64,000 bases of DNA from positions 1 through 64,000 of the forward strand of contig JBBJNV010000023.1 of assembly GCA_037721215.1 (NCBI GenBank), given 5' to 3'. Positions within the stretch are counted from its first letter, which is position 1, and each line of letters begins with the position of its first letter. The stretch is from Gemmatimonadaceae bacterium (lineage in GTDB: Bacteria > Gemmatimonadota > Gemmatimonadetes > Gemmatimonadales > Gemmatimonadaceae). Shown here in pieces: positions 1 through 64,000 of the stretch. Made by a program: the position numbers and the translations under genes. A model generated the notes under the pieces. The model was given only the letters and a program-made list of their open reading frames with translations. It was not told the DNA's origin and ran no database searches.

Positions 1-487
1 TGATCTCTTTTACTCCGGCGTGAGGCCGGCGGTCAACGTCGGGATCTCGGTGTCGCGAGTCGGCGGCGCTGCCCAGATCAAAGCCATGAAGTCGGTTGCC
101 GGCCGCCTTCGTCTGGATCTTGCGCAGTACCGCGAGCTCGAAGCGTTCGCATCGTTCGCGTCGGATCTCGATGCCGCAACCAAGCGGCAGCTCGACCGCG
201 GCGCGCGAACAGTCGAGATACTCAAGCAGCCGCAGTTCCAGCCAATGTCGGTCGAGAAGCAGGTCGTGATCATCTACGCAGTCACGAATGGATTCCTCGA
301 CAAGATTCCGGTTGCGGAAGTGCGTCAGTGGGAATCGGAATTCATCGAGTATACCGATCGCGAGTATCCGCAGATTGCAAGCAGCATCAAATCGTCGAAG
401 GTGATGTCGCCGGAAATCGAAGAAGATCTGAAGCGCGCAATCGAGGCCTTCACACAATCGCGCGACACGGGCCAGGCAGCGGCCTGA
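1..487 (+). CDS. atpA: ATP synthase F1 subunit alpha, C-terminal fragment (gene starts before the window)
   Basis: The reading frame is open from base 2 and enters the window inside the nucleotide-binding domain, at the family-typical stretch [20 protein letters not shown]. In the full protein this follows the catalytic-interface region and includes the alpha-subunit arginine motif (ISVSRVGG). The remaining ~160 residues are the C-terminal helical domain of F1-alpha. The subunit forms the alpha3beta3 hexamer and carries non-catalytic nucleotide sites. The stop is at 485-487 and atpG starts 3 nt later, so the two are translationally close members of the atpAGDC operon. Only the start is missing; nothing suggests decay. 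Confidence 0.97.
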
Positions 488-490
488 CGA

Positions 491-2796
<2,306 letters not shown>

Positions 2797-2800
2797 GACG

Positions 2801-3052
2801 ATGCTTCATGTCTCGGTGATTTCACCGGAAAGCGTCTTGTTCGAAGGAGAGGCTGCAGGCGTCGTAGCGCCGGCGTTCGATGGAGAGGTGGGCATACTTC
2901 AAGGTCACGCTCCGATGATGACTCTTCTTGGCACCGGAGCATTGCGGCTGAACGGGGCGGGGGGAGAGAAACGCTTCACGGTCGAGGGCGGGTTTCTTCA
3001 GGTGGTGGACAACAAGGTGAGGATCGTGACGGAGAGGGCGACGGCGGCGTAA
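2801..3052 (+). CDS. atpC: ATP synthase F1 subunit epsilon, short form (beta-sandwich domain only)
   Basis: An 83-residue protein matching the N-terminal beta-sandwich of epsilon: LHVSVISPESVLFEGEA, then VVAPAFDGEVGILQGHAPM, then FTVEGGFLQVVDNKVRIV. Typical bacterial epsilon is about 130-140 residues and ends in a two-helix domain that can inhibit ATP hydrolysis. Here the protein stops right after the sandwich and the sequence after 3052 does not continue the fold in this frame. Short epsilons are known in some groups, including Chlorobi and Bacteroidetes, so this is probably native rather than a frameshift. It is the last gene of the visible atp operon. Confidence 0.93.
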   Translation: MLHVSVISPESVLFEGEAAGVVAPAFDGEVGILQGHAPMMTLLGTGALRLNGAGGEKRFTVEGGFLQVVDNKVRIVTERATAA

Positions 3053-3142
3053 CTCGGCCAAATGCCTGCTGCAAGTCCAGGCCGCGTTCGGGCTGGCAAG
3101 CCCCGGCATTGCGGTAATCTGTGTTGTCCCCCATATATGCGA

Positions 3143-3167
3143 TAACGCGCGTTACAATCGCGTTACA
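3143..3167 (+). promoter_or_regulatory. Palindrome plus 11-bp spaced direct repeat upstream of SusC 1
   Basis: Between atpC and the first SusC gene lies the 12-bp perfect palindrome TAACGCGCGTTA (3143-3154). It overlaps the first of two copies of CGCGTTACA (3148-3156 and 3159-3167). The two copies are spaced by 11 bp, about one helical turn. This looks like a regulator-binding site, possibly overlapping the promoter: the TACAAT at 3153-3158 could be a -10 box, though I see no good -35. A small GC hairpin (CGCGGG/CCCGCG, 3187-3203) follows in the presumed 5' leader. The function is inferred only from geometry. Confidence 0.35.
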
Positions 3168-3234
3168 GGCAGCATGGTGCTGCTACCGCGGGTCTGGCCC
3201 GCGTGCCGAATCGCAGTCAAAGCAAGGGGGATGA

Positions 3235-6200
3235 ATGTCTCTGACTCGTCTGTTGGAGATGGGACGCGTGCTATGCGTCGCAGGATTGTTGGTGATCGTC
3301 GCGCGGCCCGCTCATGCGCAGCAGGGAACGGTTACCGGAACCATCACGGATAGGGCTAACGGACAGCCGATCGAGCGAGTCCAGGTCAGTGTCGTCGGCA
3401 CGGTGCTCGGCGCGGCTACGAATTCCCAGGGCGTGTACATCATTCGCAACGTCCCTGCGGGAAATCAGCAGGTGCGTGCACTCCGCGTCGGATACGGAGA
3501 GCAGAAGCGTACACTTGCGGTTGCCTCGGGACTATCGGCAAATGCCGACATCGTCATGAGTGCAGTTGCAGTGAGCCTGACAGAAGTCGTGACAACTGCG
3601 ACGGGGCCGAGCAGGCGGGTAGAAATTGGTAACGCCGTCTCGACGATCGATGCGGCCGAAGCTACCGCCAGCTCGTCCATCCGCAGCATCAACGACCTGC
3701 TGAACTCGCGCGCACCGGGCGTTGTGGTTCAAACCGGGGTGCAGACGGGAACCGGTTCCCGGGTGCGTATCCGCGGACAGAGCTCGCTCAACCTGAACAA
3801 CGATCCCATCTATATCATCGATGGCATCCGGATGACGAGCGATAACGGCAGCTCGCGATATGGGTCAGGTGGTGCAAATCCCAGCCGCGTAGGGGACATC
3901 AACCCTGAGGACATCGAGGACATCGAGATCGTCAAGGGCCCGTCGGCGGCAACGCTCTATGGGACGGCGGCGGCCAACGGCGTGATTCTCATCACCACCA
4001 AGCGAGGCCGGGCCGGCGCGCCCAGGTGGACGGTTTACGGGGAAAGCGGGCTGCTCACCGACCGCAACAACTATCCGCTTAACTACACGATCGCGGGCCG
4101 TTCTCCCGGGAGCACGACGGCCCGGACATGCACGCTCGTACAGGTCTCAGCCGCCACGTGTTTGAAGGACAGTCTTCGCGTCTACGCGCCTATTCACGAT
4201 CCCGATGCGACGCCAATCGGACAGGGACATCGGTTCCAGACGGGCGTGCAACTGAGCGCTGGCTCCGAGTCGATCAACTATTTCCTGTCGGCGGAGCGCG
4301 AGCAGGAGACTGGAACCTTCGAGCTACCGGCATTCGAGCGCCGCCGCTTCGATTCCACGGGCACGTTTCTCCGCGATTACACAAAGCGGCCAAACGCTCT
4401 TCAAAAAAACAGCGTCCGCGCCAACATCACGGCCAAGGTTGGTTCGAAGCTCGACATGTCCGTTCAGTCGGCGTTCATCAACAGCGACGGCCGTCTCTCT
4501 CTTGAATCGAATGCCACTGCCGGGATCGGTTCGCACCTTTTCGGCGGGCCCGGTTTCAAGGACAACTGCCAGGTTGCTGTGTCCCCTAGCACTCCCTGCA
4601 ACGGCTATCGCGCATGGACGCCCGGGTACTCGTGGCAGGAAAAGACCAATCAGCGCATCAACCGGTTTATTATCGGAGCCGATGCAAACTGGCGTCCGTT
4701 CAGCTGGAACCAGACGCGCATTACCGTCGGCAATGACCTCACCGATCGCGTCGACGACCGGCTGCGATTCCGCGGCGAAGGTCCGCCGCTGACGGCGATC
4801 TACCGCGAAGGTTTCGCCGGGCAGGGCCGCACCGACATCCGCACGAGCAGCGTGAATCTCTCGAGTGCTGCTTCGTTTACCCCGCGGCCGTGGTTGGTCT
4901 CGAAAACGACGGTCGGCGGCAGTTACAGTAACTACCAGTTCGAGCAGGCCGCAGCCGAAGGACAGAACCTTCCGCCTGGCACCCGCACGCCGGGCGCCAC
5001 TGCCGTGCAAATTGCGGCGTCCGGGACTACACTGAGTAAAACGCTGGGAGCTTTCATTGAAGAGGCTGTTGCATTGAACGACCGCCTTTTCCTGACGGCA
5101 GCGGTTCGCTCCGACCAGAACAGCGCTTTCGGTACCGATTTTCAGAGCGTCATCTATCCCAAGGCGAGCATCTCGTGGATTCTTTCCGATGAAGCATTCT
5201 TTCCCGGGTGGGGCTGGCTGGATCAATTCCGGGTTCGTAGTGCGTACGGCGCATCCGGCGTGCAGCCGGGTTCCAACGATGCCATCCGATCGTTCGAAGC
5301 GAGCTCACCAAACATCGGCGGCACAGATGTTCCAGGGGTTCTCAACGATCGGATCGGTAACGCCGACCTGAGGCCCGAGAAAAGCACCGAGTTCGAGGCA
5401 GGATTCGAAACCCGAATGCTTTCCAACAGGGTGAGCGTGGATTTCACGTTCTACAGGAAGCGCACGAAGGATGCTCTTATCAATGCGGTCATCGCACCGT
5501 CAGCCGGGACCGGGGTCACGCAGGTGCGGCGGAATCTTGGTCAGATTCAAAACAAGGGATACGAGCTGCTCACCAACCTCAAACTCCTCGATCGCAATGC
5601 GTTCGCATGGGATCTGGCGATCAGCGGATCGACCAATTCAAACCGGCTCATCTCGCTCGGGGAAACGCCGCCGCAGATCAATGTCAGCACCCGCGTCGTC
5701 GAGGACTACCCGCTGTTCGGCTGGTGGGCTCGGCCCATCACGGGCTGGGAAGACAAGAACGGCGACAAGATTCTTACCTACAACGCTGATCCTGCCCTTA
5801 ACGAGGTCTTCGTCGGCGACAGTTCAATTTTTCGCGGCTACACGCAGCCGCGGCATACCGTGACGCTCACCAACGGATTCGACTTGCTGAGCCGCAAACT
5901 TCGGCTTCAGACTCTGCTGGATTATCGTGGCGGCTACAAGGCGTACAACAACACCGAGCGCATCCGTTGTGTAAGCCGTCAGAACTGCAACGGGCTGGTG
6001 AATCCGGAGTCGAGTTTCGAAGAGCAGGCAATGGTCGTCGCGACGCGCGACCATCCTTCGCGGACGCTCGACGGTTTCTTCCAGAAGGGCGACTTCGTAA
6101 AGCTGCGTGAGGTCAGTCTCCGCCTCGCGCTTCCCACGCGGTTCGCCGGAATGATCAGAGCGCGGAACGCCGACTTCACACTCGCTGGCCGCAACCTCGG

Positions 6201-6333
6201 GACCTGGACGAAGTACCGCGGCGTGGATCCGGAGAATGACTTCCAGGCCACTGACGGTGGCGACGTTCCGTCGGATTTCCAGACGGTCGGCCCTGCCAGT
6301 TATTTCATTGCACGTCTATCGCTCGGTTTTTAG
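3235..6333 (+). CDS. SusC/RagA-family TonB-dependent outer-membrane receptor 1
   Basis: A 1032-residue outer-membrane importer. A signal peptide (cleavage near PAHAQQG, about residue 29) precedes a carboxypeptidase-regulatory-like domain (~30-112, GTVTGTITDRANGQPIERV). The plug domain follows (~130-260), with RIRGQSSLNLNNDPIYIIDG, DIEDIEIVKGPSAATLYG and NGVILITTKRG. The rest is the beta-barrel, ending in aromatic-rich strands with a terminal Phe (ARLSLGF), as the BAM machinery prefers. The start is supported by AAGGGGG a few bases upstream. A SusD lipoprotein follows after 9 nt, so the pair should form a lidded importer. The downstream exported S9 peptidase hints at a peptide substrate; this is inference, as specificity is not readable from sequence. 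Confidence 0.95.
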   Translation: MSLTRLLEMGRVLCVAGLLVIVARPAHAQQGTVTGTITDRANGQPIERVQVSVVGTVLGAATNSQGVYIIRNVPAGNQQVRALRVGYGEQKRTLAVASGLSANADIVMSAVAVSLTEVVTTATGPSRRVEIGNAVSTIDAAEATASSSIRSINDLLNSRAPGVVVQTGVQTGTGSRVRIRGQSSLNLNNDPIYIIDGIRMTSDNGSSRYGSGGANPSRVGDINPEDIEDIEIVKGPSAATLYGTAAANGVILITTKRGRAGAPRWTVYGESGLLTDRNNYPLNYTIAGRSPGSTTARTCTLVQVSAATCLKDSLRVYAPIHDPDATPIGQGHRFQTGVQLSAGSESINYFLSAEREQETGTFELPAFERRRFDSTGTFLRDYTKRPNALQKNSVRANITAKVGSKLDMSVQSAFINSDGRLSLESNATAGIGSHLFGGPGFKDNCQVAVSPSTPCNGYRAWTPGYSWQEKTNQRINRFIIGADANWRPFSWNQTRITVGNDLTDRVDDRLRFRGEGPPLTAIYREGFAGQGRTDIRTSSVNLSSAASFTPRPWLVSKTTVGGSYSNYQFEQAAAEGQNLPPGTRTPGATAVQIAASGTTLSKTLGAFIEEAVALNDRLFLTAAVRSDQNSAFGTDFQSVIYPKASISWILSDEAFFPGWGWLDQFRVRSAYGASGVQPGSNDAIRSFEASSPNIGGTDVPGVLNDRIGNADLRPEKSTEFEAGFETRMLSNRVSVDFTFYRKRTKDALINAVIAPSAGTGVTQVRRNLGQIQNKGYELLTNLKLLDRNAFAWDLAISGSTNSNRLISLGETPPQINVSTRVVEDYPLFGWWARPITGWEDKNGDKILTYNADPALNEVFVGDSSIFRGYTQPRHTVTLTNGFDLLSRKLRLQTLLDYRGGYKAYNNTERIRCVSRQNCNGLVNPESSFEEQAMVVATRDHPSRTLDGFFQKGDFVKLREVSLRLALPTRFAGMIRARNADFTLAGRNLGTWTKYRGVDPENDFQATDGGDVPSDFQTVGPASYFIARLSLGF

Positions 6334-6342
6334 GTCATCACC

Positions 6343-7767
6343 ATGAAATCACATAACATGAAGCATATGGCTGCGGATGCCCGCCGGGCACGGCGGATCG
6401 TCGCGTGCATTGGCCTTGCACTCGCCGGTTCGCTTGGCGCATGCAGCGCTACCGAAACGTTGCTCGAAGCGGTTGATCCCGATCTCATCAACCCGCAGGA
6501 TGCGCAGTCGCCGGAGGGCGCGCAGGCGCTTTATTTCGGCGCGCTTGGGCGGTTGCGGACGATGACTGGCGGTGGAGAAAGCTCGTGGCTCTTTGGCGGG
6601 CTGCTCGCCGATGAGTGGTCGACGAGCTCGACGTTCGTGCAGAACGACGAAACGGATCAACGCGCCACGCAGACCAACAACGGTACGGTCACCCGAAACT
6701 TCCAGGACATCTTCCGGACGCGGACGTCAGCCAACCAGGCGATTACCGGGTTGAGGCAATTCCGGCCCACCGAGACCGCGCGAATAGCGGAGATGTATTT
6801 TGCGCGCGGGTTCGCGGAGATGCAGGTGGCGCAGGATTTCTGTAACGGAATTCCGTTGAGCGATGGCACTGGGGTTGAAATCATCTACGGAAAGCCCTTA
6901 CCCGTAGCAGACGTTTTTCGCACGGCCGTGGCGTCCTACGACTCCGCGCTTTCCACCGTGACCGGAACTGATGCGGCCTCTGTGTCGGTGCGGAATGCAG
7001 TGAGAATCGGCAAGGCCCGTGCTCAGCTCGGGCTGGGGCAGATCGCCGAGGCGGCGGTGACAGTGGCTGGTGTGCCAACCAGCTACACGTACACCAATTC
7101 GTTCGCGGTTACTTCCGGAGATAACATCCTCTGGGCTCAGCCGAACAGCGCTGGTCGCTATACGGTAGGTGACAGCCTGGAGGGCAACGCGAGAAACCTG
7201 CTCGTCAGGAATGCGATTCCGTTCTTCTCGGCGAGGGATCCGCGCGTGCCGGTGTTCTACACAATTGCGTCGAACAGGAGGGACACGGTCAGGGCGCAGG
7301 ACGGTCTGACGTTCATTCGGAAGACAACCCTTTGGGCACGTACGACACCTGTCCCGGTAGTAAGTGGTGTCGATGCGCGTCTGATCGAGGCGGAAGCAAT
7401 GCTCAGGGCCAACAACGTGGCAGGGATGCTGTCAATCCTGAACGCGCTTAGAGGGGAGCCGCCGAAGCTGGGGGAAATTCAGCCGACGGTTCTGCCGGAC
7501 CTGAGCGACCCGGGCACCGCCGACGCGCGAATAAACCTGCTCTTTCGGGAGAAAGCGTTCTGGACTTTCAGCCGCGGTCAACGGCTGGGAGATTTGCGGC
7601 GTCTGATCAGACAGTACGGCCGAACGCCCGAGAACACATTCCCGGTTGGCATCCATTACAAGGGTGGCAACTATGGAGTGGACGTCAATCTGCCCGTTCC
7701 ACAGGCAGAACAGAACAATCCGAACGTGGGAACCGAGAAGCCAACCTGCCTGGATCGCAACGCCTGA
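6343..7767 (+). CDS. SusD/RagB-family outer-membrane lipoprotein 1
   Basis: A 474-residue lipoprotein partner of the preceding SusC. A basic N-terminus and hydrophobic stretch end in the lipobox LGAC (Cys34), giving a surface-anchored protein. Helical TPR-like repeats follow, typical of SusD (for example RIAEMYFARGFAEMQVAQDF and AVRIGKARAQLGLGQIAEA). Also present are the conserved VDARLIEAEAMLRANN segment and the C-terminal REKAFWTFSRGQRLGDLRRL block. It ends with a PVPQAEQNNNP-like tail (VPQAEQNNPN), a hallmark of the family. SusD proteins form the hinged lid that binds ligand over the SusC barrel. A strong terminator follows at 7776. Confidence 0.94.
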   Translation: MKSHNMKHMAADARRARRIVACIGLALAGSLGACSATETLLEAVDPDLINPQDAQSPEGAQALYFGALGRLRTMTGGGESSWLFGGLLADEWSTSSTFVQNDETDQRATQTNNGTVTRNFQDIFRTRTSANQAITGLRQFRPTETARIAEMYFARGFAEMQVAQDFCNGIPLSDGTGVEIIYGKPLPVADVFRTAVASYDSALSTVTGTDAASVSVRNAVRIGKARAQLGLGQIAEAAVTVAGVPTSYTYTNSFAVTSGDNILWAQPNSAGRYTVGDSLEGNARNLLVRNAIPFFSARDPRVPVFYTIASNRRDTVRAQDGLTFIRKTTLWARTTPVPVVSGVDARLIEAEAMLRANNVAGMLSILNALRGEPPKLGEIQPTVLPDLSDPGTADARINLLFREKAFWTFSRGQRLGDLRRLIRQYGRTPENTFPVGIHYKGGNYGVDVNLPVPQAEQNNPNVGTEKPTCLDRNA

Positions 7768-7775
7768 AAATCGAG

Positions 7776-7803
7776 GGGCAGGCCCAGACGGCCTGCCCTT
7801 TTT
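7776..7803 (+). terminator. Rho-independent terminator after SusD 1
   Basis: A perfect 9-bp stem GGGCAGGCC/GGCCTGCCC with a 5-nt loop (CAGAC) is followed directly by TTTTT. It starts 9 nt after the SusD stop, so it ends the susCD transcript. The S9 peptidase downstream therefore needs its own promoter or read-through. Confidence 0.9.
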
Positions 7804-7914
7804 CGCTTCGCCGCGAATATTCTCAATGAGAGGCGGGAACGCTGCCGCGCGCAGTGCACGAGTGCTTCATTACAACAGCCGCTAACGGCAACTTTTCCTT
7901 ATCAGAGTCATGCC

Positions 7915-10230
7915 ATGACAATTTTTCGCCTGTCTCCGCGACCGCGACCGCTGGTCACGCGCGTTGCAACCGCTGTCGCCTTTCTCACGATGACACTCCC
8001 CGTTGCGCTTGACGCGCAAGCAAGTCGCGCCGTTAAGCGCCCGATGACATTCATCGACATGCAGCACATCCGCCAAGCGAGCGCACCAACGCCCAGTCCC
8101 GACGGCAAGCGCATGCTCTACACTCTTTCCACTCCCGACTGGAAGGAAGCGAAGCGCCAGACTGACATTTACGTAGTATCGCTTGAACAAGGCGTCAGCT
8201 CCACCAAGCAGATGACGTTCACGAAAGACAAGAACGAGGCTGCGCCCCAATGGGCGCGGGATGGCTCGTTCTTCGTTTTTTCGTCGAATCGTGATGCGCC
8301 AATCGCGACCGCGACTCAGAACCAGCTCTACGCAATGCGCGCCGACGGTGGCGAGGCTCGGCGCATCAGCGATGCAAAGGACGGCGTATCGACTTTTTCG
8401 TTTACGCGCGACGGCAAATGGCTGGTCTATCGTGCTGGAAAAACGGGCGAAGAGCAGCTCCATCGTCTTCCTGTTGCAGGAATCGATTCGGCGAAGGCCG
8501 AGCAGATCACGAAGCAGTCAGCTGGTGTCGGAACGTGGAAAGCGTCGCGCGATAGCCGGCGCATTTACTTCGCGACCGCCGACACACTGGATCCCGACGA
8601 CAAGCTGCGCACGGAAAAGAAGTTTTCCGTCGTCGTCCGCAACATGGAAACTCCGCTCTCCAGCCTGTGGGCGCTCGATCTCGACCGGAAGGTCACAACG
8701 CGGCTGACTCGTGACACATCAATCACTGTCGGCGACTTTGAAATCTCCGACGACGGGAAGTGGATTGGCTTTCGTGGAACATCTGCCGACCGTTACAAGC
8801 GAAACGTCACCGAGCAGGGCCTCAACGCCGATCTCTATCTGCTCGAAGCTGCAACCGGCAAAATCGAACGGCTTACCAATAACGTCGAGGTTGGTGAAAG
8901 TGGCCTGAGTTTTTCCCCGGACAGCCGGTGGGTGGCTTTTTCTGCGCCAAACGACATGACGAAATACGGGATGTCGAACCGCCGCGTGTATCTGCGGAAG
9001 GTCGACGACCGCGCAGGGCAGTGGCAGAAGCTGGGTGCTTCGTTCGACGGGGATGCAGGTGTTGAATTCTGGTCGAAAGACGGGCGTACCATCTATTTCA
9101 ACGAGGGCATTCGCGCCACCAGTCAGCTGATGGCCCTCGACATTGCGCGCAACACCGTGCGCCAGGTGACGAACGAGAGAGCGAATCTGCAGGTCAGCCG
9201 CGACGACGATACCGGTGTGCTGATCGTGAGCTATGCCGATCCGAAGACGCCTTCGACGCTGTTCACTGTTCCATCGGTCGATCGCGTGTCCACGCGGTCG
9301 TCGTGGCGTCAGCTCACTGATCCCAATTCGCAGGTCCGCGCATTCGCGCTTGGTGACGAGGAGGAAATCACCTGGAAATCAACCGATGGGAAGACCGTCG
9401 GCGGCGTTCTCGTGAAGCCCGTGGGATATCAGTCCGGCAAGCGCTATCCGCTAATCGTCGCGCTGCATGGCGGGCCTGCGGCGGCAGACATGCTGGGCTT
9501 CAACGGCGGCTATGGAGCACAGGTCTACGCCGGTGCAGGATACGCGGTTCTCAGGCCGAACTATCGTGGGTCGACGGGCTATGGCGAAGCCCACAAGACG
9601 GGCATCGTGGGCAACTATTTCGAGCCCGGATACAATGACATCATGAGCGGTGTGGATCATCTCATCGCAACCGGCATCGCTGACAGCAGCAGGATGGGCG
9701 TTCTGGGCTGGAGCGCCGGCGGTCACTGGTCGAACTGGATTCTCACCCACACAAATCGCTTCAAGGCAATCAGCTCGGGTGCGGGAACGAGCAACTGGAT
9801 TTCGATGTACGCGCAGAGCGACGTACAGCGAAATCGCCAGTTTTACCTCGGCGACAAGCTTCCGTACGATGATTTCGACGCGTACTGGAACCAGTCTCCC
9901 ATCAAGTACATCCGGAATGCAAAGACCCCGACGATGATCCACGTCGTCGACGGTGATCCGCGCGTGCCGCGGCCCCAGTCCGAGGAGCTTCACATGGCGC
10001 TCAAGCGCATTGGAGTACCAACGGAGCTGTTTGTCTATCCCGGCGCCACTCACGGCATTCCCGACCCGCGAAACCAGCTCGTGAAGTCGATGAGCGAGAT
10101 GGCGTGGATGGATTATTACGTCCGTGGCACGGGCCGGCGGTTTGCGTGGCGGGACGTATTGAAGACTCTCGAGGACGAATCGGAGCGGGTGATGAGCGCG
10201 CCGGCGAAAAAAGCGGCTGGCCTCGAGTAA
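7915..10230 (+). CDS. Exported S9-family (prolyl-oligopeptidase-like) serine peptidase
   Basis: A 771-residue peptidase. A twin-Arg-poor signal peptide ends near ALDAQ (about residue 35). Next comes a TolB/DPP-type beta-propeller (~45-480) with repeats such as SFSPDSRWVAFSAPND and PTPSPDGKRMLY-like blades. The C-terminal alpha/beta-hydrolase has the oxyanion region ALHGGPAAAD, nucleophile Ser600 in GWSAGG, Asp681 in VDGDPRVP and His713 in GATHGI. The triad is complete. Members cleave oligopeptides or act as dipeptidyl/acyl-aminoacyl peptidases in the periplasm. It sits 148 nt after SusCD 1, separated by a terminator, which suggests peptide degradation coupled to import. Exact specificity is unknown. 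Confidence 0.94.
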   Translation: MTIFRLSPRPRPLVTRVATAVAFLTMTLPVALDAQASRAVKRPMTFIDMQHIRQASAPTPSPDGKRMLYTLSTPDWKEAKRQTDIYVVSLEQGVSSTKQMTFTKDKNEAAPQWARDGSFFVFSSNRDAPIATATQNQLYAMRADGGEARRISDAKDGVSTFSFTRDGKWLVYRAGKTGEEQLHRLPVAGIDSAKAEQITKQSAGVGTWKASRDSRRIYFATADTLDPDDKLRTEKKFSVVVRNMETPLSSLWALDLDRKVTTRLTRDTSITVGDFEISDDGKWIGFRGTSADRYKRNVTEQGLNADLYLLEAATGKIERLTNNVEVGESGLSFSPDSRWVAFSAPNDMTKYGMSNRRVYLRKVDDRAGQWQKLGASFDGDAGVEFWSKDGRTIYFNEGIRATSQLMALDIARNTVRQVTNERANLQVSRDDDTGVLIVSYADPKTPSTLFTVPSVDRVSTRSSWRQLTDPNSQVRAFALGDEEEITWKSTDGKTVGGVLVKPVGYQSGKRYPLIVALHGGPAAADMLGFNGGYGAQVYAGAGYAVLRPNYRGSTGYGEAHKTGIVGNYFEPGYNDIMSGVDHLIATGIADSSRMGVLGWSAGGHWSNWILTHTNRFKAISSGAGTSNWISMYAQSDVQRNRQFYLGDKLPYDDFDAYWNQSPIKYIRNAKTPTMIHVVDGDPRVPRPQSEELHMALKRIGVPTELFVYPGATHGIPDPRNQLVKSMSEMAWMDYYVRGTGRRFAWRDVLKTLEDESERVMSAPAKKAAGLE

Positions 10231-10245
10231 ACCCCCGTACTTGCC

Positions 10246-10674
10246 ATGCGAGCCGCTACAGGGCAACGTACAACCATGAGCGAATCGTCCTTACCCGTTA
10301 TCCTCGTTGTCGACGACAACGAGGATAACGCACATATCATCCGGGATTATCTCGAGGCGAAGGGATATCCTATTTCCGTCGCCTACAACGGCGACGAAGC
10401 GATGACTCTGTTCGAGTCCATGAAGCCGTCACTCGTGCTTCTCGACGTGATGATGCCCGGACGTGACGGATGGCAGGTATGCCGCGAGATGAAGGGCCAT
10501 CCCACCCTCGGACGGAACATCCGCGTCATCATGGTCACCGCCCTGCAGGACTGGATGGACAAGCGTCAGGCTCTCGAAACGGGGGCGGATGATTTCATTG
10601 AGAAGCCCTTCGAGCTGGCCCGGCTGGTACAATCCGTCGAGCGGAACGCGGCACTACTTACGCCAGCCAGCTGA
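10246..10674 (+). CDS. Single-domain response regulator (CheY-like receiver)
   Basis: A 142-residue receiver with no output domain. Visible features are the acidic pocket VVDDNEDN (Asp23/Asp24), phospho-acceptor Asp67 in LVLLDVMMPGRDG, switch Thr98 in VIMVTA, and Lys120 in FIEKPFE. All key residues are present. The ATG at 10276 (MSESSLPV) is an equally good start and would give 132 residues; neither has a strong ribosome site. The EAL protein begins 2 nt after its stop, so they are probably co-translated. Phosphorylation here may control the phosphodiesterase. The coding region contains a perfect 17-bp inverted repeat at 10296-10330. Confidence 0.93.
   Translation: MRAATGQRTTMSESSLPVILVVDDNEDNAHIIRDYLEAKGYPISVAYNGDEAMTLFESMKPSLVLLDVMMPGRDGWQVCREMKGHPTLGRNIRVIMVTALQDWMDKRQALETGADDFIEKPFELARLVQSVERNAALLTPAS
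10296..10330. repeat. Perfect 17-bp inverted repeat with 1-nt centre inside the receiver gene
   Basis: The left arm CGTTATCCTCGTTGTCG (10296-10312) is the exact reverse complement of the right arm (10314-10330), with a single A at the centre. It covers the codons of the hydrophobic first strand and the following acidic loop, 20 nt after the ATG at 10276. In mRNA it would fold into a very stable hairpin close to the start. It could be a protein-binding palindrome, a translation-control hairpin, or a by-product of complementary codons (Val/Asn, Ile/Asp, Leu/Glu). Confidence 0.9.
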
Positions 10675-10676
10675 CC

Positions 10677-11936
10677 TTGCCCAATTACCGCCGTTTTTTT
10701 CGGCGTGGAGAATCGCCCAAAGTCCCGACTGTACCGGAAAGCATCGATCCCATCCGACAGCGCATTCACGACCGGAAGGAACTGCTCGTTCTGTACTTCA
10801 ACTTCGATCGCTACACAAAGATTGAAGAGATTTATGGCTGGGAACAGCTCGACCAGATACTCGAAACGACCGCGGACGCGATGCGCGAGTTTTTCGAGGG
10901 CAGCGTTCTCAGGGGTTCACAGATGATGGTGAGCTTCAACAACGATGACGACTTCGTCCTGTTTCATGTGCCTCAGGCGGGAGAGCCGGTTCCCACTGAC
11001 GACGAGATCACGGCGCTCACCGCTCAGCTCCATGAGATCATTGCCGCAAAAGTCGAGGAGATGCACGGAGAGGACATCGCTGCTCTGTTCGACACGTTCG
11101 TCGGCCGTGCACACATTCATTTCGATTCGAAAATACGGCTGGAGCGCCAGTTGTACCGGGCAATCCGCGAGGCGGCCAGCTCGTCAAACAGCGTCGAACA
11201 GAGAGAGTTCGGGCGTAAGGCCGCCGATCTGAGAGAGACACTCCGCATCGGTGCTTTATACATCGACTATCACCCGATTGTGGTCGCGGACACCAAGGAT
11301 ATTTTCGGATATGAAGCGCTGGCGCGCGGAAAAATGAAAAGCATGCGCCGGCCGGAAGTGATGTTCGAGGTGGCCGCTCAGACAGACATGATCTGGGAAT
11401 TGAGCCGCCTCTGCCGCAACACTGCCATCGGTGGAATGGATGAGCGTCTGCAAGAAAACCAGCTGTTGTTCATCAATGTCGATCCGCATGATTTCACAGA
11501 TCCGATGTTCACCGAGATGGATCTGGACGTGCCGGACCCGAGCCGGGTGGTATTGGAGATCACCGAAAGAACGGCCATCCGCGACTATCCCAAATTCCGC
11601 GGCCGGCTGAAAGACTTTCGCGATCGCGGATACAGATTCGCCGTCGATGACGCGGGCAGCGGTTATGCCGGGCTGGGTTCGATCGCCAACCTCGAGCCCG
11701 ATTTCATCAAACTCGACATTTCATTGATCAACTGCATCAACGACAATTTCATCAAGCAGAGCATGGTTGAAATGGTCGTCAGGTTTGCGAACGACCAGAA
11801 AGCGATGGTGATTGCGGAAGGCGTGGAGACCAAAGAGGAATACGACACTGTGAAGCAGCTCGGCGTACATCTGGTTCAGGGATTTTATCTGCACCCCCCC
11901 GCGCCACCGCCGGCCACGCCTGGCGCAACGGCCTGA
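10677..11936 (+). CDS. c-di-GMP phosphodiesterase-like protein: degenerate GGDEF plus EAL domain
   Basis: A 419-residue protein starting at TTG, 2 nt after the response regulator. Residues ~35-150 resemble a GGDEF fold (LVLYFNFDRYTKIEEIYG), but the signature is NNDDDF at 88-93, so cyclase activity is unlikely. Residues ~190-405 form an EAL domain with the catalytic signs present: EAL at 213-215 in GYEALARG, FINVD, LEITE, VDDAGSG with Asp323/Asp324, FIKLD, AEGVE and a QGFYLH end. Hydrolysis of c-di-GMP to pGpG is therefore plausible. The partner receiver likely controls it. A Pro-rich tail ends the protein. No membrane segment is visible, so it is probably cytoplasmic. Confidence 0.9.
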   Translation: MPNYRRFFRRGESPKVPTVPESIDPIRQRIHDRKELLVLYFNFDRYTKIEEIYGWEQLDQILETTADAMREFFEGSVLRGSQMMVSFNNDDDFVLFHVPQAGEPVPTDDEITALTAQLHEIIAAKVEEMHGEDIAALFDTFVGRAHIHFDSKIRLERQLYRAIREAASSSNSVEQREFGRKAADLRETLRIGALYIDYHPIVVADTKDIFGYEALARGKMKSMRRPEVMFEVAAQTDMIWELSRLCRNTAIGGMDERLQENQLLFINVDPHDFTDPMFTEMDLDVPDPSRVVLEITERTAIRDYPKFRGRLKDFRDRGYRFAVDDAGSGYAGLGSIANLEPDFIKLDISLINCINDNFIKQSMVEMVVRFANDQKAMVIAEGVETKEEYDTVKQLGVHLVQGFYLHPPAPPPATPGATA

Positions 11937-11964
11937 GAGGAAACCCCGGGCGGCACCTGCCGGA

Positions 11965-13281
11965 CTACGGGCGTCCCATCACCGACAGCGCAGTGCCGTA
12001 GACCAGCGACTCGGCAATCTCCACTGAGCGGTCCGCGGCGCCCAGTTCCGATTCAACCACCCGGCGCGCTCCGGACCGCGCCTTTCTGAGCACCTCGGCA
12101 TTCCCGAACCAGATCCTGATTCGCGTCGCTATGTCCCCCACGCCCGTGCAACGCGCCGCTCCTCCACCCGCCACAAGCAGGGCGGCGTCGCGGTTGTCGA
12201 GGTGTCTGGGTCCGACAATTACCGGTATTCCGAACGCTGCCGGCTCGAGCAGAGAGTGCAGTCCGGCACCGCGAAAACCTCCGCCAACGTATGCTGCATC
12301 TCCGACTGCATACAAGTCGCCAAGAATGCCGTACTGATCTACCAGCACAACATCGGCCTGGGCTCCCGCCGGGTCACTTGTTCGCGCAACTGAAAGCGAA
12401 GCAGTCGCGGCCCAGCGCTCGATTGATGCGAGGCGCTTGGCCGATAGTTCGTGTGGTGCGATTATCAGCCGCACGGCAGGCATCGCGCGACGGACCTGCA
12501 CCCATGCCGGCAGCAGCCGTTCTTCGTCGCTCCGCCAGGTCGACCCGGCCACCAGCGTCGGTCTTGGATCGCGAAACCGCTCCAGAAGTTGTGCTCGGGC
12601 CTGCGACGTTTCGCCGGCACGTGACCAGACCTGATCGTACCGCGTGTCGCCGGTAACGATCAACCGCTCAGGGCGCACACCGACTTCGATCAATCTCTGT
12701 GCGTCGCCGGGAGCGATGGCGCCTACAGCGTCGAGTGCACCGTAGGCGTCAGTAAGCGCCGCTTTCGCGATCCGGGACATTCTACCGGATGATTGCGGCA
12801 TCGTCGCGCTCAACAGCCCGAGCTTCGTCCCGCGCAGGGATGCGCGCTCCACAAGAAACGGCCAGACGTCAAGCTTGCTGAAGATCAGCGCGGAAGGTCG
12901 CAGAGCGTCAAGAATCGGGTCGGCAGCGTCGCTCGAATCGAATGGCAGGTAGTCGGCGAAATCCGCGCCCATCTTTGCCGCAAACTGTTTGGCGCTTGGC
13001 GAAAAAAAAGTATAGACGATCTGTGAGTCGGCATGCCGTTCCCGGAATCTCTCCAGCACCGGGAGCGCCTGAAGACCTTCGCCAACCGACGGTGCGTGCA
13101 GCCACACGAGGGGCCGGTCCATGTCCCGATTCGTCTCTGCCCATTGCCGATAACGTTGCAGCAGCCCGCGCCGGGCGCTGAGAGCAGTGAGCAACTTCGA
13201 AGAATGCCGGGGTGCCACGGCCACCAATGCCCGGCTGAACATACCCGCTGCCGCGTATGGAACGCGGACGATCGGGTTCAC
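11965..13281 (-). CDS. waaA: 3-deoxy-D-manno-octulosonic acid (KDO) transferase
   Basis: A GT30-family glycosyltransferase that moves KDO from CMP-KDO to lipid A precursor at the inner membrane, so the cell makes LPS. Key segments are WLHAPSVGEG with the conserved Glu near residue 68, LGLLSATMPQSSGRMSR, the nucleotide-sugar region TLVAGSTWRSDEERLL, and SLLEPAAFGIPVIVGPRH. The frame is open further upstream into the DsbA gene. I chose GTG at 13281, which overlaps that gene's stop (GTGA) and gives 438 residues with a family-like N-terminus (MNPIVRVPYAAAG). An AAGGA box sits unusually close to this start. ATG at 13242 (MFSRAL) is the alternative. Confidence 0.93.
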   Translation of the reverse strand: MNPIVRVPYAAAGMFSRALVAVAPRHSSKLLTALSARRGLLQRYRQWAETNRDMDRPLVWLHAPSVGEGLQALPVLERFRERHADSQIVYTFFSPSAKQFAAKMGADFADYLPFDSSDAADPILDALRPSALIFSKLDVWPFLVERASLRGTKLGLLSATMPQSSGRMSRIAKAALTDAYGALDAVGAIAPGDAQRLIEVGVRPERLIVTGDTRYDQVWSRAGETSQARAQLLERFRDPRPTLVAGSTWRSDEERLLPAWVQVRRAMPAVRLIIAPHELSAKRLASIERWAATASLSVARTSDPAGAQADVVLVDQYGILGDLYAVGDAAYVGGGFRGAGLHSLLEPAAFGIPVIVGPRHLDNRDAALLVAGGGAARCTGVGDIATRIRIWFGNAEVLRKARSGARRVVESELGAADRSVEIAESLVYGTALSVMGRP

Positions 13282-13979
13282 TTCCTTGCTATTGCCGAAT
13301 CTAGCGCCGGACGAAGTGCCTCGATTGGCTGCGAGCCCAGGAAAATCTGGTTCCCAATCAGGAAGCTCGGGGTCGACCGAACACCTGCTGCCTGAGCGCG
13401 CGCCTGATCCGCTTCGATCAGCGATCGCATCTTCCCGCCATCGACGCATGCCTTCCATGCCGGATTGTTCACGCCGACGCGGGTCGCAATGGAGTCGAGC
13501 AGCGTTCGTGGGGATGACATCGGCCCCCATTGAGCCTGGGTTTCAAACAAGCCGTCGTGATACTCCCAGAATTTCCCCTGCGCGCCCGCACACATGGCGG
13601 CTTCCGCCGTCGGGATCGCATTTCGATGTTGCGACAGGGGATAATTGATATACGCCAGCTTTACCTTACCCGTCCGTACATATTCCGCAACGAGCGCCCG
13701 ATAGGTTTCGTCGTGCCACGTCTTGCAGAACGGACACTGAAAATCGCTCGCGACTATCACCCATGTTTTCGCCGACGTGTCGCCGAGCACGCGGCCGCGG
13801 TCGGCAGCGGCGACGACAGGATCAGTTACGGCTGCCTGCGCAGGTGTCGATATGGCGGTGGCGCTCGCTGGCGAAGGCGTGCTTTCGGCTGGCCGAGGGG
13901 CGCCGTTGGTCGGTCCGCAGGCGCTCGTCAGCAGCGTCAGGAGCATTGCGGCACTGAAGTTGACTTGAATGGTCGTCAT
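13278..13979 (-). CDS. DsbA-like thioredoxin-fold lipoprotein
   Basis: A 233-residue exported thiol-disulfide protein. The hydrophobic N-terminus ends in a lipobox-like TSAC (Cys21), followed by a Pro/Ala/Thr-rich linker to about residue 55. The DsbA/DSBA-like thioredoxin fold follows, with active site CPFC at 82-85 (ASDFQCPFCKTWH). The late conserved segment GVRSTPSFLIGNQIFLG contains the cis-Pro loop (STPSF). It resembles BdbD/DsbA relatives that oxidise or isomerise exported proteins. Its TGA overlaps the proposed waaA GTG, so the two are co-transcribed. Substrates are unknown; the disulfide-rich plug proteins nearby are possible clients (speculative). Confidence 0.9.
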   Translation of the reverse strand: MTTIQVNFSAAMLLTLLTSACGPTNGAPRPAESTPSPASATAISTPAQAAVTDPVVAAADRGRVLGDTSAKTWVIVASDFQCPFCKTWHDETYRALVAEYVRTGKVKLAYINYPLSQHRNAIPTAEAAMCAGAQGKFWEYHDGLFETQAQWGPMSSPRTLLDSIATRVGVNNPAWKACVDGGKMRSLIEADQARAQAAGVRSTPSFLIGNQIFLGSQPIEALRPALDSAIARK

Positions 13980-14121
13980 TGGCTAAATAGGTGTCGCGAA
14001 CGGGGTTGAAATCAAGGGTGGAGATACGATTCTCAAAATAACGGTCGCGCGCAAGCATGGCGCGGCGACGCAGGATATAACGACGGACATTACCCGGCGC
14101 GGTTCAGCGTGGCGGAGCTCT

Positions 14122-14997
14122 CTGGATGCACCTCGCTGCCTGCGGCGGGCGTCTGGTGTTCTCATCGGCGCCGTAGTTCTGGCGGTTACGGCGGGATTAC
14201 CCGCGTCGGCCGGCGCCCAGCAGGTGGCTTTGCCAGCACCAACCGGGCTGGTCAACGATTTTGCGAATGTCATCGATGAAGCGGCTGAAAGCCGGATGAC
14301 GCGTGTCGCCGAGGATGTGCGGGCCAAATCGCGGGGCGAGATCGCAATCGTGACGCTGCCAAGTATCGGCGTTGAGAACGTTGCCGACGTGGCGCTGCGA
14401 ATCGGCCGGGAATGGAAAGTGGGGAAAGTGGGAAATCCCGGCGATCCCACGCGAAATGCCGGCGCGGTGATTCTGCTGGTGCCGAAGGAGACGAATTCCG
14501 ACGGCCGGGGCCGCTGTTTCGTGCTTACAGGGCAGGGAACCGAGGGATTCATTACTGACGCAACAGCCGCTGAGATCTGCCGCGAGGCAACGCCGGCGTT
14601 CAGGGTACGCGATTACTCGACTGGAATCGAGCTGATCACCCTTCGAACGGCGCAGCGTTTCGCCAACGAGTTCAATTTTTCGATCGATACCGCGCTCGTC
14701 CCGGTTGAGCCGGTTTATGCCCCGCGCAGGCAGAGCCGCGGGATTCCGCCATTTGTATTCGTCATTCTTTTTTTCATTGTTCTTCAGGTTTTGAGCAGGG
14801 CGAGTCGCCGCGGCCAGCAGGGTAAGCGCGGCAGGCGCGACGGGTGTGGCGGAGGGATGCCGATCATCATGCCAATTCCGATGGGGGGAAGAGGCGGAAG
14901 CTGGGGCGGCGGAGGGTTTGGCGGGGGAGGCGGCGGGTTTGGCGGCTTCGGCGGCGGTGGCGGTTTTGCCGGCGGCGGCGGGGGATCGGATTGGTAA
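14122..14997 (+). CDS. Exported TPM-domain protein (YgcG type), probable CTG start
   Basis: A TPM phosphatase-like domain (LVNDFANVIDEAAESRM, GEIAIVTLPS, NAGAVILLVPKE) is followed by one membrane segment (PFVFVILFFIVLQVL) and an extremely Gly-rich tail ending GGGGGSDW. The first canonical start is GTG at 14224, but the same frame upstream encodes a clear signal peptide (LRRASGVLIGAVVLAVTAG, cleavage near SAGAQ). Back to the stop at 13984 there is no ATG, GTG or TTG. CTG at 14122 is preceded by GGAG with a 4-nt gap, so I propose it (291 residues). If translation began at 14224 the protein would lose its export signal. TPM proteins often neighbour LemA, as here. Confidence 0.85.
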   Translation: MDAPRCLRRASGVLIGAVVLAVTAGLPASAGAQQVALPAPTGLVNDFANVIDEAAESRMTRVAEDVRAKSRGEIAIVTLPSIGVENVADVALRIGREWKVGKVGNPGDPTRNAGAVILLVPKETNSDGRGRCFVLTGQGTEGFITDATAAEICREATPAFRVRDYSTGIELITLRTAQRFANEFNFSIDTALVPVEPVYAPRRQSRGIPPFVFVILFFIVLQVLSRASRRGQQGKRGRRDGCGGGMPIIMPIPMGGRGGSWGGGGFGGGGGGFGGFGGGGGFAGGGGGSDW

Positions 14998-15052
14998 TGA
15001 TGACGACGGTGAGTGCTGGTTCGCTCGTTCTTAACTCAGGCGGGATGCAACG

Positions 15053-15763
15053 ATGGCGATGACACTTGATCAGCTTGTCGAGCAACTTCGGAAAGCCTAC
15101 GGGCCGACTCTTCGCTCCGTTCTTCTTTACGGATCGGCGGTGGCCGGGGAGCATATTGCAAAACGGTCTGATTACAATGTGCTGCTGGTTCTGGATGCCG
15201 TTCCTCTGGAGCGGCTTGCCGCAGTCGGCGCCGTGCTCAGGTCGTGGACTGAAGCCGGTAATTCCTCGCCGATGACATTCACTGCTTCGGAATGGAAATC
15301 GTCGGCAGATGTTTTCCCGATGGAATACTCGGATATTCTCGAGCGGCACCGTGTCCTGTACGGAGAGGACGTGACCGAGGGAATCAATGTCGCCCGGAGC
15401 GATCTGCGGCTGGAAGTTGAGCAGCAGTCACTGGGAAAGCTTCTGCATCTGAGGCGTGGTGCCATGGCGGCCGGTGGAGATTCCCAGGCTCAGCTCGAAT
15501 TGCTCGAGGCCAGTCTCAGTGCGATTATGGTCGTATTCCGCGGGGTTTCGCGGCTCCATGGAGAAGTGCCGGCTCAGGATTATCTGGCGCTGACGACCGA
15601 CATTGCGATGAAATCAGGGTTTGATGCCGAACCGATCATGCGGGTCGTTCGACATGTGCGAGGCTCCGAGAAGCTGAAGAAGGAGGCAGCAACGGCGGTA
15701 CTTGGCGGCTATATGGCAGCGATGGAAGCCCTTGTATCGTACCTCGATAATTACGCGGCATGA
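15053..15763 (+). CDS. Nucleotidyltransferase-fold protein with helical C-terminal domain
   Basis: A 236-residue protein whose N-terminal ~95 residues match the MNT-type nucleotidyltransferase fold. It has the G-S motif LLYGSAVAGE (Gly27-Ser28), and strand-end RSDYNVLLVLD supplies Asp40. The second metal-binding acid of the usual DxD/DxE is Asn42, so activity is doubtful. Residues ~125-236 are all-helical (LGKLLHLRRGAMAAGG, ELLEASLSAIMVVFRG). The tail contains R-x5-H (RGVSRLH), loosely like HEPN. It lies between the TPM-domain gene and LemA on the same strand, with short gaps. No signal peptide is seen, so it should be cytoplasmic. The substrate is unknown. Confidence 0.75.
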   Translation: MAMTLDQLVEQLRKAYGPTLRSVLLYGSAVAGEHIAKRSDYNVLLVLDAVPLERLAAVGAVLRSWTEAGNSSPMTFTASEWKSSADVFPMEYSDILERHRVLYGEDVTEGINVARSDLRLEVEQQSLGKLLHLRRGAMAAGGDSQAQLELLEASLSAIMVVFRGVSRLHGEVPAQDYLALTTDIAMKSGFDAEPIMRVVRHVRGSEKLKKEAATAVLGGYMAAMEALVSYLDNYAA

Positions 15764-15819
15764 ACTTTTCGATGAGTTTTGCGTAGGTTACTCCGATCAC
15801 TTCAAGAGGCATCCTAAAA

Positions 15820-16398
15820 ATGAAACGCCACGTTCTGATGTTGCTCGCTCCGCTGGCGCTCGCCGGCTGTGGATACAACCGGATACAGACGCTCGATGAG
15901 CAGGCAGCACAGTCGAAGCAGCAGATCGAAGTTCAGCTTCAGCGCCGCGCAGAGCTGGTGCCGAATCTGGTTGCGACCGTGAAGGGATACGCCAGTCAGG
16001 AGGAGGCGATCTTCACTCAGGTTGCGACTGCACGGGCTGGACTTCTCGGTGCCGTGCGATCGGGCGATCCAGGGCAGCAGGTTGCCGCAAACAATCAGTT
16101 GACGGGCGCGCTTAACCGACTGCTCGCGATCTCCGAGGCGTATCCGCAGCTCAAGTCCGATCAGAATTTTCTGCGGCTGCAGGACGAACTCGCCGGTACC
16201 GAGAACAGGATTGCGGTTTCGCGGAGCGATTACAATACGGCTGTCGGAACATACAACACGTACATCCGCGGATTTCCGCAGAAGCTCACGGCGATGGTTA
16301 CCGGGGCGAATGCGCGGACGTACTACGATGCCCCTGCTGGCGCGGACGTCGCGCCGACAGTGGATTTCTCGAAGCCGCGCGGCGTGATTACGCGGTAG
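15820..16398 (+). CDS. LemA-family lipoprotein
   Basis: A 192-residue LemA homologue. The signal peptide ends in lipobox LAGC (Cys17). The long helical domain begins GYNRIQTLDEQAAQSKQQIE and contains the family motif RRAELVPNLVATVKGYASQE, then NQLTGALNRLLAISEAYPQL, SDQNFLRLQDELAGTENRIA and YNTYIRGFPQ. LemA proteins are helical-bundle envelope proteins of unclear function, often next to TPM/YgcG proteins. Here the TPM gene is two genes upstream. The gene ends convergently with the aminotransferase, with a 39-bp gap. Confidence 0.93.
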   Translation: MKRHVLMLLAPLALAGCGYNRIQTLDEQAAQSKQQIEVQLQRRAELVPNLVATVKGYASQEEAIFTQVATARAGLLGAVRSGDPGQQVAANNQLTGALNRLLAISEAYPQLKSDQNFLRLQDELAGTENRIAVSRSDYNTAVGTYNTYIRGFPQKLTAMVTGANARTYYDAPAGADVAPTVDFSKPRGVITR

Positions 16399-16437
16399 GG
16401 CACGTAACGCTAAAAAATCTACGGGCGGCGTTCCATT

Positions 16438-17826
16438 TCAGCCGCTCGTAACCCGGGTCAACGCGCGGTCGAGTACATCGAGTGCAAAATCAGCATCGTC
16501 CGGCGTGATGCACATCGGCGGCTTGATGCGCAGCACGTTGCCATCGAGTCCGCCCTTGCCGAGCAGGACTCCCATTTCGCGCGCATGCTCTAGCACCTGC
16601 AAAGCCGCGTCTTTCGCGGGTGCGCGGGTCTCGCGATCAGTCACGAGCTCGACTCCGATCATGAGGCCCATGCCGCGAACATCGCCAATCAGCGTGTGAC
16701 GGCCCTGTAGCTTGCGAAGCCCGCGCATGAAGTGCGCGCCGATGACACGGCAGTTTTCCTGCAGACCGTCCTCCTCGATTACCTCGAGCACCGCCAGCCC
16801 GGCCGCCATCGAAACCGCGTTCCCCCCGAAAGTATTGAAGTGAATCCGCTGCTTGAGCGTCTCTGCGATTTCACGCCGGGTTGTCACTGCGGCAAGAGGA
16901 ACTCCGTTGCCGATTCCCTTGGCCATGGTGACGATGTCAGGCGTCACGCCGAAGTTCTGAAATCCCCAGTAGTGCTCGCCGGTGCGCCCGAAACCCGTCT
17001 GCACTTCGTCGGCAATGCACAGTCCGCCATGCTCGCGTACGACCGCATATGCCTCTTTCAGATAATTGGGCGCGCCGTGCGTGGCGCCGCCGACCCCCTG
17101 GATCGGCTCGGCGATATAGGCGGCGATCTTCCCTGGTGTGGAATAACGGATGAGTTCGCGGATATCGGCGGCGCTCTTCGAAGCAATCTGCTCTGGCGTG
17201 CCGCCGCCCGGGTCACGGTACGAATCCGGGCACATGGCGTGATGCACCGGACCGCCTTCAGATCCCGGAAATTTCCAGGTGTGATGCGATGTCAGCGCCT
17301 GCGCGCTTGGACTTCCGCCGTGGTATGCATTGCGCAGCGCGATGACGTCTGCATTTCCAGTGAACAGCCGGGCCATGGTGACCGCCAGGTCGTTCGCCTC
17401 GCTGCCGCTGTTCACGAAATACGTCACGTCGAGGCCCTCGGGCATCTTTGATGCGAGCTTCTCTGCGAGTGACGGCAGATTCGGATGCAGATAGATCGTG
17501 GTCGCGTGCTGCAGGGTGGCGACCTGGTCCTGGATGCGCCTGACGATCTTTGGATGACAGTGGCCGCATGACACCGTGACGATGCCCGCGAACAGATCGA
17601 GATACCGGCGGCCGGTCTCGTCGAAGAGGTACTGCATCCTGCCCTCGACGATCATGATTGGATCCTTGTAAAGCGTGAACACCGTCGGATTGACGTATGC
17701 CCGCCTCATTGCCAGCACATCTTCGCGCGACGGCCCGGTGTACGGCCGCGGAGTGTACTCCAGTGGTGGCATCTGCATCGGCTGCGTCGCTTTTTCTATT
17801 GCGGGAGCGGTCATGGTGTCGGTCAT
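16438..17826 (-). CDS. Class III pyridoxal-phosphate aminotransferase (alanine-glyoxylate aminotransferase 2-like)
   Basis: A 462-residue aminotransferase with the class III signature. Visible are [38 protein letters not shown], the [12 protein letters not shown] loop, [18 protein letters not shown], and the PLP lysine in [14 protein letters not shown]. The C-terminus has [20 protein letters not shown]. The closest match I recognise is AGXT2/4-aminobutyrate-type omega-aminotransferase, with pyruvate or glyoxylate as possible acceptor. Its ATG overlaps the stop of the upstream P1 peptidase by 4 nt (ATGA), so the two are one translational unit. A role in disposing of amino groups from released amino acids is an inference. 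Confidence 0.92.
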
Positions 17827-19142
17827 CGGATTGGTCCAGACAGAGGTTGTTGCGTTGCATACTTCCGGGCGATCGCGCGAAGCCTGTCGTGCGGCAGCGC
17901 ATAGCTTCGAATATTGTCAGCGCCAGTCATTGTCTTTGCGGCGAGCATCGCATTCGTGATCGCTTCCTCGGTTGCACCGACAGCGGCTTCGAAGATTGGA
18001 TTGATGCGATCGTTCGGCAGCATTGTCAGAGCGACAATTCCGGTATCGGCCGACGCTCGGGTATTTGCGGTTGAGAACGCGATGAAGATGTCGCCCGACG
18101 AGTCCTCTCCGAGCCCGCCCATACGGCCCACTCCCAGCGCGGCGCGCTTCGCTACCCGCTTGAGTTGATGCGGCAGGAGAGGTGCGTCGGTGGCGATGAC
18201 AATGATGATGGAACCCAGGCCTTCGTCGCGACCGACGCCCTTCCGGGTGAGATGGGCAGTCTCGGAACCGGAAAGTTCAGGCTTCCTCAAATCCGTATCG
18301 GTGATTTTGCTGCCCCCGCATACCGGTATTCTCATGAGCCACGAACGGGTTGGCGGCGTGGGTCCGGCTGCGCATCGTATGAGATCAGGAATTTCCCTGC
18401 CCACAGGCAGGCCAGCGATGGTGAGTCGGCGGCGCTGCCCATAGTTGCATTGCACGAGCACGCCCACAGTGTAGCCGCCGGCCGCGCCGGCGAGAGTTCG
18501 CGAAGCAGTGCCGGTGCCGCCCTTGAAGCCGTGGCACTGCATTCCCGTTCCACCGCCGACGTTTCCTTCCGGAACTGGCCCGGACCTGGCCCCGTCGAGC
18601 GCCGCAAAAACGTGCTCGCGCCTGACATGAAAACCCTCGGCGTCGTTCAGCACTCCATCGTAAGTCTCAGCGACGAGCGGCAGTGCCCATAGAAAGCCGG
18701 CGCGGTGTTTCGTCATCCACGCGAGGGTTGCGTCCCGCACAACGCCGACGCTGTGGGTGTTGGTGATGAGAATTGGCCCATCGAGCCGCCCTGATTCCTC
18801 GACCCAGGTGGTGCCCGTCATTTCGCCGTTGCCGTTCAGCGTAAACCAGCCCGCAAAGACACTGTCAGATCCGTTCTTTCCCCTTGGGAAAATCGCTGTC
18901 ACGCCCGTGCGCACGGGCCCTTTGCCCACCACGAGGCGGCCGTTCCCTTCAATGATCGTCGAAACGCCCACCTCCACTCCGGGGACGTCCGTGATTCCGT
19001 TGTTCCTGCCTGGTGTGCCATCGAAGGGTACCCCCAGATCGCGTGCCCGCTGCCCGGACTGCGCTGTCGCCGTGAATGGAATCGCCCATGGCAGAACGAA
19101 AACGCAGACCAGCCGGATTGCCGGCAAACACGCTCTAATCAC
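17823..19142 (-). CDS. Exported P1-family (DmpA-type) peptidase
   Basis: An N-terminal-nucleophile aminopeptidase of the DmpA/P1 family. It has NNGITDVPGVEVGVSTI near the N-terminus, ITNTHSVGVVRDA, the pre-nucleophile region GGGTGMQCHGFKGGTGTASR with the likely autocleavage/nucleophile Ser in GTASR, and a C-terminal DRINPIFEAAVGATEEAI. DmpA homologues release N-terminal D- or L-amino acids. I chose GTG 19142, preceded by GGAG with a 4-nt gap, giving a normal signal peptide (cleavage near FTATAQ; 439 residues). The frame is open to ATG 19217, which lacks a ribosome site. The divergent SusC 2 promoter lies at 19274. Confidence 0.9.
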   Translation of the reverse strand: MIRACLPAIRLVCVFVLPWAIPFTATAQSGQRARDLGVPFDGTPGRNNGITDVPGVEVGVSTIIEGNGRLVVGKGPVRTGVTAIFPRGKNGSDSVFAGWFTLNGNGEMTGTTWVEESGRLDGPILITNTHSVGVVRDATLAWMTKHRAGFLWALPLVAETYDGVLNDAEGFHVRREHVFAALDGARSGPVPEGNVGGGTGMQCHGFKGGTGTASRTLAGAAGGYTVGVLVQCNYGQRRRLTIAGLPVGREIPDLIRCAAGPTPPTRSWLMRIPVCGGSKITDTDLRKPELSGSETAHLTRKGVGRDEGLGSIIIVIATDAPLLPHQLKRVAKRAALGVGRMGGLGEDSSGDIFIAFSTANTRASADTGIVALTMLPNDRINPIFEAAVGATEEAITNAMLAAKTMTGADNIRSYALPHDRLRAIARKYATQQPLSGPIR

Positions 19143-19273
19143 AGTGCTCCACGGGCTGTTCGTGGTTTCGGTGGTACCCAAGGGCGTAATGTCGGGAAGC
19201 GATCTCAGGTTGTCCATGGGCAGTCGAAGTGATGCAAGCCGTTACGCAAACGGGACGAGCGCGTGGGTCACCC

Positions 19274-19302
19274 TTGACACGCCTCTTCACGAGCCGTATC
19301 TA
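19274..19302 (+). promoter_or_regulatory. Sigma-70-type promoter for SusC/SusD pair 2
   Basis: A consensus -35 TTGACA (19274-19279) is followed after exactly 17 bp by a -10 TATCTA (19297-19302). It points toward the SusC gene at 19413, leaving a leader of about 100 nt. It is the best promoter match in the window. The divergent P1 peptidase start is upstream. Confidence 0.7.
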
Positions 19303-19313
19303 CCGTAGACCCT

Positions 19314-19386
19314 CCACCGCCGGGCAACCCTGCTCCAGTCGGTGGAACCGGTGCATCAGCTAACTCTGACAGCACCGGAGATTTTT
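19314..19386 (+). promoter_or_regulatory. Structured leader with terminator-like second hairpin before SusC 2
   Basis: The leader contains two adjacent stem-loops. The first is CCACCG (19314-19319) with CGGTGG (19340-19345). The second is CCGGTGC (19348-19354) with GCACCGG (19372-19378), followed by AGATTTTT ending at 19386. The second hairpin plus T-run resembles an intrinsic terminator, so the leader could act as an attenuator or ligand-sensing switch. I could not match it to a riboswitch class I know. Confidence 0.45.
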
Positions 19387-19412
19387 CCATACTCCCAACG
19401 CTGGAGAGAAGC

Positions 19413-22400
19413 GTGAACAAGACTCGATCGTTAGTCATGACATTCGTGTTGCTGGCACTTTTTGGTTCAAGTGCATGGGCTCAGACCCGGCGCATCAGCG
19501 GACGTGTCACTGTTGAAGGGACCACCGATCCGATTCCTGCAGCGACGGTCAGCGTGGTTGGAACGACGCTTGGAGCGATTACCGGAGATGACGGCCGGTT
19601 TTCGGTGTCGGCTCCCGCCGGCCCGGTTACGCTTCGCGTGCGTCGCATCGGCTACACGCCAAGAACCTTACCGGTGGGCGCGGGCCTGACCGAAGTGACG
19701 GCGGCACTCGCCCGCGACGTGCTCGAGCTCGACCGCCAGGTCATCACTGGTACCGCAACGACTGTCGCGCAGGTCAACGCCGCGAACGCCGTTGCCGTTG
19801 TGTCCGGCGAGCGCCTGAGCCGGGTTCAGGCGCAGACGATCGATAACGCGCTTCAGGGCAAAGTCCCCGGCGCAGTCATCAGCAGCAACAACGGCGCTCC
19901 CGGTGGCGGCACGCAGATCCAGCTCCGCGGAGTGTCCACCATCAACGCCGGCTTCACACCGCTGTACGTCGTGGACGGAGTCATCGTCAGCAATGCATCG
20001 ATTCCCAACGCCGTCAACGTGATCACCCAGGCAGCCCGGTCTGGTGGCGTAGCGAATGCCGCCTCGTCGCAGGATCAGCAGGTTAACCGGATCGCCGATC
20101 TCAACCCGAACGACATCGAAAGCATTCAGGTGCTGAAAGGCCCTTCCGCCAGCTCCATCTACGGGTCCAAGGGTACCAACGGCGTCATCGTGATTACAAC
20201 CAAGCAGGGACGCGCCGGCAAGACCACGCTCGATATCTCACAGCGTCTGGGCACCTACACACTGGCCAACAAGATCGGACCGTTCTTCTGCTTCACTTCT
20301 GCGGAAGGCGCTGACGACCAGGGCTTCCTCGGCGGTGGCGACGACGGCAAGCTGTTCACGGCAGCCGGCGAGAAGTGCCACGATTACGAAGAAGAATTCT
20401 ACGGCAACGAATCGCTGTCGTACCAGACTGTTGCCTCGATCCGTGGGTCTACCAGTAGCGGAACGAACTTCTTCGTCTCGGGCTTGGCCCAGCGTGACAA
20501 TGGACTGGCGCTCAACGACTTCTATAACAAGCAGTCGATGCGCATCAATCTTGGCCAGCAGGTGGGCGGCCGGCTCAATGTGCGCGCCAATACCGAGATT
20601 ATCCATACGCTGACTCAGCGCGGAGTGTCGGGTAACGACAACACCGGTATCAACCCCTACACCACGTTCTCCGCGACCCCATCATTCGTCGACCTCCGAC
20701 GCAACGCGGATGGGACCTTCCCGAGAAATCCGCAAAATGCCGTCGGTAATTCGAATCCGTTCCAGAATGCCGACGCTATCAAGACGCCTGAAAACGTTTA
20801 TCGCCTGATCGGCAGTCTCACAGGAACGTACAACCTGCTGACGAGCCAGTCGCAGACGCTCGATCTCTCGATGACCGGTGGAGTTGACGCATTCAACGAC
20901 GTGGCGAAGGTCATTTCTCCGGCGTTTCTCTATGTGGAACAGGTGAACTCGAATCCCGGAACGCTTGCCACGACATCATCGTCGTTTGTCAACGCCAATC
21001 TGAACGGTTCGCTTGCGCACCGATTGATCAGGTCAGGCTTTACTGCGACGACATCAGCCGGTTTCCGTCAGGACCGCCGCCAGTTCGACATCACGACCGT
21101 AATCGGCCGGGGGGTAATTCCAGGAGTCCAGAGCGTCGACCAGGCAGTCCAGAATTTCGTCGCTGAGAATCAGGGACTTGTGAAGGATTTCACGCTCTTC
21201 GCGCAGGAAGAATTCCTGACGTTCGGCGAGCGGCTGCTCTTTACCGCTGGTGTGAATGCGGAACGCTCGAGCAACAACGGAGACGACACGAAGTTCTACG
21301 CGTACCCGAAATTCTCGGCGTCATATCGTATTCCGGAGGTGATTCCGCGGGTCAATGAATTCAAGGTGCGACTGGCGTACGGCCGTGCCGGCAATCAGCC
21401 AACGCAGGGCAAATTCACATTCCTGACGACGCTCTTCAATGAAGGTGTCGCGGGTCTGCGAAATTCAACCGCCAAGGGTTTTGCCGGTATTCAGCCGGAA
21501 GTTGCAAGCGAACTCGAGGGTGGTTTCGACGTCCAGGCGTTCGACGGGCGGATGAGATTCTCTGCCACTCAGTTCAGAAAGCAGATTGACAACCTCCTGC
21601 TTCAGACCGTGCTCGCCCCGTCGACCGGATTCACGTCACAGTTCATCAACGGCGGCCAGATCGTCAACCACGGTACCGAGCTCGAACTCGGCCTGACACC
21701 TGTCCAGACCGGGCGCTTCGAGTGGACATCCAATACGACTTACGCAAGTGTTGCAGGCAAGGTGACGCGTCTTCCGGCGTCAGTGCCGGCGTTCATCCCT
21801 GTCTCCGGTTCGTTCGGAAGCCGGTTTGGCAACGGATTCATCCAGGTTGGTCAGTCGCCATCAGTCGTACAGGCGGTCAATTCATGCGCCGTCGCAGTTG
21901 CGCCTCGTTCAGCTTCGGCGCCGTTCGGCGGTAACTGCCCGGCGGCGAGCAGAATTCTTTCGTTCGTCGGCGATGCCCTCCCCGACTACACAATGGGCTT
22001 CAGCAACGACTTCACACTGGGCGCTATCCGCCTCTCGACTCTCGTCGACTGGAGAAAGGGCGGCAAGGCCATCAACCTCACCAACAATTATTTCGACGGC
22101 GGGTTGCTTGGTGACAGCGCGCTTGGGAATGCGCGTCTAACCTCGTTCCGTTCTGGCAGGGCTGCATATGTCGAGGACGCCGGCTTCGTGAAGCTTCGGG
22201 AAGTATCGGTCGCGTACGAGCTCCCCTCAGGTCTGACGAACAGGCTGTTCAATGGGCGTGCCGAGCGCGCCAGGATCGAGTTCAGTGGACGGAACCTTCT
22301 CACGTCAACCAAGTATACCGGCCTCGACCCGGAAGTATCGAACTTCGGGAACGTAGCGGTTGGGCGTCTTCAGGATGTGACGCCGTATCCGCCGAGCCGC

Positions 22401-22433
22401 AGCTTCTTCTTCTCTGTCAACACAACCTTTTAG
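19413..22433 (+). CDS. SusC/RagA-family TonB-dependent outer-membrane receptor 2
   Basis: A 1006-residue receptor. The signal peptide ends near SSAWAQ (residue 24). Next are a carboxypeptidase-regulatory-like domain (~27-105, RRISGRVTVEGTTDPIPAAT), a plug domain (~125-275) with LRGVSTINAGFTPLYVVDG, DIESIQVLKGPSASSIYGSK and NGVIVITTKQGRAG, and then the barrel ending FFFSVNTTF with terminal Phe. The plug has a long insert before DLNPNDIES (about 30 residues, IPNAVNVITQAARSGG) not seen in receptor 1. GGAGAG just upstream of the start supports translation from 19413. SusD 2 follows closely. The divergent peptidase-aminotransferase operon suggests peptides or amino-acid conjugates as ligands (inference). 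Confidence 0.95.
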   Translation: MNKTRSLVMTFVLLALFGSSAWAQTRRISGRVTVEGTTDPIPAATVSVVGTTLGAITGDDGRFSVSAPAGPVTLRVRRIGYTPRTLPVGAGLTEVTAALARDVLELDRQVITGTATTVAQVNAANAVAVVSGERLSRVQAQTIDNALQGKVPGAVISSNNGAPGGGTQIQLRGVSTINAGFTPLYVVDGVIVSNASIPNAVNVITQAARSGGVANAASSQDQQVNRIADLNPNDIESIQVLKGPSASSIYGSKGTNGVIVITTKQGRAGKTTLDISQRLGTYTLANKIGPFFCFTSAEGADDQGFLGGGDDGKLFTAAGEKCHDYEEEFYGNESLSYQTVASIRGSTSSGTNFFVSGLAQRDNGLALNDFYNKQSMRINLGQQVGGRLNVRANTEIIHTLTQRGVSGNDNTGINPYTTFSATPSFVDLRRNADGTFPRNPQNAVGNSNPFQNADAIKTPENVYRLIGSLTGTYNLLTSQSQTLDLSMTGGVDAFNDVAKVISPAFLYVEQVNSNPGTLATTSSSFVNANLNGSLAHRLIRSGFTATTSAGFRQDRRQFDITTVIGRGVIPGVQSVDQAVQNFVAENQGLVKDFTLFAQEEFLTFGERLLFTAGVNAERSSNNGDDTKFYAYPKFSASYRIPEVIPRVNEFKVRLAYGRAGNQPTQGKFTFLTTLFNEGVAGLRNSTAKGFAGIQPEVASELEGGFDVQAFDGRMRFSATQFRKQIDNLLLQTVLAPSTGFTSQFINGGQIVNHGTELELGLTPVQTGRFEWTSNTTYASVAGKVTRLPASVPAFIPVSGSFGSRFGNGFIQVGQSPSVVQAVNSCAVAVAPRSASAPFGGNCPAASRILSFVGDALPDYTMGFSNDFTLGAIRLSTLVDWRKGGKAINLTNNYFDGGLLGDSALGNARLTSFRSGRAAYVEDAGFVKLREVSVAYELPSGLTNRLFNGRAERARIEFSGRNLLTSTKYTGLDPEVSNFGNVAVGRLQDVTPYPPSRSFFFSVNTTF

Positions 22434-22452
22434 TCATCGAGTGATCGCAATT

Positions 22453-23862
22453 ATGAACAAATACACAACGATTGCGCTCGCGGCGGCCGCTTTTGCCTCC
22501 GGCGGGTGCAAGGACAGCACTACCGTCCGGTCGGTGAACGCGCCGACCGCCGAAGCGCTTGGCGGTGCGCTCAATCGCACGTCCCTTCAGGCTCTGGCAA
22601 CGGGCGTGCTCGCCCAGGATCGCACTGCGATTGCCAGCTCGTTCACCTACGTCATATTGTCGGGCATTTTCGCCCGCGACGTCTATCGCATCGACAGCTC
22701 GGAACCCCGTTATGTCAGCGAGACCCTTGGTGGCCAGCCAGATGCGGGTAGTTTTGCCGGCGGTGGAGGTTTCGCAGATTTCTTCATCGCGATCCGCGCC
22801 GCCAACAATCTCATTCTCGCGTTGCCCACTGCTGCGGCAACCGACGTCAGTGCGGCTGAAAAAAGCGCGACTGCGGGATTCATCAAGACGATCAAGGCAC
22901 TCGAGTACTACCGCTTGATCGAGCTCAGAGACACCGTCGGCGTTCCGATCCAGTCGGACAACCAGGACGAAGTCACGCCAATTCGCTGCAAGTCTCCGGT
23001 GCTGGCGTACGTGCAGGCACTGCTCGACAGCGCAAACACGGACCTGACGGCGGCAGGGGCGGCGACGAAGCTTCCCTTTACCCTTCCTTCCGGCTTCACC
23101 GCCAACGGCCGGGACTACAGCGTCGTGAGCAACATCATCAGGCTGAATCGCGGGCTTAAGGGCAAGGTGGATTTCTACACCGGCCTGAACCGCAAGGCTG
23201 TCATGCCTGCCCTCTACGCGACGGCCATTGCCGAGCTGACTCAGGCCTTGGGCGGGGCGGCCCCAGGTGCGGTTTCACCATCGACGTTCAACTTCGGCCC
23301 GTACTACAATTTCGGCGCAGCGGAGACCAACGCAGCAGCTAATAACCGTGCTGACGCCAAGATTGGCCTCAACCCCCTGATCAGAGACAGCATTCAGGCG
23401 GGTGACGCACGCGCTTCCAAGATCGTGAGCCGGCCGGTGCTTTCCGGCGGCGGTATTTCCACGACGGTGACCGCGTCGTTCGCGGTAGCCACGCCCGCCA
23501 ACCAGGCGCTGCCACTTCCAATCCTGCGTGATGAAGAACTCGTTCTGATTCGCGCACAGGCGTACATCGAGGCCGGCAATTTTGCGGCGGCTACGGCCGA
23601 TCTCAACTCGGTCCGCACCTTCAACCGACTGGCTCCGTACGCGGTGTTTACGTCGAGAGAGGCCGCGCGAAGCGCTGCTCTGTATGAGAAGCGTTTCTCG
23701 CTATTGCTCGAAGGCCCGCAGCGACTTGTGGATCTCAGAGAGTATGGGCGTCTGAACAACACGTTCTTCCGGAGGGAGACACCCACCGATCCATTCAATG
23801 CCGCCTTCCCGATCCCCCGCGGCGAGCAGAACGCCCGAAACGGAAATATTACCTGCCAGTAG
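22453..23862 (+). CDS. SusD/RagB-family outer-membrane lipoprotein 2
   Basis: A 469-residue SusD-like protein. The signal peptide ends at lipobox SGGC (Cys19). The helical core includes FADFFIAIRAANNLILALP, ATAGFIKTIKALEYYRLIEL, LPILRDEELVLIRAQAYIEA and AATADLNSVRTFNRLAPYAV. The C-terminal block YEKRFSLLLEGPQRLVDLRE is followed by FPIPRGEQNARN, the usual SusD ending. A GTG at 22441 would add four residues; ATG 22453 gives the cleaner signal peptide, and neither has a strong ribosome site. It is the lid partner of receptor 2. A GC-rich terminator follows at 23951. Confidence 0.93.
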   Translation: MNKYTTIALAAAAFASGGCKDSTTVRSVNAPTAEALGGALNRTSLQALATGVLAQDRTAIASSFTYVILSGIFARDVYRIDSSEPRYVSETLGGQPDAGSFAGGGGFADFFIAIRAANNLILALPTAAATDVSAAEKSATAGFIKTIKALEYYRLIELRDTVGVPIQSDNQDEVTPIRCKSPVLAYVQALLDSANTDLTAAGAATKLPFTLPSGFTANGRDYSVVSNIIRLNRGLKGKVDFYTGLNRKAVMPALYATAIAELTQALGGAAPGAVSPSTFNFGPYYNFGAAETNAAANNRADAKIGLNPLIRDSIQAGDARASKIVSRPVLSGGGISTTVTASFAVATPANQALPLPILRDEELVLIRAQAYIEAGNFAAATADLNSVRTFNRLAPYAVFTSREAARSAALYEKRFSLLLEGPQRLVDLREYGRLNNTFFRRETPTDPFNAAFPIPRGEQNARNGNITCQ

Positions 23863-23950
23863 GTGAGCGGCGGTAGCAGCGGGAAATCGTGAGGAAGCGT
23901 TCGACAGGGCGGTCAGAATAACAATCAAGCAAACGCAGCTTCGCATCGAG

Positions 23951-23986
23951 CGGCCCGGGCAGGATTAGCCCGGGCCGTTTTCTTTT
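23951..23986 (+). terminator. Rho-independent terminator after SusD 2
   Basis: A perfect 10-bp stem CGGCCCGGGC/GCCCGGGCCG with a 7-nt loop (AGGATTA) is followed by TTTTCTTTT. It lies 88 nt after the SusD 2 stop. Confidence 0.9.
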
Positions 23987-24005
23987 ATCCGGGTCAGCGG
24001 CAGAG

Positions 24006-24041
24006 TCCGCACGCTCGCCAGCGCGGAGCGGAGTTTTTTTT
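24006..24041 (+). terminator. Possible second terminator (imperfect hairpin plus T8)
   Basis: TCCGC...CTC on the left can pair with GAGCGGA on the right, with an ACG bulge. An eight-T run follows at 24034-24041. It is 20 nt after the first terminator and may be a fail-safe. The stem is imperfect. Confidence 0.35.
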
Positions 24042-24133
24042 GCTTTTCAGAGCTCCACAAATCGGGCACTGGCGCAACAGATGCACCGGCCGCATTATCA
24101 ACAGCATAGTCCGATTACCGTGGGGGGGTTGAC

Positions 24134-24526
24134 ATGAATGCCGCTCGCTGGGTCACCATTGCATCATCGCTGGCCGCTTTTGCATGTGCCGGCTCCCGTC
24201 AGGGCTCAAGTGGCCTCAACCATCAGAATCAGATTATTACCGAGGAGGAGATAGTTGACTCGAAGGCAGTCAACGCGTATGAGGCCATCAGGAAACTGAG
24301 AGGCAATTTCCTCAGCTATCGTGGCCGGACGACGATGATGAACACGTCCTCACCGGAGCCCACGGTATATATGGATGAAAATGCCTTCGGACCGCTGGCG
24401 TCCCTGAGGACGATTCCGGCGTCGCAGGTGGCTCAGATCAGACTGTACCGGGCTTGGGAGGCGGCGACGAAGTATGGCAACGGCAATATGGGCGGCGTGA
24501 TCGAGGTAACGACCCGATCCAAGTGA
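24134..24526 (+). CDS. Plug-only lipoprotein (TonB-receptor plug-like domain without barrel)
   Basis: A 130-residue protein with a lipobox-like AFAC (Cys18). The remainder reads like a receptor plug: a short helix (VNAYEAIRKLRGNFLSYRG, cf. the SIxDLLxxxxPGV region), then PTVYMDENAFGPLASLRTIP (cf. PIYIIDG), SQVAQIRLYRAWEAATKYG (cf. DIEIVKGPSAATLYG) and NMGGVIEVTTRSK (cf. NGVILITTKRG). The frame ends exactly where the barrel would begin, so it is a complete small protein. GGGGGG ahead of the ATG supports the start. It sits between SusCD pairs 2 and 3. The function is unknown; it may bind TonB-box partners or a receptor, or be a surface-anchored decoy. Confidence 0.8.
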   Translation: MNAARWVTIASSLAAFACAGSRQGSSGLNHQNQIITEEEIVDSKAVNAYEAIRKLRGNFLSYRGRTTMMNTSSPEPTVYMDENAFGPLASLRTIPASQVAQIRLYRAWEAATKYGNGNMGGVIEVTTRSK

Positions 24527-25164
24527 CGAGTCGACCGGGGAGGTAGGATCTATGACGTTTTTCCCATCCGTCGAAACGCCCGCGCTTACCCCTGATAGGG
24601 AGTCACAGCCAAGCCTTGGCGGTTGCTTCCCGCGCGTTTCGTGACACGCTACTTTAAAACTCTTGCGGGCGTTTGATTACACCCGTACATTTGCGCTACG
24701 AACTCCGGCAGACGCTCTAGCGCGCCGGCGACATCGCTCTCCGACATGATCGGGCGGCAGCGCCCGTCAATATAGATGCAGGCAGGTAGGTCCAATCTGG
24801 CGATCAACTGCGGCCGCACCCGGTAAGTGCGGCGATTTTCGCTATTCCGAAGCTGGCCAGATGCTGGGCAACGTTGACGACGTCCCTATTGTCGTCGCGT
24901 TCTGAGCTAAAGCAGTTTCCGTTCCACCGCGATTGGCGGCATCCACCATGAGCGGCATCACCCCCAGAGGAGGGACGCGATGGCAACTATAAGTCCTTAG
25001 AAAGGTCCAGTCCCGCACGTTGGAGCCGCGGGCAAACCCCTCGTGAATGCGCCGAGCGATTGGCAATCGAGATTCGCTCTCCGGATTGGACAGCAGTACC
25101 GCTTATTGGGTTTTTTTCGGCAAGCCATGATGATGCCGAACACATTCTTCGAACTAGAGGCAAC
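24527..25164. other. 638-bp gap upstream of SusC 3
   Basis: I see no intact gene here. On the minus strand a frame ending at a TAG (24651-24649) reads LPACIYIDGRCRPIMSES and on to MYGCNQTPARVLK. It vaguely recalls a plug-type protein but has no start within its open stretch (upstream stop near 24886). The right part should hold the promoter and leader of SusC 3; it contains GGGCAAACCC (25030-25039), the small stem CGATT/AATCG, and a T-run near 25110. No convincing -35/-10 pair was found. Confidence 0.5.
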
Positions 25165-28100
25165 ATGAACAATTACAGGAAAGTCGGTCGGTTGGTTGCA
25201 GCCGGACTCGGCATCGTCGCGAGCGTAGCCGCCGCGTCGAGTGTCCAGGCCCAGGCAGTAATCACGGGCCGGATCACCGATCCGAGCGGGGCACCCATTC
25301 CGGGCGCGAGCGTCGTGTTCCCGGCGCTCGGCGTCGGAGTTGGCGCTAATACGACCGTAAACGGTGTCTATACCATTACGCTCGACGATAACCGCGTCGG
25401 CCAGTCGCTCGTGATGAATGCCCGCCGCATCGGATTCGCTCCGAGCTCGCGCAATATCACGCTCGCTGCGGGAAGTCAGACCCAAAACTTCACGCTCAGC
25501 GTCGACGCTCGCCGGATCGATGACGTCGTCGTAACCGGTGTCGCAACCGAGACATCGAGCAAAAACCTGACGATCTCCGTCGGAAAGGTCGGTGAGGCAC
25601 AGCTCAAGGAAGTACCGGCTGTCTCACCCGCTAGCGCTCTTGCCGGAAAGGTTGCCGGCGTGCGCGTCTCCTTCACGCAGGGTCAGCCTGGGTCCACCCC
25701 AGCCATCCGCGTCCGCACGTCGACCAGTCTCGGCGTCGGTGGCCAGAACCCCGTCGTTCTTATCGATGGCGTGCTGACCCAGAACGGACTCGCCGACATC
25801 AATGGCAGCGACATCGAGTCCATCGAAGTGCTGAAAGGCGCTGCTTCGTCGAACTCTTTCGGATCTTCGGCGGCCAGCGGCGTTATCTCCATCCGGACCA
25901 AGCGCGGCAAGGACACACCTGAAGGCAAGGTCAGCTTCCTGACGCGAAACGAGTTCGGAACCTCCGAAGTCGAGAATTACGTTCCGCTGCTTGAGGTTCA
26001 CGCGAATCAGCTGAACCCCGATGGGTCGTTCAAGCTGAGCTCGACGGGCGGCCGGATCCTCGAGGCCGATCACTTTCTCGATAACCCGTTCCCCGCCGGC
26101 ACCTTCCGCAACCAGCTCAGGGAGCATTTGCAGAGCGGCCGCACGGTAATGAATTACGCGCAGGTGGCGATGCGCCGTGGCAACACCAATTTCTCCACCT
26201 CGTTCAGCCGCGACACCGACCGGGGCATCCTTCCGCTGCTCGAGGGTTTCCGCCGGAGCAACGTCCGCCTGAATCTCGATCAGGGCCTTGGCGACAAAGC
26301 TGATTTCTCGGCCGCCATCACCTACGGTCTTTCGTTCAGCGACCAGACCAATGCGTCTCGCGCTGGCTCAGGTTCAACGTTCTTCTCGCTGCTGCAGGCG
26401 CCACCGGATGTCGACCTCGAATTTCCGAACGGCCCCGGCACGACCCGCTTCTCGCCAGTGCTTCCGGCGGCTGCAGCAGGTGGCACCGCTCGCGGCAACC
26501 CGCTGCTCGATTTGAACCAGCGTGCGTACAACGATCGTCGCCAGCGCATCATCGGCTCATTCTCGGCCCGCTACCGGCCGTTCGGCTGGCTGACGTTCGA
26601 TGGTAACTATGGTACCGACCGCCTTGACCGAAAAGAAACGAACTTTCTCGATCGCGGGTTGGTCGGTAGCAACACCACCGTCGAGAACGAGTCGACCGGC
26701 TTCCTGTCCGTCTACAATCTGAACAACCAGGCTTCCAACTCGCAGATCAGCGCACTGGGCACCTTCACGTTCGGATTGCTCAACTCGAGCACCCGGCTCG
26801 CTTACCAGTACGAGGAAGAAAAGAACGCCGACGTATTCAGCCAGACCGGAACGCTGAGAGTAGCTTCCGTTCCTGATCTGCAGGCGGGTGACCCGACGAC
26901 GCTCCTTGCCACATCGTCTATCGAGAACTTCCGAACGTTGAACGGCAACATCGTTCAGAACTTCAACTTCGGCGACCGCTATCTCGTTCAGCTCGTCGGC
27001 CGGCGTGACGGCTCGTCTCTGTTCGGACGCGCAAACCGCTATGCCAACTATTATGGATTCTCCGGCGCCTGGAGAATCACCGAGGACATCAAGATCCCCG
27101 GCTTCCAGGAGCTGAAAATCCGCGCTGCCCGTGGTACCGCCGGTCTTCGCCCTGGCTACAACTATCAGTACGAGACCTACTCTGTGGCTGCTGGCCAGCT
27201 TACCAAGAATCAAGTCGGAAACAGAGACCTCGAGCCGGCGCTCCAGACCGAGAACGAAGTTGGTATCAACGCCAGCTTCCTCGATCGCTTCGACCTCGAG
27301 TACGTGAAGTCGGATCGTCACACCGAGGGTGCTTTCCTGCTCGTTCCGCTCTCGCTGGCGCAGTCCGGCGGATTCACGGCGCAGTGGCAGAACGCCGCGC
27401 GCGTCGGCGGCCGTACGTTCGAGCTTGCGCTCAACACCCGCGTCATCGAGCGTCCGAACCTGAGCTACAACTTCACTCTCACGGGCGAGCGCTCGCGTCA
27501 GAAGATCGACGAGCTCAACCGCGCACCGTTCCGCGTCGGCAGCACGTCGCAGGGACAGAATATTTTCTACTACCGCGCCGGAGAACCGCTCGGCGTCATT
27601 TACGGACAGAGATGGGCTCGCTCGATCGAAGAGCTCAAGGACAACCCGCTCAACGCCGGAAAGGATCTGAACGCGATGTTCGAGCTCAACGATGACGGCT
27701 ATGTGGTTTTGAAGGGAAGTCGCGGCAAGATTAACGAGCGCCCCATCGCGTATGTCGACAGCAAGGGCGTTAACTACGTGAACATCGGTGACGTGAACCC
27801 CGACTTTTCCTTCGGCTTCGCGAACACCATTCGCCTTGGTGGCTTTACAGTCTATGGGCTGCTCGATGGCACCAGAGGCGGAAACATCTACAACTTCACC
27901 AAACAGTGGATGTTCCAGGATCAGCGGCATGGTTCGCTCGATCAGACCGGCAAGCCCGAGGAAAACAAGAAGGCCCTCGAGTACTACAACGTCGGTTTCT
28001 ACAACGGTCTCGAGCCCAACAGCTACTTCGTCGAAGACGGCAGCTACGTTAAGCTCCGCGAACTGTCGGTGAGCTACAGCCTCGGCCAGCAGCTGCTCAA

Positions 28101-28290
28101 TTCGATGCGCTTCCTCGGCCAGGGCCGCAGCGTGAAGGTTGCGCTCATCGGTCGTAACCTGAAGACGTGGACGGATTACAGCGGCTTCGATCCCGAAGCG
28201 GCATCAAACAATGATTTCAACTTCCGCATCGATGGCTTCCGCTATCCAAGCTTCCGCCAGCTCACTGGCCAGATTGAAATCGGCTTCTAA
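25165..28290 (+). CDS. SusC/RagA-family TonB-dependent outer-membrane receptor 3
   Basis: A 1041-residue receptor. I start at ATG 25165, five bases after AGAGG, because this gives a signal peptide (LVAAGLGIVASVAAASSVQA, cleavage near VQAQ). The frame is open for 35 more codons upstream, which I reject. Domains: carboxypeptidase-regulatory-like (~33-110, VITGRITDPSGAPIPGAS), plug (~125-260; IRVRTSTSLGVGGQNPVVLI, DIESIEVLKGAASSNSFGSS and SGVISIRTKRG), then barrel ending LTGQIEIGF with terminal Phe. The plug loop is shorter than in the other receptors. The paired SusD starts 18 nt downstream. It is a surface importer; the ligand is not evident. Confidence 0.95.
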   Translation: MNNYRKVGRLVAAGLGIVASVAAASSVQAQAVITGRITDPSGAPIPGASVVFPALGVGVGANTTVNGVYTITLDDNRVGQSLVMNARRIGFAPSSRNITLAAGSQTQNFTLSVDARRIDDVVVTGVATETSSKNLTISVGKVGEAQLKEVPAVSPASALAGKVAGVRVSFTQGQPGSTPAIRVRTSTSLGVGGQNPVVLIDGVLTQNGLADINGSDIESIEVLKGAASSNSFGSSAASGVISIRTKRGKDTPEGKVSFLTRNEFGTSEVENYVPLLEVHANQLNPDGSFKLSSTGGRILEADHFLDNPFPAGTFRNQLREHLQSGRTVMNYAQVAMRRGNTNFSTSFSRDTDRGILPLLEGFRRSNVRLNLDQGLGDKADFSAAITYGLSFSDQTNASRAGSGSTFFSLLQAPPDVDLEFPNGPGTTRFSPVLPAAAAGGTARGNPLLDLNQRAYNDRRQRIIGSFSARYRPFGWLTFDGNYGTDRLDRKETNFLDRGLVGSNTTVENESTGFLSVYNLNNQASNSQISALGTFTFGLLNSSTRLAYQYEEEKNADVFSQTGTLRVASVPDLQAGDPTTLLATSSIENFRTLNGNIVQNFNFGDRYLVQLVGRRDGSSLFGRANRYANYYGFSGAWRITEDIKIPGFQELKIRAARGTAGLRPGYNYQYETYSVAAGQLTKNQVGNRDLEPALQTENEVGINASFLDRFDLEYVKSDRHTEGAFLLVPLSLAQSGGFTAQWQNAARVGGRTFELALNTRVIERPNLSYNFTLTGERSRQKIDELNRAPFRVGSTSQGQNIFYYRAGEPLGVIYGQRWARSIEELKDNPLNAGKDLNAMFELNDDGYVVLKGSRGKINERPIAYVDSKGVNYVNIGDVNPDFSFGFANTIRLGGFTVYGLLDGTRGGNIYNFTKQWMFQDQRHGSLDQTGKPEENKKALEYYNVGFYNGLEPNSYFVEDGSYVKLRELSVSYSLGQQLLNSMRFLGQGRSVKVALIGRNLKTWTDYSGFDPEAASNNDFNFRIDGFRYPSFRQLTGQIEIGF

Positions 28291-28308
28291 TAACCGGACC
28301 TATCAACT

Positions 28309-29892
28309 ATGAATTTTAGAAATCGGGTTGCGGTGCTGGCTGGGAGCGCGGCTGTCGTCGCGCTCGCCGGTGCCTGCAATCCAGATCTCAACGTAACGAA
28401 CCCCAACGAGCCCGACATCGAACGCGCGCTCGCGACAGGCAGCGACGTTCGAGGTCTGATCGGCAGTTCGTATGCAACATGGTATCAGGCAATGCAGGGC
28501 CCGGTCGACGGCGAACCGTTGCCGGGCCTGGCGGTCGCCGTAATGGCTGACAACATGACCATGGCGTTCGGTAATTTCGGCGCCCGTTTCAACGGTCAGG
28601 AGCCGCGGCTGCCGTACAACAACAGCTCGGCTGCAGGCGACGGCCGGGTTGCAAGCACGCCGTACGATCGGATCTACGGCGCACTTGGAGCCGCCAACGA
28701 TGGTCTCAATGCCATCAAGCGCGGCATCAAGCCATCAATCAACAAGAGCTCGCCCGACGAAACGCCGCAGATGCAGACACTCGCTTTTTTCATCCAGGGC
28801 GCATCGCTGGGTTTCCAGTCGCTGGTATTCGACAAGGGGTTTGTAGTCGACGAAGACACGCCGCCAGGCACGGCCGTGCTTCAGCCCTATACGGCAGTGT
28901 CAACGGCCGCTCTCGCCAAGCTCGACAAGACGATTGCAGCCGCAGCCGGTAAGACATGGACCGTTCCCACCGAGTTCACGCCGGGCATGACGATCACCGC
29001 CGACAGGCTCGGGCGAATGGCCAACACGCTCGCGGCCCGGCAGCTAGCCTATCTGCCGCGCACCGCGACAGAGAATGCCACGGTCAACTGGGCTCGTGTG
29101 CTCTCATATGCCGAGAAGGGTATCAGCACGGGCGAACCCTTCGACATGCAGATTAAGGGCGATGGCGGCAACTCGTGGGGCGACACTTTCAAGGCTTACA
29201 ACAACCTTGAAAGCTGGGTTCGGGTAGATCAGCGTGTGATCCAGCTCGCTGACAAGACACAGCCAGTCGTGTACACGACCGCGACACCTCCGCCACCGGT
29301 CAATTCCCCGGACAAGCGCTGGGGTTCAGAATCGGCTAACGGAACTGATTTCAAGTTCACCAAACAGATTCCGTTTCCCGTTGCCCGCGGCGTGCACTTC
29401 TTCAGCCAATGGGGACACGTCCGCTATGTTGACCATTCTTACGAAGTGGACGCCCCTTTTCTCACCACCGTTCCGTATGTTCGCTTCTCTGAAAACGATC
29501 TCCTGATCGCGGAAGCGCTTGTGCGGACTACTGGCGACCGGGCGCGAGCGGCAACGCTCATCAATAAGACCCGTGTTGGCCGGGGTGGCTTGAGCGCCCT
29601 GACCGCAGGCAGCAGCACCAACGATCTCCTTGCCGCAATCTTCTACGAGCGCGACATCGAGTTGTTCGGCACCGGTGGCGGGCAGGCATGGTTCGACCGC
29701 CGTCGTATCGACCTGAGCCTGACGTATGACGGGCTCCCGATCGGCAACACCTGGGGATTCCGTGGCGGATCCAACCTTCAGAAGGGAACGGCGCGTCATC
29801 TGCCGGTTCCCGCGAAGGAGCTGGAGACGCTCGGATTACCCGTATACACCTACGGTGGGAATGCTCCAAACCCAGTGTTCCCCGAGATGTAA
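28309..29892 (+). CDS. SusD/RagB-family outer-membrane lipoprotein 3
   Basis: A 527-residue lipoprotein. The signal peptide ends at LAGAC (Cys23), followed by NPDLNVTNPNEPDIERALAT, a common mature N-terminus of SusD-like proteins. Helical repeats include PYDRIYGALGAANDGLNAIK and MANTLAARQLAYLPRTATEN. The late conserved region is FSENDLLIAEALVRTTGDRA, with a final FYERDIELFGTGGGQAWFDR block. It ends HLPVPAKELETLGLP. It is longer than the other three SusD proteins and its C-terminal motif diverges, fitting the more divergent SusC 3. It is the partner of receptor 3. A strong bidirectional terminator follows. Confidence 0.92.
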   Translation: MNFRNRVAVLAGSAAVVALAGACNPDLNVTNPNEPDIERALATGSDVRGLIGSSYATWYQAMQGPVDGEPLPGLAVAVMADNMTMAFGNFGARFNGQEPRLPYNNSSAAGDGRVASTPYDRIYGALGAANDGLNAIKRGIKPSINKSSPDETPQMQTLAFFIQGASLGFQSLVFDKGFVVDEDTPPGTAVLQPYTAVSTAALAKLDKTIAAAAGKTWTVPTEFTPGMTITADRLGRMANTLAARQLAYLPRTATENATVNWARVLSYAEKGISTGEPFDMQIKGDGGNSWGDTFKAYNNLESWVRVDQRVIQLADKTQPVVYTTATPPPPVNSPDKRWGSESANGTDFKFTKQIPFPVARGVHFFSQWGHVRYVDHSYEVDAPFLTTVPYVRFSENDLLIAEALVRTTGDRARAATLINKTRVGRGGLSALTAGSSTNDLLAAIFYERDIELFGTGGGQAWFDRRRIDLSLTYDGLPIGNTWGFRGGSNLQKGTARHLPVPAKELETLGLPVYTYGGNAPNPVFPEM

Positions 29893-29914
29893 GAGCAGTT
29901 GCAGGAACCCTATG

Positions 29915-29948
29915 AAAAAGGCACGCCTCTTCGGAGGCGTGCCTTTTT
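29915..29948. terminator. Bidirectional Rho-independent terminator between SusD 3 and the metG-side operon
   Basis: A perfect 15-bp stem AAAAAGGCACGCCTC/GAGGCGTGCCTTTTT with a TTCG tetraloop. The T-run on one strand and the A-run on the other let it serve both SusD 3 (plus) and the convergent lipoprotein gene ending at 30016 (minus). Confidence 0.95.
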
Positions 29949-30015
29949 CAATGTGCCTTCAGCGATCGCCGTCAGCTCGCCACCCCCGAGCCTGGACATC
30001 GCCTGATACCCGCGT

Positions 30016-30531
30016 CTAACCCCTTGCGCGCCGGTAGTTACCGCAGGCCACGAGACCTTCCAGAGACTGCTGGCGTTCGCGGTAGATGTTGATGTGATAA
30101 TTGCCTCCAACAGGAAACTCTATGGGAAGCGCAACAGTAGCCTGCGATCGCCCGCCGCTCCCAACCTGCAGCTCGGGAAAGCTGCTGACGGGGAGCAAGG
30201 GAACCGCCGGCGATCCACAGCTGCCTGCGAGAACTGCCCAGCTCAGGAACCGCTCATTGCCGCCATGAGTAAAGACGACGCTGAGGTTCGTCAGGTTGTT
30301 GCTGCTGCCACGGCTCATTGCAGATGTTCCGTAACTCCTCGCGCGTGAGCTTTGCCGGATCTCGGCGCTGCTCGACTGAACCGGCTGAATATTGGCGCTC
30401 CATTCCCCCCCGGCCGCTACACCTGCGCTCCTGACGGGCTCAGCCGCGCCCTCAACCGGCGTACTGGCGGGAGCGCAGGCAAGCAGGCCCGAGCCGATCG
30501 CCAGCAGGAAGAACTGATCTTTCATCGACAT
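30016..30531 (-). CDS. Small lipoprotein of unknown function
   Basis: A 171-residue protein. The signal peptide ends at lipobox LLAC (Cys19), then an Ala/Ser/Val-rich linker (to ~60), then a compact domain rich in beta-type sequence: SNNLTNLSVVFTHGG, FLSWAVLAGSCGSPAVPLLP, SQATVALPIEFPVGGNYHIN, and IYRERQQSLEGLVACGNYRR at the end. Two cysteines (GSCG and ACGN) could form a disulfide. I do not recognise the family. The frame continues upstream into metG, but the lipoprotein signal begins at ATG 30531, 107 nt after the metG stop, so it may share that operon or have its own promoter. Confidence 0.75.
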   Translation of the reverse strand: MSMKDQFFLLAIGSGLLACAPASTPVEGAAEPVRSAGVAAGGEWSANIQPVQSSSAEIRQSSRARSYGTSAMSRGSSNNLTNLSVVFTHGGNERFLSWAVLAGSCGSPAVPLLPVSSFPELQVGSGGRSQATVALPIEFPVGGNYHINIYRERQQSLEGLVACGNYRRARG

Positions 30532-30637
30532 GTTTTTCTCTTTTTCTCGGTTGGTTGCGGCCAGACGTTCAACTGCAACGTTATTACGGCAAGAAACGGA
30601 AATTGTCAAACACCTGCGGGCCTGTTTCCAGGCCTGC

Positions 30638-32176
30638 CTATTGTTTCTCCGCCTTTGGAAACAGCGGCGGCCCCTTTGTGACTTTCCACGAAGTCGGATC
30701 GATCGCCCCCAGGGCACTGAACCGGTGATCCTGAACTTTACCGGGTGCGCCAAGCCGAGTCCACAACTCCCCCGTTCGCTCCGGCATGAAGGGGGCGATA
30801 TACACGCACTGTCGCACAAGCTGTCGCACCAGTGACGCCAGAGTGCGATCCAGTTCCGCCGCACTCGCCGGGTCCGCCGCCAGCTTCCACGGCGCCTGCC
30901 GGTCGACGAATTCGTTGGCGCGAGCAATAGTGCGCCATACAGCCTTGATAGCTTCGTGAAGGAGATAACCGCTATCGCCGTTCATGCTCGCATGGTAGCG
31001 CGCAAGGTCGACCGCGTCTGCGTCATCGATCTCGCCCGGCTGGCCGGCGGGCACTACGCCATCACGATAACGGTCGATCATCGAGATGGTCCGGCTGGCG
31101 AGATTTCCCCACGCATTGGCAAGATCGGCATTGTACCGCTCCTCGAACCTCTCCCAGGCGAAGTTTCCATCGGCGTCGAAAGGAACTTCGCGAAGCAGGA
31201 AATATCGGAACGAGTCTGGCCCGTATCGGTCGATGGCTTCACCCAGCTCGAGCTTCACGCCAGCCGATTTGCTGAAGCGATCACCCGCCAGCAGAACGAA
31301 ACCGTGCGCCCACACGCGGCGCGGAACATCGAGTCCCGCCGCCATCAGCATCGCCGGCCAGATCACCGCATGAAACCGGGTAATGTCCTTTCCCACCACG
31401 TGCAGATCGGCCGGCCAGCGCGACCGGAAGCGCTCGTCAGGATATCCCGTTGCGGTGAGGTAGTTCGGAAGTGCGTCGAACCAGACGTAAGTCGTCTGGG
31501 TTTCACCGTTGCTCGACGGTCTCGGAAAGGGCACGCCCCACGAAAATCGCGACCGGCTCGCAGAAATATCCTCGAGACCCTGGTCAAGCAGCGACAGCAT
31601 CTCGTTCCGTCTGCTCTTCGGTCCGAGAAAATCGGTGTCAGCGATGAGCGAACGCAGTCGGTCAGTATAGGACGACAACCGGAAGAACCAGTTCTTTTCG
31701 GCTACCCACTGCAGCATGCGCGTGGGATGCAGGACGCATTTGCCCTGGATGATCTCGTTGTCCTGCTTGAACGATTCGCATCCGACGCAATACCAGCCCT
31801 CGTATGCTTTTTCATAGAAATCACCGGGCGAATGTTCGAAGATCGCTTCGATGAGTGCCCGAACGCCCGCGTGGTGCTCGGCTGACGTAGTCCGTATGAA
31901 CTGGTCGTTCGAGATGCCGAGCCGGTTCCACATCGTCTGGAATCTCGTGGCAACTTCGTTCACGAGCGCGTGCGGTTCTACACCACGGTCCCCTGCCTCC
32001 AGGGCCACTTTCTGTCCGTGTTCGTCCATCCCGAGCAGAAAATGCACATCGTCGCCGCACATCCGGCGATAGCGGGCAATTGCATCGGCACCGATCTTCT
32101 CGAAAGCATGCCCGAGGTGTGGATCGCCGTTCGCGTAATCGATTGCAGCAGTTATGTAAAACGGGGCCAAGGTCAC
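30638..32176 (-). CDS. metG: Methionyl-tRNA synthetase
   Basis: A 512-residue class I aminoacyl-tRNA synthetase that charges tRNA-Met. The HIGH motif appears as HLGH (residues 20-23, YANGDPHLGHAFEKIGADAI). The connective-peptide knuckle has YCVGCESFKQ and KCVLHPTRML. The KMSKS loop is DRFSKSAGV. The anticodon-binding domain follows, ending near residue 510, without the C-terminal EMAP-like dimerisation domain of longer forms. The GTG start overlaps the stop of the ricT-like gene by 4 nt (GTGA), so translation is coupled. It belongs to the dnaE-accA-ricT-metG run. Confidence 0.97.
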   Translation of the reverse strand: MTLAPFYITAAIDYANGDPHLGHAFEKIGADAIARYRRMCGDDVHFLLGMDEHGQKVALEAGDRGVEPHALVNEVATRFQTMWNRLGISNDQFIRTTSAEHHAGVRALIEAIFEHSPGDFYEKAYEGWYCVGCESFKQDNEIIQGKCVLHPTRMLQWVAEKNWFFRLSSYTDRLRSLIADTDFLGPKSRRNEMLSLLDQGLEDISASRSRFSWGVPFPRPSSNGETQTTYVWFDALPNYLTATGYPDERFRSRWPADLHVVGKDITRFHAVIWPAMLMAAGLDVPRRVWAHGFVLLAGDRFSKSAGVKLELGEAIDRYGPDSFRYFLLREVPFDADGNFAWERFEERYNADLANAWGNLASRTISMIDRYRDGVVPAGQPGEIDDADAVDLARYHASMNGDSGYLLHEAIKAVWRTIARANEFVDRQAPWKLAADPASAAELDRTLASLVRQLVRQCVYIAPFMPERTGELWTRLGAPGKVQDHRFSALGAIDPTSWKVTKGPPLFPKAEKQ

Positions 32177-33384
32177 CCGTTCCCGGTCCCGGTGCCCGAA
32201 GTACCGGTGTTGCCGCGGCCACGCTTGCCGCCACGACGCCCGCGACGGCGGCGCGCGAGGGACTCATCCCGCTCTCCGCCGTGCCCCGCTGATGCGTCAG
32301 CGACTTCATTCGCCGCCGCCGCGCTCTCCGATTCCGCGCGCGAAGATTCAACTCCATCGTCGATGCGGGAATCCGTATCTGCGCCATCTCCGTCGTGCAG
32401 AGGGGAGTCGAGAACGACAAGCTGTCTCAGCGGTGGGACCTCATGCTCCGCTGTGTACATGAGTTCGGGCGAAACATCGAAATAAACTTCGCCCGAGTCT
32501 GACTCTTCAGCCGCGAGAGAAACGTTCAGCGCTTCCTCGCTCTCCGCAGAGGAGGGCTGGAGCATGGCGCGGTTGAAATCCGCAAGCGTGACGACGCGCG
32601 TGTCCCCCTCCGTAGTCCGGAATGTCAGACGCTCGTGGAAGATGTCGATTGCCATCAGCTTCTCCTCACCCGTTTCCGTGACGAAGATCTTTCCCTCTTT
32701 CGGAAACCGCTTGCGGCTCTGAACGTAAAAGTCGTGTTCGTAACGGAGACAGCACATGAGACGTCCGCAGGCCCCGGAGATTTGCGCGGGGTTCAGTGAG
32801 AGTCGTTGATCCTTGGCCACGCCGAGGTTTACCGGGCGCAGCTCGGGTAGCCATGACGCCGAACAATACTGGCGTCCGCACCTGCCAATCCCATCGAGGC
32901 GCTTTGCCTCGTCGCGTACGCCAATCTGCTTGAGCTCGATCCGCGTCCGGAAAAGCGCCGCCAGATCGCGCACGAGATTGCGGAAATCGACACGCTTCTC
33001 CGCAGTAAAATAGAATGTCAGCTTCTTGCGGTCCCACTGCCACTCGGCGTCAGACATTTTCATCCCGAGCCCGTTGGCTCGCACTCTTTCCATGGCCTTT
33101 CGTCTTACGTCGTCATTCAGACTGACGAGCTCAGCCGCCGAGGCCTTGTCTCGGGCGTTTGCCAGGCGCAGCGCTTTCCGCGTGGGGGCTGTCGTTCCGC
33201 AGCCGTGGGGACACCCACCGTTCCGGATCTGAGCCAGATCCCCCAGAGAATGCACATGCCCCAGGTCCTCGCCACGGTCAGCGTCGACGATTACCGCCGC
33301 CTTCATGGGCGGAGGCTCAGGGTAATCCCAGAGAAAGAACTCCTTCCGGTTTCCCCGAAATGCAATTTCTACCAGATGGGCCAC
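32173..33384 (-). CDS. ricT: PSP1-domain protein (RicT/YaaT-like) with basic C-terminal tail
   Basis: A 403-residue protein starting at GTG. The PSP1 core (~1-260) has the cysteine-rich signature of RicT/YaaT: RCGRQYCSASWLPE and ISGACGRLMCCLRYEHDFY. The N-terminal part (KMSDAEWQWDRKKLTFYFTA, RVDFRNLVRDLAALFRTRIE) is also typical. In Bacillus, RicT joins RicA/RicF to assist RNase Y-dependent mRNA processing and binds Fe-S clusters. Residues ~300-403 are an acidic/Ser-rich linker and then a strongly basic Arg/Gly tail (RRRRGRRGGKRGRGN), which suggests RNA binding. It lies between accA and metG on the same strand. The family assignment is firm; the role here is inferred. Confidence 0.88.
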   Translation of the reverse strand: MAHLVEIAFRGNRKEFFLWDYPEPPPMKAAVIVDADRGEDLGHVHSLGDLAQIRNGGCPHGCGTTAPTRKALRLANARDKASAAELVSLNDDVRRKAMERVRANGLGMKMSDAEWQWDRKKLTFYFTAEKRVDFRNLVRDLAALFRTRIELKQIGVRDEAKRLDGIGRCGRQYCSASWLPELRPVNLGVAKDQRLSLNPAQISGACGRLMCCLRYEHDFYVQSRKRFPKEGKIFVTETGEEKLMAIDIFHERLTFRTTEGDTRVVTLADFNRAMLQPSSAESEEALNVSLAAEESDSGEVYFDVSPELMYTAEHEVPPLRQLVVLDSPLHDGDGADTDSRIDDGVESSRAESESAAAANEVADASAGHGGERDESLARRRRGRRGGKRGRGNTGTSGTGTGNG

Positions 33385-33467
33385 TTTATATGATTCGAAA
33401 TAGGATCGAGCGATTCAGGGCCGGTTAGCTCTATAAACAATGTCGTTCTACTGACGTGATACTGCCC

Positions 33468-34436
33468 TTACTCAGACCATTGTCCCAGACGCAGATATTT
33501 CTGCCGTCGGCGCCGGACCAGCTTTTCCGGCCTCAGCTTTCGGAGCTCCTCCAGATGACGATTCAGCGTTTCCTGCAACACCTTCGCCGCTGCAGGATGG
33601 TCGGCGTGCGCCGCGCCCGGGGGCTCCGGCACAATTTCATCGATTACCCGCAGCTCGAAAAGATCAGGGGCGGTCAGTCTCAACGCCGATGCGGCCTTCT
33701 CCTGCACGTCAGGCCGCTTCCCATCCTTCCAGAGAATTGTCGCACACCCCTCCACACTTATCACCGAGTAGACGGCGTTTTCCATCATGAGCACGCGGTC
33801 GGCGACGCCAAGGGCGAGCGCACCGCCTGATCCGCCTTCACCGATTACCGTCGCGATAATCGGCACAGTCAATTGCGTCATCTCGAGCAGATTCCGGGCG
33901 ATTGCCTCGGATTGACCCCGCTCCTCTGCTCCAATCCCCGGCCATGCTCCCATTGTGTCGATGAAAGTGAGAACCGGCACATGAAACTTCTCAGCCAGCT
34001 TCATCAGTCTCAGCGCTTTCCGGTATCCCTCGGGATGCGGCATTCCGAAGTTGCGTTTGAGAAGCTCCTTGGTGTCACGGCCACGCTGCTGGCCCATCAC
34101 CATTATCGTCTCACCGTCGAGCCGCGCCCAGCCGCCGATTATTGCTGGATCATCGCGAAACGCGCGGTCTCCGTGGAGCTCGATGAAATCGGTGAAGATG
34201 AGCTCGATCAACTCGGACGTGAACGGCCGCTTCGAATTGCGTGCGACCTGGACGCGCTGCCATGGCGTCAGATTGTGGTAGATCTCTTCCCGCAGCTCGC
34301 CGAGTTTTCTTTCGAGCGGCGCGAGCTCGGCCGATACGTTCAACTGCCGCTCGCCGGCCAGCCGCCTCAGCTCGTCAATCTGCTTTTCCAGCTCCGCAAT
34401 CGGCTTCTCGAACTCGAGCGTTGTTGAAGTCGCCAC
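33468..34436 (-). CDS. accA: Acetyl-CoA carboxylase carboxyltransferase subunit alpha
   Basis: A 322-residue AccA. The N-terminal helices (FEKPIAELEKQIDELRRL) precede the crotonase-fold domain: HGDRAFRDDPAIIGGWARLD, GQQRGRDTKELLKRNFGMPH, ALRLMKLAEKFHVPVLTFID, GAWPGIGAEERGQSEAIARN, and GEGGSGGALALGVADRVLMM. It transfers carboxyl from carboxybiotin to acetyl-CoA in fatty-acid synthesis, together with AccD, which is not in this window. The GTG start follows the dnaE stop with no gap. The dnaE-accA neighbourhood also occurs in E. coli. Confidence 0.97.
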   Translation of the reverse strand: MATSTTLEFEKPIAELEKQIDELRRLAGERQLNVSAELAPLERKLGELREEIYHNLTPWQRVQVARNSKRPFTSELIELIFTDFIELHGDRAFRDDPAIIGGWARLDGETIMVMGQQRGRDTKELLKRNFGMPHPEGYRKALRLMKLAEKFHVPVLTFIDTMGAWPGIGAEERGQSEAIARNLLEMTQLTVPIIATVIGEGGSGGALALGVADRVLMMENAVYSVISVEGCATILWKDGKRPDVQEKAASALRLTAPDLFELRVIDEIVPEPPGAAHADHPAAAKVLQETLNRHLEELRKLRPEKLVRRRRQKYLRLGQWSE

Positions 34437-37400
34437 TTACTTGCTCCCGCGTCGCAGACGAACCGAATCGTTCCCAAGCAGTGAGCGGAGCTCGCCCAGC
34501 GCGGCGTTGTTGACCGCCAAAGTCAAACTGCGGGAACGCAGCCTTGCCCGCAACCCGTTGCCATCGCTGTATTCGAGCTCGAGTGGCACAGTGCCCGGAT
34601 ACGATTCCACGATTGCCTTCAGCTCGTTGACGACATCAGGCGATCGCGACGGGTCTTTCAGAACTTCGATGGCAATCATCACCTGCCCGTTCGCGCGCAG
34701 CTCGGCAAGCTTCATCACGGAATCCAGCACGAACGAGGGATTGTCAGCGTCCTGATCCCGGCGCGCATAACCGCCCCGCAGCAATACGGGAGTGTCCGTT
34801 TTTACCTGATCGGCCAGCACGCTCCATTTCTCCGGAAACACGAGCACTTCCGTAGAGCCCGAGAAATCCTCGATCGTAAGCCGCGCGAATTCCGCGCCCG
34901 ATCGTTTGCTGGTCTGCTTCTTTATCGCCGTCACGACAACTGAAAGTGCCATTGGCTCCGCACTCCAGCTGCCCAGGTCGGCAACTCGGTGAGTGGCGAA
35001 AAGCTCGCACTCCGTCGTAAAGGGATCGAGAGGATGCCCCGATGTATAAAACCCGAGAATATCCTTTTCTTTCGACAGACGGTCCGACTCGGTCCACGGC
35101 GCGATGTTGGGCAGGGCAGGAGACTCGTGGCGCGTTGCACCACCATTCAACGATTGCGTGCCGAACATCGACACCTGCCCGGAGGTTGCCTCCTCCTGCT
35201 GCAGGGATGCCTCTCGAATCGCCGAATCGAGAACGGCAAAAAGCTGCGCGCGATGTCCGCCCAGCCCATCGAGCGCGCCGGCCTGAATGAGTGCTTCGAA
35301 CACGCGCTTGCTGCAAACCCGCAGGTCGACGCGATTCGCAAGATCGAACAACGATTCGACCGGCGTTTTCTCCCGGATTGCAATTATGGAATCAATCGCC
35401 GACCTGCCGACGTTGCGTATTGCGCCCAGTCCGAAGCGGATTCGCTTTTCGGCGATGACAGTAAACTTGTAGCCGGACTCATTGATATCCGGCGGCAGAA
35501 GCTCGATGCCGATTTCGCGCGCTTCCTTGATGTATTTGACGACGCTGTCAGTATCGCCAATCTGCGATGTAAGCAGCGCGGCCATGAAATCCGCAGGATA
35601 GTGCGTCTTGAGCCAGGCCGTATGGAATGAGATGATCGAGTAAGCAACGGCGTGCGACTTGTTGAATCCGTAACGTCCGAACGTCACGATCTGGCCGGCA
35701 ATTTCAGCGATGATCTTTGCATCGTGGCCAAGGGCAATGGCTTTTTCGACGAATTTTCCAACCTCGACGCGGATGAGCGGGGAATCCTTTTTACCAACGG
35801 CTTTGCGAAGCACGTCTGCTTCACCAAGCGAAATGCCTGCCAGCTTTTGCGCGATGCGCATCAGCTGTTCCTGATAAGTGATTACACCGTAAGTGGTATC
35901 GAGAATCTCCTCGAGCTCGGGCAGCGCATAAGTGACGGCCTCCTCGCCCCGCTTTCGTTTGCAGTAGACCTTGTGCATCCCCGCATCGAGCGGGCCCGGC
36001 CGCATCAGTGCATTCGAGGCAACCAGATCGTCGAATCTGTCAGCTCGCATGCTCTTGAGCATGTCGGTGGCAAGCGCCGATTCAAACTGGAATACGCCGG
36101 CGGTTCTCCCGGCACGCAGCATTCTGAACGTCTTCTCGTCCTCGAGAGGAAGCGTGTCCAGATCGGGAGCGTCCCCTGTGCGCGCGCGAATCGACGCGAG
36201 CGCGTCACTGATCACCGTAAGTGTAGTGAGACCCAGGAAATCCATCTTGAGCATGCCGACGTGCTCGAGAGCGTTCATGTCGTACTGGGTGACGACAATG
36301 CTCTCATCGCTACCTGCACTCGAGCCCCTCGAGCCCTGCGTGCAAATCGGTACGTAGTCGTCGAGCGGGCCGGGTGCGATCACGACGCCGGCGGCGTGCA
36401 CTCCGGCGTGCCTCGACAACCCTTCGAGCTTGATCGCGAAGTCCAGCAGCTCGCGGTAGCGCTCATCGTCACGATAGAGCTTCCGCACCTCGGGCACCTT
36501 GTCGATGGCTTCCTTGACAGTCAGCGAGAAGTTGGGCGCGTTTGGGATGAGCTTTGCAAGCGCGTCGGTTTCGGCCGGGGTGAATCCAAGAGTGCGACCG
36601 ACATCCTTCACCGCTGCTCGCGACTTGAGGGTGCCGAAAGTGATGATCTGACCTACTGAATCGCGGCCGTATTTTTCCCGTACGTACTCGATGACTTCGC
36701 CGCGGCGTTCGTAGCAGAAATCGATGTCGATGTCCGGCATCGACACTCGCTCCGGATTCAGGAAACGCTCGAAGAGCAGGTCGAAGCGGAGGGGGTCGAC
36801 ATCGGTGATCCGAAGGGCATACGCGACGAGCGACCCGGCAGCGGAACCTCTGCCTGGGCCAACGGGGATACCCCTGGTGCGGGCGGCTTGAATGAAATCG
36901 GCGACAATCAGGAAATAGCCGGCATACCCGGTGCTGGTTATCACCTGCAGCTCATAGTCCAGGCGTTCCCGGACTTCGGCCGGTGGCGCTTCACCGTAAC
37001 GCATGTGCGCTCCCTGCTCACTGAGCCGGACGAGCAGTTCATTCTCGCTCGTAACGTCATCCGGGAGCGGAAACGCCGGCACCTGATACTGCTTCCTGAA
37101 TTCGGAGCTCGACTCGTCAGCGATTTTGAGCGTGTTCTCGATGACATCCGGGCGGTCCGGGAACGCCGCCGAAATCTCGTCGACATTCTTGAAGTACAGG
37201 CCCTCGTTGTACCTCATCCGGTCCTGCGAGCTGTGATCCTTGCCAAGCCCGATGCAGAGCAGGACATCGTGGGCGGCGTGATCTTCGGCACGCAGGAAAT
37301 GCGCGTCGTTGGTGGCGACTACAGGGAGACCGAGTTCCTGGGCCAGCCGGAAAACGCGGCTGTTGATTTCCGCCTGATTGGCCGTGGTGTGAGCCTGAAC

Positions 37401-37916
37401 CTCGAGGTAGTAATCCTTGAAGGTATTGGCGTACCATGACGCTGCTTCCTTCGCCGCCGCCCAGTTGTCGGCGAGAAGGTGTGTCGCGACCTCTCCCGCC
37501 ATGCACGCGGACGATACTATGATACCTTCGTGGTGGAGGGCGAGAAGCTCGCGGTCGACTCGCGGCCGGGAATAGAAACCCTCGGTATAGGCGAGAGAGG
37601 AAAGCTTTACCAGATTCCGATAGCCGGTCGCGTTCCTGGCGAGGAGCACGAGGTGGTAGTATGGCTTCCGGTTTGCTTCGCGCTCCTTGTTACGCCGGCT
37701 GCCCGGCGCTACGTAGGCCTCCATGCCTACTATAGGTTTGATTCCTGCGGCGATCGCTTTTTCCTGGAACTCCCATGCGCCGTGCAGATTTCCATGGTCG
37801 GTGATCGCAAGCGCGGGTTGCTCGAATTCCTGCGCGCGCCGGATCAGGTCATCGATGCGATTTGCGCCATCCAGAAGGGAGTATTCGGAGTGACAATGGA
37901 GATGTACGAAGGACAC
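34437..37916 (-). CDS. dnaE: DNA polymerase III alpha subunit (replicative polymerase)
   Basis: A 1159-residue DnaE1-type polymerase. The N-terminal PHP domain has FVHLHCHSEYSLLDGANRID and AITDHGNLHG. The polymerase palm has GPGRGSAAGSLVAYALRITD and the catalytic acids in MPDIDIDFCYERR. FNKSHAVAYSIISFHTAWLK marks the fingers/beta-binding side. An OB-fold follows (~990-1075, GSWSAEPMALSVVVTAIKKQ). I chose GTG 37916 because conserved sequence begins at SFVHLHCH; the frame is open 20 codons further, but that extension is unlike the family. The divergent aminopeptidase starts only 11 bp away, so the promoter must lie in that gene's coding region or further upstream. Confidence 0.97.
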   Translation of the reverse strand: MSFVHLHCHSEYSLLDGANRIDDLIRRAQEFEQPALAITDHGNLHGAWEFQEKAIAAGIKPIVGMEAYVAPGSRRNKEREANRKPYYHLVLLARNATGYRNLVKLSSLAYTEGFYSRPRVDRELLALHHEGIIVSSACMAGEVATHLLADNWAAAKEAASWYANTFKDYYLEVQAHTTANQAEINSRVFRLAQELGLPVVATNDAHFLRAEDHAAHDVLLCIGLGKDHSSQDRMRYNEGLYFKNVDEISAAFPDRPDVIENTLKIADESSSEFRKQYQVPAFPLPDDVTSENELLVRLSEQGAHMRYGEAPPAEVRERLDYELQVITSTGYAGYFLIVADFIQAARTRGIPVGPGRGSAAGSLVAYALRITDVDPLRFDLLFERFLNPERVSMPDIDIDFCYERRGEVIEYVREKYGRDSVGQIITFGTLKSRAAVKDVGRTLGFTPAETDALAKLIPNAPNFSLTVKEAIDKVPEVRKLYRDDERYRELLDFAIKLEGLSRHAGVHAAGVVIAPGPLDDYVPICTQGSRGSSAGSDESIVVTQYDMNALEHVGMLKMDFLGLTTLTVISDALASIRARTGDAPDLDTLPLEDEKTFRMLRAGRTAGVFQFESALATDMLKSMRADRFDDLVASNALMRPGPLDAGMHKVYCKRKRGEEAVTYALPELEEILDTTYGVITYQEQLMRIAQKLAGISLGEADVLRKAVGKKDSPLIRVEVGKFVEKAIALGHDAKIIAEIAGQIVTFGRYGFNKSHAVAYSIISFHTAWLKTHYPADFMAALLTSQIGDTDSVVKYIKEAREIGIELLPPDINESGYKFTVIAEKRIRFGLGAIRNVGRSAIDSIIAIREKTPVESLFDLANRVDLRVCSKRVFEALIQAGALDGLGGHRAQLFAVLDSAIREASLQQEEATSGQVSMFGTQSLNGGATRHESPALPNIAPWTESDRLSKEKDILGFYTSGHPLDPFTTECELFATHRVADLGSWSAEPMALSVVVTAIKKQTSKRSGAEFARLTIEDFSGSTEVLVFPEKWSVLADQVKTDTPVLLRGGYARRDQDADNPSFVLDSVMKLAELRANGQVMIAIEVLKDPSRSPDVVNELKAIVESYPGTVPLELEYSDGNGLRARLRSRSLTLAVNNAALGELRSLLGNDSVRLRRGSK

Positions 37917-37927
37917 CTCATAACAAT

Positions 37928-39103
37928 ATGCGAAGGCGTATAGCCGCGATAGCGGCGCTCGCGGGCGTGGCTGCACTGGGCTTGACGCCCATCGGTTGCT
38001 ACCTCAGCCGGGCCGCCTGGGAGGAGGGGAAGATTCTCGCCGGAAGGCGACCGATCTCCAAACTGGTTCGCGACCGGTCGATCGATCAGGCGGTGAGAAA
38101 CAAGCTGCAGCTCGTGCTCGACGCTCGTGCGTACGCAAAAGACTCCATTCGACTCCGGACCGGAGACAGCTTCACCACCTATTCCCGCCTCGAGAGCGAT
38201 ACGCTCGTGCTGGTGCTTTCGGCAGCCTATCGGGACCGGCTCGAAGCGTATACCTGGTGGTTTCCCATTGTGGGCCGGGTTCCATACAAGGGGTTTTTTG
38301 ATTTCGACGCCGCCAGGCGGGCGGCCAAGTCTTTCCTCGACGACGGTTATGATGTGGCTTTACGGCCATCCGGTGCGTTCAGCACTCTCGGATTCTTCAA
38401 CGACCCTCTGCTCAGCACAACGCTTTCACGGGACAGTCTCGAGCTCGTCAACACCGTCATTCACGAAGTGACTCACAACACCTTCTACGCACCGGGGCAG
38501 GCGGTGTTCAACGAGTCGTTTGCGAGTTTTGTGGGCGCGCGTGGCGCAGCGGCATTTTTCAGGTCCCGAGGCAACGCGGCCGCGGCAGGGAGGGTCGACT
38601 CGGAATGGGCCGATGAAAAACGCCTTGGGGATTTCTGGACCGGGCTCGCAAAGTCGCTCGATTCAGCATACGCGATGCATCCTGACGACAGGGCAGCGCG
38701 CATACGGGTCAGGGACACAGTTTATCTGGCCGCGCGGCGCCGGCTCGTAACAGTGGTCGGGCCACAACTCACAACAATCCCTCGGTCGTATGCGGCGAAC
38801 GTGCCACTGGACAACGCATCGCTGCTGGCGAGGCGTGTCTACGCGCGGGATCTTGATTTGTTCGACTCGGTTTACGACCGGGAAGGACGGAATCTGCGTC
38901 GGGCGATTGGCCGCGTGATTTCCCTTGCGAAAGCCAACAAGGACGATCCTTATGCGGCTCTCGCACGATGGGTCGCGACGCAGGACAGCACTGCGAAACT
39001 GCTGGGAGGAAATCGCTTGCAGGGGTCGGGTCCCTGCAATAGCTTCGGTTCAGCTACGCTGATTGACGGCCGCAGCGCAGTCCGGGAGTCAGACATTCCC
39101 TGA
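37928..39103 (+). CDS. Predicted exported aminopeptidase (PF10023/COG4324 family)
   Basis: A 391-residue protein. A hydrophobic N-terminus (IAAIAALAGVAALGLTP) ends at GC (Cys24), consistent with a lipoprotein. The family start is CYLSRAAWEEGKILAGRRPI. The middle has YTWWFPIVGRVPYKGFFDFD and the metal-binding motif HEVTHNTFY (HExxH), with FNESFASFVG about 20 residues later likely giving the third ligand Glu. This gluzincin-like arrangement fits a metallopeptidase. The open frame extends upstream into dnaE on the other strand; I start at ATG 37928 because the signal sequence begins there. Substrates are unknown, and experimental support for the family is thin. Confidence 0.85.
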   Translation: MRRRIAAIAALAGVAALGLTPIGCYLSRAAWEEGKILAGRRPISKLVRDRSIDQAVRNKLQLVLDARAYAKDSIRLRTGDSFTTYSRLESDTLVLVLSAAYRDRLEAYTWWFPIVGRVPYKGFFDFDAARRAAKSFLDDGYDVALRPSGAFSTLGFFNDPLLSTTLSRDSLELVNTVIHEVTHNTFYAPGQAVFNESFASFVGARGAAAFFRSRGNAAAAGRVDSEWADEKRLGDFWTGLAKSLDSAYAMHPDDRAARIRVRDTVYLAARRRLVTVVGPQLTTIPRSYAANVPLDNASLLARRVYARDLDLFDSVYDREGRNLRRAIGRVISLAKANKDDPYAALARWVATQDSTAKLLGGNRLQGSGPCNSFGSATLIDGRSAVRESDIP

Positions 39104-39110
39104 TGGGACC

Positions 39111-39138
39111 AACGTCTCCCTGTGGCCAGGGAGATGTT
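39111..39138 (+). terminator. 12-bp hairpin between the aminopeptidase and the CPD-plug-TonB_C gene
   Basis: AACGTCTCCCTG (39111-39122) pairs with CAGGGAGATGTT (39127-39138) through a TGGC loop, with one G-T pair. Only a weak T-rich stretch follows (CTTCG), so it could be a partial terminator or processing hairpin. It covers the earlier candidate starts GTG 39122 and ATG 39134 of the next gene, favouring ATG 39164. Confidence 0.5.
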
Positions 39139-39163
39139 CTTCGAAGCGAGGCGATGCCGACCA

Positions 39164-40318
39164 ATGTGCGCATTCGGGCGTTTCAGTGCGCGGCTCTGGG
39201 TGCCGCTGCTCCTTAGCGGCATCGTGACGCCGGTTCCCCGCGCGATAGCCCAGCCGTCGGGTACCGTGAGCGGCATTGTGCTGGACGTATCTGACAACCC
39301 CGTTTCCGGGGCCAGGGTTTCGCTTGGCGGCACCCAGCTGGCAACCGTGAGTGATGAGCGCGGCGCATTTCGAATAACGGGCGTCACTCTGGGCCCAGTC
39401 GAAATCCTCGCGCGCCGCCTGGGCTTCGCACCAGTGGCGCAAAAGGCGACCGTTACGTCGCAGGAAGCATCCGGGCGTATTCAATTCAGAATGTCAGCAT
39501 TGCCCAATACCATGAGCCCGGTGGTAGTGCAGGCAAGCCGCGTGAAGTACACCGGCCGGCTGGCCGGATACTATGAGCGACTTCGGCGGCGCTCCGGCGG
39601 CTACTTCATCGCCCGCGATGAGATTGACAGAAAGAGCTACCGAACGCTCAGCCAGCTCCTGGCGCAGACTCCGGGGGTAAACGCAATGCGGAGCCCCACC
39701 GGCCTCGGCGCTGTCCGGATGCGGGGCAGGGCTTGCCGCCCCCTCGTATGGCTGGATGGCACTGCGATGCCCGCGGGCGAAGTGGATCTCGATGCATTTT
39801 CAGCGAGCACGTTACACGGCATCGAGATGTATCTGGGCTCTACAAACGCACCGATCGACTACACCGGTCCGCAGGGAATGTCCAGCTGCGGAACGATTCT
39901 GCTCTGGTCGAGGGGCAGGGATACCGAGCCCAGGAGAAGTGCCACGCGGTCAGACGTCGACCTTGAAAAGCTGGTGAGTGCTCTATCGGTCTATACGCCC
40001 GACCAGGTAGACAGGCCGGCGGCGCTGGCTGGATCTCCGCCGCTTGTCGTGGCGCATCCTCCAGCTCTTTTTGCAAGTGGGACCGGGGGAAACGTCGTGG
40101 CGGAATTCGTCGTCGATTCTGTGGGACGCATCGAAAATGGGACTTTAGCAATAGTTTCTTCGGCGCATCCGTTGTTCAGCGAGGCAGTGATTCAAGGTCT
40201 GGAACGTGCCGTGTATGCTCCGGCACTCAAGAATGGCAAGCCTGTGCGTCAGGTAGTCTACCAGTCATTTTCTTTCCCGGCCGCGCCTGGAAAGTCGGGG
40301 AAAAACGGCGGGAGCTGA
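39164..40318 (+). CDS. Three-domain envelope protein: carboxypeptidase-regulatory, plug-like and TonB C-terminal domains
   Basis: From ATG 39164 the protein has 384 residues. A signal peptide ends near RAIAQ (residue 30). Residues 33-110 are a carboxypeptidase-regulatory-like beta-sandwich (GTVSGIVLDVSDNPVSGARV). Residues ~150-250 resemble a TonB-receptor plug (YRTLSQLLAQTPGVNAMRSP, CRPLVWLDG, LHGIEMYLGS, SSCGTILLWSRG) with Cys191 and Cys242 placed to bridge. No barrel follows. Instead residues ~308-372 match a TonB C-terminal domain (GGNVVAEFVVDSVGRIENGT, then AVIQGLERAVYAPALKNGKP). The domain mix suggests a periplasmic or outer-membrane adaptor that presents TonB-type contacts. It is separated from the aminopeptidase by a hairpin. 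Confidence 0.82.
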   Translation: MCAFGRFSARLWVPLLLSGIVTPVPRAIAQPSGTVSGIVLDVSDNPVSGARVSLGGTQLATVSDERGAFRITGVTLGPVEILARRLGFAPVAQKATVTSQEASGRIQFRMSALPNTMSPVVVQASRVKYTGRLAGYYERLRRRSGGYFIARDEIDRKSYRTLSQLLAQTPGVNAMRSPTGLGAVRMRGRACRPLVWLDGTAMPAGEVDLDAFSASTLHGIEMYLGSTNAPIDYTGPQGMSSCGTILLWSRGRDTEPRRSATRSDVDLEKLVSALSVYTPDQVDRPAALAGSPPLVVAHPPALFASGTGGNVVAEFVVDSVGRIENGTLAIVSSAHPLFSEAVIQGLERAVYAPALKNGKPVRQVVYQSFSFPAAPGKSGKNGGS

Positions 40319-40323
40319 GAGCG

Positions 40324-40345
40324 GCGGCAATGCCGCAGGATTTTT
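40324..40345 (+). terminator. Weak terminator after the CPD-plug-TonB_C gene
   Basis: A short 5-bp stem GCGGC/GCCGC with an AAT loop is followed by AGGATTTTT. It lies 6 nt after the stop codon. The stem is short, so confidence is low. Confidence 0.35.
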
Positions 40346-40483
40346 GCGTGCTGCTGATGAATCCAACAGCGGTGATCCGGCATACAAGATGCTGACATTT
40401 GCTTCCCCGGCCGCTGGCGCACGGGCGCCGACGGGGCGACCACACTTCAACCTATAGGAGAGATCCGGTAAAGGGCGGGCAGG

Positions 40484-40516
40484 TTGTCAAATCTAAGCCT
40501 GTCGTTAGTATACTAA
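40484..40516 (+). promoter_or_regulatory. Candidate promoter with overlapping palindrome upstream of SusC 4
   Basis: TTGTCA (40484-40489) and TAGTAT (40506-40511) are spaced by 16 bp and fit a sigma-70-like promoter. The -10 lies inside the perfect 12-bp palindrome TTAGTATACTAA (40505-40516). A repressor bound there would block the promoter. Confidence 0.5.
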
Positions 40517-40529
40517 GGTGAATCTCACC

Positions 40530-40555
40530 TGCGCCGGCGCTCCTGCTCCGGCGCA
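40530..40555 (+). promoter_or_regulatory. GC-rich leader hairpin upstream of SusC 4
   Basis: TGCGCCGG (40530-40537) pairs perfectly with CCGGCGCA (40548-40555) across a 10-nt loop. It ends 12 nt before the ribosome-binding site AAAGGAGAG (40568-40576). It may stabilise the mRNA or influence initiation. Confidence 0.55.
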
Positions 40556-40582
40556 CATTTGAACAGGAAAGGAGAGAATGGT

Positions 40583-43500
40583 ATGACCAGATTAGTCAGA
40601 ATTGCCATGGCTTTGGTTGCCATGGCGCTGCCCGTTGGGCTTTCTGCTCAGGGCGGCGGTACGATCACCGGTCAGGTATTGGATGCATCCAATCAGCGCC
40701 CGGTGCAGGAAGCACAGGTGTTTGTAGTCGGCACCCAGCGCGGCGCCTCGACCGATCAGCAGGGCCGGTATTCGATTACGAATGTGCCAGCCGGGTCGTA
40801 CGAGGTTCGCGCGCGTAGAGTCGGATACGCGCCCGGCCTGCAGCGCGTAACTGTCGGTGCGGGCGTCAGTGCAGCCGCGAATTTCGCGCTTGCGACGTCG
40901 GCGGCGCAGCTCGAGGAAGTTGTCGTCAACGCTGTTACCGGTCAGGTACAGCGACGCGTTGAAGTTGGCACCAACACCGGTTACATCGACGTCGCGGCTC
41001 TGCCCAAGGGCCCCATCACCAAGATGGCAGACGTACTCCAGGGCCGTGTGGCTGGCGTGAATCTGCAATCGGCCGCAGGCGCGACAGGCTCGTCGCAGCG
41101 CGTCCGGATTCGCGGTGCCAACAGTCTTTCGCTTTCGAACGAACCTCTTCTCTATGTTGACGGGATTCTGGTCTCGAACAGCAAGGGCGGAATTGGTCTT
41201 GGCGGGCAGGATTACTCGAGACTGAATGACATCAACCCGGAAGAGATCGAGAACATCGAGATCCTCAAGGGCCCAGCGGCGTCCGCCATTTATGGCAGCG
41301 CGGCCTCGGTCGGAGTCATCCTGATCTCGACCAAGCGCGGGCGGGCAGGCAAGCCCGTGTGGCGCGGCTACGTCGAAGGCGGACGCCTGGAAGACAAGAA
41401 TGACTATCCGTCCAACTACATAGCGCTCTCGCGGCTAGGCCAGGGAGACGTGTATGACATAGAGCAGGGCGGAGTTCTCAACACCAGAAACCTCTTCGGA
41501 GGTACTACCCGGCCTTATCAGCAGTGCCCAAATTTTTTGGCGGCGCTTGCCTCTGGAACGCCCGGTGCTTGCGTTCAGGACACGGTTCTTTCTTTCAATC
41601 AGCTGGAAGACTCTCGTACGACGCCGTTCCAGAACGGACAGCGGGGCAAAGTGGGCTTGAGCATCTCGGGCGGCAGCGAAGCTCTTACGTTCTTCATCTC
41701 CGGCGACCAGGAACGCGAGAATGGAGTACTTCGGCCGAACGACCTTGAGCGCGTAAGCTTTCGTACCAATCTCAACGCTCGTATTGGCAGCAAGGCGAAT
41801 GCAGCTATTACTGCGGCCTACATCACCAGCGACTCCGACCGGTTCTCAGGTGATAACAATATCTTCAGTCCGCTCATCAACGGATTCCTGGGTACTGCGC
41901 AGTATCTGCCGGGAATGGAGTCGGACACTGTATCCAAACCCGGTTCACGGCTCGGATCCTATTTCGGGTACAACACGGCTGACCAGCGTCTGACGGTCTC
42001 GAGCCAGTCAGTCGACCGCTACATAGTCGGTGCTAACACGCAGTACAACCCATTGTCCTGGCTGCGGCTGAATGGAAACGTCGGCGTTGACTACTTCGGA
42101 CGCTACGACAGACAGACTTTGGATCCAAACATTCTTCCGCTCGCACTCGACTATGTTCGCGGTTTCCGTGATGGAAATCGGTCACGCAGCTATCAGTACA
42201 CGTCGAATGCTTCCGGAACGGCTACCTTCTCTCTCACGCCAAGCCTGGTTTCCAATACGACTGGTGGAGTGAGCTATCTCAGGACGCTGTTCGAGAGCAT
42301 CGGTTGCTACGGCATCGGCATTCCAGCGGGCACCGAGTCATGCTCTGCAGCAACGAGTCAGTTTTCTGTCAGCGAAGGCTATTCGGACGCGAAGACCTTC
42401 GGCTTGTTCGGCCGCCAGGAATTGGCGTTTGCCGATCGCTTTTTTGTGGCCGGAACACTTCGCGCTGATAACAACAGCGGATTGATCAGGGAAGTGTCAG
42501 GTCTGGCGGTATATCCATCGCTTAACGCTTCCTGGGTCCTTTCAAAGGAGCCGTTTTTCCCGACGATTGGATTCCTCAGTCAGCTGCGTCTTCGCGCCGG
42601 CTACGGGCAGGCTGGTCAACGTCCGGGCTTCGGCGATGCGGAAACGTTTTTTGCATCCCGTGCAGTGCAGATTGGCGGCGCTGAATTGCCAGCGCTCATT
42701 CTTACCAGAACAGGCAACTCGGCGCTGAAGGTCGAAAGAACCACTGAGATCGAGGGTGGATTCGATGCTTCTTTCTTCAGTGATCGCTTCTCGACAGAGT
42801 TTACGGCCTTTACGCGTCGCTCTGTGGATGCGCTTATTTCGCGCAACCTTGCACCATCTTCCGGACTCACCGGCGCGGTGTTTCAGAATATCGGCAGCAT
42901 CCGGAACTGGGGTACCGAAACGGCGTTGCGCGCCAATCTGGTAGATGCAAGCAAGTTTCGCTTCGACGCCCGCTTGACGGCGACGACTCTGCGCAACCGC
43001 ATTGAAGATCTTGCCCTGGATAGCGCAGTAGCGCCGATTCAGTTCAACCGTGGAGCCCAGGCTCATCGTCAGGACTTCCCGACCGGCGCATTCTTCGCCC
43101 GGCCAATCAAATACGACGATGCCGACAAGAACGGTAAGCTGTCCCGGGCCGAGGTTACTGTAGACACGTCGAAGTTTCTGGCGGTCCGTAATATCAAGGG
43201 CGGTCTTGACACCCTGAATGTGGCTTATGTAGGACCCGCACTTCCCACGAATACCCAAGGTCTTTCTGGTGACGTGACGCTGTTTGGCGCCTTCACAATT
43301 TCTGCGCTATTCGAGCGTCGGGCGGGTAACAAGCAGTTGAATTTCACGGAGTTCTTCCGTTGCCGGACGCAGGGGCCGACCGCAATCTACAGTCAGTGTG
43401 GTGCGCTGTCGAATCCCAATGCTTCTCTGGAGTCGCAGGCGGCGTATATCGGGGCTCAATTCCTGTCCGCAACGCCTTTCGGCTACATCGAAGATGCTGA

Positions 43501-43744
43501 CTTCATCAAATGGCGTGAATTGTCCGTTCGTGTCGGGGTACCAGAGTCGATTTCGAGCAAGTTCAGCGCGCTCGAGGGTGCGGCAATTTCACTCTCGGGT
43601 CGTAATCTCAAGACCTGGACCGATTACTCTGGTATCGATCCGGAGATCAATGAAGGTGGTGGCAGCTCGAATTTCGGTCAGGGCGAATTCAACACCCAGC
43701 CCCCGGTCCGGACCTTCACTCTTCGTTTCGACTTCAAACTTTAA
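40583..43744 (+). CDS. SusC/RagA-family TonB-dependent outer-membrane receptor 4
   Basis: A 1053-residue receptor starting at ATG 40583, 6 nt after a strong ribosome site (AAAGGAGAG). A TTG 24 nt upstream is rejected. The signal peptide ends near VGLSAQ (residue 23). Domains: carboxypeptidase-regulatory-like (~27-105, GTITGQVLDASNQRPVQEAQ), plug (~125-260; VRIRGANSLSLSNEPLLYVD, EIENIEILKGPAASAIYGSA and VGVILISTKRGRAGK), then barrel. The last residues are LRFDFKL, ending in Leu rather than the usual Phe. Overall it is most like receptor 1. The SusD partner begins 19 nt after the stop. A candidate promoter with palindrome and a leader hairpin lie upstream. Confidence 0.95.
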   Translation: MTRLVRIAMALVAMALPVGLSAQGGGTITGQVLDASNQRPVQEAQVFVVGTQRGASTDQQGRYSITNVPAGSYEVRARRVGYAPGLQRVTVGAGVSAAANFALATSAAQLEEVVVNAVTGQVQRRVEVGTNTGYIDVAALPKGPITKMADVLQGRVAGVNLQSAAGATGSSQRVRIRGANSLSLSNEPLLYVDGILVSNSKGGIGLGGQDYSRLNDINPEEIENIEILKGPAASAIYGSAASVGVILISTKRGRAGKPVWRGYVEGGRLEDKNDYPSNYIALSRLGQGDVYDIEQGGVLNTRNLFGGTTRPYQQCPNFLAALASGTPGACVQDTVLSFNQLEDSRTTPFQNGQRGKVGLSISGGSEALTFFISGDQERENGVLRPNDLERVSFRTNLNARIGSKANAAITAAYITSDSDRFSGDNNIFSPLINGFLGTAQYLPGMESDTVSKPGSRLGSYFGYNTADQRLTVSSQSVDRYIVGANTQYNPLSWLRLNGNVGVDYFGRYDRQTLDPNILPLALDYVRGFRDGNRSRSYQYTSNASGTATFSLTPSLVSNTTGGVSYLRTLFESIGCYGIGIPAGTESCSAATSQFSVSEGYSDAKTFGLFGRQELAFADRFFVAGTLRADNNSGLIREVSGLAVYPSLNASWVLSKEPFFPTIGFLSQLRLRAGYGQAGQRPGFGDAETFFASRAVQIGGAELPALILTRTGNSALKVERTTEIEGGFDASFFSDRFSTEFTAFTRRSVDALISRNLAPSSGLTGAVFQNIGSIRNWGTETALRANLVDASKFRFDARLTATTLRNRIEDLALDSAVAPIQFNRGAQAHRQDFPTGAFFARPIKYDDADKNGKLSRAEVTVDTSKFLAVRNIKGGLDTLNVAYVGPALPTNTQGLSGDVTLFGAFTISALFERRAGNKQLNFTEFFRCRTQGPTAIYSQCGALSNPNASLESQAAYIGAQFLSATPFGYIEDADFIKWRELSVRVGVPESISSKFSALEGAAISLSGRNLKTWTDYSGIDPEINEGGGSSNFGQGEFNTQPPVRTFTLRFDFKL

Positions 43745-43763
43745 ATCGACGGATTATTTACCC

Positions 43764-45230
43764 ATGAAAATTTTATCCACAGGGAAGGGTCTTCGGACCC
43801 TTCCCAGGCTAGTGCTGGCAACGGTGCTGGCGCTCTCAGCCGGGGCTTGTGACACTGACAAGATCGTAGAAGTCGAAGACCCCGCAGCGCGCCGGCCTGA
43901 GGAGATTAACAACACCGGTTCAGTACCGGCGTTAGTGAACGGCGCCTTGCGTCAGTTCATTGGCGGTTACAGCGGGTTTGGCGGCGACTCGTTTCTTTCT
44001 TCCTCAGGCGTCATTTCGGATGAATTGTACTACGGAGATACCTTCACTACCCGAGATGCGGCGGATAAGCGCACGCTGCAGCCCGCAGTGCTTGGCAACA
44101 TTTCGGACGGGTCGTTTGGTTTGCTGCAGCAGGCCCGTTTCAACGCGCGCCGGGCGTTTGCAACTGTTGCCCAGTTTTCAACACCAGCCACAGCAGCTGC
44201 AGACGGGACCACGCAGGCGCAACTCCGTACGATTGAAGGTTACGTTTACGTAACCCTCAGCGAAGGATGGTGCGGTTCGGTTCCCTTCAGCGTTGTGCCC
44301 GACACCGGTGTGGTTGACGCTAGCCGCATTACCAACGGTGTTCCGCTTAGCACTGCGGGCATGAACGATACCGCTGTTACGCGCTTCAATCAGGCGTTAG
44401 CCCTCAATTCGTCCAACGCTCTGGCGGCTGTTGGAAAGGCCAGAGCGTTGTTGAATCTTGGCCGGTTCGCCGAGGCGGCAGCAGCCGTGCAGAGTGTGCC
44501 AACGTCGTACGTTTTTCTGCTCGAGCACTCTATCAACACTCCGGCCGAAAACAATCCGATCAGGGCGTTGATCGACAATGGCCGTTACAGCGTGTCGAAT
44601 CTCGAAGGTGCGGTTATCAGCACCACCAGTACGCGTCCAGATGCTACAGCTCCTGCTACCACGGCTCCTGGTGCCGAAGGAATCGCTTTCCGCGGTCTTC
44701 GCGACCCCAGAGTACCCTGGGAGTTCAAGGGCAGATGTTTTAGCGCAGTCAATTGTTTTTTCAACAACAATTATTCCACTCTCGATGCCGATGTGCCCCT
44801 GGCTTCGGGAGTCGAGGCGCGCCTGATCGAAGCCGAGGCGGCGCTGCGTGCGGGAAATACTGCTTTGATGCTCAGTACACTGAATACACTGCGGGCAAAC
44901 GTCACACAGATCGTCCAGGTACTCTATCCCGGTCAGAAAGCCGTGCAGAATCCGACGGGACTGCAGCCGCTTATTGATCCCGGAACTCCAGACACTCGCC
45001 GCGCTCTGTTTTTTCAGGAACGCGCATTGTGGTTGTTCAACACTGGACACCGTCAAGGCGACCTGCGCCGGCTCGTGCGTCAGTACGGAGTTCCGTCAAA
45101 TGTTGCATTTCCGAGTGGCACGCATTTCCGCGGTGGCACATTCGGAAACGACGTTGCGTATCCCGTGCCTTTCAACGAGGAAAACAACAGGGAGTTCAAT
45201 CGCGCGGCCTGTGTGACTACGGCGGCGTAG
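43764..45230 (+). CDS. SusD/RagB-family outer-membrane lipoprotein 4
   Basis: A 488-residue lipoprotein. The frame is open upstream through the SusC 4 end, but the signal peptide begins at ATG 43764 and ends at lipobox SAGAC (Cys29). The mature N-terminus reads DTDKIVEVEDPAARRPEEIN. Helical elements are FGLLQQARFNARRAFATVAQ and LRTIEGYVYVTLSEGWCGSV. The region ASGVEARLIEAEAALRAGNT and the block FQERALWLFNTGHRQGDLRR are strikingly close to SusD 1. The ending is YPVPFNEENNREFN. This agrees with receptors 1 and 4 being the most similar pair. A terminator follows at 45258. Confidence 0.94.
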   Translation: MKILSTGKGLRTLPRLVLATVLALSAGACDTDKIVEVEDPAARRPEEINNTGSVPALVNGALRQFIGGYSGFGGDSFLSSSGVISDELYYGDTFTTRDAADKRTLQPAVLGNISDGSFGLLQQARFNARRAFATVAQFSTPATAAADGTTQAQLRTIEGYVYVTLSEGWCGSVPFSVVPDTGVVDASRITNGVPLSTAGMNDTAVTRFNQALALNSSNALAAVGKARALLNLGRFAEAAAAVQSVPTSYVFLLEHSINTPAENNPIRALIDNGRYSVSNLEGAVISTTSTRPDATAPATTAPGAEGIAFRGLRDPRVPWEFKGRCFSAVNCFFNNNYSTLDADVPLASGVEARLIEAEAALRAGNTALMLSTLNTLRANVTQIVQVLYPGQKAVQNPTGLQPLIDPGTPDTRRALFFQERALWLFNTGHRQGDLRRLVRQYGVPSNVAFPSGTHFRGGTFGNDVAYPVPFNEENNREFNRAACVTTAA

Positions 45231-45257
45231 CTTTTGGACAGCAGGACAAGTGCAGAC

Positions 45258-45290
45258 AACGCGGGGTGCAAGGTGCACCTCGCGTTTTTT
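45258..45290 (+). terminator. Rho-independent terminator after SusD 4
   Basis: A 13-bp stem AACGCGGGGTGCA/TGCACCTCGCGTT (one G-T pair) with an AGG loop is followed by further Ts to 45290. It lies 27 nt after the SusD 4 stop and separates it from the convergent helicase gene. Confidence 0.9.
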
Positions 45291-45312
45291 GTACTGCTCA
45301 TCTGATTTTATT

Positions 45313-47406
45313 TCAACCCGCGCTGAAACGTCCTCTCAGGAGCGCGCGGAGGTCCAGCAGGGGGGATGCTGGCCCCGATGGCGCATCGGGCGGTTGCACA
45401 GGCAATCCCACGGCAACACGCTGCATTCTGTCACGAACTCCGCGATCGATGAAACGGGTGAGCTGGTCAATCGAGTAATCGGAGCCCCGCCGCGATGAAT
45501 ACGCGTTCAAAGGGTATGTGACACTCAGATAGTTCCTGGCTCGCGTCATGGCCACGTACATCAACCGGCGTTCCTCGTCGGTATCTTCATCGCTATCGAG
45601 TGCGCGAGCCGACGGAAACCAGCCGTCCACCGCCCAGATCAGGAACACTGCTTCCCATTCCTTGCCCTTGGATGAGTGCGCGGTGCTCAGCACCAGACAA
45701 TCGTTGTCGTCACTGCCCGCAGGGCCAGCGAGATCCTGCGTCGCCTGGGGCGGTTCGAGCGCCAGCGCAGACAGAAACGTAGCCCGGTCAGGATATCCGG
45801 CCGAGATCGTCTGTAGCTGGTCGAGATCTGACAGTCTTGGCTGCGCCTTATCGTAGCGTTCACGAAGGATGTTGTCGTACATCACGCGTACCCGGGCGAT
45901 GTCAGCGGATACTTTTGCCCGGTCCGCTGAAGGAGCGCCGCGCAGGTCGTTCAACAACGACACCAGTGCGGCATGTGCATCTCGCGCCCGTGGCGGGGCC
46001 TGGTAGCCGCCAAACGCGGCCGACTCCCACGCGGCACCCGCCATGGCGTCGATCGCCGAGCGGGCCGTAGCATCGCCGATACCGGGCAGCAGGAGCAGAA
46101 TGCGGTACCAGCTTACTTCATCGCGTGGGTTCTCCAGTATCCTGAGAAAGGCAAGCACATCTTTCACATGGGCTGCTTCGAGAAACTTCAATCCCCCCCA
46201 TTTTTCAAACGGGATCTTTCGGTTGGTAAGTTCTATCTCGAGATCTGCCGACATGTACCCCGCACGGAATATCACGGCGATCTCCCGGAGCGGAATGCCT
46301 TCCTCGTGCAGCTCGAGGATACGGTCCACGACAAACTGTGTCTGCTGCTGTTCGTCCTGGGCCGCGACGAGCCACGGCGGCTCGCCGCCGGTTCGCTCGG
46401 TCCACAGGTTTTTTGTGAACCTTTCGGTCGCTCTCGAGATCAACGTGTTGGTGACATCGAGGATGGGCGGCGTCGATCGATAGTTCTGCTCGAGGGTGAC
46501 GATTCTCGCGCCGGGAAACTGGGTGGGAAAGCTGAGAATGTTGCGAAAGTTCGCCCCGCGAAATGAGTAGATGCTCTGCGCGTCGTCGCCAACGACGGTG
46601 ATGTTATTGTGGGTGCGACACATGCCGCGGAGAATCCGCGCCTGAAGAACATTCGTGTCCTGGTACTCGTCGACGAGAACATGGTCGTACAACGCCGCAA
46701 CCCGGTCGCCAAGCTCAGGCGATGCTTCGAGCATCAGCGCCCAGAACAACAGCAAATCGTCGTAATCGACGAGGTTACGGTCCTGCTTTCGGGCGGTGTA
46801 GTCTTCGAATATCTTCCTGAAATCCTCGAGATAATCGACAAACTGCGGATACTCTTCGCGAACTATGTCGTCAACTGAAATTCCGGTATTTATATGACGT
46901 GAGTATACGTAGTGGAGCGTCTCCTTCCTTGGAAACCGCTTTGATTTCGAGGCGTAACCGAGCTGCGACCGCGATAGCTGCATCAGATCCGCAGCGTCTC
47001 CCTGATCCATGATCGTAAAGTCTTTCGAGAGCCCCGCCAGCTGACCGAATCGCCGCAACAGGCGGTGTGCCGTTGCGTGAAACGTCCCGCCGCTCACCTT
47101 CCTGCTGTTCGCACCCACCAGTCGCTCGGCGCGTGAAAGCATTTCCTGCGAGGCGCGCCGGGTGAAAGTAAGGAGGAGAATCCTTTCCGGCCGCACACCA
47201 CGCTCGATGAGATGTGCGACGCGGTAGACAAGCGTTCGCGTTTTGCCGGTGCCAGCTCCGGCAATTATGAGCAGGGGACCTTCTCCATGGACTGCTGCTG
47301 CCGCCTGCTCAGGGTTCAGGTGGGCACTCAGATCTTTCGGATCGTCGAGCAGAACTGGTCGGTCGCGAGCGGGATAAACCTCACCCCGAAGTGCGTCATC
47401 CGTCAT
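45313..47406 (-). CDS. UvrD/PcrA-like superfamily 1 DNA helicase
   Basis: A 697-residue SF1A helicase. Motifs in order: Q-motif region LNPEQAAAAVHGEGPLLIIA, Walker A AGAGTGKTRTL (Lys55), Ia LTFTRRASQEML, Walker B VDEYQDTN, III GDDAQSIYSFRGA, IV TLEQNYRSTPPILDVTN, V LSTAHSSKGKEWEAVFLIWA and VI RRLMYVAMTRARNYLSVTY. The architecture matches UvrD/PcrA (3'-5' unwinding in repair and recombination), but the Pro-rich C-terminal end differs, so I leave the symbol empty. It is the last gene of the thiO-lipA-pdh-lpdA-lipB run, 57 nt after lipB, which is an unusual neighbourhood for a helicase. Confidence 0.94.
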   Translation of the reverse strand: MTDDALRGEVYPARDRPVLLDDPKDLSAHLNPEQAAAAVHGEGPLLIIAGAGTGKTRTLVYRVAHLIERGVRPERILLLTFTRRASQEMLSRAERLVGANSRKVSGGTFHATAHRLLRRFGQLAGLSKDFTIMDQGDAADLMQLSRSQLGYASKSKRFPRKETLHYVYSRHINTGISVDDIVREEYPQFVDYLEDFRKIFEDYTARKQDRNLVDYDDLLLFWALMLEASPELGDRVAALYDHVLVDEYQDTNVLQARILRGMCRTHNNITVVGDDAQSIYSFRGANFRNILSFPTQFPGARIVTLEQNYRSTPPILDVTNTLISRATERFTKNLWTERTGGEPPWLVAAQDEQQQTQFVVDRILELHEEGIPLREIAVIFRAGYMSADLEIELTNRKIPFEKWGGLKFLEAAHVKDVLAFLRILENPRDEVSWYRILLLLPGIGDATARSAIDAMAGAAWESAAFGGYQAPPRARDAHAALVSLLNDLRGAPSADRAKVSADIARVRVMYDNILRERYDKAQPRLSDLDQLQTISAGYPDRATFLSALALEPPQATQDLAGPAGSDDNDCLVLSTAHSSKGKEWEAVFLIWAVDGWFPSARALDSDEDTDEERRLMYVAMTRARNYLSVTYPLNAYSSRRGSDYSIDQLTRFIDRGVRDRMQRVAVGLPVQPPDAPSGPASPLLDLRALLRGRFSAG

Positions 47407-47463
47407 CGATTCTAATATACGCTGGCTACCCGAAACGATGCCGAAGGCCGATTGCTCCGATTG

Positions 47464-48222
47464 CTAAACTTGCAGTGGAGTGAGCACAGAGATGATGCCC
47501 GGAGCTTTTGCAATCGGTGTCAGGCCCAGCACTTCGGCAAACTTCGATGCTACGGTTTCTCCCACAGCCGCCATTGTCGTTGGCCTGACCGCACTACCTG
47601 TCGCTGTCATTCCTTCAGATCTCCCAGAAAACGCGGGCGCAGCGCTACCTGCCGTAACAGGGCGGGGCTTGTTGTGCCCCGCAATCCGATGCTCATTTTC
47701 AATCGACGTCATCGCCACCCCTCCGATCCCGCAGGGAACAATGAGGTCGAAGTAGGCCAGATCGGTTGTCACGTTGAGCGCAAACCCATGCCATGTCACC
47801 CAGTCGCGTGCGTGGAGCCCGATAGATGCTATTTTGCGGCCGGCCGTCCATACTCCGGTGCGGCCGATATCCCGTTCGGCATTGATATCAGTCTCCGCAA
47901 GCGTTCGAATCAATGCCTCCTCGATCTGACGGAGGAACCAGTGTAGATCCTTCCGGTGGCGCTTCAAATCGATGATCGTATAACCGACGAGCTGCCCCGG
48001 CCCATGGAAAGTCACGTCGCCACCGCGTTCCACTTCGAACAGAGCAACGCCCTTCGACGTGAGTTCCTCACGGGTTGCCGTCACGCTGGTTTCCTTTGTC
48101 AAACGGCCAAGTGTGACGACTGGCGGGTGTTCGACGAGAATCAGCAGGTCTTGCGACAATTCGCCTGAGATTCTCCTGCGGGCCGCCTGACGCTGAAACT
48201 CCAGCGCGTCGGCATATCCCAT
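47464..48222 (-). CDS. lipB: Octanoyltransferase (lipoate biosynthesis)
   Basis: LipB moves octanoyl from acyl carrier protein to lipoyl domains, the step before LipA. The 252-residue protein has EHPPVVTLGRLTKE, the signature VERGGDVTFHGPGQLVGYTI, the catalytic Lys130 in AGRKIASIGLHAR, and Cys164 in IVPCGIGG. The C-terminal part has an extra ~40-residue Pro/Ala/Thr-rich stretch (NKPRPVTAGSAAPAFSG) before the final helix, making it longer than usual. Family similarity appears to extend upstream of the ATG (LWVVQLGS), yet no ATG/GTG/TTG is there. It lies 64 nt after lpdA in the pyruvate dehydrogenase operon. Confidence 0.93.
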   Translation of the reverse strand: MGYADALEFQRQAARRRISGELSQDLLILVEHPPVVTLGRLTKETSVTATREELTSKGVALFEVERGGDVTFHGPGQLVGYTIIDLKRHRKDLHWFLRQIEEALIRTLAETDINAERDIGRTGVWTAGRKIASIGLHARDWVTWHGFALNVTTDLAYFDLIVPCGIGGVAMTSIENEHRIAGHNKPRPVTAGSAAPAFSGRSEGMTATGSAVRPTTMAAVGETVASKFAEVLGLTPIAKAPGIISVLTPLQV

Positions 48223-48286
48223 CGAGCCCAGTTGAACTACCCACAGCTCCCGGCAGTCAACCGAAGCGCTGACCTGCGTTCCACCG

Positions 48287-49693
48287 TCAGGCGTGAATCA
48301 CCTTCCCGAGGGAATCGAGACATGCTTCGGCGACAGCTTCCGAGAGAGTCGGATGGGCATGTATGGCGAGATCGATCTCTTCGACCGTGAATTCGTTCTC
48401 ACGGGCGACTACAAGCTCATGCAATAATTCCGTGGCGTGGGCGCCGATGATGTGAGCCCCGAGAATCTCGCCGTACTTCGCGTCGCGGATGATTTTCACG
48501 AACCCTTCGGTCTCTCCGGAAGTACGCGCCCGTCCATTCGCTGAAAATGGAAACTTTCCCACCTTGTAGTCGAGCTTCTTGTCCTTGCACTGCTGCTCCG
48601 TCATGCCCACCGAAGCCACTTCGGGATGACAATATGTGGCGTTGGGAATGTTGCCGTAATTCACCAGGTGCACGTGCTCGCCCCCGGCCAGCAGCTCGGC
48701 CAGCACAGCGCCTTCACGAGAGCCTTTGTGGGCCAGCATCGGCGGGCCAGCAACATCGCCGATTGCATAAACGCCCTTAACCGAGGTCTCCATTCGCTCG
48801 TTGATTTTTACAAAGCCGCGCTCTGTCAGTTGAACACCTGCTTCCTTGAGCCCTGCCTCTTCGACGTTTGGAGCACGACCTGCAGCAACGAGAACCTGTT
48901 CCACTTCGAGAGTGCGCGACTTGCCGCCGGAATCGACAGACATCGTCACCGATGATTTTCCGATCTTTACGTTGCCGATCTTCGCACCGGTAATGACTTC
49001 GATCTTCCGTTTCCTGAACGATTTGGCAAGCTCCGCCGAGCATTCGGCATCCTCGAGCGGCAGGATTGACGTCGCGACGTCGATGAGAGTGACCTCCGTT
49101 CCAAACGAGTTGAACACGTCCGCAAACTCGCACCCGACCGCGCCGGCTCCGATGACGGCCATCGTCTTTGGCGCACGTTCGAGAACGAGCACCTCGTCGG
49201 ATGACAATACGGTGGTCTTGTTCAGCTCGAGCCCGGCCTGCGGGAGTCCTTTGACACGGGAACCTGTGGAAAGCACGACAGCTTTTTTCGCATCGTGTTT
49301 TTCTTCCTTGCCATCGGCCGTCTTCACGCTCACCGAGTTCTTCCCGGCCAGCTTCGCGGTCCCCTTGATGTGCGTAATCTTGTGTTTCTTGAACAGAAAC
49401 TCGACGCCTTTCGAGTTCTGCATGCTTATCGAGCGCGAGCGCTTCATGGCCACGCCGTAATCGAACTTTGTTTCGCCGACGGTGACGCCGAACTCAGCTG
49501 CTTTTCGCACTTTATTCGCGATCGATGCAGACTCGAGGAGGGCCTTTGCCGGAATGCAACCCCACAGCACGCACGTTCCGCCGAGCGCCTCGCGCTCGAT
49601 TACGGCCACGGTCATCCCCAGTTGCGCAGAGCGAATTGCGCCTACATAACCGGCGGGTCCGCCGCCGATGAAGATCACGTCAAATGATGCCAT
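48287..49693 (-). CDS. lpdA: Dihydrolipoyl dehydrogenase (E3)
   Basis: A 468-residue FAD flavoprotein that reoxidises dihydrolipoyl groups of the E2 subunit with NAD+. It has the FAD-binding FIGGGPAGYVGAIRSAQLGM, the redox pair Cys41/Cys46 in GGTCVLWGCIPAKALL, the NAD-binding AVIGAGAVGCEFADVFNSFG, the second FAD segment GVYAIGDVAGPPMLAHKGSR, and the active-site base HAHPTLSEAVAEA. The loop between the redox cysteines reads VLWG rather than the common LNVG. It starts 17 nt after the E2 stop, in the order pdhA-pdhB-pdhC-lpdA. All catalytic residues are present. Confidence 0.97.
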   Translation of the reverse strand: MASFDVIFIGGGPAGYVGAIRSAQLGMTVAVIEREALGGTCVLWGCIPAKALLESASIANKVRKAAEFGVTVGETKFDYGVAMKRSRSISMQNSKGVEFLFKKHKITHIKGTAKLAGKNSVSVKTADGKEEKHDAKKAVVLSTGSRVKGLPQAGLELNKTTVLSSDEVLVLERAPKTMAVIGAGAVGCEFADVFNSFGTEVTLIDVATSILPLEDAECSAELAKSFRKRKIEVITGAKIGNVKIGKSSVTMSVDSGGKSRTLEVEQVLVAAGRAPNVEEAGLKEAGVQLTERGFVKINERMETSVKGVYAIGDVAGPPMLAHKGSREGAVLAELLAGGEHVHLVNYGNIPNATYCHPEVASVGMTEQQCKDKKLDYKVGKFPFSANGRARTSGETEGFVKIIRDAKYGEILGAHIIGAHATELLHELVVARENEFTVEEIDLAIHAHPTLSEAVAEACLDSLGKVIHA

Positions 49694-49710
49694 TGTTTTT
49701 TCGTTGGTGG

Positions 49711-51042
49711 TTATAACATGAGCAGCAGCGGGTTCTCGAATCCGCGCTTGACGGTCTGAAGGAACCTTGCGCCGGTTGCTCCATCGATCACGCGATGGTC
49801 GCAGCTCATCGTCACTCGCATCCGTTGACGGATGACGATCTGATCGTCAACGACAACCGGTCTGGCTTCAACTGCACCCACTGCAAGAATCCCGGCTTCG
49901 GGGGGGTTGATGATCGCCGTGAACGCTTCGATCCCAAGCATACCGAGGTTCGAGACCGAGAAGGTCGAGCCCGTATACTGCTCCGGGGTCAGCTTGCGCT
50001 GCTTTGCCCGATCGGCGAGCTGCCGCGCTTCGGCTGAGATCTCGCGGAGTGTCTTCTGGTCGGCGTCAAAAATCACCGGCGTTATCAGTCCTTCGGGGAT
50101 TGCGACGGCCATGGCAACATGCACGCGATTGAAATGCCGGATGCTATCTCCCATCCAGTGGGCATTGACTTCCGGATGCTCAGCGAGCGCGCCCGCGACT
50201 GCTTTGATCACGATGTCATTGAAGCTCACTTTGTAATCTGCCCCGAGCTCCTTCAACTGTCCGCGCATATCTGCCGCGCGCTCCGCGTCAAATTCGGCAG
50301 TGAGATAAAACGTGGGAACGGGCCCGATCGATTCCGACAGTCGCCGTGCGATCGTCTTGCGAATCTGGGTAAGCGGGATATCCTGATAATCGCCATCGCG
50401 CGAGATGAGGCGAGGGATCGCCGGATCAGGACTTTTCGCGCCGACGCCGCCGGCTGCGGCCGCTGCCGGTGCGTTTTCGATGTCACGCTTGATAACACGG
50501 CCGCCTGGCCCCGATCCGCGAACTGTTCCGATTTCCAGGCCGCGCTCTGACGCAAGCCGGCGTGCGAGGGGCGACGATCGCTGCCGCCCCTGAGCCGCAC
50601 GTGACGATTCTGACTGGGGGACAGGTGTGGCACTGAGCGGGCGCTCGCCTGTACCCGAAGCCGGTTGGCCTGCATTCTTTTCTTGAGGTGGAGTGGACGC
50701 GTCGCCCTGGGACTGCTCCGGCGTTTCGGGCATGGCGGTGGCGCCGGCGGCCTCCGAAGTGCCCGCGCCGGCCGCGCCGCCGATCAGCGCATCGATGTCC
50801 TCGTCAGCACCCGCAATCACCGCGAGTAGCGTTCCCACCGGTGACGCGTCCCCCTCCACACCGAGCTGCTTGCGGAGTACACCATCCCCCCGGGCAACGA
50901 GTTCCATTATTGCCTTGTCAGTCTCGACCTCGGCGAGAACGTCGCCGGTTTTCACAGCGTCGCCCTCGTTCATCAGCCATTTGACGAGCCGGCCCTCCTC
51001 CATCGTTGGAGACAGCGCCTCCATTACCACTTTCGTCGCCAT
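49711..51042 (-). CDS. pdhC: Pyruvate dehydrogenase E2, dihydrolipoamide acetyltransferase
   Basis: A 443-residue core subunit of the complex. It has a single lipoyl domain (1-78) with Lys43 in VETDKAIMEL, then an Ala/Pro/Glu-rich linker. The peripheral-subunit-binding domain (~155-190) has SPLARRLASERGLEIGTVRG and GGRVIKRDIE. The acetyltransferase domain (~215-443) has IPLTQIRKTIARRLSESIGP, SVSNLGMLGIEAFTAIINPP and the catalytic CDHRVIDGATGARF. The domain order and length fit a one-lipoyl E2. It sits 5 nt after pdhB and 17 nt before lpdA. Lipoylation would be supplied by lipA and lipB in the same run. Confidence 0.96.
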   Translation of the reverse strand: MATKVVMEALSPTMEEGRLVKWLMNEGDAVKTGDVLAEVETDKAIMELVARGDGVLRKQLGVEGDASPVGTLLAVIAGADEDIDALIGGAAGAGTSEAAGATAMPETPEQSQGDASTPPQEKNAGQPASGTGERPLSATPVPQSESSRAAQGRQRSSPLARRLASERGLEIGTVRGSGPGGRVIKRDIENAPAAAAAGGVGAKSPDPAIPRLISRDGDYQDIPLTQIRKTIARRLSESIGPVPTFYLTAEFDAERAADMRGQLKELGADYKVSFNDIVIKAVAGALAEHPEVNAHWMGDSIRHFNRVHVAMAVAIPEGLITPVIFDADQKTLREISAEARQLADRAKQRKLTPEQYTGSTFSVSNLGMLGIEAFTAIINPPEAGILAVGAVEARPVVVDDQIVIRQRMRVTMSCDHRVIDGATGARFLQTVKRGFENPLLLML

Positions 51043-51047
51043 AAGTA

Positions 51048-52028
51048 TCAGTCGAGGTACATGACTTTCCTGATTGCAGCGATTGTTTTCGCTGCATCAG
51101 GCTTTGCTGCCTTCTCGAGGCCCTTGGCGTACGGCATCGGCGTGTCGGCCTGATGCACTCGAATGACCGGAGAGTCGAGATCATCAAAACATTCGCGCTG
51201 TATGAAGTCCACTGTCTGCGCCCCGACGCCACACATCTCCCAGCCTTCTTCGAGCACCACCGCGCGGTTGGTTTTCTGAACCGATTTACTGATTGCCTCG
51301 ACGTCCATCGGCCGAATTGTCCGAAGGTCGACCACGTCGATGAAGATATTCTCCTTCGCCAGCGTATCCGCGACCTGCATGGCGACAAGCACCATCTTGC
51401 CGTGGGTGATTATTGAACAATCACCACCTTCGCGCTTCACTTCTGCCCTGCCGATGGGAACGATGTGGTCGCCGTCTGGAACTTCTCCCTTTGTGTTGTA
51501 CAACATTTCGCCTTCGAGGAACACAACCGGGTTGTCGTCGCGGATTGCCGCTTTCAATAGTCCCTTGGCATCCGCCGGGGTGCCTGGAGTAAGAACCTTC
51601 AGTCCCGGAATGTGGGCGAGCCAGCTTTCCCAGGCCTGCGAGTGTTGCGCCGAGAGTTGCAGCGCGGAACCGTTTGGCCCGCGGAAAACCATCGGCATTG
51701 AAAACTGACCCCCTGACATGTAGAGCATCTTCGCAGCCGCGTTCACGACCTGGTCGATTGCCAGCAATGCGAAGTTCCAGGTCATGAACTCGATAATCGG
51801 TCTGAGCCCGACCATCGCCGATCCAACACCAATGCCGGCAAATCCGAGCTCGGTGATCGGTGTATCAACCACCCGCATCGGCCCGAATTCGTCGAGCAGG
51901 CCCTTGGAGACCTTGTACGCGCCGTTGTATTGCGCGACTTCCTCGCCCATGAGAAATACGCGATCATCGCGAGCGAGCTCTTCCCGAAGTGCCTGCGTCA
52001 GAGCGTCGCGATAGGTTATGACCGCCAT
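51048..52028 (-). CDS. pdhB: Pyruvate dehydrogenase E1 beta subunit
   Basis: A 326-residue subunit. I start at ATG 52028, one base after the pdhA stop; a longer in-frame opening runs back inside pdhA and is rejected. Motifs: ITYRDALTQALREELARDDR, the thiamine-site region LMGEEVAQYNGAYKVSKGLL, RVVDTPITELGFAGIGVGSA, FMTWNFALLAIDQVVNAAAK, VFRGPNGSALQLSAQHSQAW and FIDVVDLRTIRPMDVEAISK. E1 alpha2-beta2 decarboxylates pyruvate with thiamine diphosphate and acetylates the E2 lipoyl group. The closely related branched-chain enzyme is an alternative by family alone; the gene context favours pyruvate. Confidence 0.95.
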   Translation of the reverse strand: MAVITYRDALTQALREELARDDRVFLMGEEVAQYNGAYKVSKGLLDEFGPMRVVDTPITELGFAGIGVGSAMVGLRPIIEFMTWNFALLAIDQVVNAAAKMLYMSGGQFSMPMVFRGPNGSALQLSAQHSQAWESWLAHIPGLKVLTPGTPADAKGLLKAAIRDDNPVVFLEGEMLYNTKGEVPDGDHIVPIGRAEVKREGGDCSIITHGKMVLVAMQVADTLAKENIFIDVVDLRTIRPMDVEAISKSVQKTNRAVVLEEGWEMCGVGAQTVDFIQRECFDDLDSPVIRVHQADTPMPYAKGLEKAAKPDAAKTIAAIRKVMYLD

Positions 52029-52029
52029 G

Positions 52030-53040
52030 TCAACTGGTGGTTTCGACGAGGACGTCGGTGTAAAGCTCTTCGGGCGGAGGCTCAGGGCTGGCATCGGCAA
52101 AATCCCAGGCATCCTGACACACCGCCTTCTGCTCCGAGTCGAGCTCAGCAAACTCACCGTCAGTGAGTTGATTGTCCTCACGCATCCGGTCGTGAAGAAC
52201 GAGAATCGGATCGCGCTTCATGTTCGTTTCAAGCTCTTCCTTCGAGCGATACGTGCCGCTTGCCGCATCGGACATGGAATGTCCCATGAAGCGATACGTG
52301 CGCATCTCGAGCAGCGTTGGCTTCTGCTCGCTGCGGGCCATTCCCACCGCACGGCCGACTGCATCCCGGACCGCGAAGATGTCCTGCGCATCGACAGATT
52401 CACCCGCCATACGGTAGCCTTTGGCGCGAACGACAACATCTTCATTCGCAGTCGAGCGGGAAATTTCTGTTCCCATGCCATAGCGGTTGTTTTCGATCAC
52501 GAAAATTACGGGCAGGTTCCAGAGCGCCGCCATGTTGAGCGCCTCGTGGAATGCCCCGATGTTCACAGCCGCCTCTCCGAATGAGCACACACAGACCTGG
52601 TCTCCCTTTCGATACTTGATCGCCCAACCCACTCCGGCCGCAAGCGGAATGTGTGCACCGACAATTCCGTGTCCGCCAAGGAAGTTGACGCTCTTGTCGA
52701 AAAGATGCATCGAACCACCTTTGCCTCCCGAGCATCCATCGCTTCGGCCAAACAGCTCAGCCATGATACTGCGCGGAGTCATGCCCCGCGCGAGTGCCTG
52801 GCCGTGATCGCGATAGGCAGTGACGACGTAATCGTCCGGGCGAAGCTTCGACATCATTCCCGCGCTGATCGCTTCCTGGCCAATGTACAGATGGCAGAAA
52901 CCGCCAATCTTCCCGATCGCGTATGCCTCGGCACAGCGTTCTTCGAAGCGCCGCTGCAACAGCATCGAACGCAACAACTCCTTCCGAACCGCAGCCTCAT
53001 CGGATGGCGCATCCGTTCCGTTGTCGTTGGCGATAACCAT
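52030..53040 (-). CDS. pdhA: Pyruvate dehydrogenase E1 alpha subunit, with GEA in place of the GDG motif
   Basis: A 336-residue subunit beginning at ATG 53040 (VIANDNGTDAPSDEAAVRKE). It contains LQRRFEERCAEAYAIGKIGG, FCHLYIGQEAISAG, the GKGGSMHLFD loop and HGIVGAHIPLAAGVGWAIKY. The thiamine/Mg segment reads CSFGEAAVNIGAFHEALN...IENNRYGMGT. Family members usually have GDG(A) or GDAAVN here; the Asp that binds Mg is Glu in this protein. The phosphorylation-loop-like YRFMGHSMSDAASGTYRSKE follows. It is followed by pdhB with a 1-nt gap and preceded by lipA. Activity is likely but the Asp-to-Glu swap deserves a check. Confidence 0.94.
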   Translation of the reverse strand: MVIANDNGTDAPSDEAAVRKELLRSMLLQRRFEERCAEAYAIGKIGGFCHLYIGQEAISAGMMSKLRPDDYVVTAYRDHGQALARGMTPRSIMAELFGRSDGCSGGKGGSMHLFDKSVNFLGGHGIVGAHIPLAAGVGWAIKYRKGDQVCVCSFGEAAVNIGAFHEALNMAALWNLPVIFVIENNRYGMGTEISRSTANEDVVVRAKGYRMAGESVDAQDIFAVRDAVGRAVGMARSEQKPTLLEMRTYRFMGHSMSDAASGTYRSKEELETNMKRDPILVLHDRMREDNQLTDGEFAELDSEQKAVCQDAWDFADASPEPPPEELYTDVLVETTS

Positions 53041-53084
53041 GGGTGAGCTGGATTCGCGAGGGGATTGGAAACCGTCGCTTCGGG

Positions 53085-53993
53085 TCAAACGCCCGCCGCC
53101 TGTACCTGTTCCCACGCGTGGTAGCTCGATCGCACCAGCGGACCCGACTCGACGTGACGGAAGCCCAGATTCATGCCCACTTCATACAGTTGCCGAAACT
53201 CAGCGGGCGTGTAGTAGCGGTCCAGGGCTATATGACTCTCCGACGGTCGCAGATATTGTCCGAGCGTCAGAATGTCAACGTCTACTGAACGGAGGTCGTG
53301 CATCACCACGATAACCTCTTCGATGGTTTCACCCATGCCGAGAATCATGCCGGTCTTGGTTGGAATGTCCGGCGCAATTCGCTTTGCGGCACGGAATATT
53401 TCGAGAACGCGCGCGTACCTGCCTCCGGGGCGCGCTTTCTTGTAAAGCCGGGGAACGGTTTCGGTGTTGTGATTATAGATCTCCGGCCGCGCTTCCAGTA
53501 CCATCCTGATACTGTCTTCGCTGCCCTGGAAGTCAGGAACAAGCACTTCGACCGAACAATCCCGAACCCGCGCGTGGATCTGTCGGATTGTCTCGGCGAA
53601 GATATAAGCGCCGAAATCGGGAAGGTCGTCGCGATCGACCGACGTGATGACGGCATGTTGAAGCTGCATCTGAGCAATCGCTTCCGCGACGCGATCAGGC
53701 TCGGAGATGTCGTATTTGGGTGGCCGGCCGTGAGAAACCGCGCAATAGGCGCAGTTTCTAGTGCACACGTCACCAAGGATCATGAACGTGGCGGTGCCGT
53801 GCTCCCAGCATTCGCCAACATTGGGGCAATGAGCTTCCTCGCACACGGAGTGGAGGTCGAGTTCGCGCATCAGGTGCTTGAGGCGCATGTAGTTCGGCCC
53901 ACCGGGCGCTTTTACTTTCAGCCACGACGGCTTGCGCTCGGGGAGCGGCTCAGCACGGTGGCGGCCCATTATCTGGTATAGCACGTCGCTCAT
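53085..53993 (-). CDS. lipA: Lipoyl synthase
   Basis: A 302-residue radical SAM enzyme that inserts two sulfurs into octanoyl-lipoyl domains. Both Fe-S sites are visible: the auxiliary cluster CEEAHCPNVGECW and the radical-SAM cluster CTRNCAYCAVSHGRP (CxxxCxxC). The family's C-terminal Ser is in VRSSYHAWEQ. Other family blocks are AVITSVDRDDLPDFGAYIFA, MILGMGETIEEVIVVMHDLR and LTLGQYLRPSESHIAL. It lies 44 nt upstream of pdhA and 19 nt after thiO, all on one strand. With lipB downstream this operon encodes the lipoyl-attachment steps from octanoyl-ACP and their main target, E2. Confidence 0.98.
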   Translation of the reverse strand: MSDVLYQIMGRHRAEPLPERKPSWLKVKAPGGPNYMRLKHLMRELDLHSVCEEAHCPNVGECWEHGTATFMILGDVCTRNCAYCAVSHGRPPKYDISEPDRVAEAIAQMQLQHAVITSVDRDDLPDFGAYIFAETIRQIHARVRDCSVEVLVPDFQGSEDSIRMVLEARPEIYNHNTETVPRLYKKARPGGRYARVLEIFRAAKRIAPDIPTKTGMILGMGETIEEVIVVMHDLRSVDVDILTLGQYLRPSESHIALDRYYTPAEFRQLYEVGMNLGFRHVESGPLVRSSYHAWEQVQAAGV

Positions 53994-54012
53994 GTGTCTG
54001 TGAAAATCTATC

Positions 54013-55086
54013 TCAAAACCGGTCAGGGCGAAATTGAGAGAGGTCGTATTTCAGTGGCTTTCCCGCAACAATCGAGGATACCACTTCGCCTGTCAGCGGC
54101 GCGAGAAGAATACCATTGCGGGAATGACCGCATGCGTAAATGAGTGACGGATCATCGGTGGCAGGCCCGAGCAATGGAAGCATGTCCGGGGTCACGGGCC
54201 GCAGACCGGCCCACGTCGATGCGACTGGCGCAGTCGCCAGGAGCGGAGCAATCTCCTCCGCGGCAGACCGCACCCTGGCGATACCTTCAATGGTGGTTCC
54301 TGCATCGAAGCCAACATGTTCCATGGTACTTCCAGCGATCGTCACAGCATTTTCGCGGGGTACCAGGTAGCCGCGCGGACCGTACACAACATGGCCCAGC
54401 GCAATACCCTGATATGCCACGAGCTGGCCGCGCACCGGTACGACCGACCTGAGGCACGGCGCGCCGGCCAGCTCGGCTCCCCACGCGCCGGGCGCCAGCA
54501 CCACCACCCACGCGTCTACTGTCTCGCCCCCTTCGATCATGACTCTGCTGCCTGATGAATGCGGCTGCACGCTGACAGCGCGTCCGCTGATGCGTTTGGC
54601 ATAGCTGGACCCTGATACAAACACTTCGAGTGCCCGCAGCAGGCTCACGTTGTCGACGGCGCCGTCGTCCGGGCTGAATACGGCTCCGAGCGCGTGGGAG
54701 CACCACGGTTCGAGACGAATCAACTCATCACGAGTCAGCCATTCGGTATGGGGAAGTGCGCTCTTGCGCAGACCCTTGACACCATTTTCCGTGACGGCGA
54801 TTTGCAGCACGCCGCGCCGGTTGAGCGCCACGTGAACTCCGGTTGCGGATGCAAGCTCATCGAGCCACGCCGGATACAAATCCCTCGCTGCGATCGCGAA
54901 ATCATGGGCTGGTCCGAACGCCCGCTCCACGGAAGGGGCCAGCATTCCTGCGGCTGCAGGTGACGCCTCGCCACTTCGCCGCTCGCCGACGAGCGCTACC
55001 TTGATGCCGAGTCGCGCGAGCGCTGTAGCTGTGCATAGTCCGATGACGCCGGCCCCGACGACAATGACTTCTGCGGTCAGTGGCAT
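54013..55086 (-). CDS. thiO: FAD-dependent amino-acid oxidase, glycine oxidase (ThiO)-like
   Basis: A 357-residue DAO-family flavoprotein. It begins with the Rossmann motif VIVVGAGVIGLCTATALARLG-type sequence and GERRSGEASPAAAGMLAPSV. It contains VPVRGQLVAYQGIALGHVVY, LVPRENAVTIAGSTMEHVGF, the active-site WAGLRPVTPDMLPLLGPATD and the terminal YACGHSRNGILLAPLTGEVV. ThiO oxidises glycine to the imine used for the thiazole of thiamine; generic D-amino-acid oxidases share the fold, so the symbol is probable rather than certain. It is the first gene of the lipA-pdh run, which fits because E1 needs thiamine diphosphate. No other thiamine genes are in the window. Confidence 0.8.
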   Translation of the reverse strand: MPLTAEVIVVGAGVIGLCTATALARLGIKVALVGERRSGEASPAAAGMLAPSVERAFGPAHDFAIAARDLYPAWLDELASATGVHVALNRRGVLQIAVTENGVKGLRKSALPHTEWLTRDELIRLEPWCSHALGAVFSPDDGAVDNVSLLRALEVFVSGSSYAKRISGRAVSVQPHSSGSRVMIEGGETVDAWVVVLAPGAWGAELAGAPCLRSVVPVRGQLVAYQGIALGHVVYGPRGYLVPRENAVTIAGSTMEHVGFDAGTTIEGIARVRSAAEEIAPLLATAPVASTWAGLRPVTPDMLPLLGPATDDPSLIYACGHSRNGILLAPLTGEVVSSIVAGKPLKYDLSQFRPDRF

Positions 55087-55148
55087 AGCTGAAACTCGCC
55101 GAATACGTTCATCGTACCGATCATACCCACGTACTGGAGAAAGCTTCG

Positions 55149-55382
55149 ATGCTTCGTACCATCATGATGACTGGTTTGCTGGTTATGGCTGGCGTGTTTG
55201 CGCTCGGTTTTGTTTTCAAGATTTTTGGGGGACTGATCGGACTGACGTTCTGGCTTCTTGGCTTTGCCATCAAGGCCCTGATCGTCGGCGGAATAGTCTA
55301 TCTCGTGATACGCATCGTCAGCCCGGACACTGCGCGGCGGCTGCGCGAACGCTGGTCAGGGCCGAGCGTTGACCGTTTCTGA
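55149..55382 (+). CDS. Small two-helix membrane protein of unknown function
   Basis: A 77-residue protein with two predicted membrane helices (about 5-27, MMTGLLVMAGVFALGFVF, and about 31-57, LTFWLLGFAIKALIVGGIVY). A basic cytoplasmic-type tail follows (RRLRERWSG). The start is supported by GGAG 8 nt upstream. It ends convergently, overlapping the DUF3108 gene by 27 nt. I do not recognise a family. Coding is supported by the ribosome site and the coherent hydrophobic pattern; without homology it remains a hypothetical membrane peptide. Confidence 0.65.
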   Translation: MLRTIMMTGLLVMAGVFALGFVFKIFGGLIGLTFWLLGFAIKALIVGGIVYLVIRIVSPDTARRLRERWSGPSVDRF

Positions 55383-56246
55383 GCGTGACGCCTGGCGCAC
55401 AGGCGGAGTGTAGGACGTCAGAAAAAGGTTGAGTGATCCGAACGAAAGCCTGGTCCTCAGCTGGAGTATCATCCGCGCGGAGTCGTCAGAAAGCCACAAC
55501 TCCGCGCGGCCGTCTTCGGAAAAGATGCCCTTTGTCTTAATGACAGGGCGGACCACAATCGCGTTGAACGTCCCGGCGGGTACCGTCACGCGCTCCCTTC
55601 GCAGCACTCGGATCCGCACCGGATTGCGATCGGGAATGAAATAGCGATTCAAGTCATACGTTTCGCCTTGCTTGAGCGGCAGCGTCCGCGCGAAATACAG
55701 GAAGGAGCCATCATCCAGTGGTTGTGACACGCTTCGATGTTCTTTCTGGCCGTCTTCGCCACGCTCGATGTATGCAGCCCGCTCCGGAAAAATCTCGTAG
55801 TATTTCACGCCTTCGCGTGCGCCTTCTTCCTGCTGCTTGACGAATCGCAGCGAGGATAATGTCTGGGTGTCAATCCAGCTCTCGAACACGTTATTGACCT
55901 TGTAGAAGAACGTGCCGCCCTTTATCCAGAGGGTCGTGTGCCATGCCTCGCGCCCTCGCACCATCTCCGCGCCGCGTACTTCCATCTGGCTGGTGCCGAC
56001 TTTGAGATTGCCGAATCGGACGTCAAACGTGAACCGCTCGCCGGCCCCGAACGGCACTCGCGCCCGCGCGTTGGCGGGCGCGGCGGTGATAGACGCCTGC
56101 TGCGGCGCCAACGACCCCTGCTGACGACTGTTCGCGTCAGCGGTGCTTTGCAGAGGGGCTGCAGGGTGATCGCGGGCGGTGGCCGCCCCGAGGGCGGGCG
56201 CCGCGACCATTATGCCACTCAACAGCCACCAGCGCCCGCGAGTCAC
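55356..56246 (-). CDS. DUF3108-family exported protein
   Basis: A 296-residue protein. A GTG start overlaps the stop of the upstream glycosyltransferase (GTGA). A signal peptide ends near LGAATA, then a low-complexity Ala/Gln/Ser linker (to ~65). The DUF3108 domain runs ~66-285: FGAGERFTFDVRFGNLKVGT, VFESWIDTQTLSSLRFVKQQ, DGSFLYFARTLPLKQGETYD, VTVPAGTFNAIVVRPVIKTK and AELWLSDDSARMILQLRTRL. The fold is a periplasmic beta-rich domain of unknown activity, common in diderm bacteria. It is the last gene of the amidotransferase-GT4-GT2 run, so an envelope or polysaccharide role is plausible. Confidence 0.88.
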   Translation of the reverse strand: MTRGRWWLLSGIMVAAPALGAATARDHPAAPLQSTADANSRQQGSLAPQQASITAAPANARARVPFGAGERFTFDVRFGNLKVGTSQMEVRGAEMVRGREAWHTTLWIKGGTFFYKVNNVFESWIDTQTLSSLRFVKQQEEGAREGVKYYEIFPERAAYIERGEDGQKEHRSVSQPLDDGSFLYFARTLPLKQGETYDLNRYFIPDRNPVRIRVLRRERVTVPAGTFNAIVVRPVIKTKGIFSEDGRAELWLSDDSARMILQLRTRLSFGSLNLFLTSYTPPVRQASRSETVNARP

Positions 56247-57040
56247 GATGCTGCTGGCTGCGGAGGCGTAATCACCGTCTTCGCAGCCTGAATTGATCCC
56301 GAAGGACCCACAATGCTGCGTCCGCGTGCGCTTCGTCCGAACCGGTACATCGCCATCGCATCGGCAAACGGACGGATGCGGCTCTCGCGCATGCGAAGGT
56401 CATAACGTGGGGCAAGCTCGACGTTCTCGACCCGGCGCGCGAGCGGGACAGTGTGCATCAGCAGCTCGACATTGGCCACCCATCCGTCAGTCGTTACGAG
56501 AGGCTTTTCGCCCATCGACTTGATGAGCTCGCGCAAAAGAGAAATACGATAGAGCCGAAAGGAGGAAAACGGGTCGGTGACGCCGGTGATGGGTACGAAG
56601 AAACGCAGCGCCCATGGCACGAGCTGTCGAAGGCGGCGAACGGGAACCGGCGCATTTTTTTCGCCTCGCTCGGCGACAACTATGTCTGCTCCTGCTTCAA
56701 ACCGCTTGATGATCTCGGGAAGCTGCTCGGGCTGATCAGTAAAGTCGGCCTGCATGATGATCATCGCGTCGCGTCGTGGGTACTTCGTACGCCGCGACAC
56801 CTCGCGGGCAAGCTTTTCCACCGCGTAGCCGTAGCCCTTGCGGGTCTTTTCCCCCATCACCGTCAGCGGTGTTACGTCGGCGTACGGTTTGAGGGTTTCC
56901 CGGGTTTCATCGGTGCTGCCATCGTCAAATACGATTATCTCGTATTCACGGGAGTAATTCTGAAACACCTTGCGGACGCGCCAGAGTAAAACGCCGACGG
57001 TGGCGTTCTCGTTGTAGGTCGGGATGCAGATGTAAAGCAA
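56243..57040 (-). CDS. Family 2 glycosyltransferase (dolichol-phosphate-mannose-synthase-like)
   Basis: A 265-residue GT-A protein starting at TTG 57040, with GAGG 5 nt upstream. It has YICIPTYNENATVGVLLWRV, the nucleotide-binding IIVFDDGSTDETRETLKPYA, the donor-site region IIMQADFTDQPEQLPEIIKR and EAGADIVVAERGEKNAPVPV. A late hydrophobic stretch is VPWALRFFVPITGVTDPFSS. It resembles polyprenyl-phosphate sugar synthases. It is followed by the DUF3108 gene with a 4-nt overlap and preceded by a GT4 enzyme, so the cluster likely builds an envelope glycan. Sugar and acceptor cannot be told from sequence. Confidence 0.9.
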   Translation of the reverse strand: MLYICIPTYNENATVGVLLWRVRKVFQNYSREYEIIVFDDGSTDETRETLKPYADVTPLTVMGEKTRKGYGYAVEKLAREVSRRTKYPRRDAMIIMQADFTDQPEQLPEIIKRFEAGADIVVAERGEKNAPVPVRRLRQLVPWALRFFVPITGVTDPFSSFRLYRISLLRELIKSMGEKPLVTTDGWVANVELLMHTVPLARRVENVELAPRYDLRMRESRIRPFADAMAMYRFGRSARGRSIVGPSGSIQAAKTVITPPQPAAS

Positions 57041-57082
57041 AGTGCCTCGATGGCGGTTCGTCTGGAATACGAAGAGTAATCG

Positions 57083-58147
57083 CTATTCTGCCAGCACGCT
57101 GTCATACACCGCCTCGGTTTGTTCGGTCATCGCCTGCACGGTGAAGGATTTCGCCCGCGCCCTTGCCCCTTCCGCGAGGACGCGGCGCTGCTCGGGGTCG
57201 TCGATCAGGCGGGCAGCAGCGCCTGCAAATGACGATGTATCACCCGGGCGGACGAGAACGCCGCTTACCCATTGATCGATGACTTCCGGAAGACCACCTG
57301 TCGCAAAGGCGATTGGTGGAACCGCAAGTGTCATGGCGTCGATTACCGACGTCCCCAGACCCTCCACGCGGGACGGGTGCCAGAGCATGTCGAGACCGGC
57401 AATGGAAGCACCAACCTCCTCGACAAAGCCTGCAGCGTGCGCTGTCACCGGACCGATCATCATCGTTGCCTTCTCGCCTGGACCGATCAACACGAGGCGC
57501 GCCCGTTTTGCGAGCTCCACCGGTATCTGCCTCGTGATCTCGGGCAGCAGGTCGATTCCTTTTTCCACGGTCATTGCACCGACGACTCCGCAGATGACGG
57601 CATCAACCGGCCACCCGAATTCGGCTCTCCAGTCGCGCTGGGGATAAGAGCGGGCAAGTGGCGCGACGCCTGAATGGACGACTTGGATTCGAGATGCCGC
57701 AATACCGCTCTTCACCATGGCGTCGCGAACGGCGCGGGAGATCGCTATGAAGCGGGTGACGCGCCCGCCGTACTTGATGCGAACAGCCTTCGGCGCAAAT
57801 GGAACCCGGCGCGTGACGATCAGAGGCGTGGCCGGTTGGCCGATCAGCGCAATGAGAGCAATTGCGTGTGACCGCGCATCATGCGCGTGAACGATGTCAG
57901 CGCGCCATGTGTGCAGGCGCGCACGGATTCGCTTTGCCGCGGCCACATCCCAGTCGCCCCGCATGCGGACCGTGGCAACCGCGAGGCCAGCCGCACGGGC
58001 ACGCAGAACGAGCGGACAATAGGGCGGGCCGATGAGCAGCGGCTCGTGGCCTGCTTCTCTCAGTCCCAGTGCAAGCAGGAGTGCCTGCCGCTGACCCCCG
58101 CGCCAGCTCGTTCCCGAATCTATGTGCAGGATTCTGAGACGCTTCAC
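57083..58147 (-). CDS. Family 4 glycosyltransferase (GT-B fold)
   Basis: A 354-residue GT4 protein. I start at GTG 58147, overlapping the upstream amidotransferase stop (GTGA). Its N-terminus KRLRILHIDSGTSWRGGQRQ is a typical GT-B beginning; the longer frame upstream is rejected. Features: ADIVHAHDARSHAIALIALI, TRFIAISRAVRDAMVKSGI, VVHSGVAPLARSYPQRDWR, VCGVVGAMTVEKGIDLL-like segment (ICGVVGAMTVEKGIDLLPE) and HPSRVEGLGTSVIDAMTLAV with the EX7E-type glutamates. It probably transfers a hexose onto a lipid-linked or LPS-related acceptor. It lies 42 nt upstream of the GT2 gene. Confidence 0.92.
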   Translation of the reverse strand: MKRLRILHIDSGTSWRGGQRQALLLALGLREAGHEPLLIGPPYCPLVLRARAAGLAVATVRMRGDWDVAAAKRIRARLHTWRADIVHAHDARSHAIALIALIGQPATPLIVTRRVPFAPKAVRIKYGGRVTRFIAISRAVRDAMVKSGIAASRIQVVHSGVAPLARSYPQRDWRAEFGWPVDAVICGVVGAMTVEKGIDLLPEITRQIPVELAKRARLVLIGPGEKATMMIGPVTAHAAGFVEEVGASIAGLDMLWHPSRVEGLGTSVIDAMTLAVPPIAFATGGLPEVIDQWVSGVLVRPGDTSSFAGAAARLIDDPEQRRVLAEGARARAKSFTVQAMTEQTEAVYDSVLAE

Positions 58148-58926
58148 GCAGAGACGAGGTGGTTGGCAAAGCCGCGGAACAGGCCGGGGTCCCAGGGCTC
58201 GGGCGAGTCGTTCATCTCCTCGGGGTGCCACTGCACGGCGATGGCCCACCAGTCAGCCGACTCTGATTCGATTCCCTCGACCACGCCGTCGGGCGCACGG
58301 GCAGTTATTCTCAGTCCCGGTGCAAGGTCCCGCACGCTCTGATGATGCAGCGAGTTCACCCTGAGTCGGGTAGCCCCCATGGCCCGGGCGATTCTGCTTC
58401 CGGCCTCGACCTCAACATCGTGAACGCGCGAAGCACGATCCTCTTTTGCGTTGTGCTCGAGCGCGCCAGGCAGCTGGGAAGGGATATCCTGAATCAGCGT
58501 GCCACCCAGTGCAACGTTGAGTAACTGCGGCCCGCGGCATATGGCCAAGACAGGTTTTGCCAGATCGCGCGCCGCGCGAACCAAGGCGATTTCGGTGTCG
58601 TCTCGCAATCTGTTGGGCGTTCCGGCTTTTGCATGCCGGTCTTGTCCGTACAGTGCCGGATCGACATCTTCGCCTCCAGTAAGGACGAGGCCGGCCACTG
58701 CCGAAAGAATCGATCGTGCAGCGCTGGCGCTGGTGAGTGGTGGGACCACAAGTGGTACGAGCCCTGCACTTTCAAGGGCAATGATGTAGGTGTTGTTGAG
58801 CCGGACGCGATGCGGGTTCCCCTGTGCCATGTCGGATGTCGACGAGACTGCGACAAGAGGGGCTCTTTCAGAGCCGGCACCTTGTCTTCCCGACGAGGGT
58901 ACTTTCTGTGTGAGAGCGGATGACAC
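58144..58926 (-). CDS. Class I glutamine amidotransferase-like hydrolase (peptidase C26, PuuD-like)
   Basis: A 260-residue protein of the gamma-glutamyl-gamma-aminobutyrate hydrolase family. Motifs: LVLTGGEDVDPALYGQDRHA, the nucleophile Cys in LAICRGPQLLNVALGGTLIQ, and the His/Glu pair in AVQWHPEEMNDSPEPW. The triad is complete. The family hydrolyses gamma-glutamyl amides, for instance in putrescine use, but this copy sits ahead of two glycosyltransferases rather than polyamine genes. GTG 58926 is the only start that keeps the conserved N-terminus (APLVAVSSTSD). Its 5' end overlaps the divergent Omp85-like gene by 17 nt. Confidence 0.9.
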   Translation of the reverse strand: MSSALTQKVPSSGRQGAGSERAPLVAVSSTSDMAQGNPHRVRLNNTYIIALESAGLVPLVVPPLTSASAARSILSAVAGLVLTGGEDVDPALYGQDRHAKAGTPNRLRDDTEIALVRAARDLAKPVLAICRGPQLLNVALGGTLIQDIPSQLPGALEHNAKEDRASRVHDVEVEAGSRIARAMGATRLRVNSLHHQSVRDLAPGLRITARAPDGVVEGIESESADWWAIAVQWHPEEMNDSPEPWDPGLFRGFANHLVSA

Positions 58927-60652
58927 GTTGAAATTTCTCGGACTGGGTTTGCTTGTGCTGCGGGTGGCCTTCGTGCCGCCCGCCGCTCTTTCGGCTCAAA
59001 GTCTGGGAGACCAGCCTGTGCGCTGCAAGGGGGAGATAGTAAGCCGCATCGACGTCGACCCCCGCCCGCCGTTCGAGATTCGCGGATCGAGGGTTCAGCG
59101 GCGGCTTGCAAAACGGGTAACCGATCTCCACTCCACTACCCGCCCAGCCATCGTGCGTCGCTTTCTTGCGCTCAAGCCGGGAATGGCGTGCACTGAAATC
59201 CGCCGGCAGGAATCGGAGCGCATCCTTCGGGCGCAGCCGTTTCTGGCCCAGGCCAGCGTCGAGGCTTTTCCCGACGGAGCGGGAGGCGTGTATCTGTCAG
59301 TAATTACTGTCGATGAAATCTCTCTTGTTGTCGGCGGTGGAGCATCGGGCAGAACACCCTACGTACGCGCACTCCGGCTCGGCGAAGCGAATCTTATGGG
59401 CGAGGCAATTTCCGTTGTTGGTGACTGGCGGCACAGCGAATTTTTTCGCGACAACTGGTCTGCCCGGATCGTCGACTATCAGTTTCTCCGCCGGCCGTAT
59501 CAGTTTTCTGTCGAGGGAGCGCGGCGTGAGCTCGGCGGCGAATGGGCGGCTGAAGCCAGCTACCCCTTCCTGACCGATCTGCAGAGGGTTTCCTGGCGCA
59601 CGACAGCAGGGTCTGGCGACGTCTTCCGGAATTTCAGGCGTCCCAACGCCACCGGGGCCTCGATCGGCCTGAAGCGGTCTTATGGCGACGCTGGTGGCGT
59701 GGTGAGGATCGGACCACCGGGGAAGCTGGCATTGCTCGGCGCATCAGTATCGTACGAAGCAGAATCTCCCCACCGATTTCCGACGACGGTGGCGTCAGGA
59801 GCGACGTACCGCGATACCAGCGCAATCCTCATCGGACGTTACTCGGAACACCGAAGCGCTCGCATCAACGCGCTGGCAGGATTGCGCGATGTGAGTTTCA
59901 TGGAAGTTCGCGGGTTCGAATCGCTCGATGGGTCGCAGGACGTACGCAAAGGTGTCGAGATCGCAACGTTGTATGGACGCGGAATCGATGCCTTCGGCGC
60001 CGGGGAGCACGACACGTTCGCGTCCGCAAATTTCTACATCGGTGTTGGAACCCCTGCGTTCTTCGGTGCGATGGAGATTGTTTCCGAGGGGCGCCGCGAT
60101 GCGGAAACCGACGAGTGGGATGGACTGCTTGCGAGCGGCCGGCTGGCCACCTACATGAAACCCGCAACCAGACACACGATACTCACCAGTATCGAGTGGA
60201 GCGGGGGATGGAAGCAGCGCATTCCGTTTCAGCTCAGTTTTGCAGACCGGAACGGGGGGCCGCGTGGCTACACCCATTCCTCGGCGGCCGGCAACCGCCG
60301 GCTGGTAACGCGTTTCGAGGACCGGATCTTCCTCGGACAGGTCAAGCAGTTTGCGAGCGTCGGGGTGGGGCCGTTCGTCGACGCCGGCAGGCTGTGGGCG
60401 GGCGACGCGCCCTACGGAATCGATACCAGAACCAGCTTTGCCGCCGGCGTTGGCCTGCTGGCGTCCATTCCGCCTCGCTCGCAGAGAATCTGGCGGCTGG
60501 ATCTGGCCTTCCCGGTCAATCCGGAACACGGTGCCCGGTGGGAACTCCGGCTCACCAGCCGGAATCTCACCCGTAGCTTCTGGAAAGAGCCGGGCGATGT
60601 GCAACGCAACCGGGCGAGATCGGTACCGACCAGCGTGTTCAACTGGCCGTAG
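58910..60652 (+). CDS. Omp85-like outer-membrane protein with a single POTRA-like domain
   Basis: A 580-residue protein. GTG 58910 is preceded by GAGGG with an 8-nt gap; a signal peptide follows (FLGLGLLVLRVAFVPPAALS, cleavage near LSAQ). Residues ~45-140 look like one POTRA domain (VDPRPPFEIRGSRVQRRLAK, then ALKPGMACTEIRRQESERIL). A beta-barrel follows (GGGASGRTPYVRALRLGEAN, RIVDYQFLRRPYQFSVEGAR, SFADRNGGPRGYTHSSAAGN and VGVGPFVDAGRLWAGDAPYG). The FADRNGGPRGY segment resembles the conserved lid-lock RGF/Y motif of Omp85 proteins. BamA has five POTRAs, so this is a different subfamily, perhaps TamA- or surface-antigen-like. It ends 10 bp from the convergent POT gene. Confidence 0.82.
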   Translation: MRADDTLKFLGLGLLVLRVAFVPPAALSAQSLGDQPVRCKGEIVSRIDVDPRPPFEIRGSRVQRRLAKRVTDLHSTTRPAIVRRFLALKPGMACTEIRRQESERILRAQPFLAQASVEAFPDGAGGVYLSVITVDEISLVVGGGASGRTPYVRALRLGEANLMGEAISVVGDWRHSEFFRDNWSARIVDYQFLRRPYQFSVEGARRELGGEWAAEASYPFLTDLQRVSWRTTAGSGDVFRNFRRPNATGASIGLKRSYGDAGGVVRIGPPGKLALLGASVSYEAESPHRFPTTVASGATYRDTSAILIGRYSEHRSARINALAGLRDVSFMEVRGFESLDGSQDVRKGVEIATLYGRGIDAFGAGEHDTFASANFYIGVGTPAFFGAMEIVSEGRRDAETDEWDGLLASGRLATYMKPATRHTILTSIEWSGGWKQRIPFQLSFADRNGGPRGYTHSSAAGNRRLVTRFEDRIFLGQVKQFASVGVGPFVDAGRLWAGDAPYGIDTRTSFAAGVGLLASIPPRSQRIWRLDLAFPVNPEHGARWELRLTSRNLTRSFWKEPGDVQRNRARSVPTSVFNWP

Positions 60653-60662
60653 CGCGAACCAT

Positions 60663-62273
60663 CTACCGCTTGGTGTCCCCGGCAGTCGCCATCATTTTCC
60701 GGATCGGCACAATCAGCAGCGCAAGCACCGCCGCGGCGATCATCAGAGAGATGGTCGTGGTCTGAAACAAAGCTGGCATCTGCTCCAGCTTTTCAGGGTC
60801 CACATGGCCCCCGACACGACCGCCGATGAGATTGCCAAGGGCAGAAGCGAGAAACCAGATGCCCATCATCTGACCGACAAATTTTCGCGGCGACAGTTTG
60901 GTCATGGATGAAAGGCCGACCGGGCTCAGACAAAGCTCTCCGATCGACTGAAGGAAATAACTAGCGACGAGCCACCAGGGCGAAACCAGTGTGGCGCCCC
61001 TGCTGTCGACGACAGCGTTGGCAGCGAAGATCATCACCAAAAATCCGAGCCCGGCCAGAAAAAGTCCCAACGCGAACTTCGCAGGACTGGAGAGATCGCC
61101 ACCTCTCCTTGCCAGGCCAACCCAGGTAGCTGCGGCAAGCGGCGCGAAAAGAATGATGATCAATGCATTGATCGACTGAAACCACGTCGCCGGAATCTCG
61201 AAGCCGCCCACCGTGCGATCTGTGAAATCTCTCGCGAACAGGTTGAGCGAAGTTGGGGCCTGCTCGAAAGCCGACCAGAAGATAGCCGCGAATATGAACA
61301 ACACGACGATTACCGCGACACGTTTTCGCTCGTCGCCGTTGAGCTTTCCAAGGGCGAAGATATAAGTGAAGAACAGCACGGCCATCCCCACCATCGCGTA
61401 CGTCATATATTCGGCGATCGCGCCTGGGTTGAGCGTTACACTGCCTGACGCCGCCATCACGAATACAACGATTATCAGGCCCAGAAACACGCCGACGAAT
61501 GTCTTGACGTTTCGTTCCTGACGGGCCTGCTTGACCGGATCGGGGTCGCGCGTGGGAGTCATGCCGATAGGGCCAAGCGTACCGGGCGCTCGCAACGCGT
61601 ACGTCGCGAGTCCGATCAGCATGGCGACGCCTGCCGCCCCCATACCGACGTGCCAGTCGACCTGCTCCCCCAGATAACCTGTGACGAGCTGTCCCAGAAA
61701 GGCACCGACATTGATTCCCATGTAGAAGATGGAGAACCCGGCGTCACGCCGTGCGCCGCCTTCAGGATACAGATCTCCGACGATTGCCGAGATGTTGGGC
61801 TTGAGCAGACCTGTGCCCAGCACGATGAGAATGAGGCCGAGGAAGAATGGAACCTTGCCGCTACCGGTGTCGAGCAGCCCCGAGAGTCCGATCGAGATAT
61901 GGCCCGCGGAAATCAGCGCGGCCCCGATGAAAATTGCGCGTCGCAAACCCAGGAGACGGTCGGCAACCCAGCCGCCGGGCAGCGACATCAGGTAGACGAA
62001 CGCACCGTAAATTCCGACGATTGCCGAAGCCTGCCCGCGGTCGAAACCGTAGCCGCCGTTAAAGATGGCGGCGGACATGAACAGCACCAGCAGGGGCCGA
62101 AGCCCGTAGTAGGAGAACCGCTCCCACATTTCGGTGAAGAAAAGCGTCGAAAGCCCGCGCGGGTGTCCGAGGAAACCGCTGCCTTTAGTCCATTCGTTGA
62201 GACCTTCGGGCGCAGCGTCGGTCGCAACGCTACCGGCCTGCGGCTGTTCGAACACCGATTTGTCTGACTTCAT
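60663..62273 (-). CDS. Proton-dependent oligopeptide transporter (POT/PTR family)
   Basis: A 536-residue MFS protein with the POT signature ExxERFxYYG ([20 protein letters not shown]). It also has the PTR2 motif region [20 protein letters not shown] and [20 protein letters not shown]. Many membrane helices follow, including [20 protein letters not shown], the second PTR signature near helices 10-11. It imports di- and tripeptides with protons across the inner membrane. Its ATG overlaps the stop of the Dpp/Opp ATPase gene (ATGA), so a symporter and ABC peptide importer components are co-expressed. Confidence 0.94.
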
Positions 62274-63415
62274 GGTTGCCTGCCGTTGGGCGGAACGGGG
62301 TTTCTCGTGCGGGAGGGTTGACCGATGACGGGAAGATACCTGTCGGGAACGTTCACGCCACCTGCCCGCGCCTGTTCATCCCACGCGATTCGCGTTGGTG
62401 GCTGTTTTATGCAGGCTGCATAGTGCCCCGGTGCTTTTTCCTCAAGGGGCGGGTCAATCACGGAGCACGCTGCATCCCGGGCGGGGTGGTGGCAGCGAGG
62501 GTGAAAGACACAGCCTGACGGCGGCGATGCCGGAGAAGGGACATCGCCCTCGAGCAAGATTCGTTTTTTCTCTACCGTCGGGTCGGCGACGGGCACCGCC
62601 GAAAGCAGCGCCTGCGTGTAAGGCATGAGTGGCTCCCGGTAAAGATCCTCAGCCGCCGACAACTCGACAATCTTCCCGAGGTACATCACAGCCACCCGAT
62701 CGGACATATGCCGGACGACCGAAAGATCGTGAGCGATGAACAAATAGGTCAGATCGCGGTCGCGCTGCAGGTCACGCAGCAGGTTGATGACCTGCGCCTG
62801 TACCGACACGTCGAGCGCCGAAACCGGCTCGTCACAAACGATAAAGCGCGGCTCGACCGCGAGTGCACGCGCGATGCCGATTCGCTGGCGCTGACCACCA
62901 GAAAATTCATGCGGATATCGCGTTACATACTCGGCTCGCAATCCCACTTCTTCCAGCAGCTGCCTGACTCTGGTGTCAGCCGCACTGCCTTCAAAAAGTT
63001 TATGGATCGTGATTCCTTCACGGATTGCAGCTCCGATCGTCATTCGCGGATTGAGCGACGACACAGGGTCCTGAAAGATGATCTGCATCTCGCGACGAAT
63101 GGCCCGAAGCTCCGCGGGACCCATCGCGCGCACGTCCTTGCCATCGAATCGAATCTCGCCGGCGGTGGGTTCGATCAGCCTGAGAATCGCCCGACCGGTG
63201 GTGGTCTTGCCACATCCCGATTCACCAACCAGGCTCAGAGTCTCACCACTGGCGATGTCGAACGACACTTCGTGTACCGCGCGAACTTCGCCGGCCTTCC
63301 GCCCGAATATTCCCTTGGTGATCGGGAAGGTTTTTCTCAGATTCCTGACGGAGAGCAGTGGGGCAGAGTCCCCAGCCAATGGCGGATTCGATGCCGTACC
63401 CTCTGACGCACGCAC
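62270..63415 (-). CDS. Peptide ABC transporter ATP-binding protein (OppF/DppF type)
   Basis: A 381-residue ATPase of the Opp/Dpp family. Walker A is [14 protein letters not shown] (Lys70), Q-loop [18 protein letters not shown] signature [20 protein letters not shown], and Walker [14 protein letters not shown] with an H-loop [20 protein letters not shown]. The C-terminal oligopeptide/dipeptide extension ([20 protein letters not shown]) is present and contains the Cys-rich site seen in this family. It follows the OppD-type gene 8 nt upstream. Permease and binding-protein genes are not in the window and may lie beyond 64000. Confidence 0.95.
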
Positions 63416-63423
63416 GGATTCCT

Positions 63424-64000
63424 TCAGCGCGTCGCTCCGGCGTTCTCGACCAGCGGCAGATGCGGATGCTCGCGACGTTCAGGCTCGACAGCCAGATGGC
63501 ACCGCGATGTGTGTCCCGGAGCAATCTCGTAGAGCGGTGGGTGCTCCTGCTCGCACCGTTCCCACGCGTACGAACAGCGGTCACGGAACCGACAGCCTGC
63601 GGGCCATGCCGTAGGCGGCGGGACTGTACCCGGAATGACGTTGAGCCGCTGCCTGGCCGCTCCGATATGTGGCATCGCGTTCATGAGCCCTTCGGTGTAC
63701 GGATGATGGGCATCCGCGAACAATGGCCTGACGTGTGCCTGTTCCACGACTTCCCCGGCATACATGACAACTACGCGCGCAGCTGTTTCCGCGATCACGC
63801 CAAGGTCATGCGTGATCATGAGGATAGACGTGCCAAGCCGGGATTGAAGGTCCGTCAGCAGGTCGAGAATCTGCGCCTGAATCGTGACGTCCAGCGCAGT
63901 GGTTGGCTCATCGGCGATGATGAGCGCGGGGCTCATCATGAGCGCCATCGCAATAAGCACGCGCTGGCGCATTCCACCCGAAAGCTGGTGCGGGTACTGC
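63424..64000 (-). CDS. Peptide ABC transporter ATP-binding protein (OppD/DppD type), partial at window end
   Basis: The frame stays open to the window edge. The visible C-terminal ~190 residues begin in the signature region [20 protein letters not shown]. Then come Walker [14 protein letters not shown], the H-loop [20 protein letters not shown], and the Opp/Dpp C-terminal Cys segment ([20 protein letters not shown]). The Walker A part lies beyond 64000. An internal ATG at 63972 is not a real start because it lies within the ABC signature. It pairs with the OppF-type gene 8 nt downstream as the two ATPases of a peptide importer. Confidence 0.95.

Follow-up and report, generated by a model that had tools for sequence, protein, structure and literature searches.

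An open reading frame in a 64,000-nucleotide stretch of a Gemmatimonadaceae genome (contig JBBJNV010000023.1, positions 1 to 64,000, referred to here as the window) raises the question of what a bacterium might do with an exported protein that carries the plug of a TonB-dependent receptor, no barrel behind it, and the C-terminal domain of TonB in a single chain. How a small number of TonB molecules serves many receptors is a long-standing question, and this protein has domains from both sides of that interaction. The gene (39164-40318; this and all other features of the window described here were on the + strand) was an uninterrupted frame of 384 amino acids encoding a signal peptide, a carboxypeptidase-regulatory (CPD) or NTE-like domain, a barrel-less plug, a linker, and a TonB_C domain. 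Pfam assigned CarboxypepD_reg to residues 34-110 (2.7e-13), Plug to residues 149-229 (1.5e-8), and TonB_C to residues 301-371 (1.5e-8), each exceeding its curated cut-off, and all three domains were present in 24 of 24 relatives.

The protein began with a cleavable-looking Sec-type signal peptide (residues 1-29, 39164-39250), recognized from the sequence, its hydropathy, and the conservation of Gln30, which was kept in at least 90% of the family. The peptide ended in AIA, with probable cleavage before Gln30, and lacked a lipobox; its assignment as an export signal was made by eye. The CPD/NTE-like domain (residues 34-122, 39263-39529) was followed by a degenerate strand resembling a Ton box (MSPVVVQA, residues 117-124, 39512-39535), found by alignment with LEEVVVNA of the SusC encoded downstream. 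A proline replaced the acidic residue in this strand, for which the family consensus was LxPVxV. The plug covered about residues 146-252 (39599-39919), and TonB_C, together with the strand preceding it (VYTPDQVDRPA), about residues 277-373 (39992-40282). Pfam detected no barrel family in the protein, and the 132 residues past the plug were mostly TonB_C. Hydropathy indicated no membrane segment after the signal peptide, and a proline-rich linker was absent from the sequence. A sequence-only reading of the window had proposed these three domains in one exported protein, with no barrel behind the plug and no membrane anchor besides the signal peptide, and the Pfam and hydropathy results agree with it on each point.

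That reading had also placed a plug-like fold at residues 150-250 and a TonB_C-like fold at residues 308-372, and both assignments held up in profile and structure comparisons. A family profile built from 24 members matched, among proteins in the PDB, solved SusC structures (about residues 19-230), the plugs of BtuB and Cir (about 151-228), and solved TonB C-terminal domains (about 295-376). A whole-protein AlphaFold2 model from a shallow six-row alignment gave good confidence for the N-terminal domain and for TonB_C, which was modeled as beta-beta-alpha-beta, and weak confidence for the plug (pLDDT about 44-61). In a Foldseek search, the N-terminal domain matched 9hfj, the structure of a SusC NTE (TMt 0.80). 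When the plug was modeled alone, again from a shallow alignment, the mean pLDDT was 61, and the 50 best PDB matches were filled by TonB-dependent receptors, with BtuB and CirA leading (TMq 0.60 and rmsd 2.7 for CirA). The predicted plug fold is therefore a model of moderate confidence, yet the sequence profile and the fold search concur on it. Fold searches back the CPD/NTE and plug domains, and profile searches back TonB_C.

The distribution of the fusion was surveyed in 297 genomes of the phylum, 105 from the family of the window (Gemmatimonadaceae) and 192 from other families. The search of the phylum for the same architecture, suggested at the outset, showed that it recurs: the full-length three-domain fusion was found in 57 of the 105 family genomes, one of which (G203) holds an incomplete match, and in none of the 192 others among the matches listed. 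In 80 genomes drawn from other families, a profile bridging the last part of the plug and TonB_C gave no junction-spanning match among those listed, where TonB_C alignments began at model position 21 or later and never at the plug end. No relatives were found in viral contigs. Plasmids yielded only partial matches, from Gemmatirosa and Persicobacter, and the match in one family member (G033) shared coordinates with one on Gemmatirosa kalamazoonensis plasmid NZ_CP007129.1. A single scan of genome contigs, in which sampling outside the phylum was poor, returned one Spirosoma TonB_C protein. Two irregular loci were observed within the survey. In genome G010, which is additional to the 57, the fusion gene on contig C238 (L029, L067) was broken into two by a frameshift close to residue 242, and in G032 a 252-aa frame resembling the fusion's cluster (L059, 7370-8128 or so) lay immediately upstream of the fusion and overlapped its open frame.

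The N-terminal part of the protein was 37% identical to the adjacent SusC over residues 15-135, as might be expected of a decaying receptor fragment or an assembly artefact. This origin is contradicted by the occurrence of the fusion in 57 of the 105 family genomes, by a tree in which the plug family to which it belongs was split from the plugs of the window's four SusC proteins at 100/100 support, and by the substitution pattern. Over ten pairs of relatives, in several of which dS was saturated, dN/dS was 0.05-0.47 for the plug, 0.10-0.38 for the TonB tail, and 0.10-0.69 for CPD. In other words, purifying selection maintains all domains of the fusion, with CPD the most relaxed. Since the frame was also conserved in 24 of 24 relatives, the gene is neither a frameshift product nor an artefact peculiar to one strain. 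With the plug and TonB_C assignments upheld as well, none of the three outcomes named beforehand as undoing the sequence-only reading came about. Decay or misassembly can be considered vanishingly improbable, and the artefact or pseudogene interpretation was rejected on distribution, domain conservation, tree, and selection together.

Analysis of the other TonB_C proteins in the source genome, of which there were six including the fusion, indicated how the tail relates to the Ton system of the cell. One canonical TonB (contig C14) had a membrane anchor and a proline-rich linker and was followed by exbB and exbD, and a second TonB was also encoded. No exbB or exbD was present beside the fusion gene among the neighbours scanned. 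The fusion tail aligned with both TonBs from the preceding strand through the end of the domain at about 29-31% identity, and it retained the beta3 strand of the canonical proteins (VRQVVYQSFSF vs VKQLVQQSFQF); their YP motif was kept in the fusion family. Because canonical TonBs are encoded elsewhere in the genome, one of them with exbB and exbD, the fusion is not the energiser, and it adds to the energy transducer rather than replacing it. TonB_C was also found in other proteins that are not canonical TonBs. A small lipoprotein of the same genome (L101, G000 contig C18:81427-81657) consisted mainly of TonB_C and had no inner-membrane helix, and an exported Spirosoma protein (L047:291-1748) had TonB_C-like stretches at both ends and no membrane anchor.

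The plug proved to be part of a much wider group. A profile of the plug segment identified four such proteins in the source genome, three of them without TonB_C, and the gap to the next match was wide (5e-26 vs 1e-6). Across the 23 genomes searched there were 0 to 26 matches per genome, the weakest of which may be ordinary receptors, and the other class of the phylum was nearly empty of them. The chains of stand-alone plug proteins ended 0-5 residues past the last plug strand, and all four of those tested cleared the Pfam Plug cut-off. The fusion shared the marks of this family, namely both of the cysteines discussed below, the motif GFxxRR..G.G.F.TR, and a W[ST][RK] end. The fusion thus belongs to a broader family of plugs found across the class, barrel-less and cysteine-paired, most members of which lack TonB_C. 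In the tree the fusions formed one cluster, broken only by a stand-alone protein on a long branch, which makes it likely that the fusion arose once.

The mature chain contained just two cysteines, Cys191 (39734-39736) and Cys242 (39887-39889), the latter opening the last plug strand (CGTILLWSR). Of 57 distinct plugs compared, 54 had both cysteines, 3 had neither, and none had only one, a count biased by a search pattern in which the second position had to be C or G. Three more proteins that failed this pattern had both cysteines, bringing the overall count to 57 with both, 0 with one, and 3 with none. The cysteine-free plugs belonged to one clade of fusions (L033, L076, and L079, from genomes G046, G188, and G277), in which the rest of the protein was kept. 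Seventeen plugs of neighbouring receptors could be delimited in these loci, and none had a cysteine pair at the two positions of the family: 15 were without cysteine, and 2 had a pair elsewhere. That the two cysteines are kept or lost together fits a disulphide and favours the Cys191-Cys242 bridge thought likely from the sequence. The idea matters because the isolated plug of FepA behaves as unfolded (PMC11658791). For the same reason, a disulphide staple taking the place of the barrel is a reasonable reading of the pair, which would keep the plug folded, and the coupled cysteines suggest a natural means by which this might be done.

The breadth of the family supports the chief rival to a role in SusC/SusD systems: that the cysteine-paired plug and CPD form a general exported module for binding ligands or surfaces, with no part in gating, and that TonB_C serves to tether or dimerise it through peptidoglycan, TonB, or itself. 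The plugs are class-wide, occur in several copies in most of the genomes searched, and mostly lack TonB_C. Some members have two or three CPD domains. One cysteine-paired plug protein, from a genome of another bacterial family (L136, genome G065), carries a 157-residue tail with a terminal aromatic residue that resembles a small outer-membrane barrel and not TonB_C, and Pfam found only CPD and Plug in it. The anchorless TonB_C lipoprotein L101 in the same genome as the fusion is also in keeping with a tethering role, as is the absence of a SusC directly downstream in about half of the fusion loci. What such a module leaves unexplained is the position of fusions directly upstream of several groups of SusC. 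The general module is, in our estimation, rather unlikely.

In the window, the gene directly downstream of the fusion encoded a SusC-like TonB-dependent receptor with its own CPD and plug (40559-43744), identified by Pfam and as a conserved neighbour. A SusD-like gene followed (43398-45230, a frame over-extended at its 5' end), which was recognized by position and similarity in related loci, Pfam finding TPR repeats only. Thirty-six fusion loci were read, two of which (L149 and L155) ended too near the gene to judge. Among the 34 informative loci, the fusion showed a preference for the position upstream of SusC: in 18 the next gene downstream on that strand encoded a SusC, which a SusD-like gene usually followed, and in 16 no SusC came directly downstream. 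Sorted by best match, the SusC partners belonged to no fewer than four groups. One locus had the order fusion-SusC-SusD-fusion (L153), and another had a tandem pair of fusions ahead of SusC (L148). Because the loci share ancestry, the 18 cases do not count as 18 independent events; linkage to several SusC groups is nevertheless hard to explain by chance. The 16 loci without a SusC directly downstream indicate that the link is not obligatory. Of the two kinds of neighbour to which the sequence-only reading had drawn attention, SusC/SusD genes were a recurrent association and the peptidase was not. A conserved unit with the aminopeptidase PF10023 was rejected, as this gene adjoined the fusion in just two cases, the window and L048, the latter from the same genus.

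Adjacency to SusC, with Ton-pathway domains at both ends of the chain, would also be consistent with a soluble coupler, in which TonB_C pairs with a real TonB while the NTE and plug dock on SusC, aiding the search of TonB for its receptors. The part of soluble coupler or decoy put forward in the sequence-only reading would be compatible with the 18 loci that have a SusC directly downstream and with the constraint on TonB_C. TonB C-terminal domains have been seen in dimeric structures, but the role of TonB dimers in vivo is called a matter of debate (PMC7014051). The partner receptor, moreover, already has its own plug, and docking of an isolated plug on it would be hypothetical. A coupler seems improbable. 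Alternatively, the fusion might stand in as a surrogate plug, closing the wide barrel of SusC when transport displaces the receptor's own plug. The plug fold was confirmed by fold search, and a large channel upon plug removal has been postulated for SusCD (PMC7782687). However, the plug domain of the fusion shares no more than about 20-30% identity with that of its partner, and the partner retains its own plug; a surrogate role appears highly improbable.

The explanation that we tentatively prefer, at somewhat less than even chances, is that the fusion is an exported, soluble, periplasmic accessory of SusC/SusD, made by adding a TonB C-terminal domain to a barrel-less plug protein. A TonB tail would have been joined to a class-wide plug protein that normally ends at the last plug strand. 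TonB binds Ton boxes by pairing through its beta3 strand (PMC7014051), and beta3 of the fusion's TonB_C might pair in this way with the box of its SusC partner or with those of other receptors. From the periplasmic face, the fusion might occlude or meter the access of energised, ExbBD-bound TonB. Without an inner-membrane anchor it is unable to transmit force itself. The signalling domain of FecA blocks TonB from reaching its own TonB box (PMC11658791), and SusC function in Bacteroides needs the NTE and Ton box (PMC7782687). Ton-box binding and regulation by the fusion would be in line with these precedents. The TonB_C domain may bind something besides Ton boxes, such as peptidoglycan or itself. 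Most family members lack TonB_C, and none of those in the source genome was found directly beside a SusC of the type in the window, which suggests that the main role of the plug module may be a different one.

A more specific proposal, that the disulphide-stapled soluble plug with its own TonB domain is a dedicated periplasmic regulator choosing which SusCD engage the Ton motor, is speculative and somewhat unlikely. If true, it would represent a control layer over TonB-dependent uptake not previously described, derived from a lineage-specific fusion on class-wide plugs. Since a soluble protein with a plug and a TonB domain is encoded beside SusCD, Ton-box competition would be directly testable in cultured Gemmatimonadaceae.

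The open-access papers covered by the search contained no description of barrel-less or stand-alone plugs, or of TonB_C fused to a plug or CPD. Individually the parts are familiar; their combination appears to be new, and so does the class-wide family of barrel-less plugs. The fusion shares with SusC/RagA-type receptors a signal peptide, an NTE domain, a strand in the place of the Ton box, and the plug fold, but those receptors have a 22-stranded beta-barrel where the fusion has TonB_C, and the fusion has a cysteine pair in its plug. It resembles TonB in its C-terminal domain, with the preceding strand and beta3, and in the YP motif of its family, while lacking the N-terminal membrane anchor, the proline-rich linker, and an adjoining exbBD. 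Anchorless exported TonB_C proteins such as L101 and the Spirosoma protein L047 likewise carry this domain outside canonical TonB, and they have neither plug nor NTE. The signalling domain of FecA-type receptors is also a periplasmic module able to occlude a Ton box (PMC11658791), but it has another fold, is part of the receptor itself, and works via an anti-sigma factor. MxcH-type receptors (NCBIfam NF038079) also combine TonB_C with receptor domains in one chain, and the TonB_C of the fusion matched MxcH positions 10-86. In MxcH, however, TonB_C stands at the N-terminus of an entire receptor (about 790 aa), whereas the fusion carries it at the C-terminus and has no barrel.
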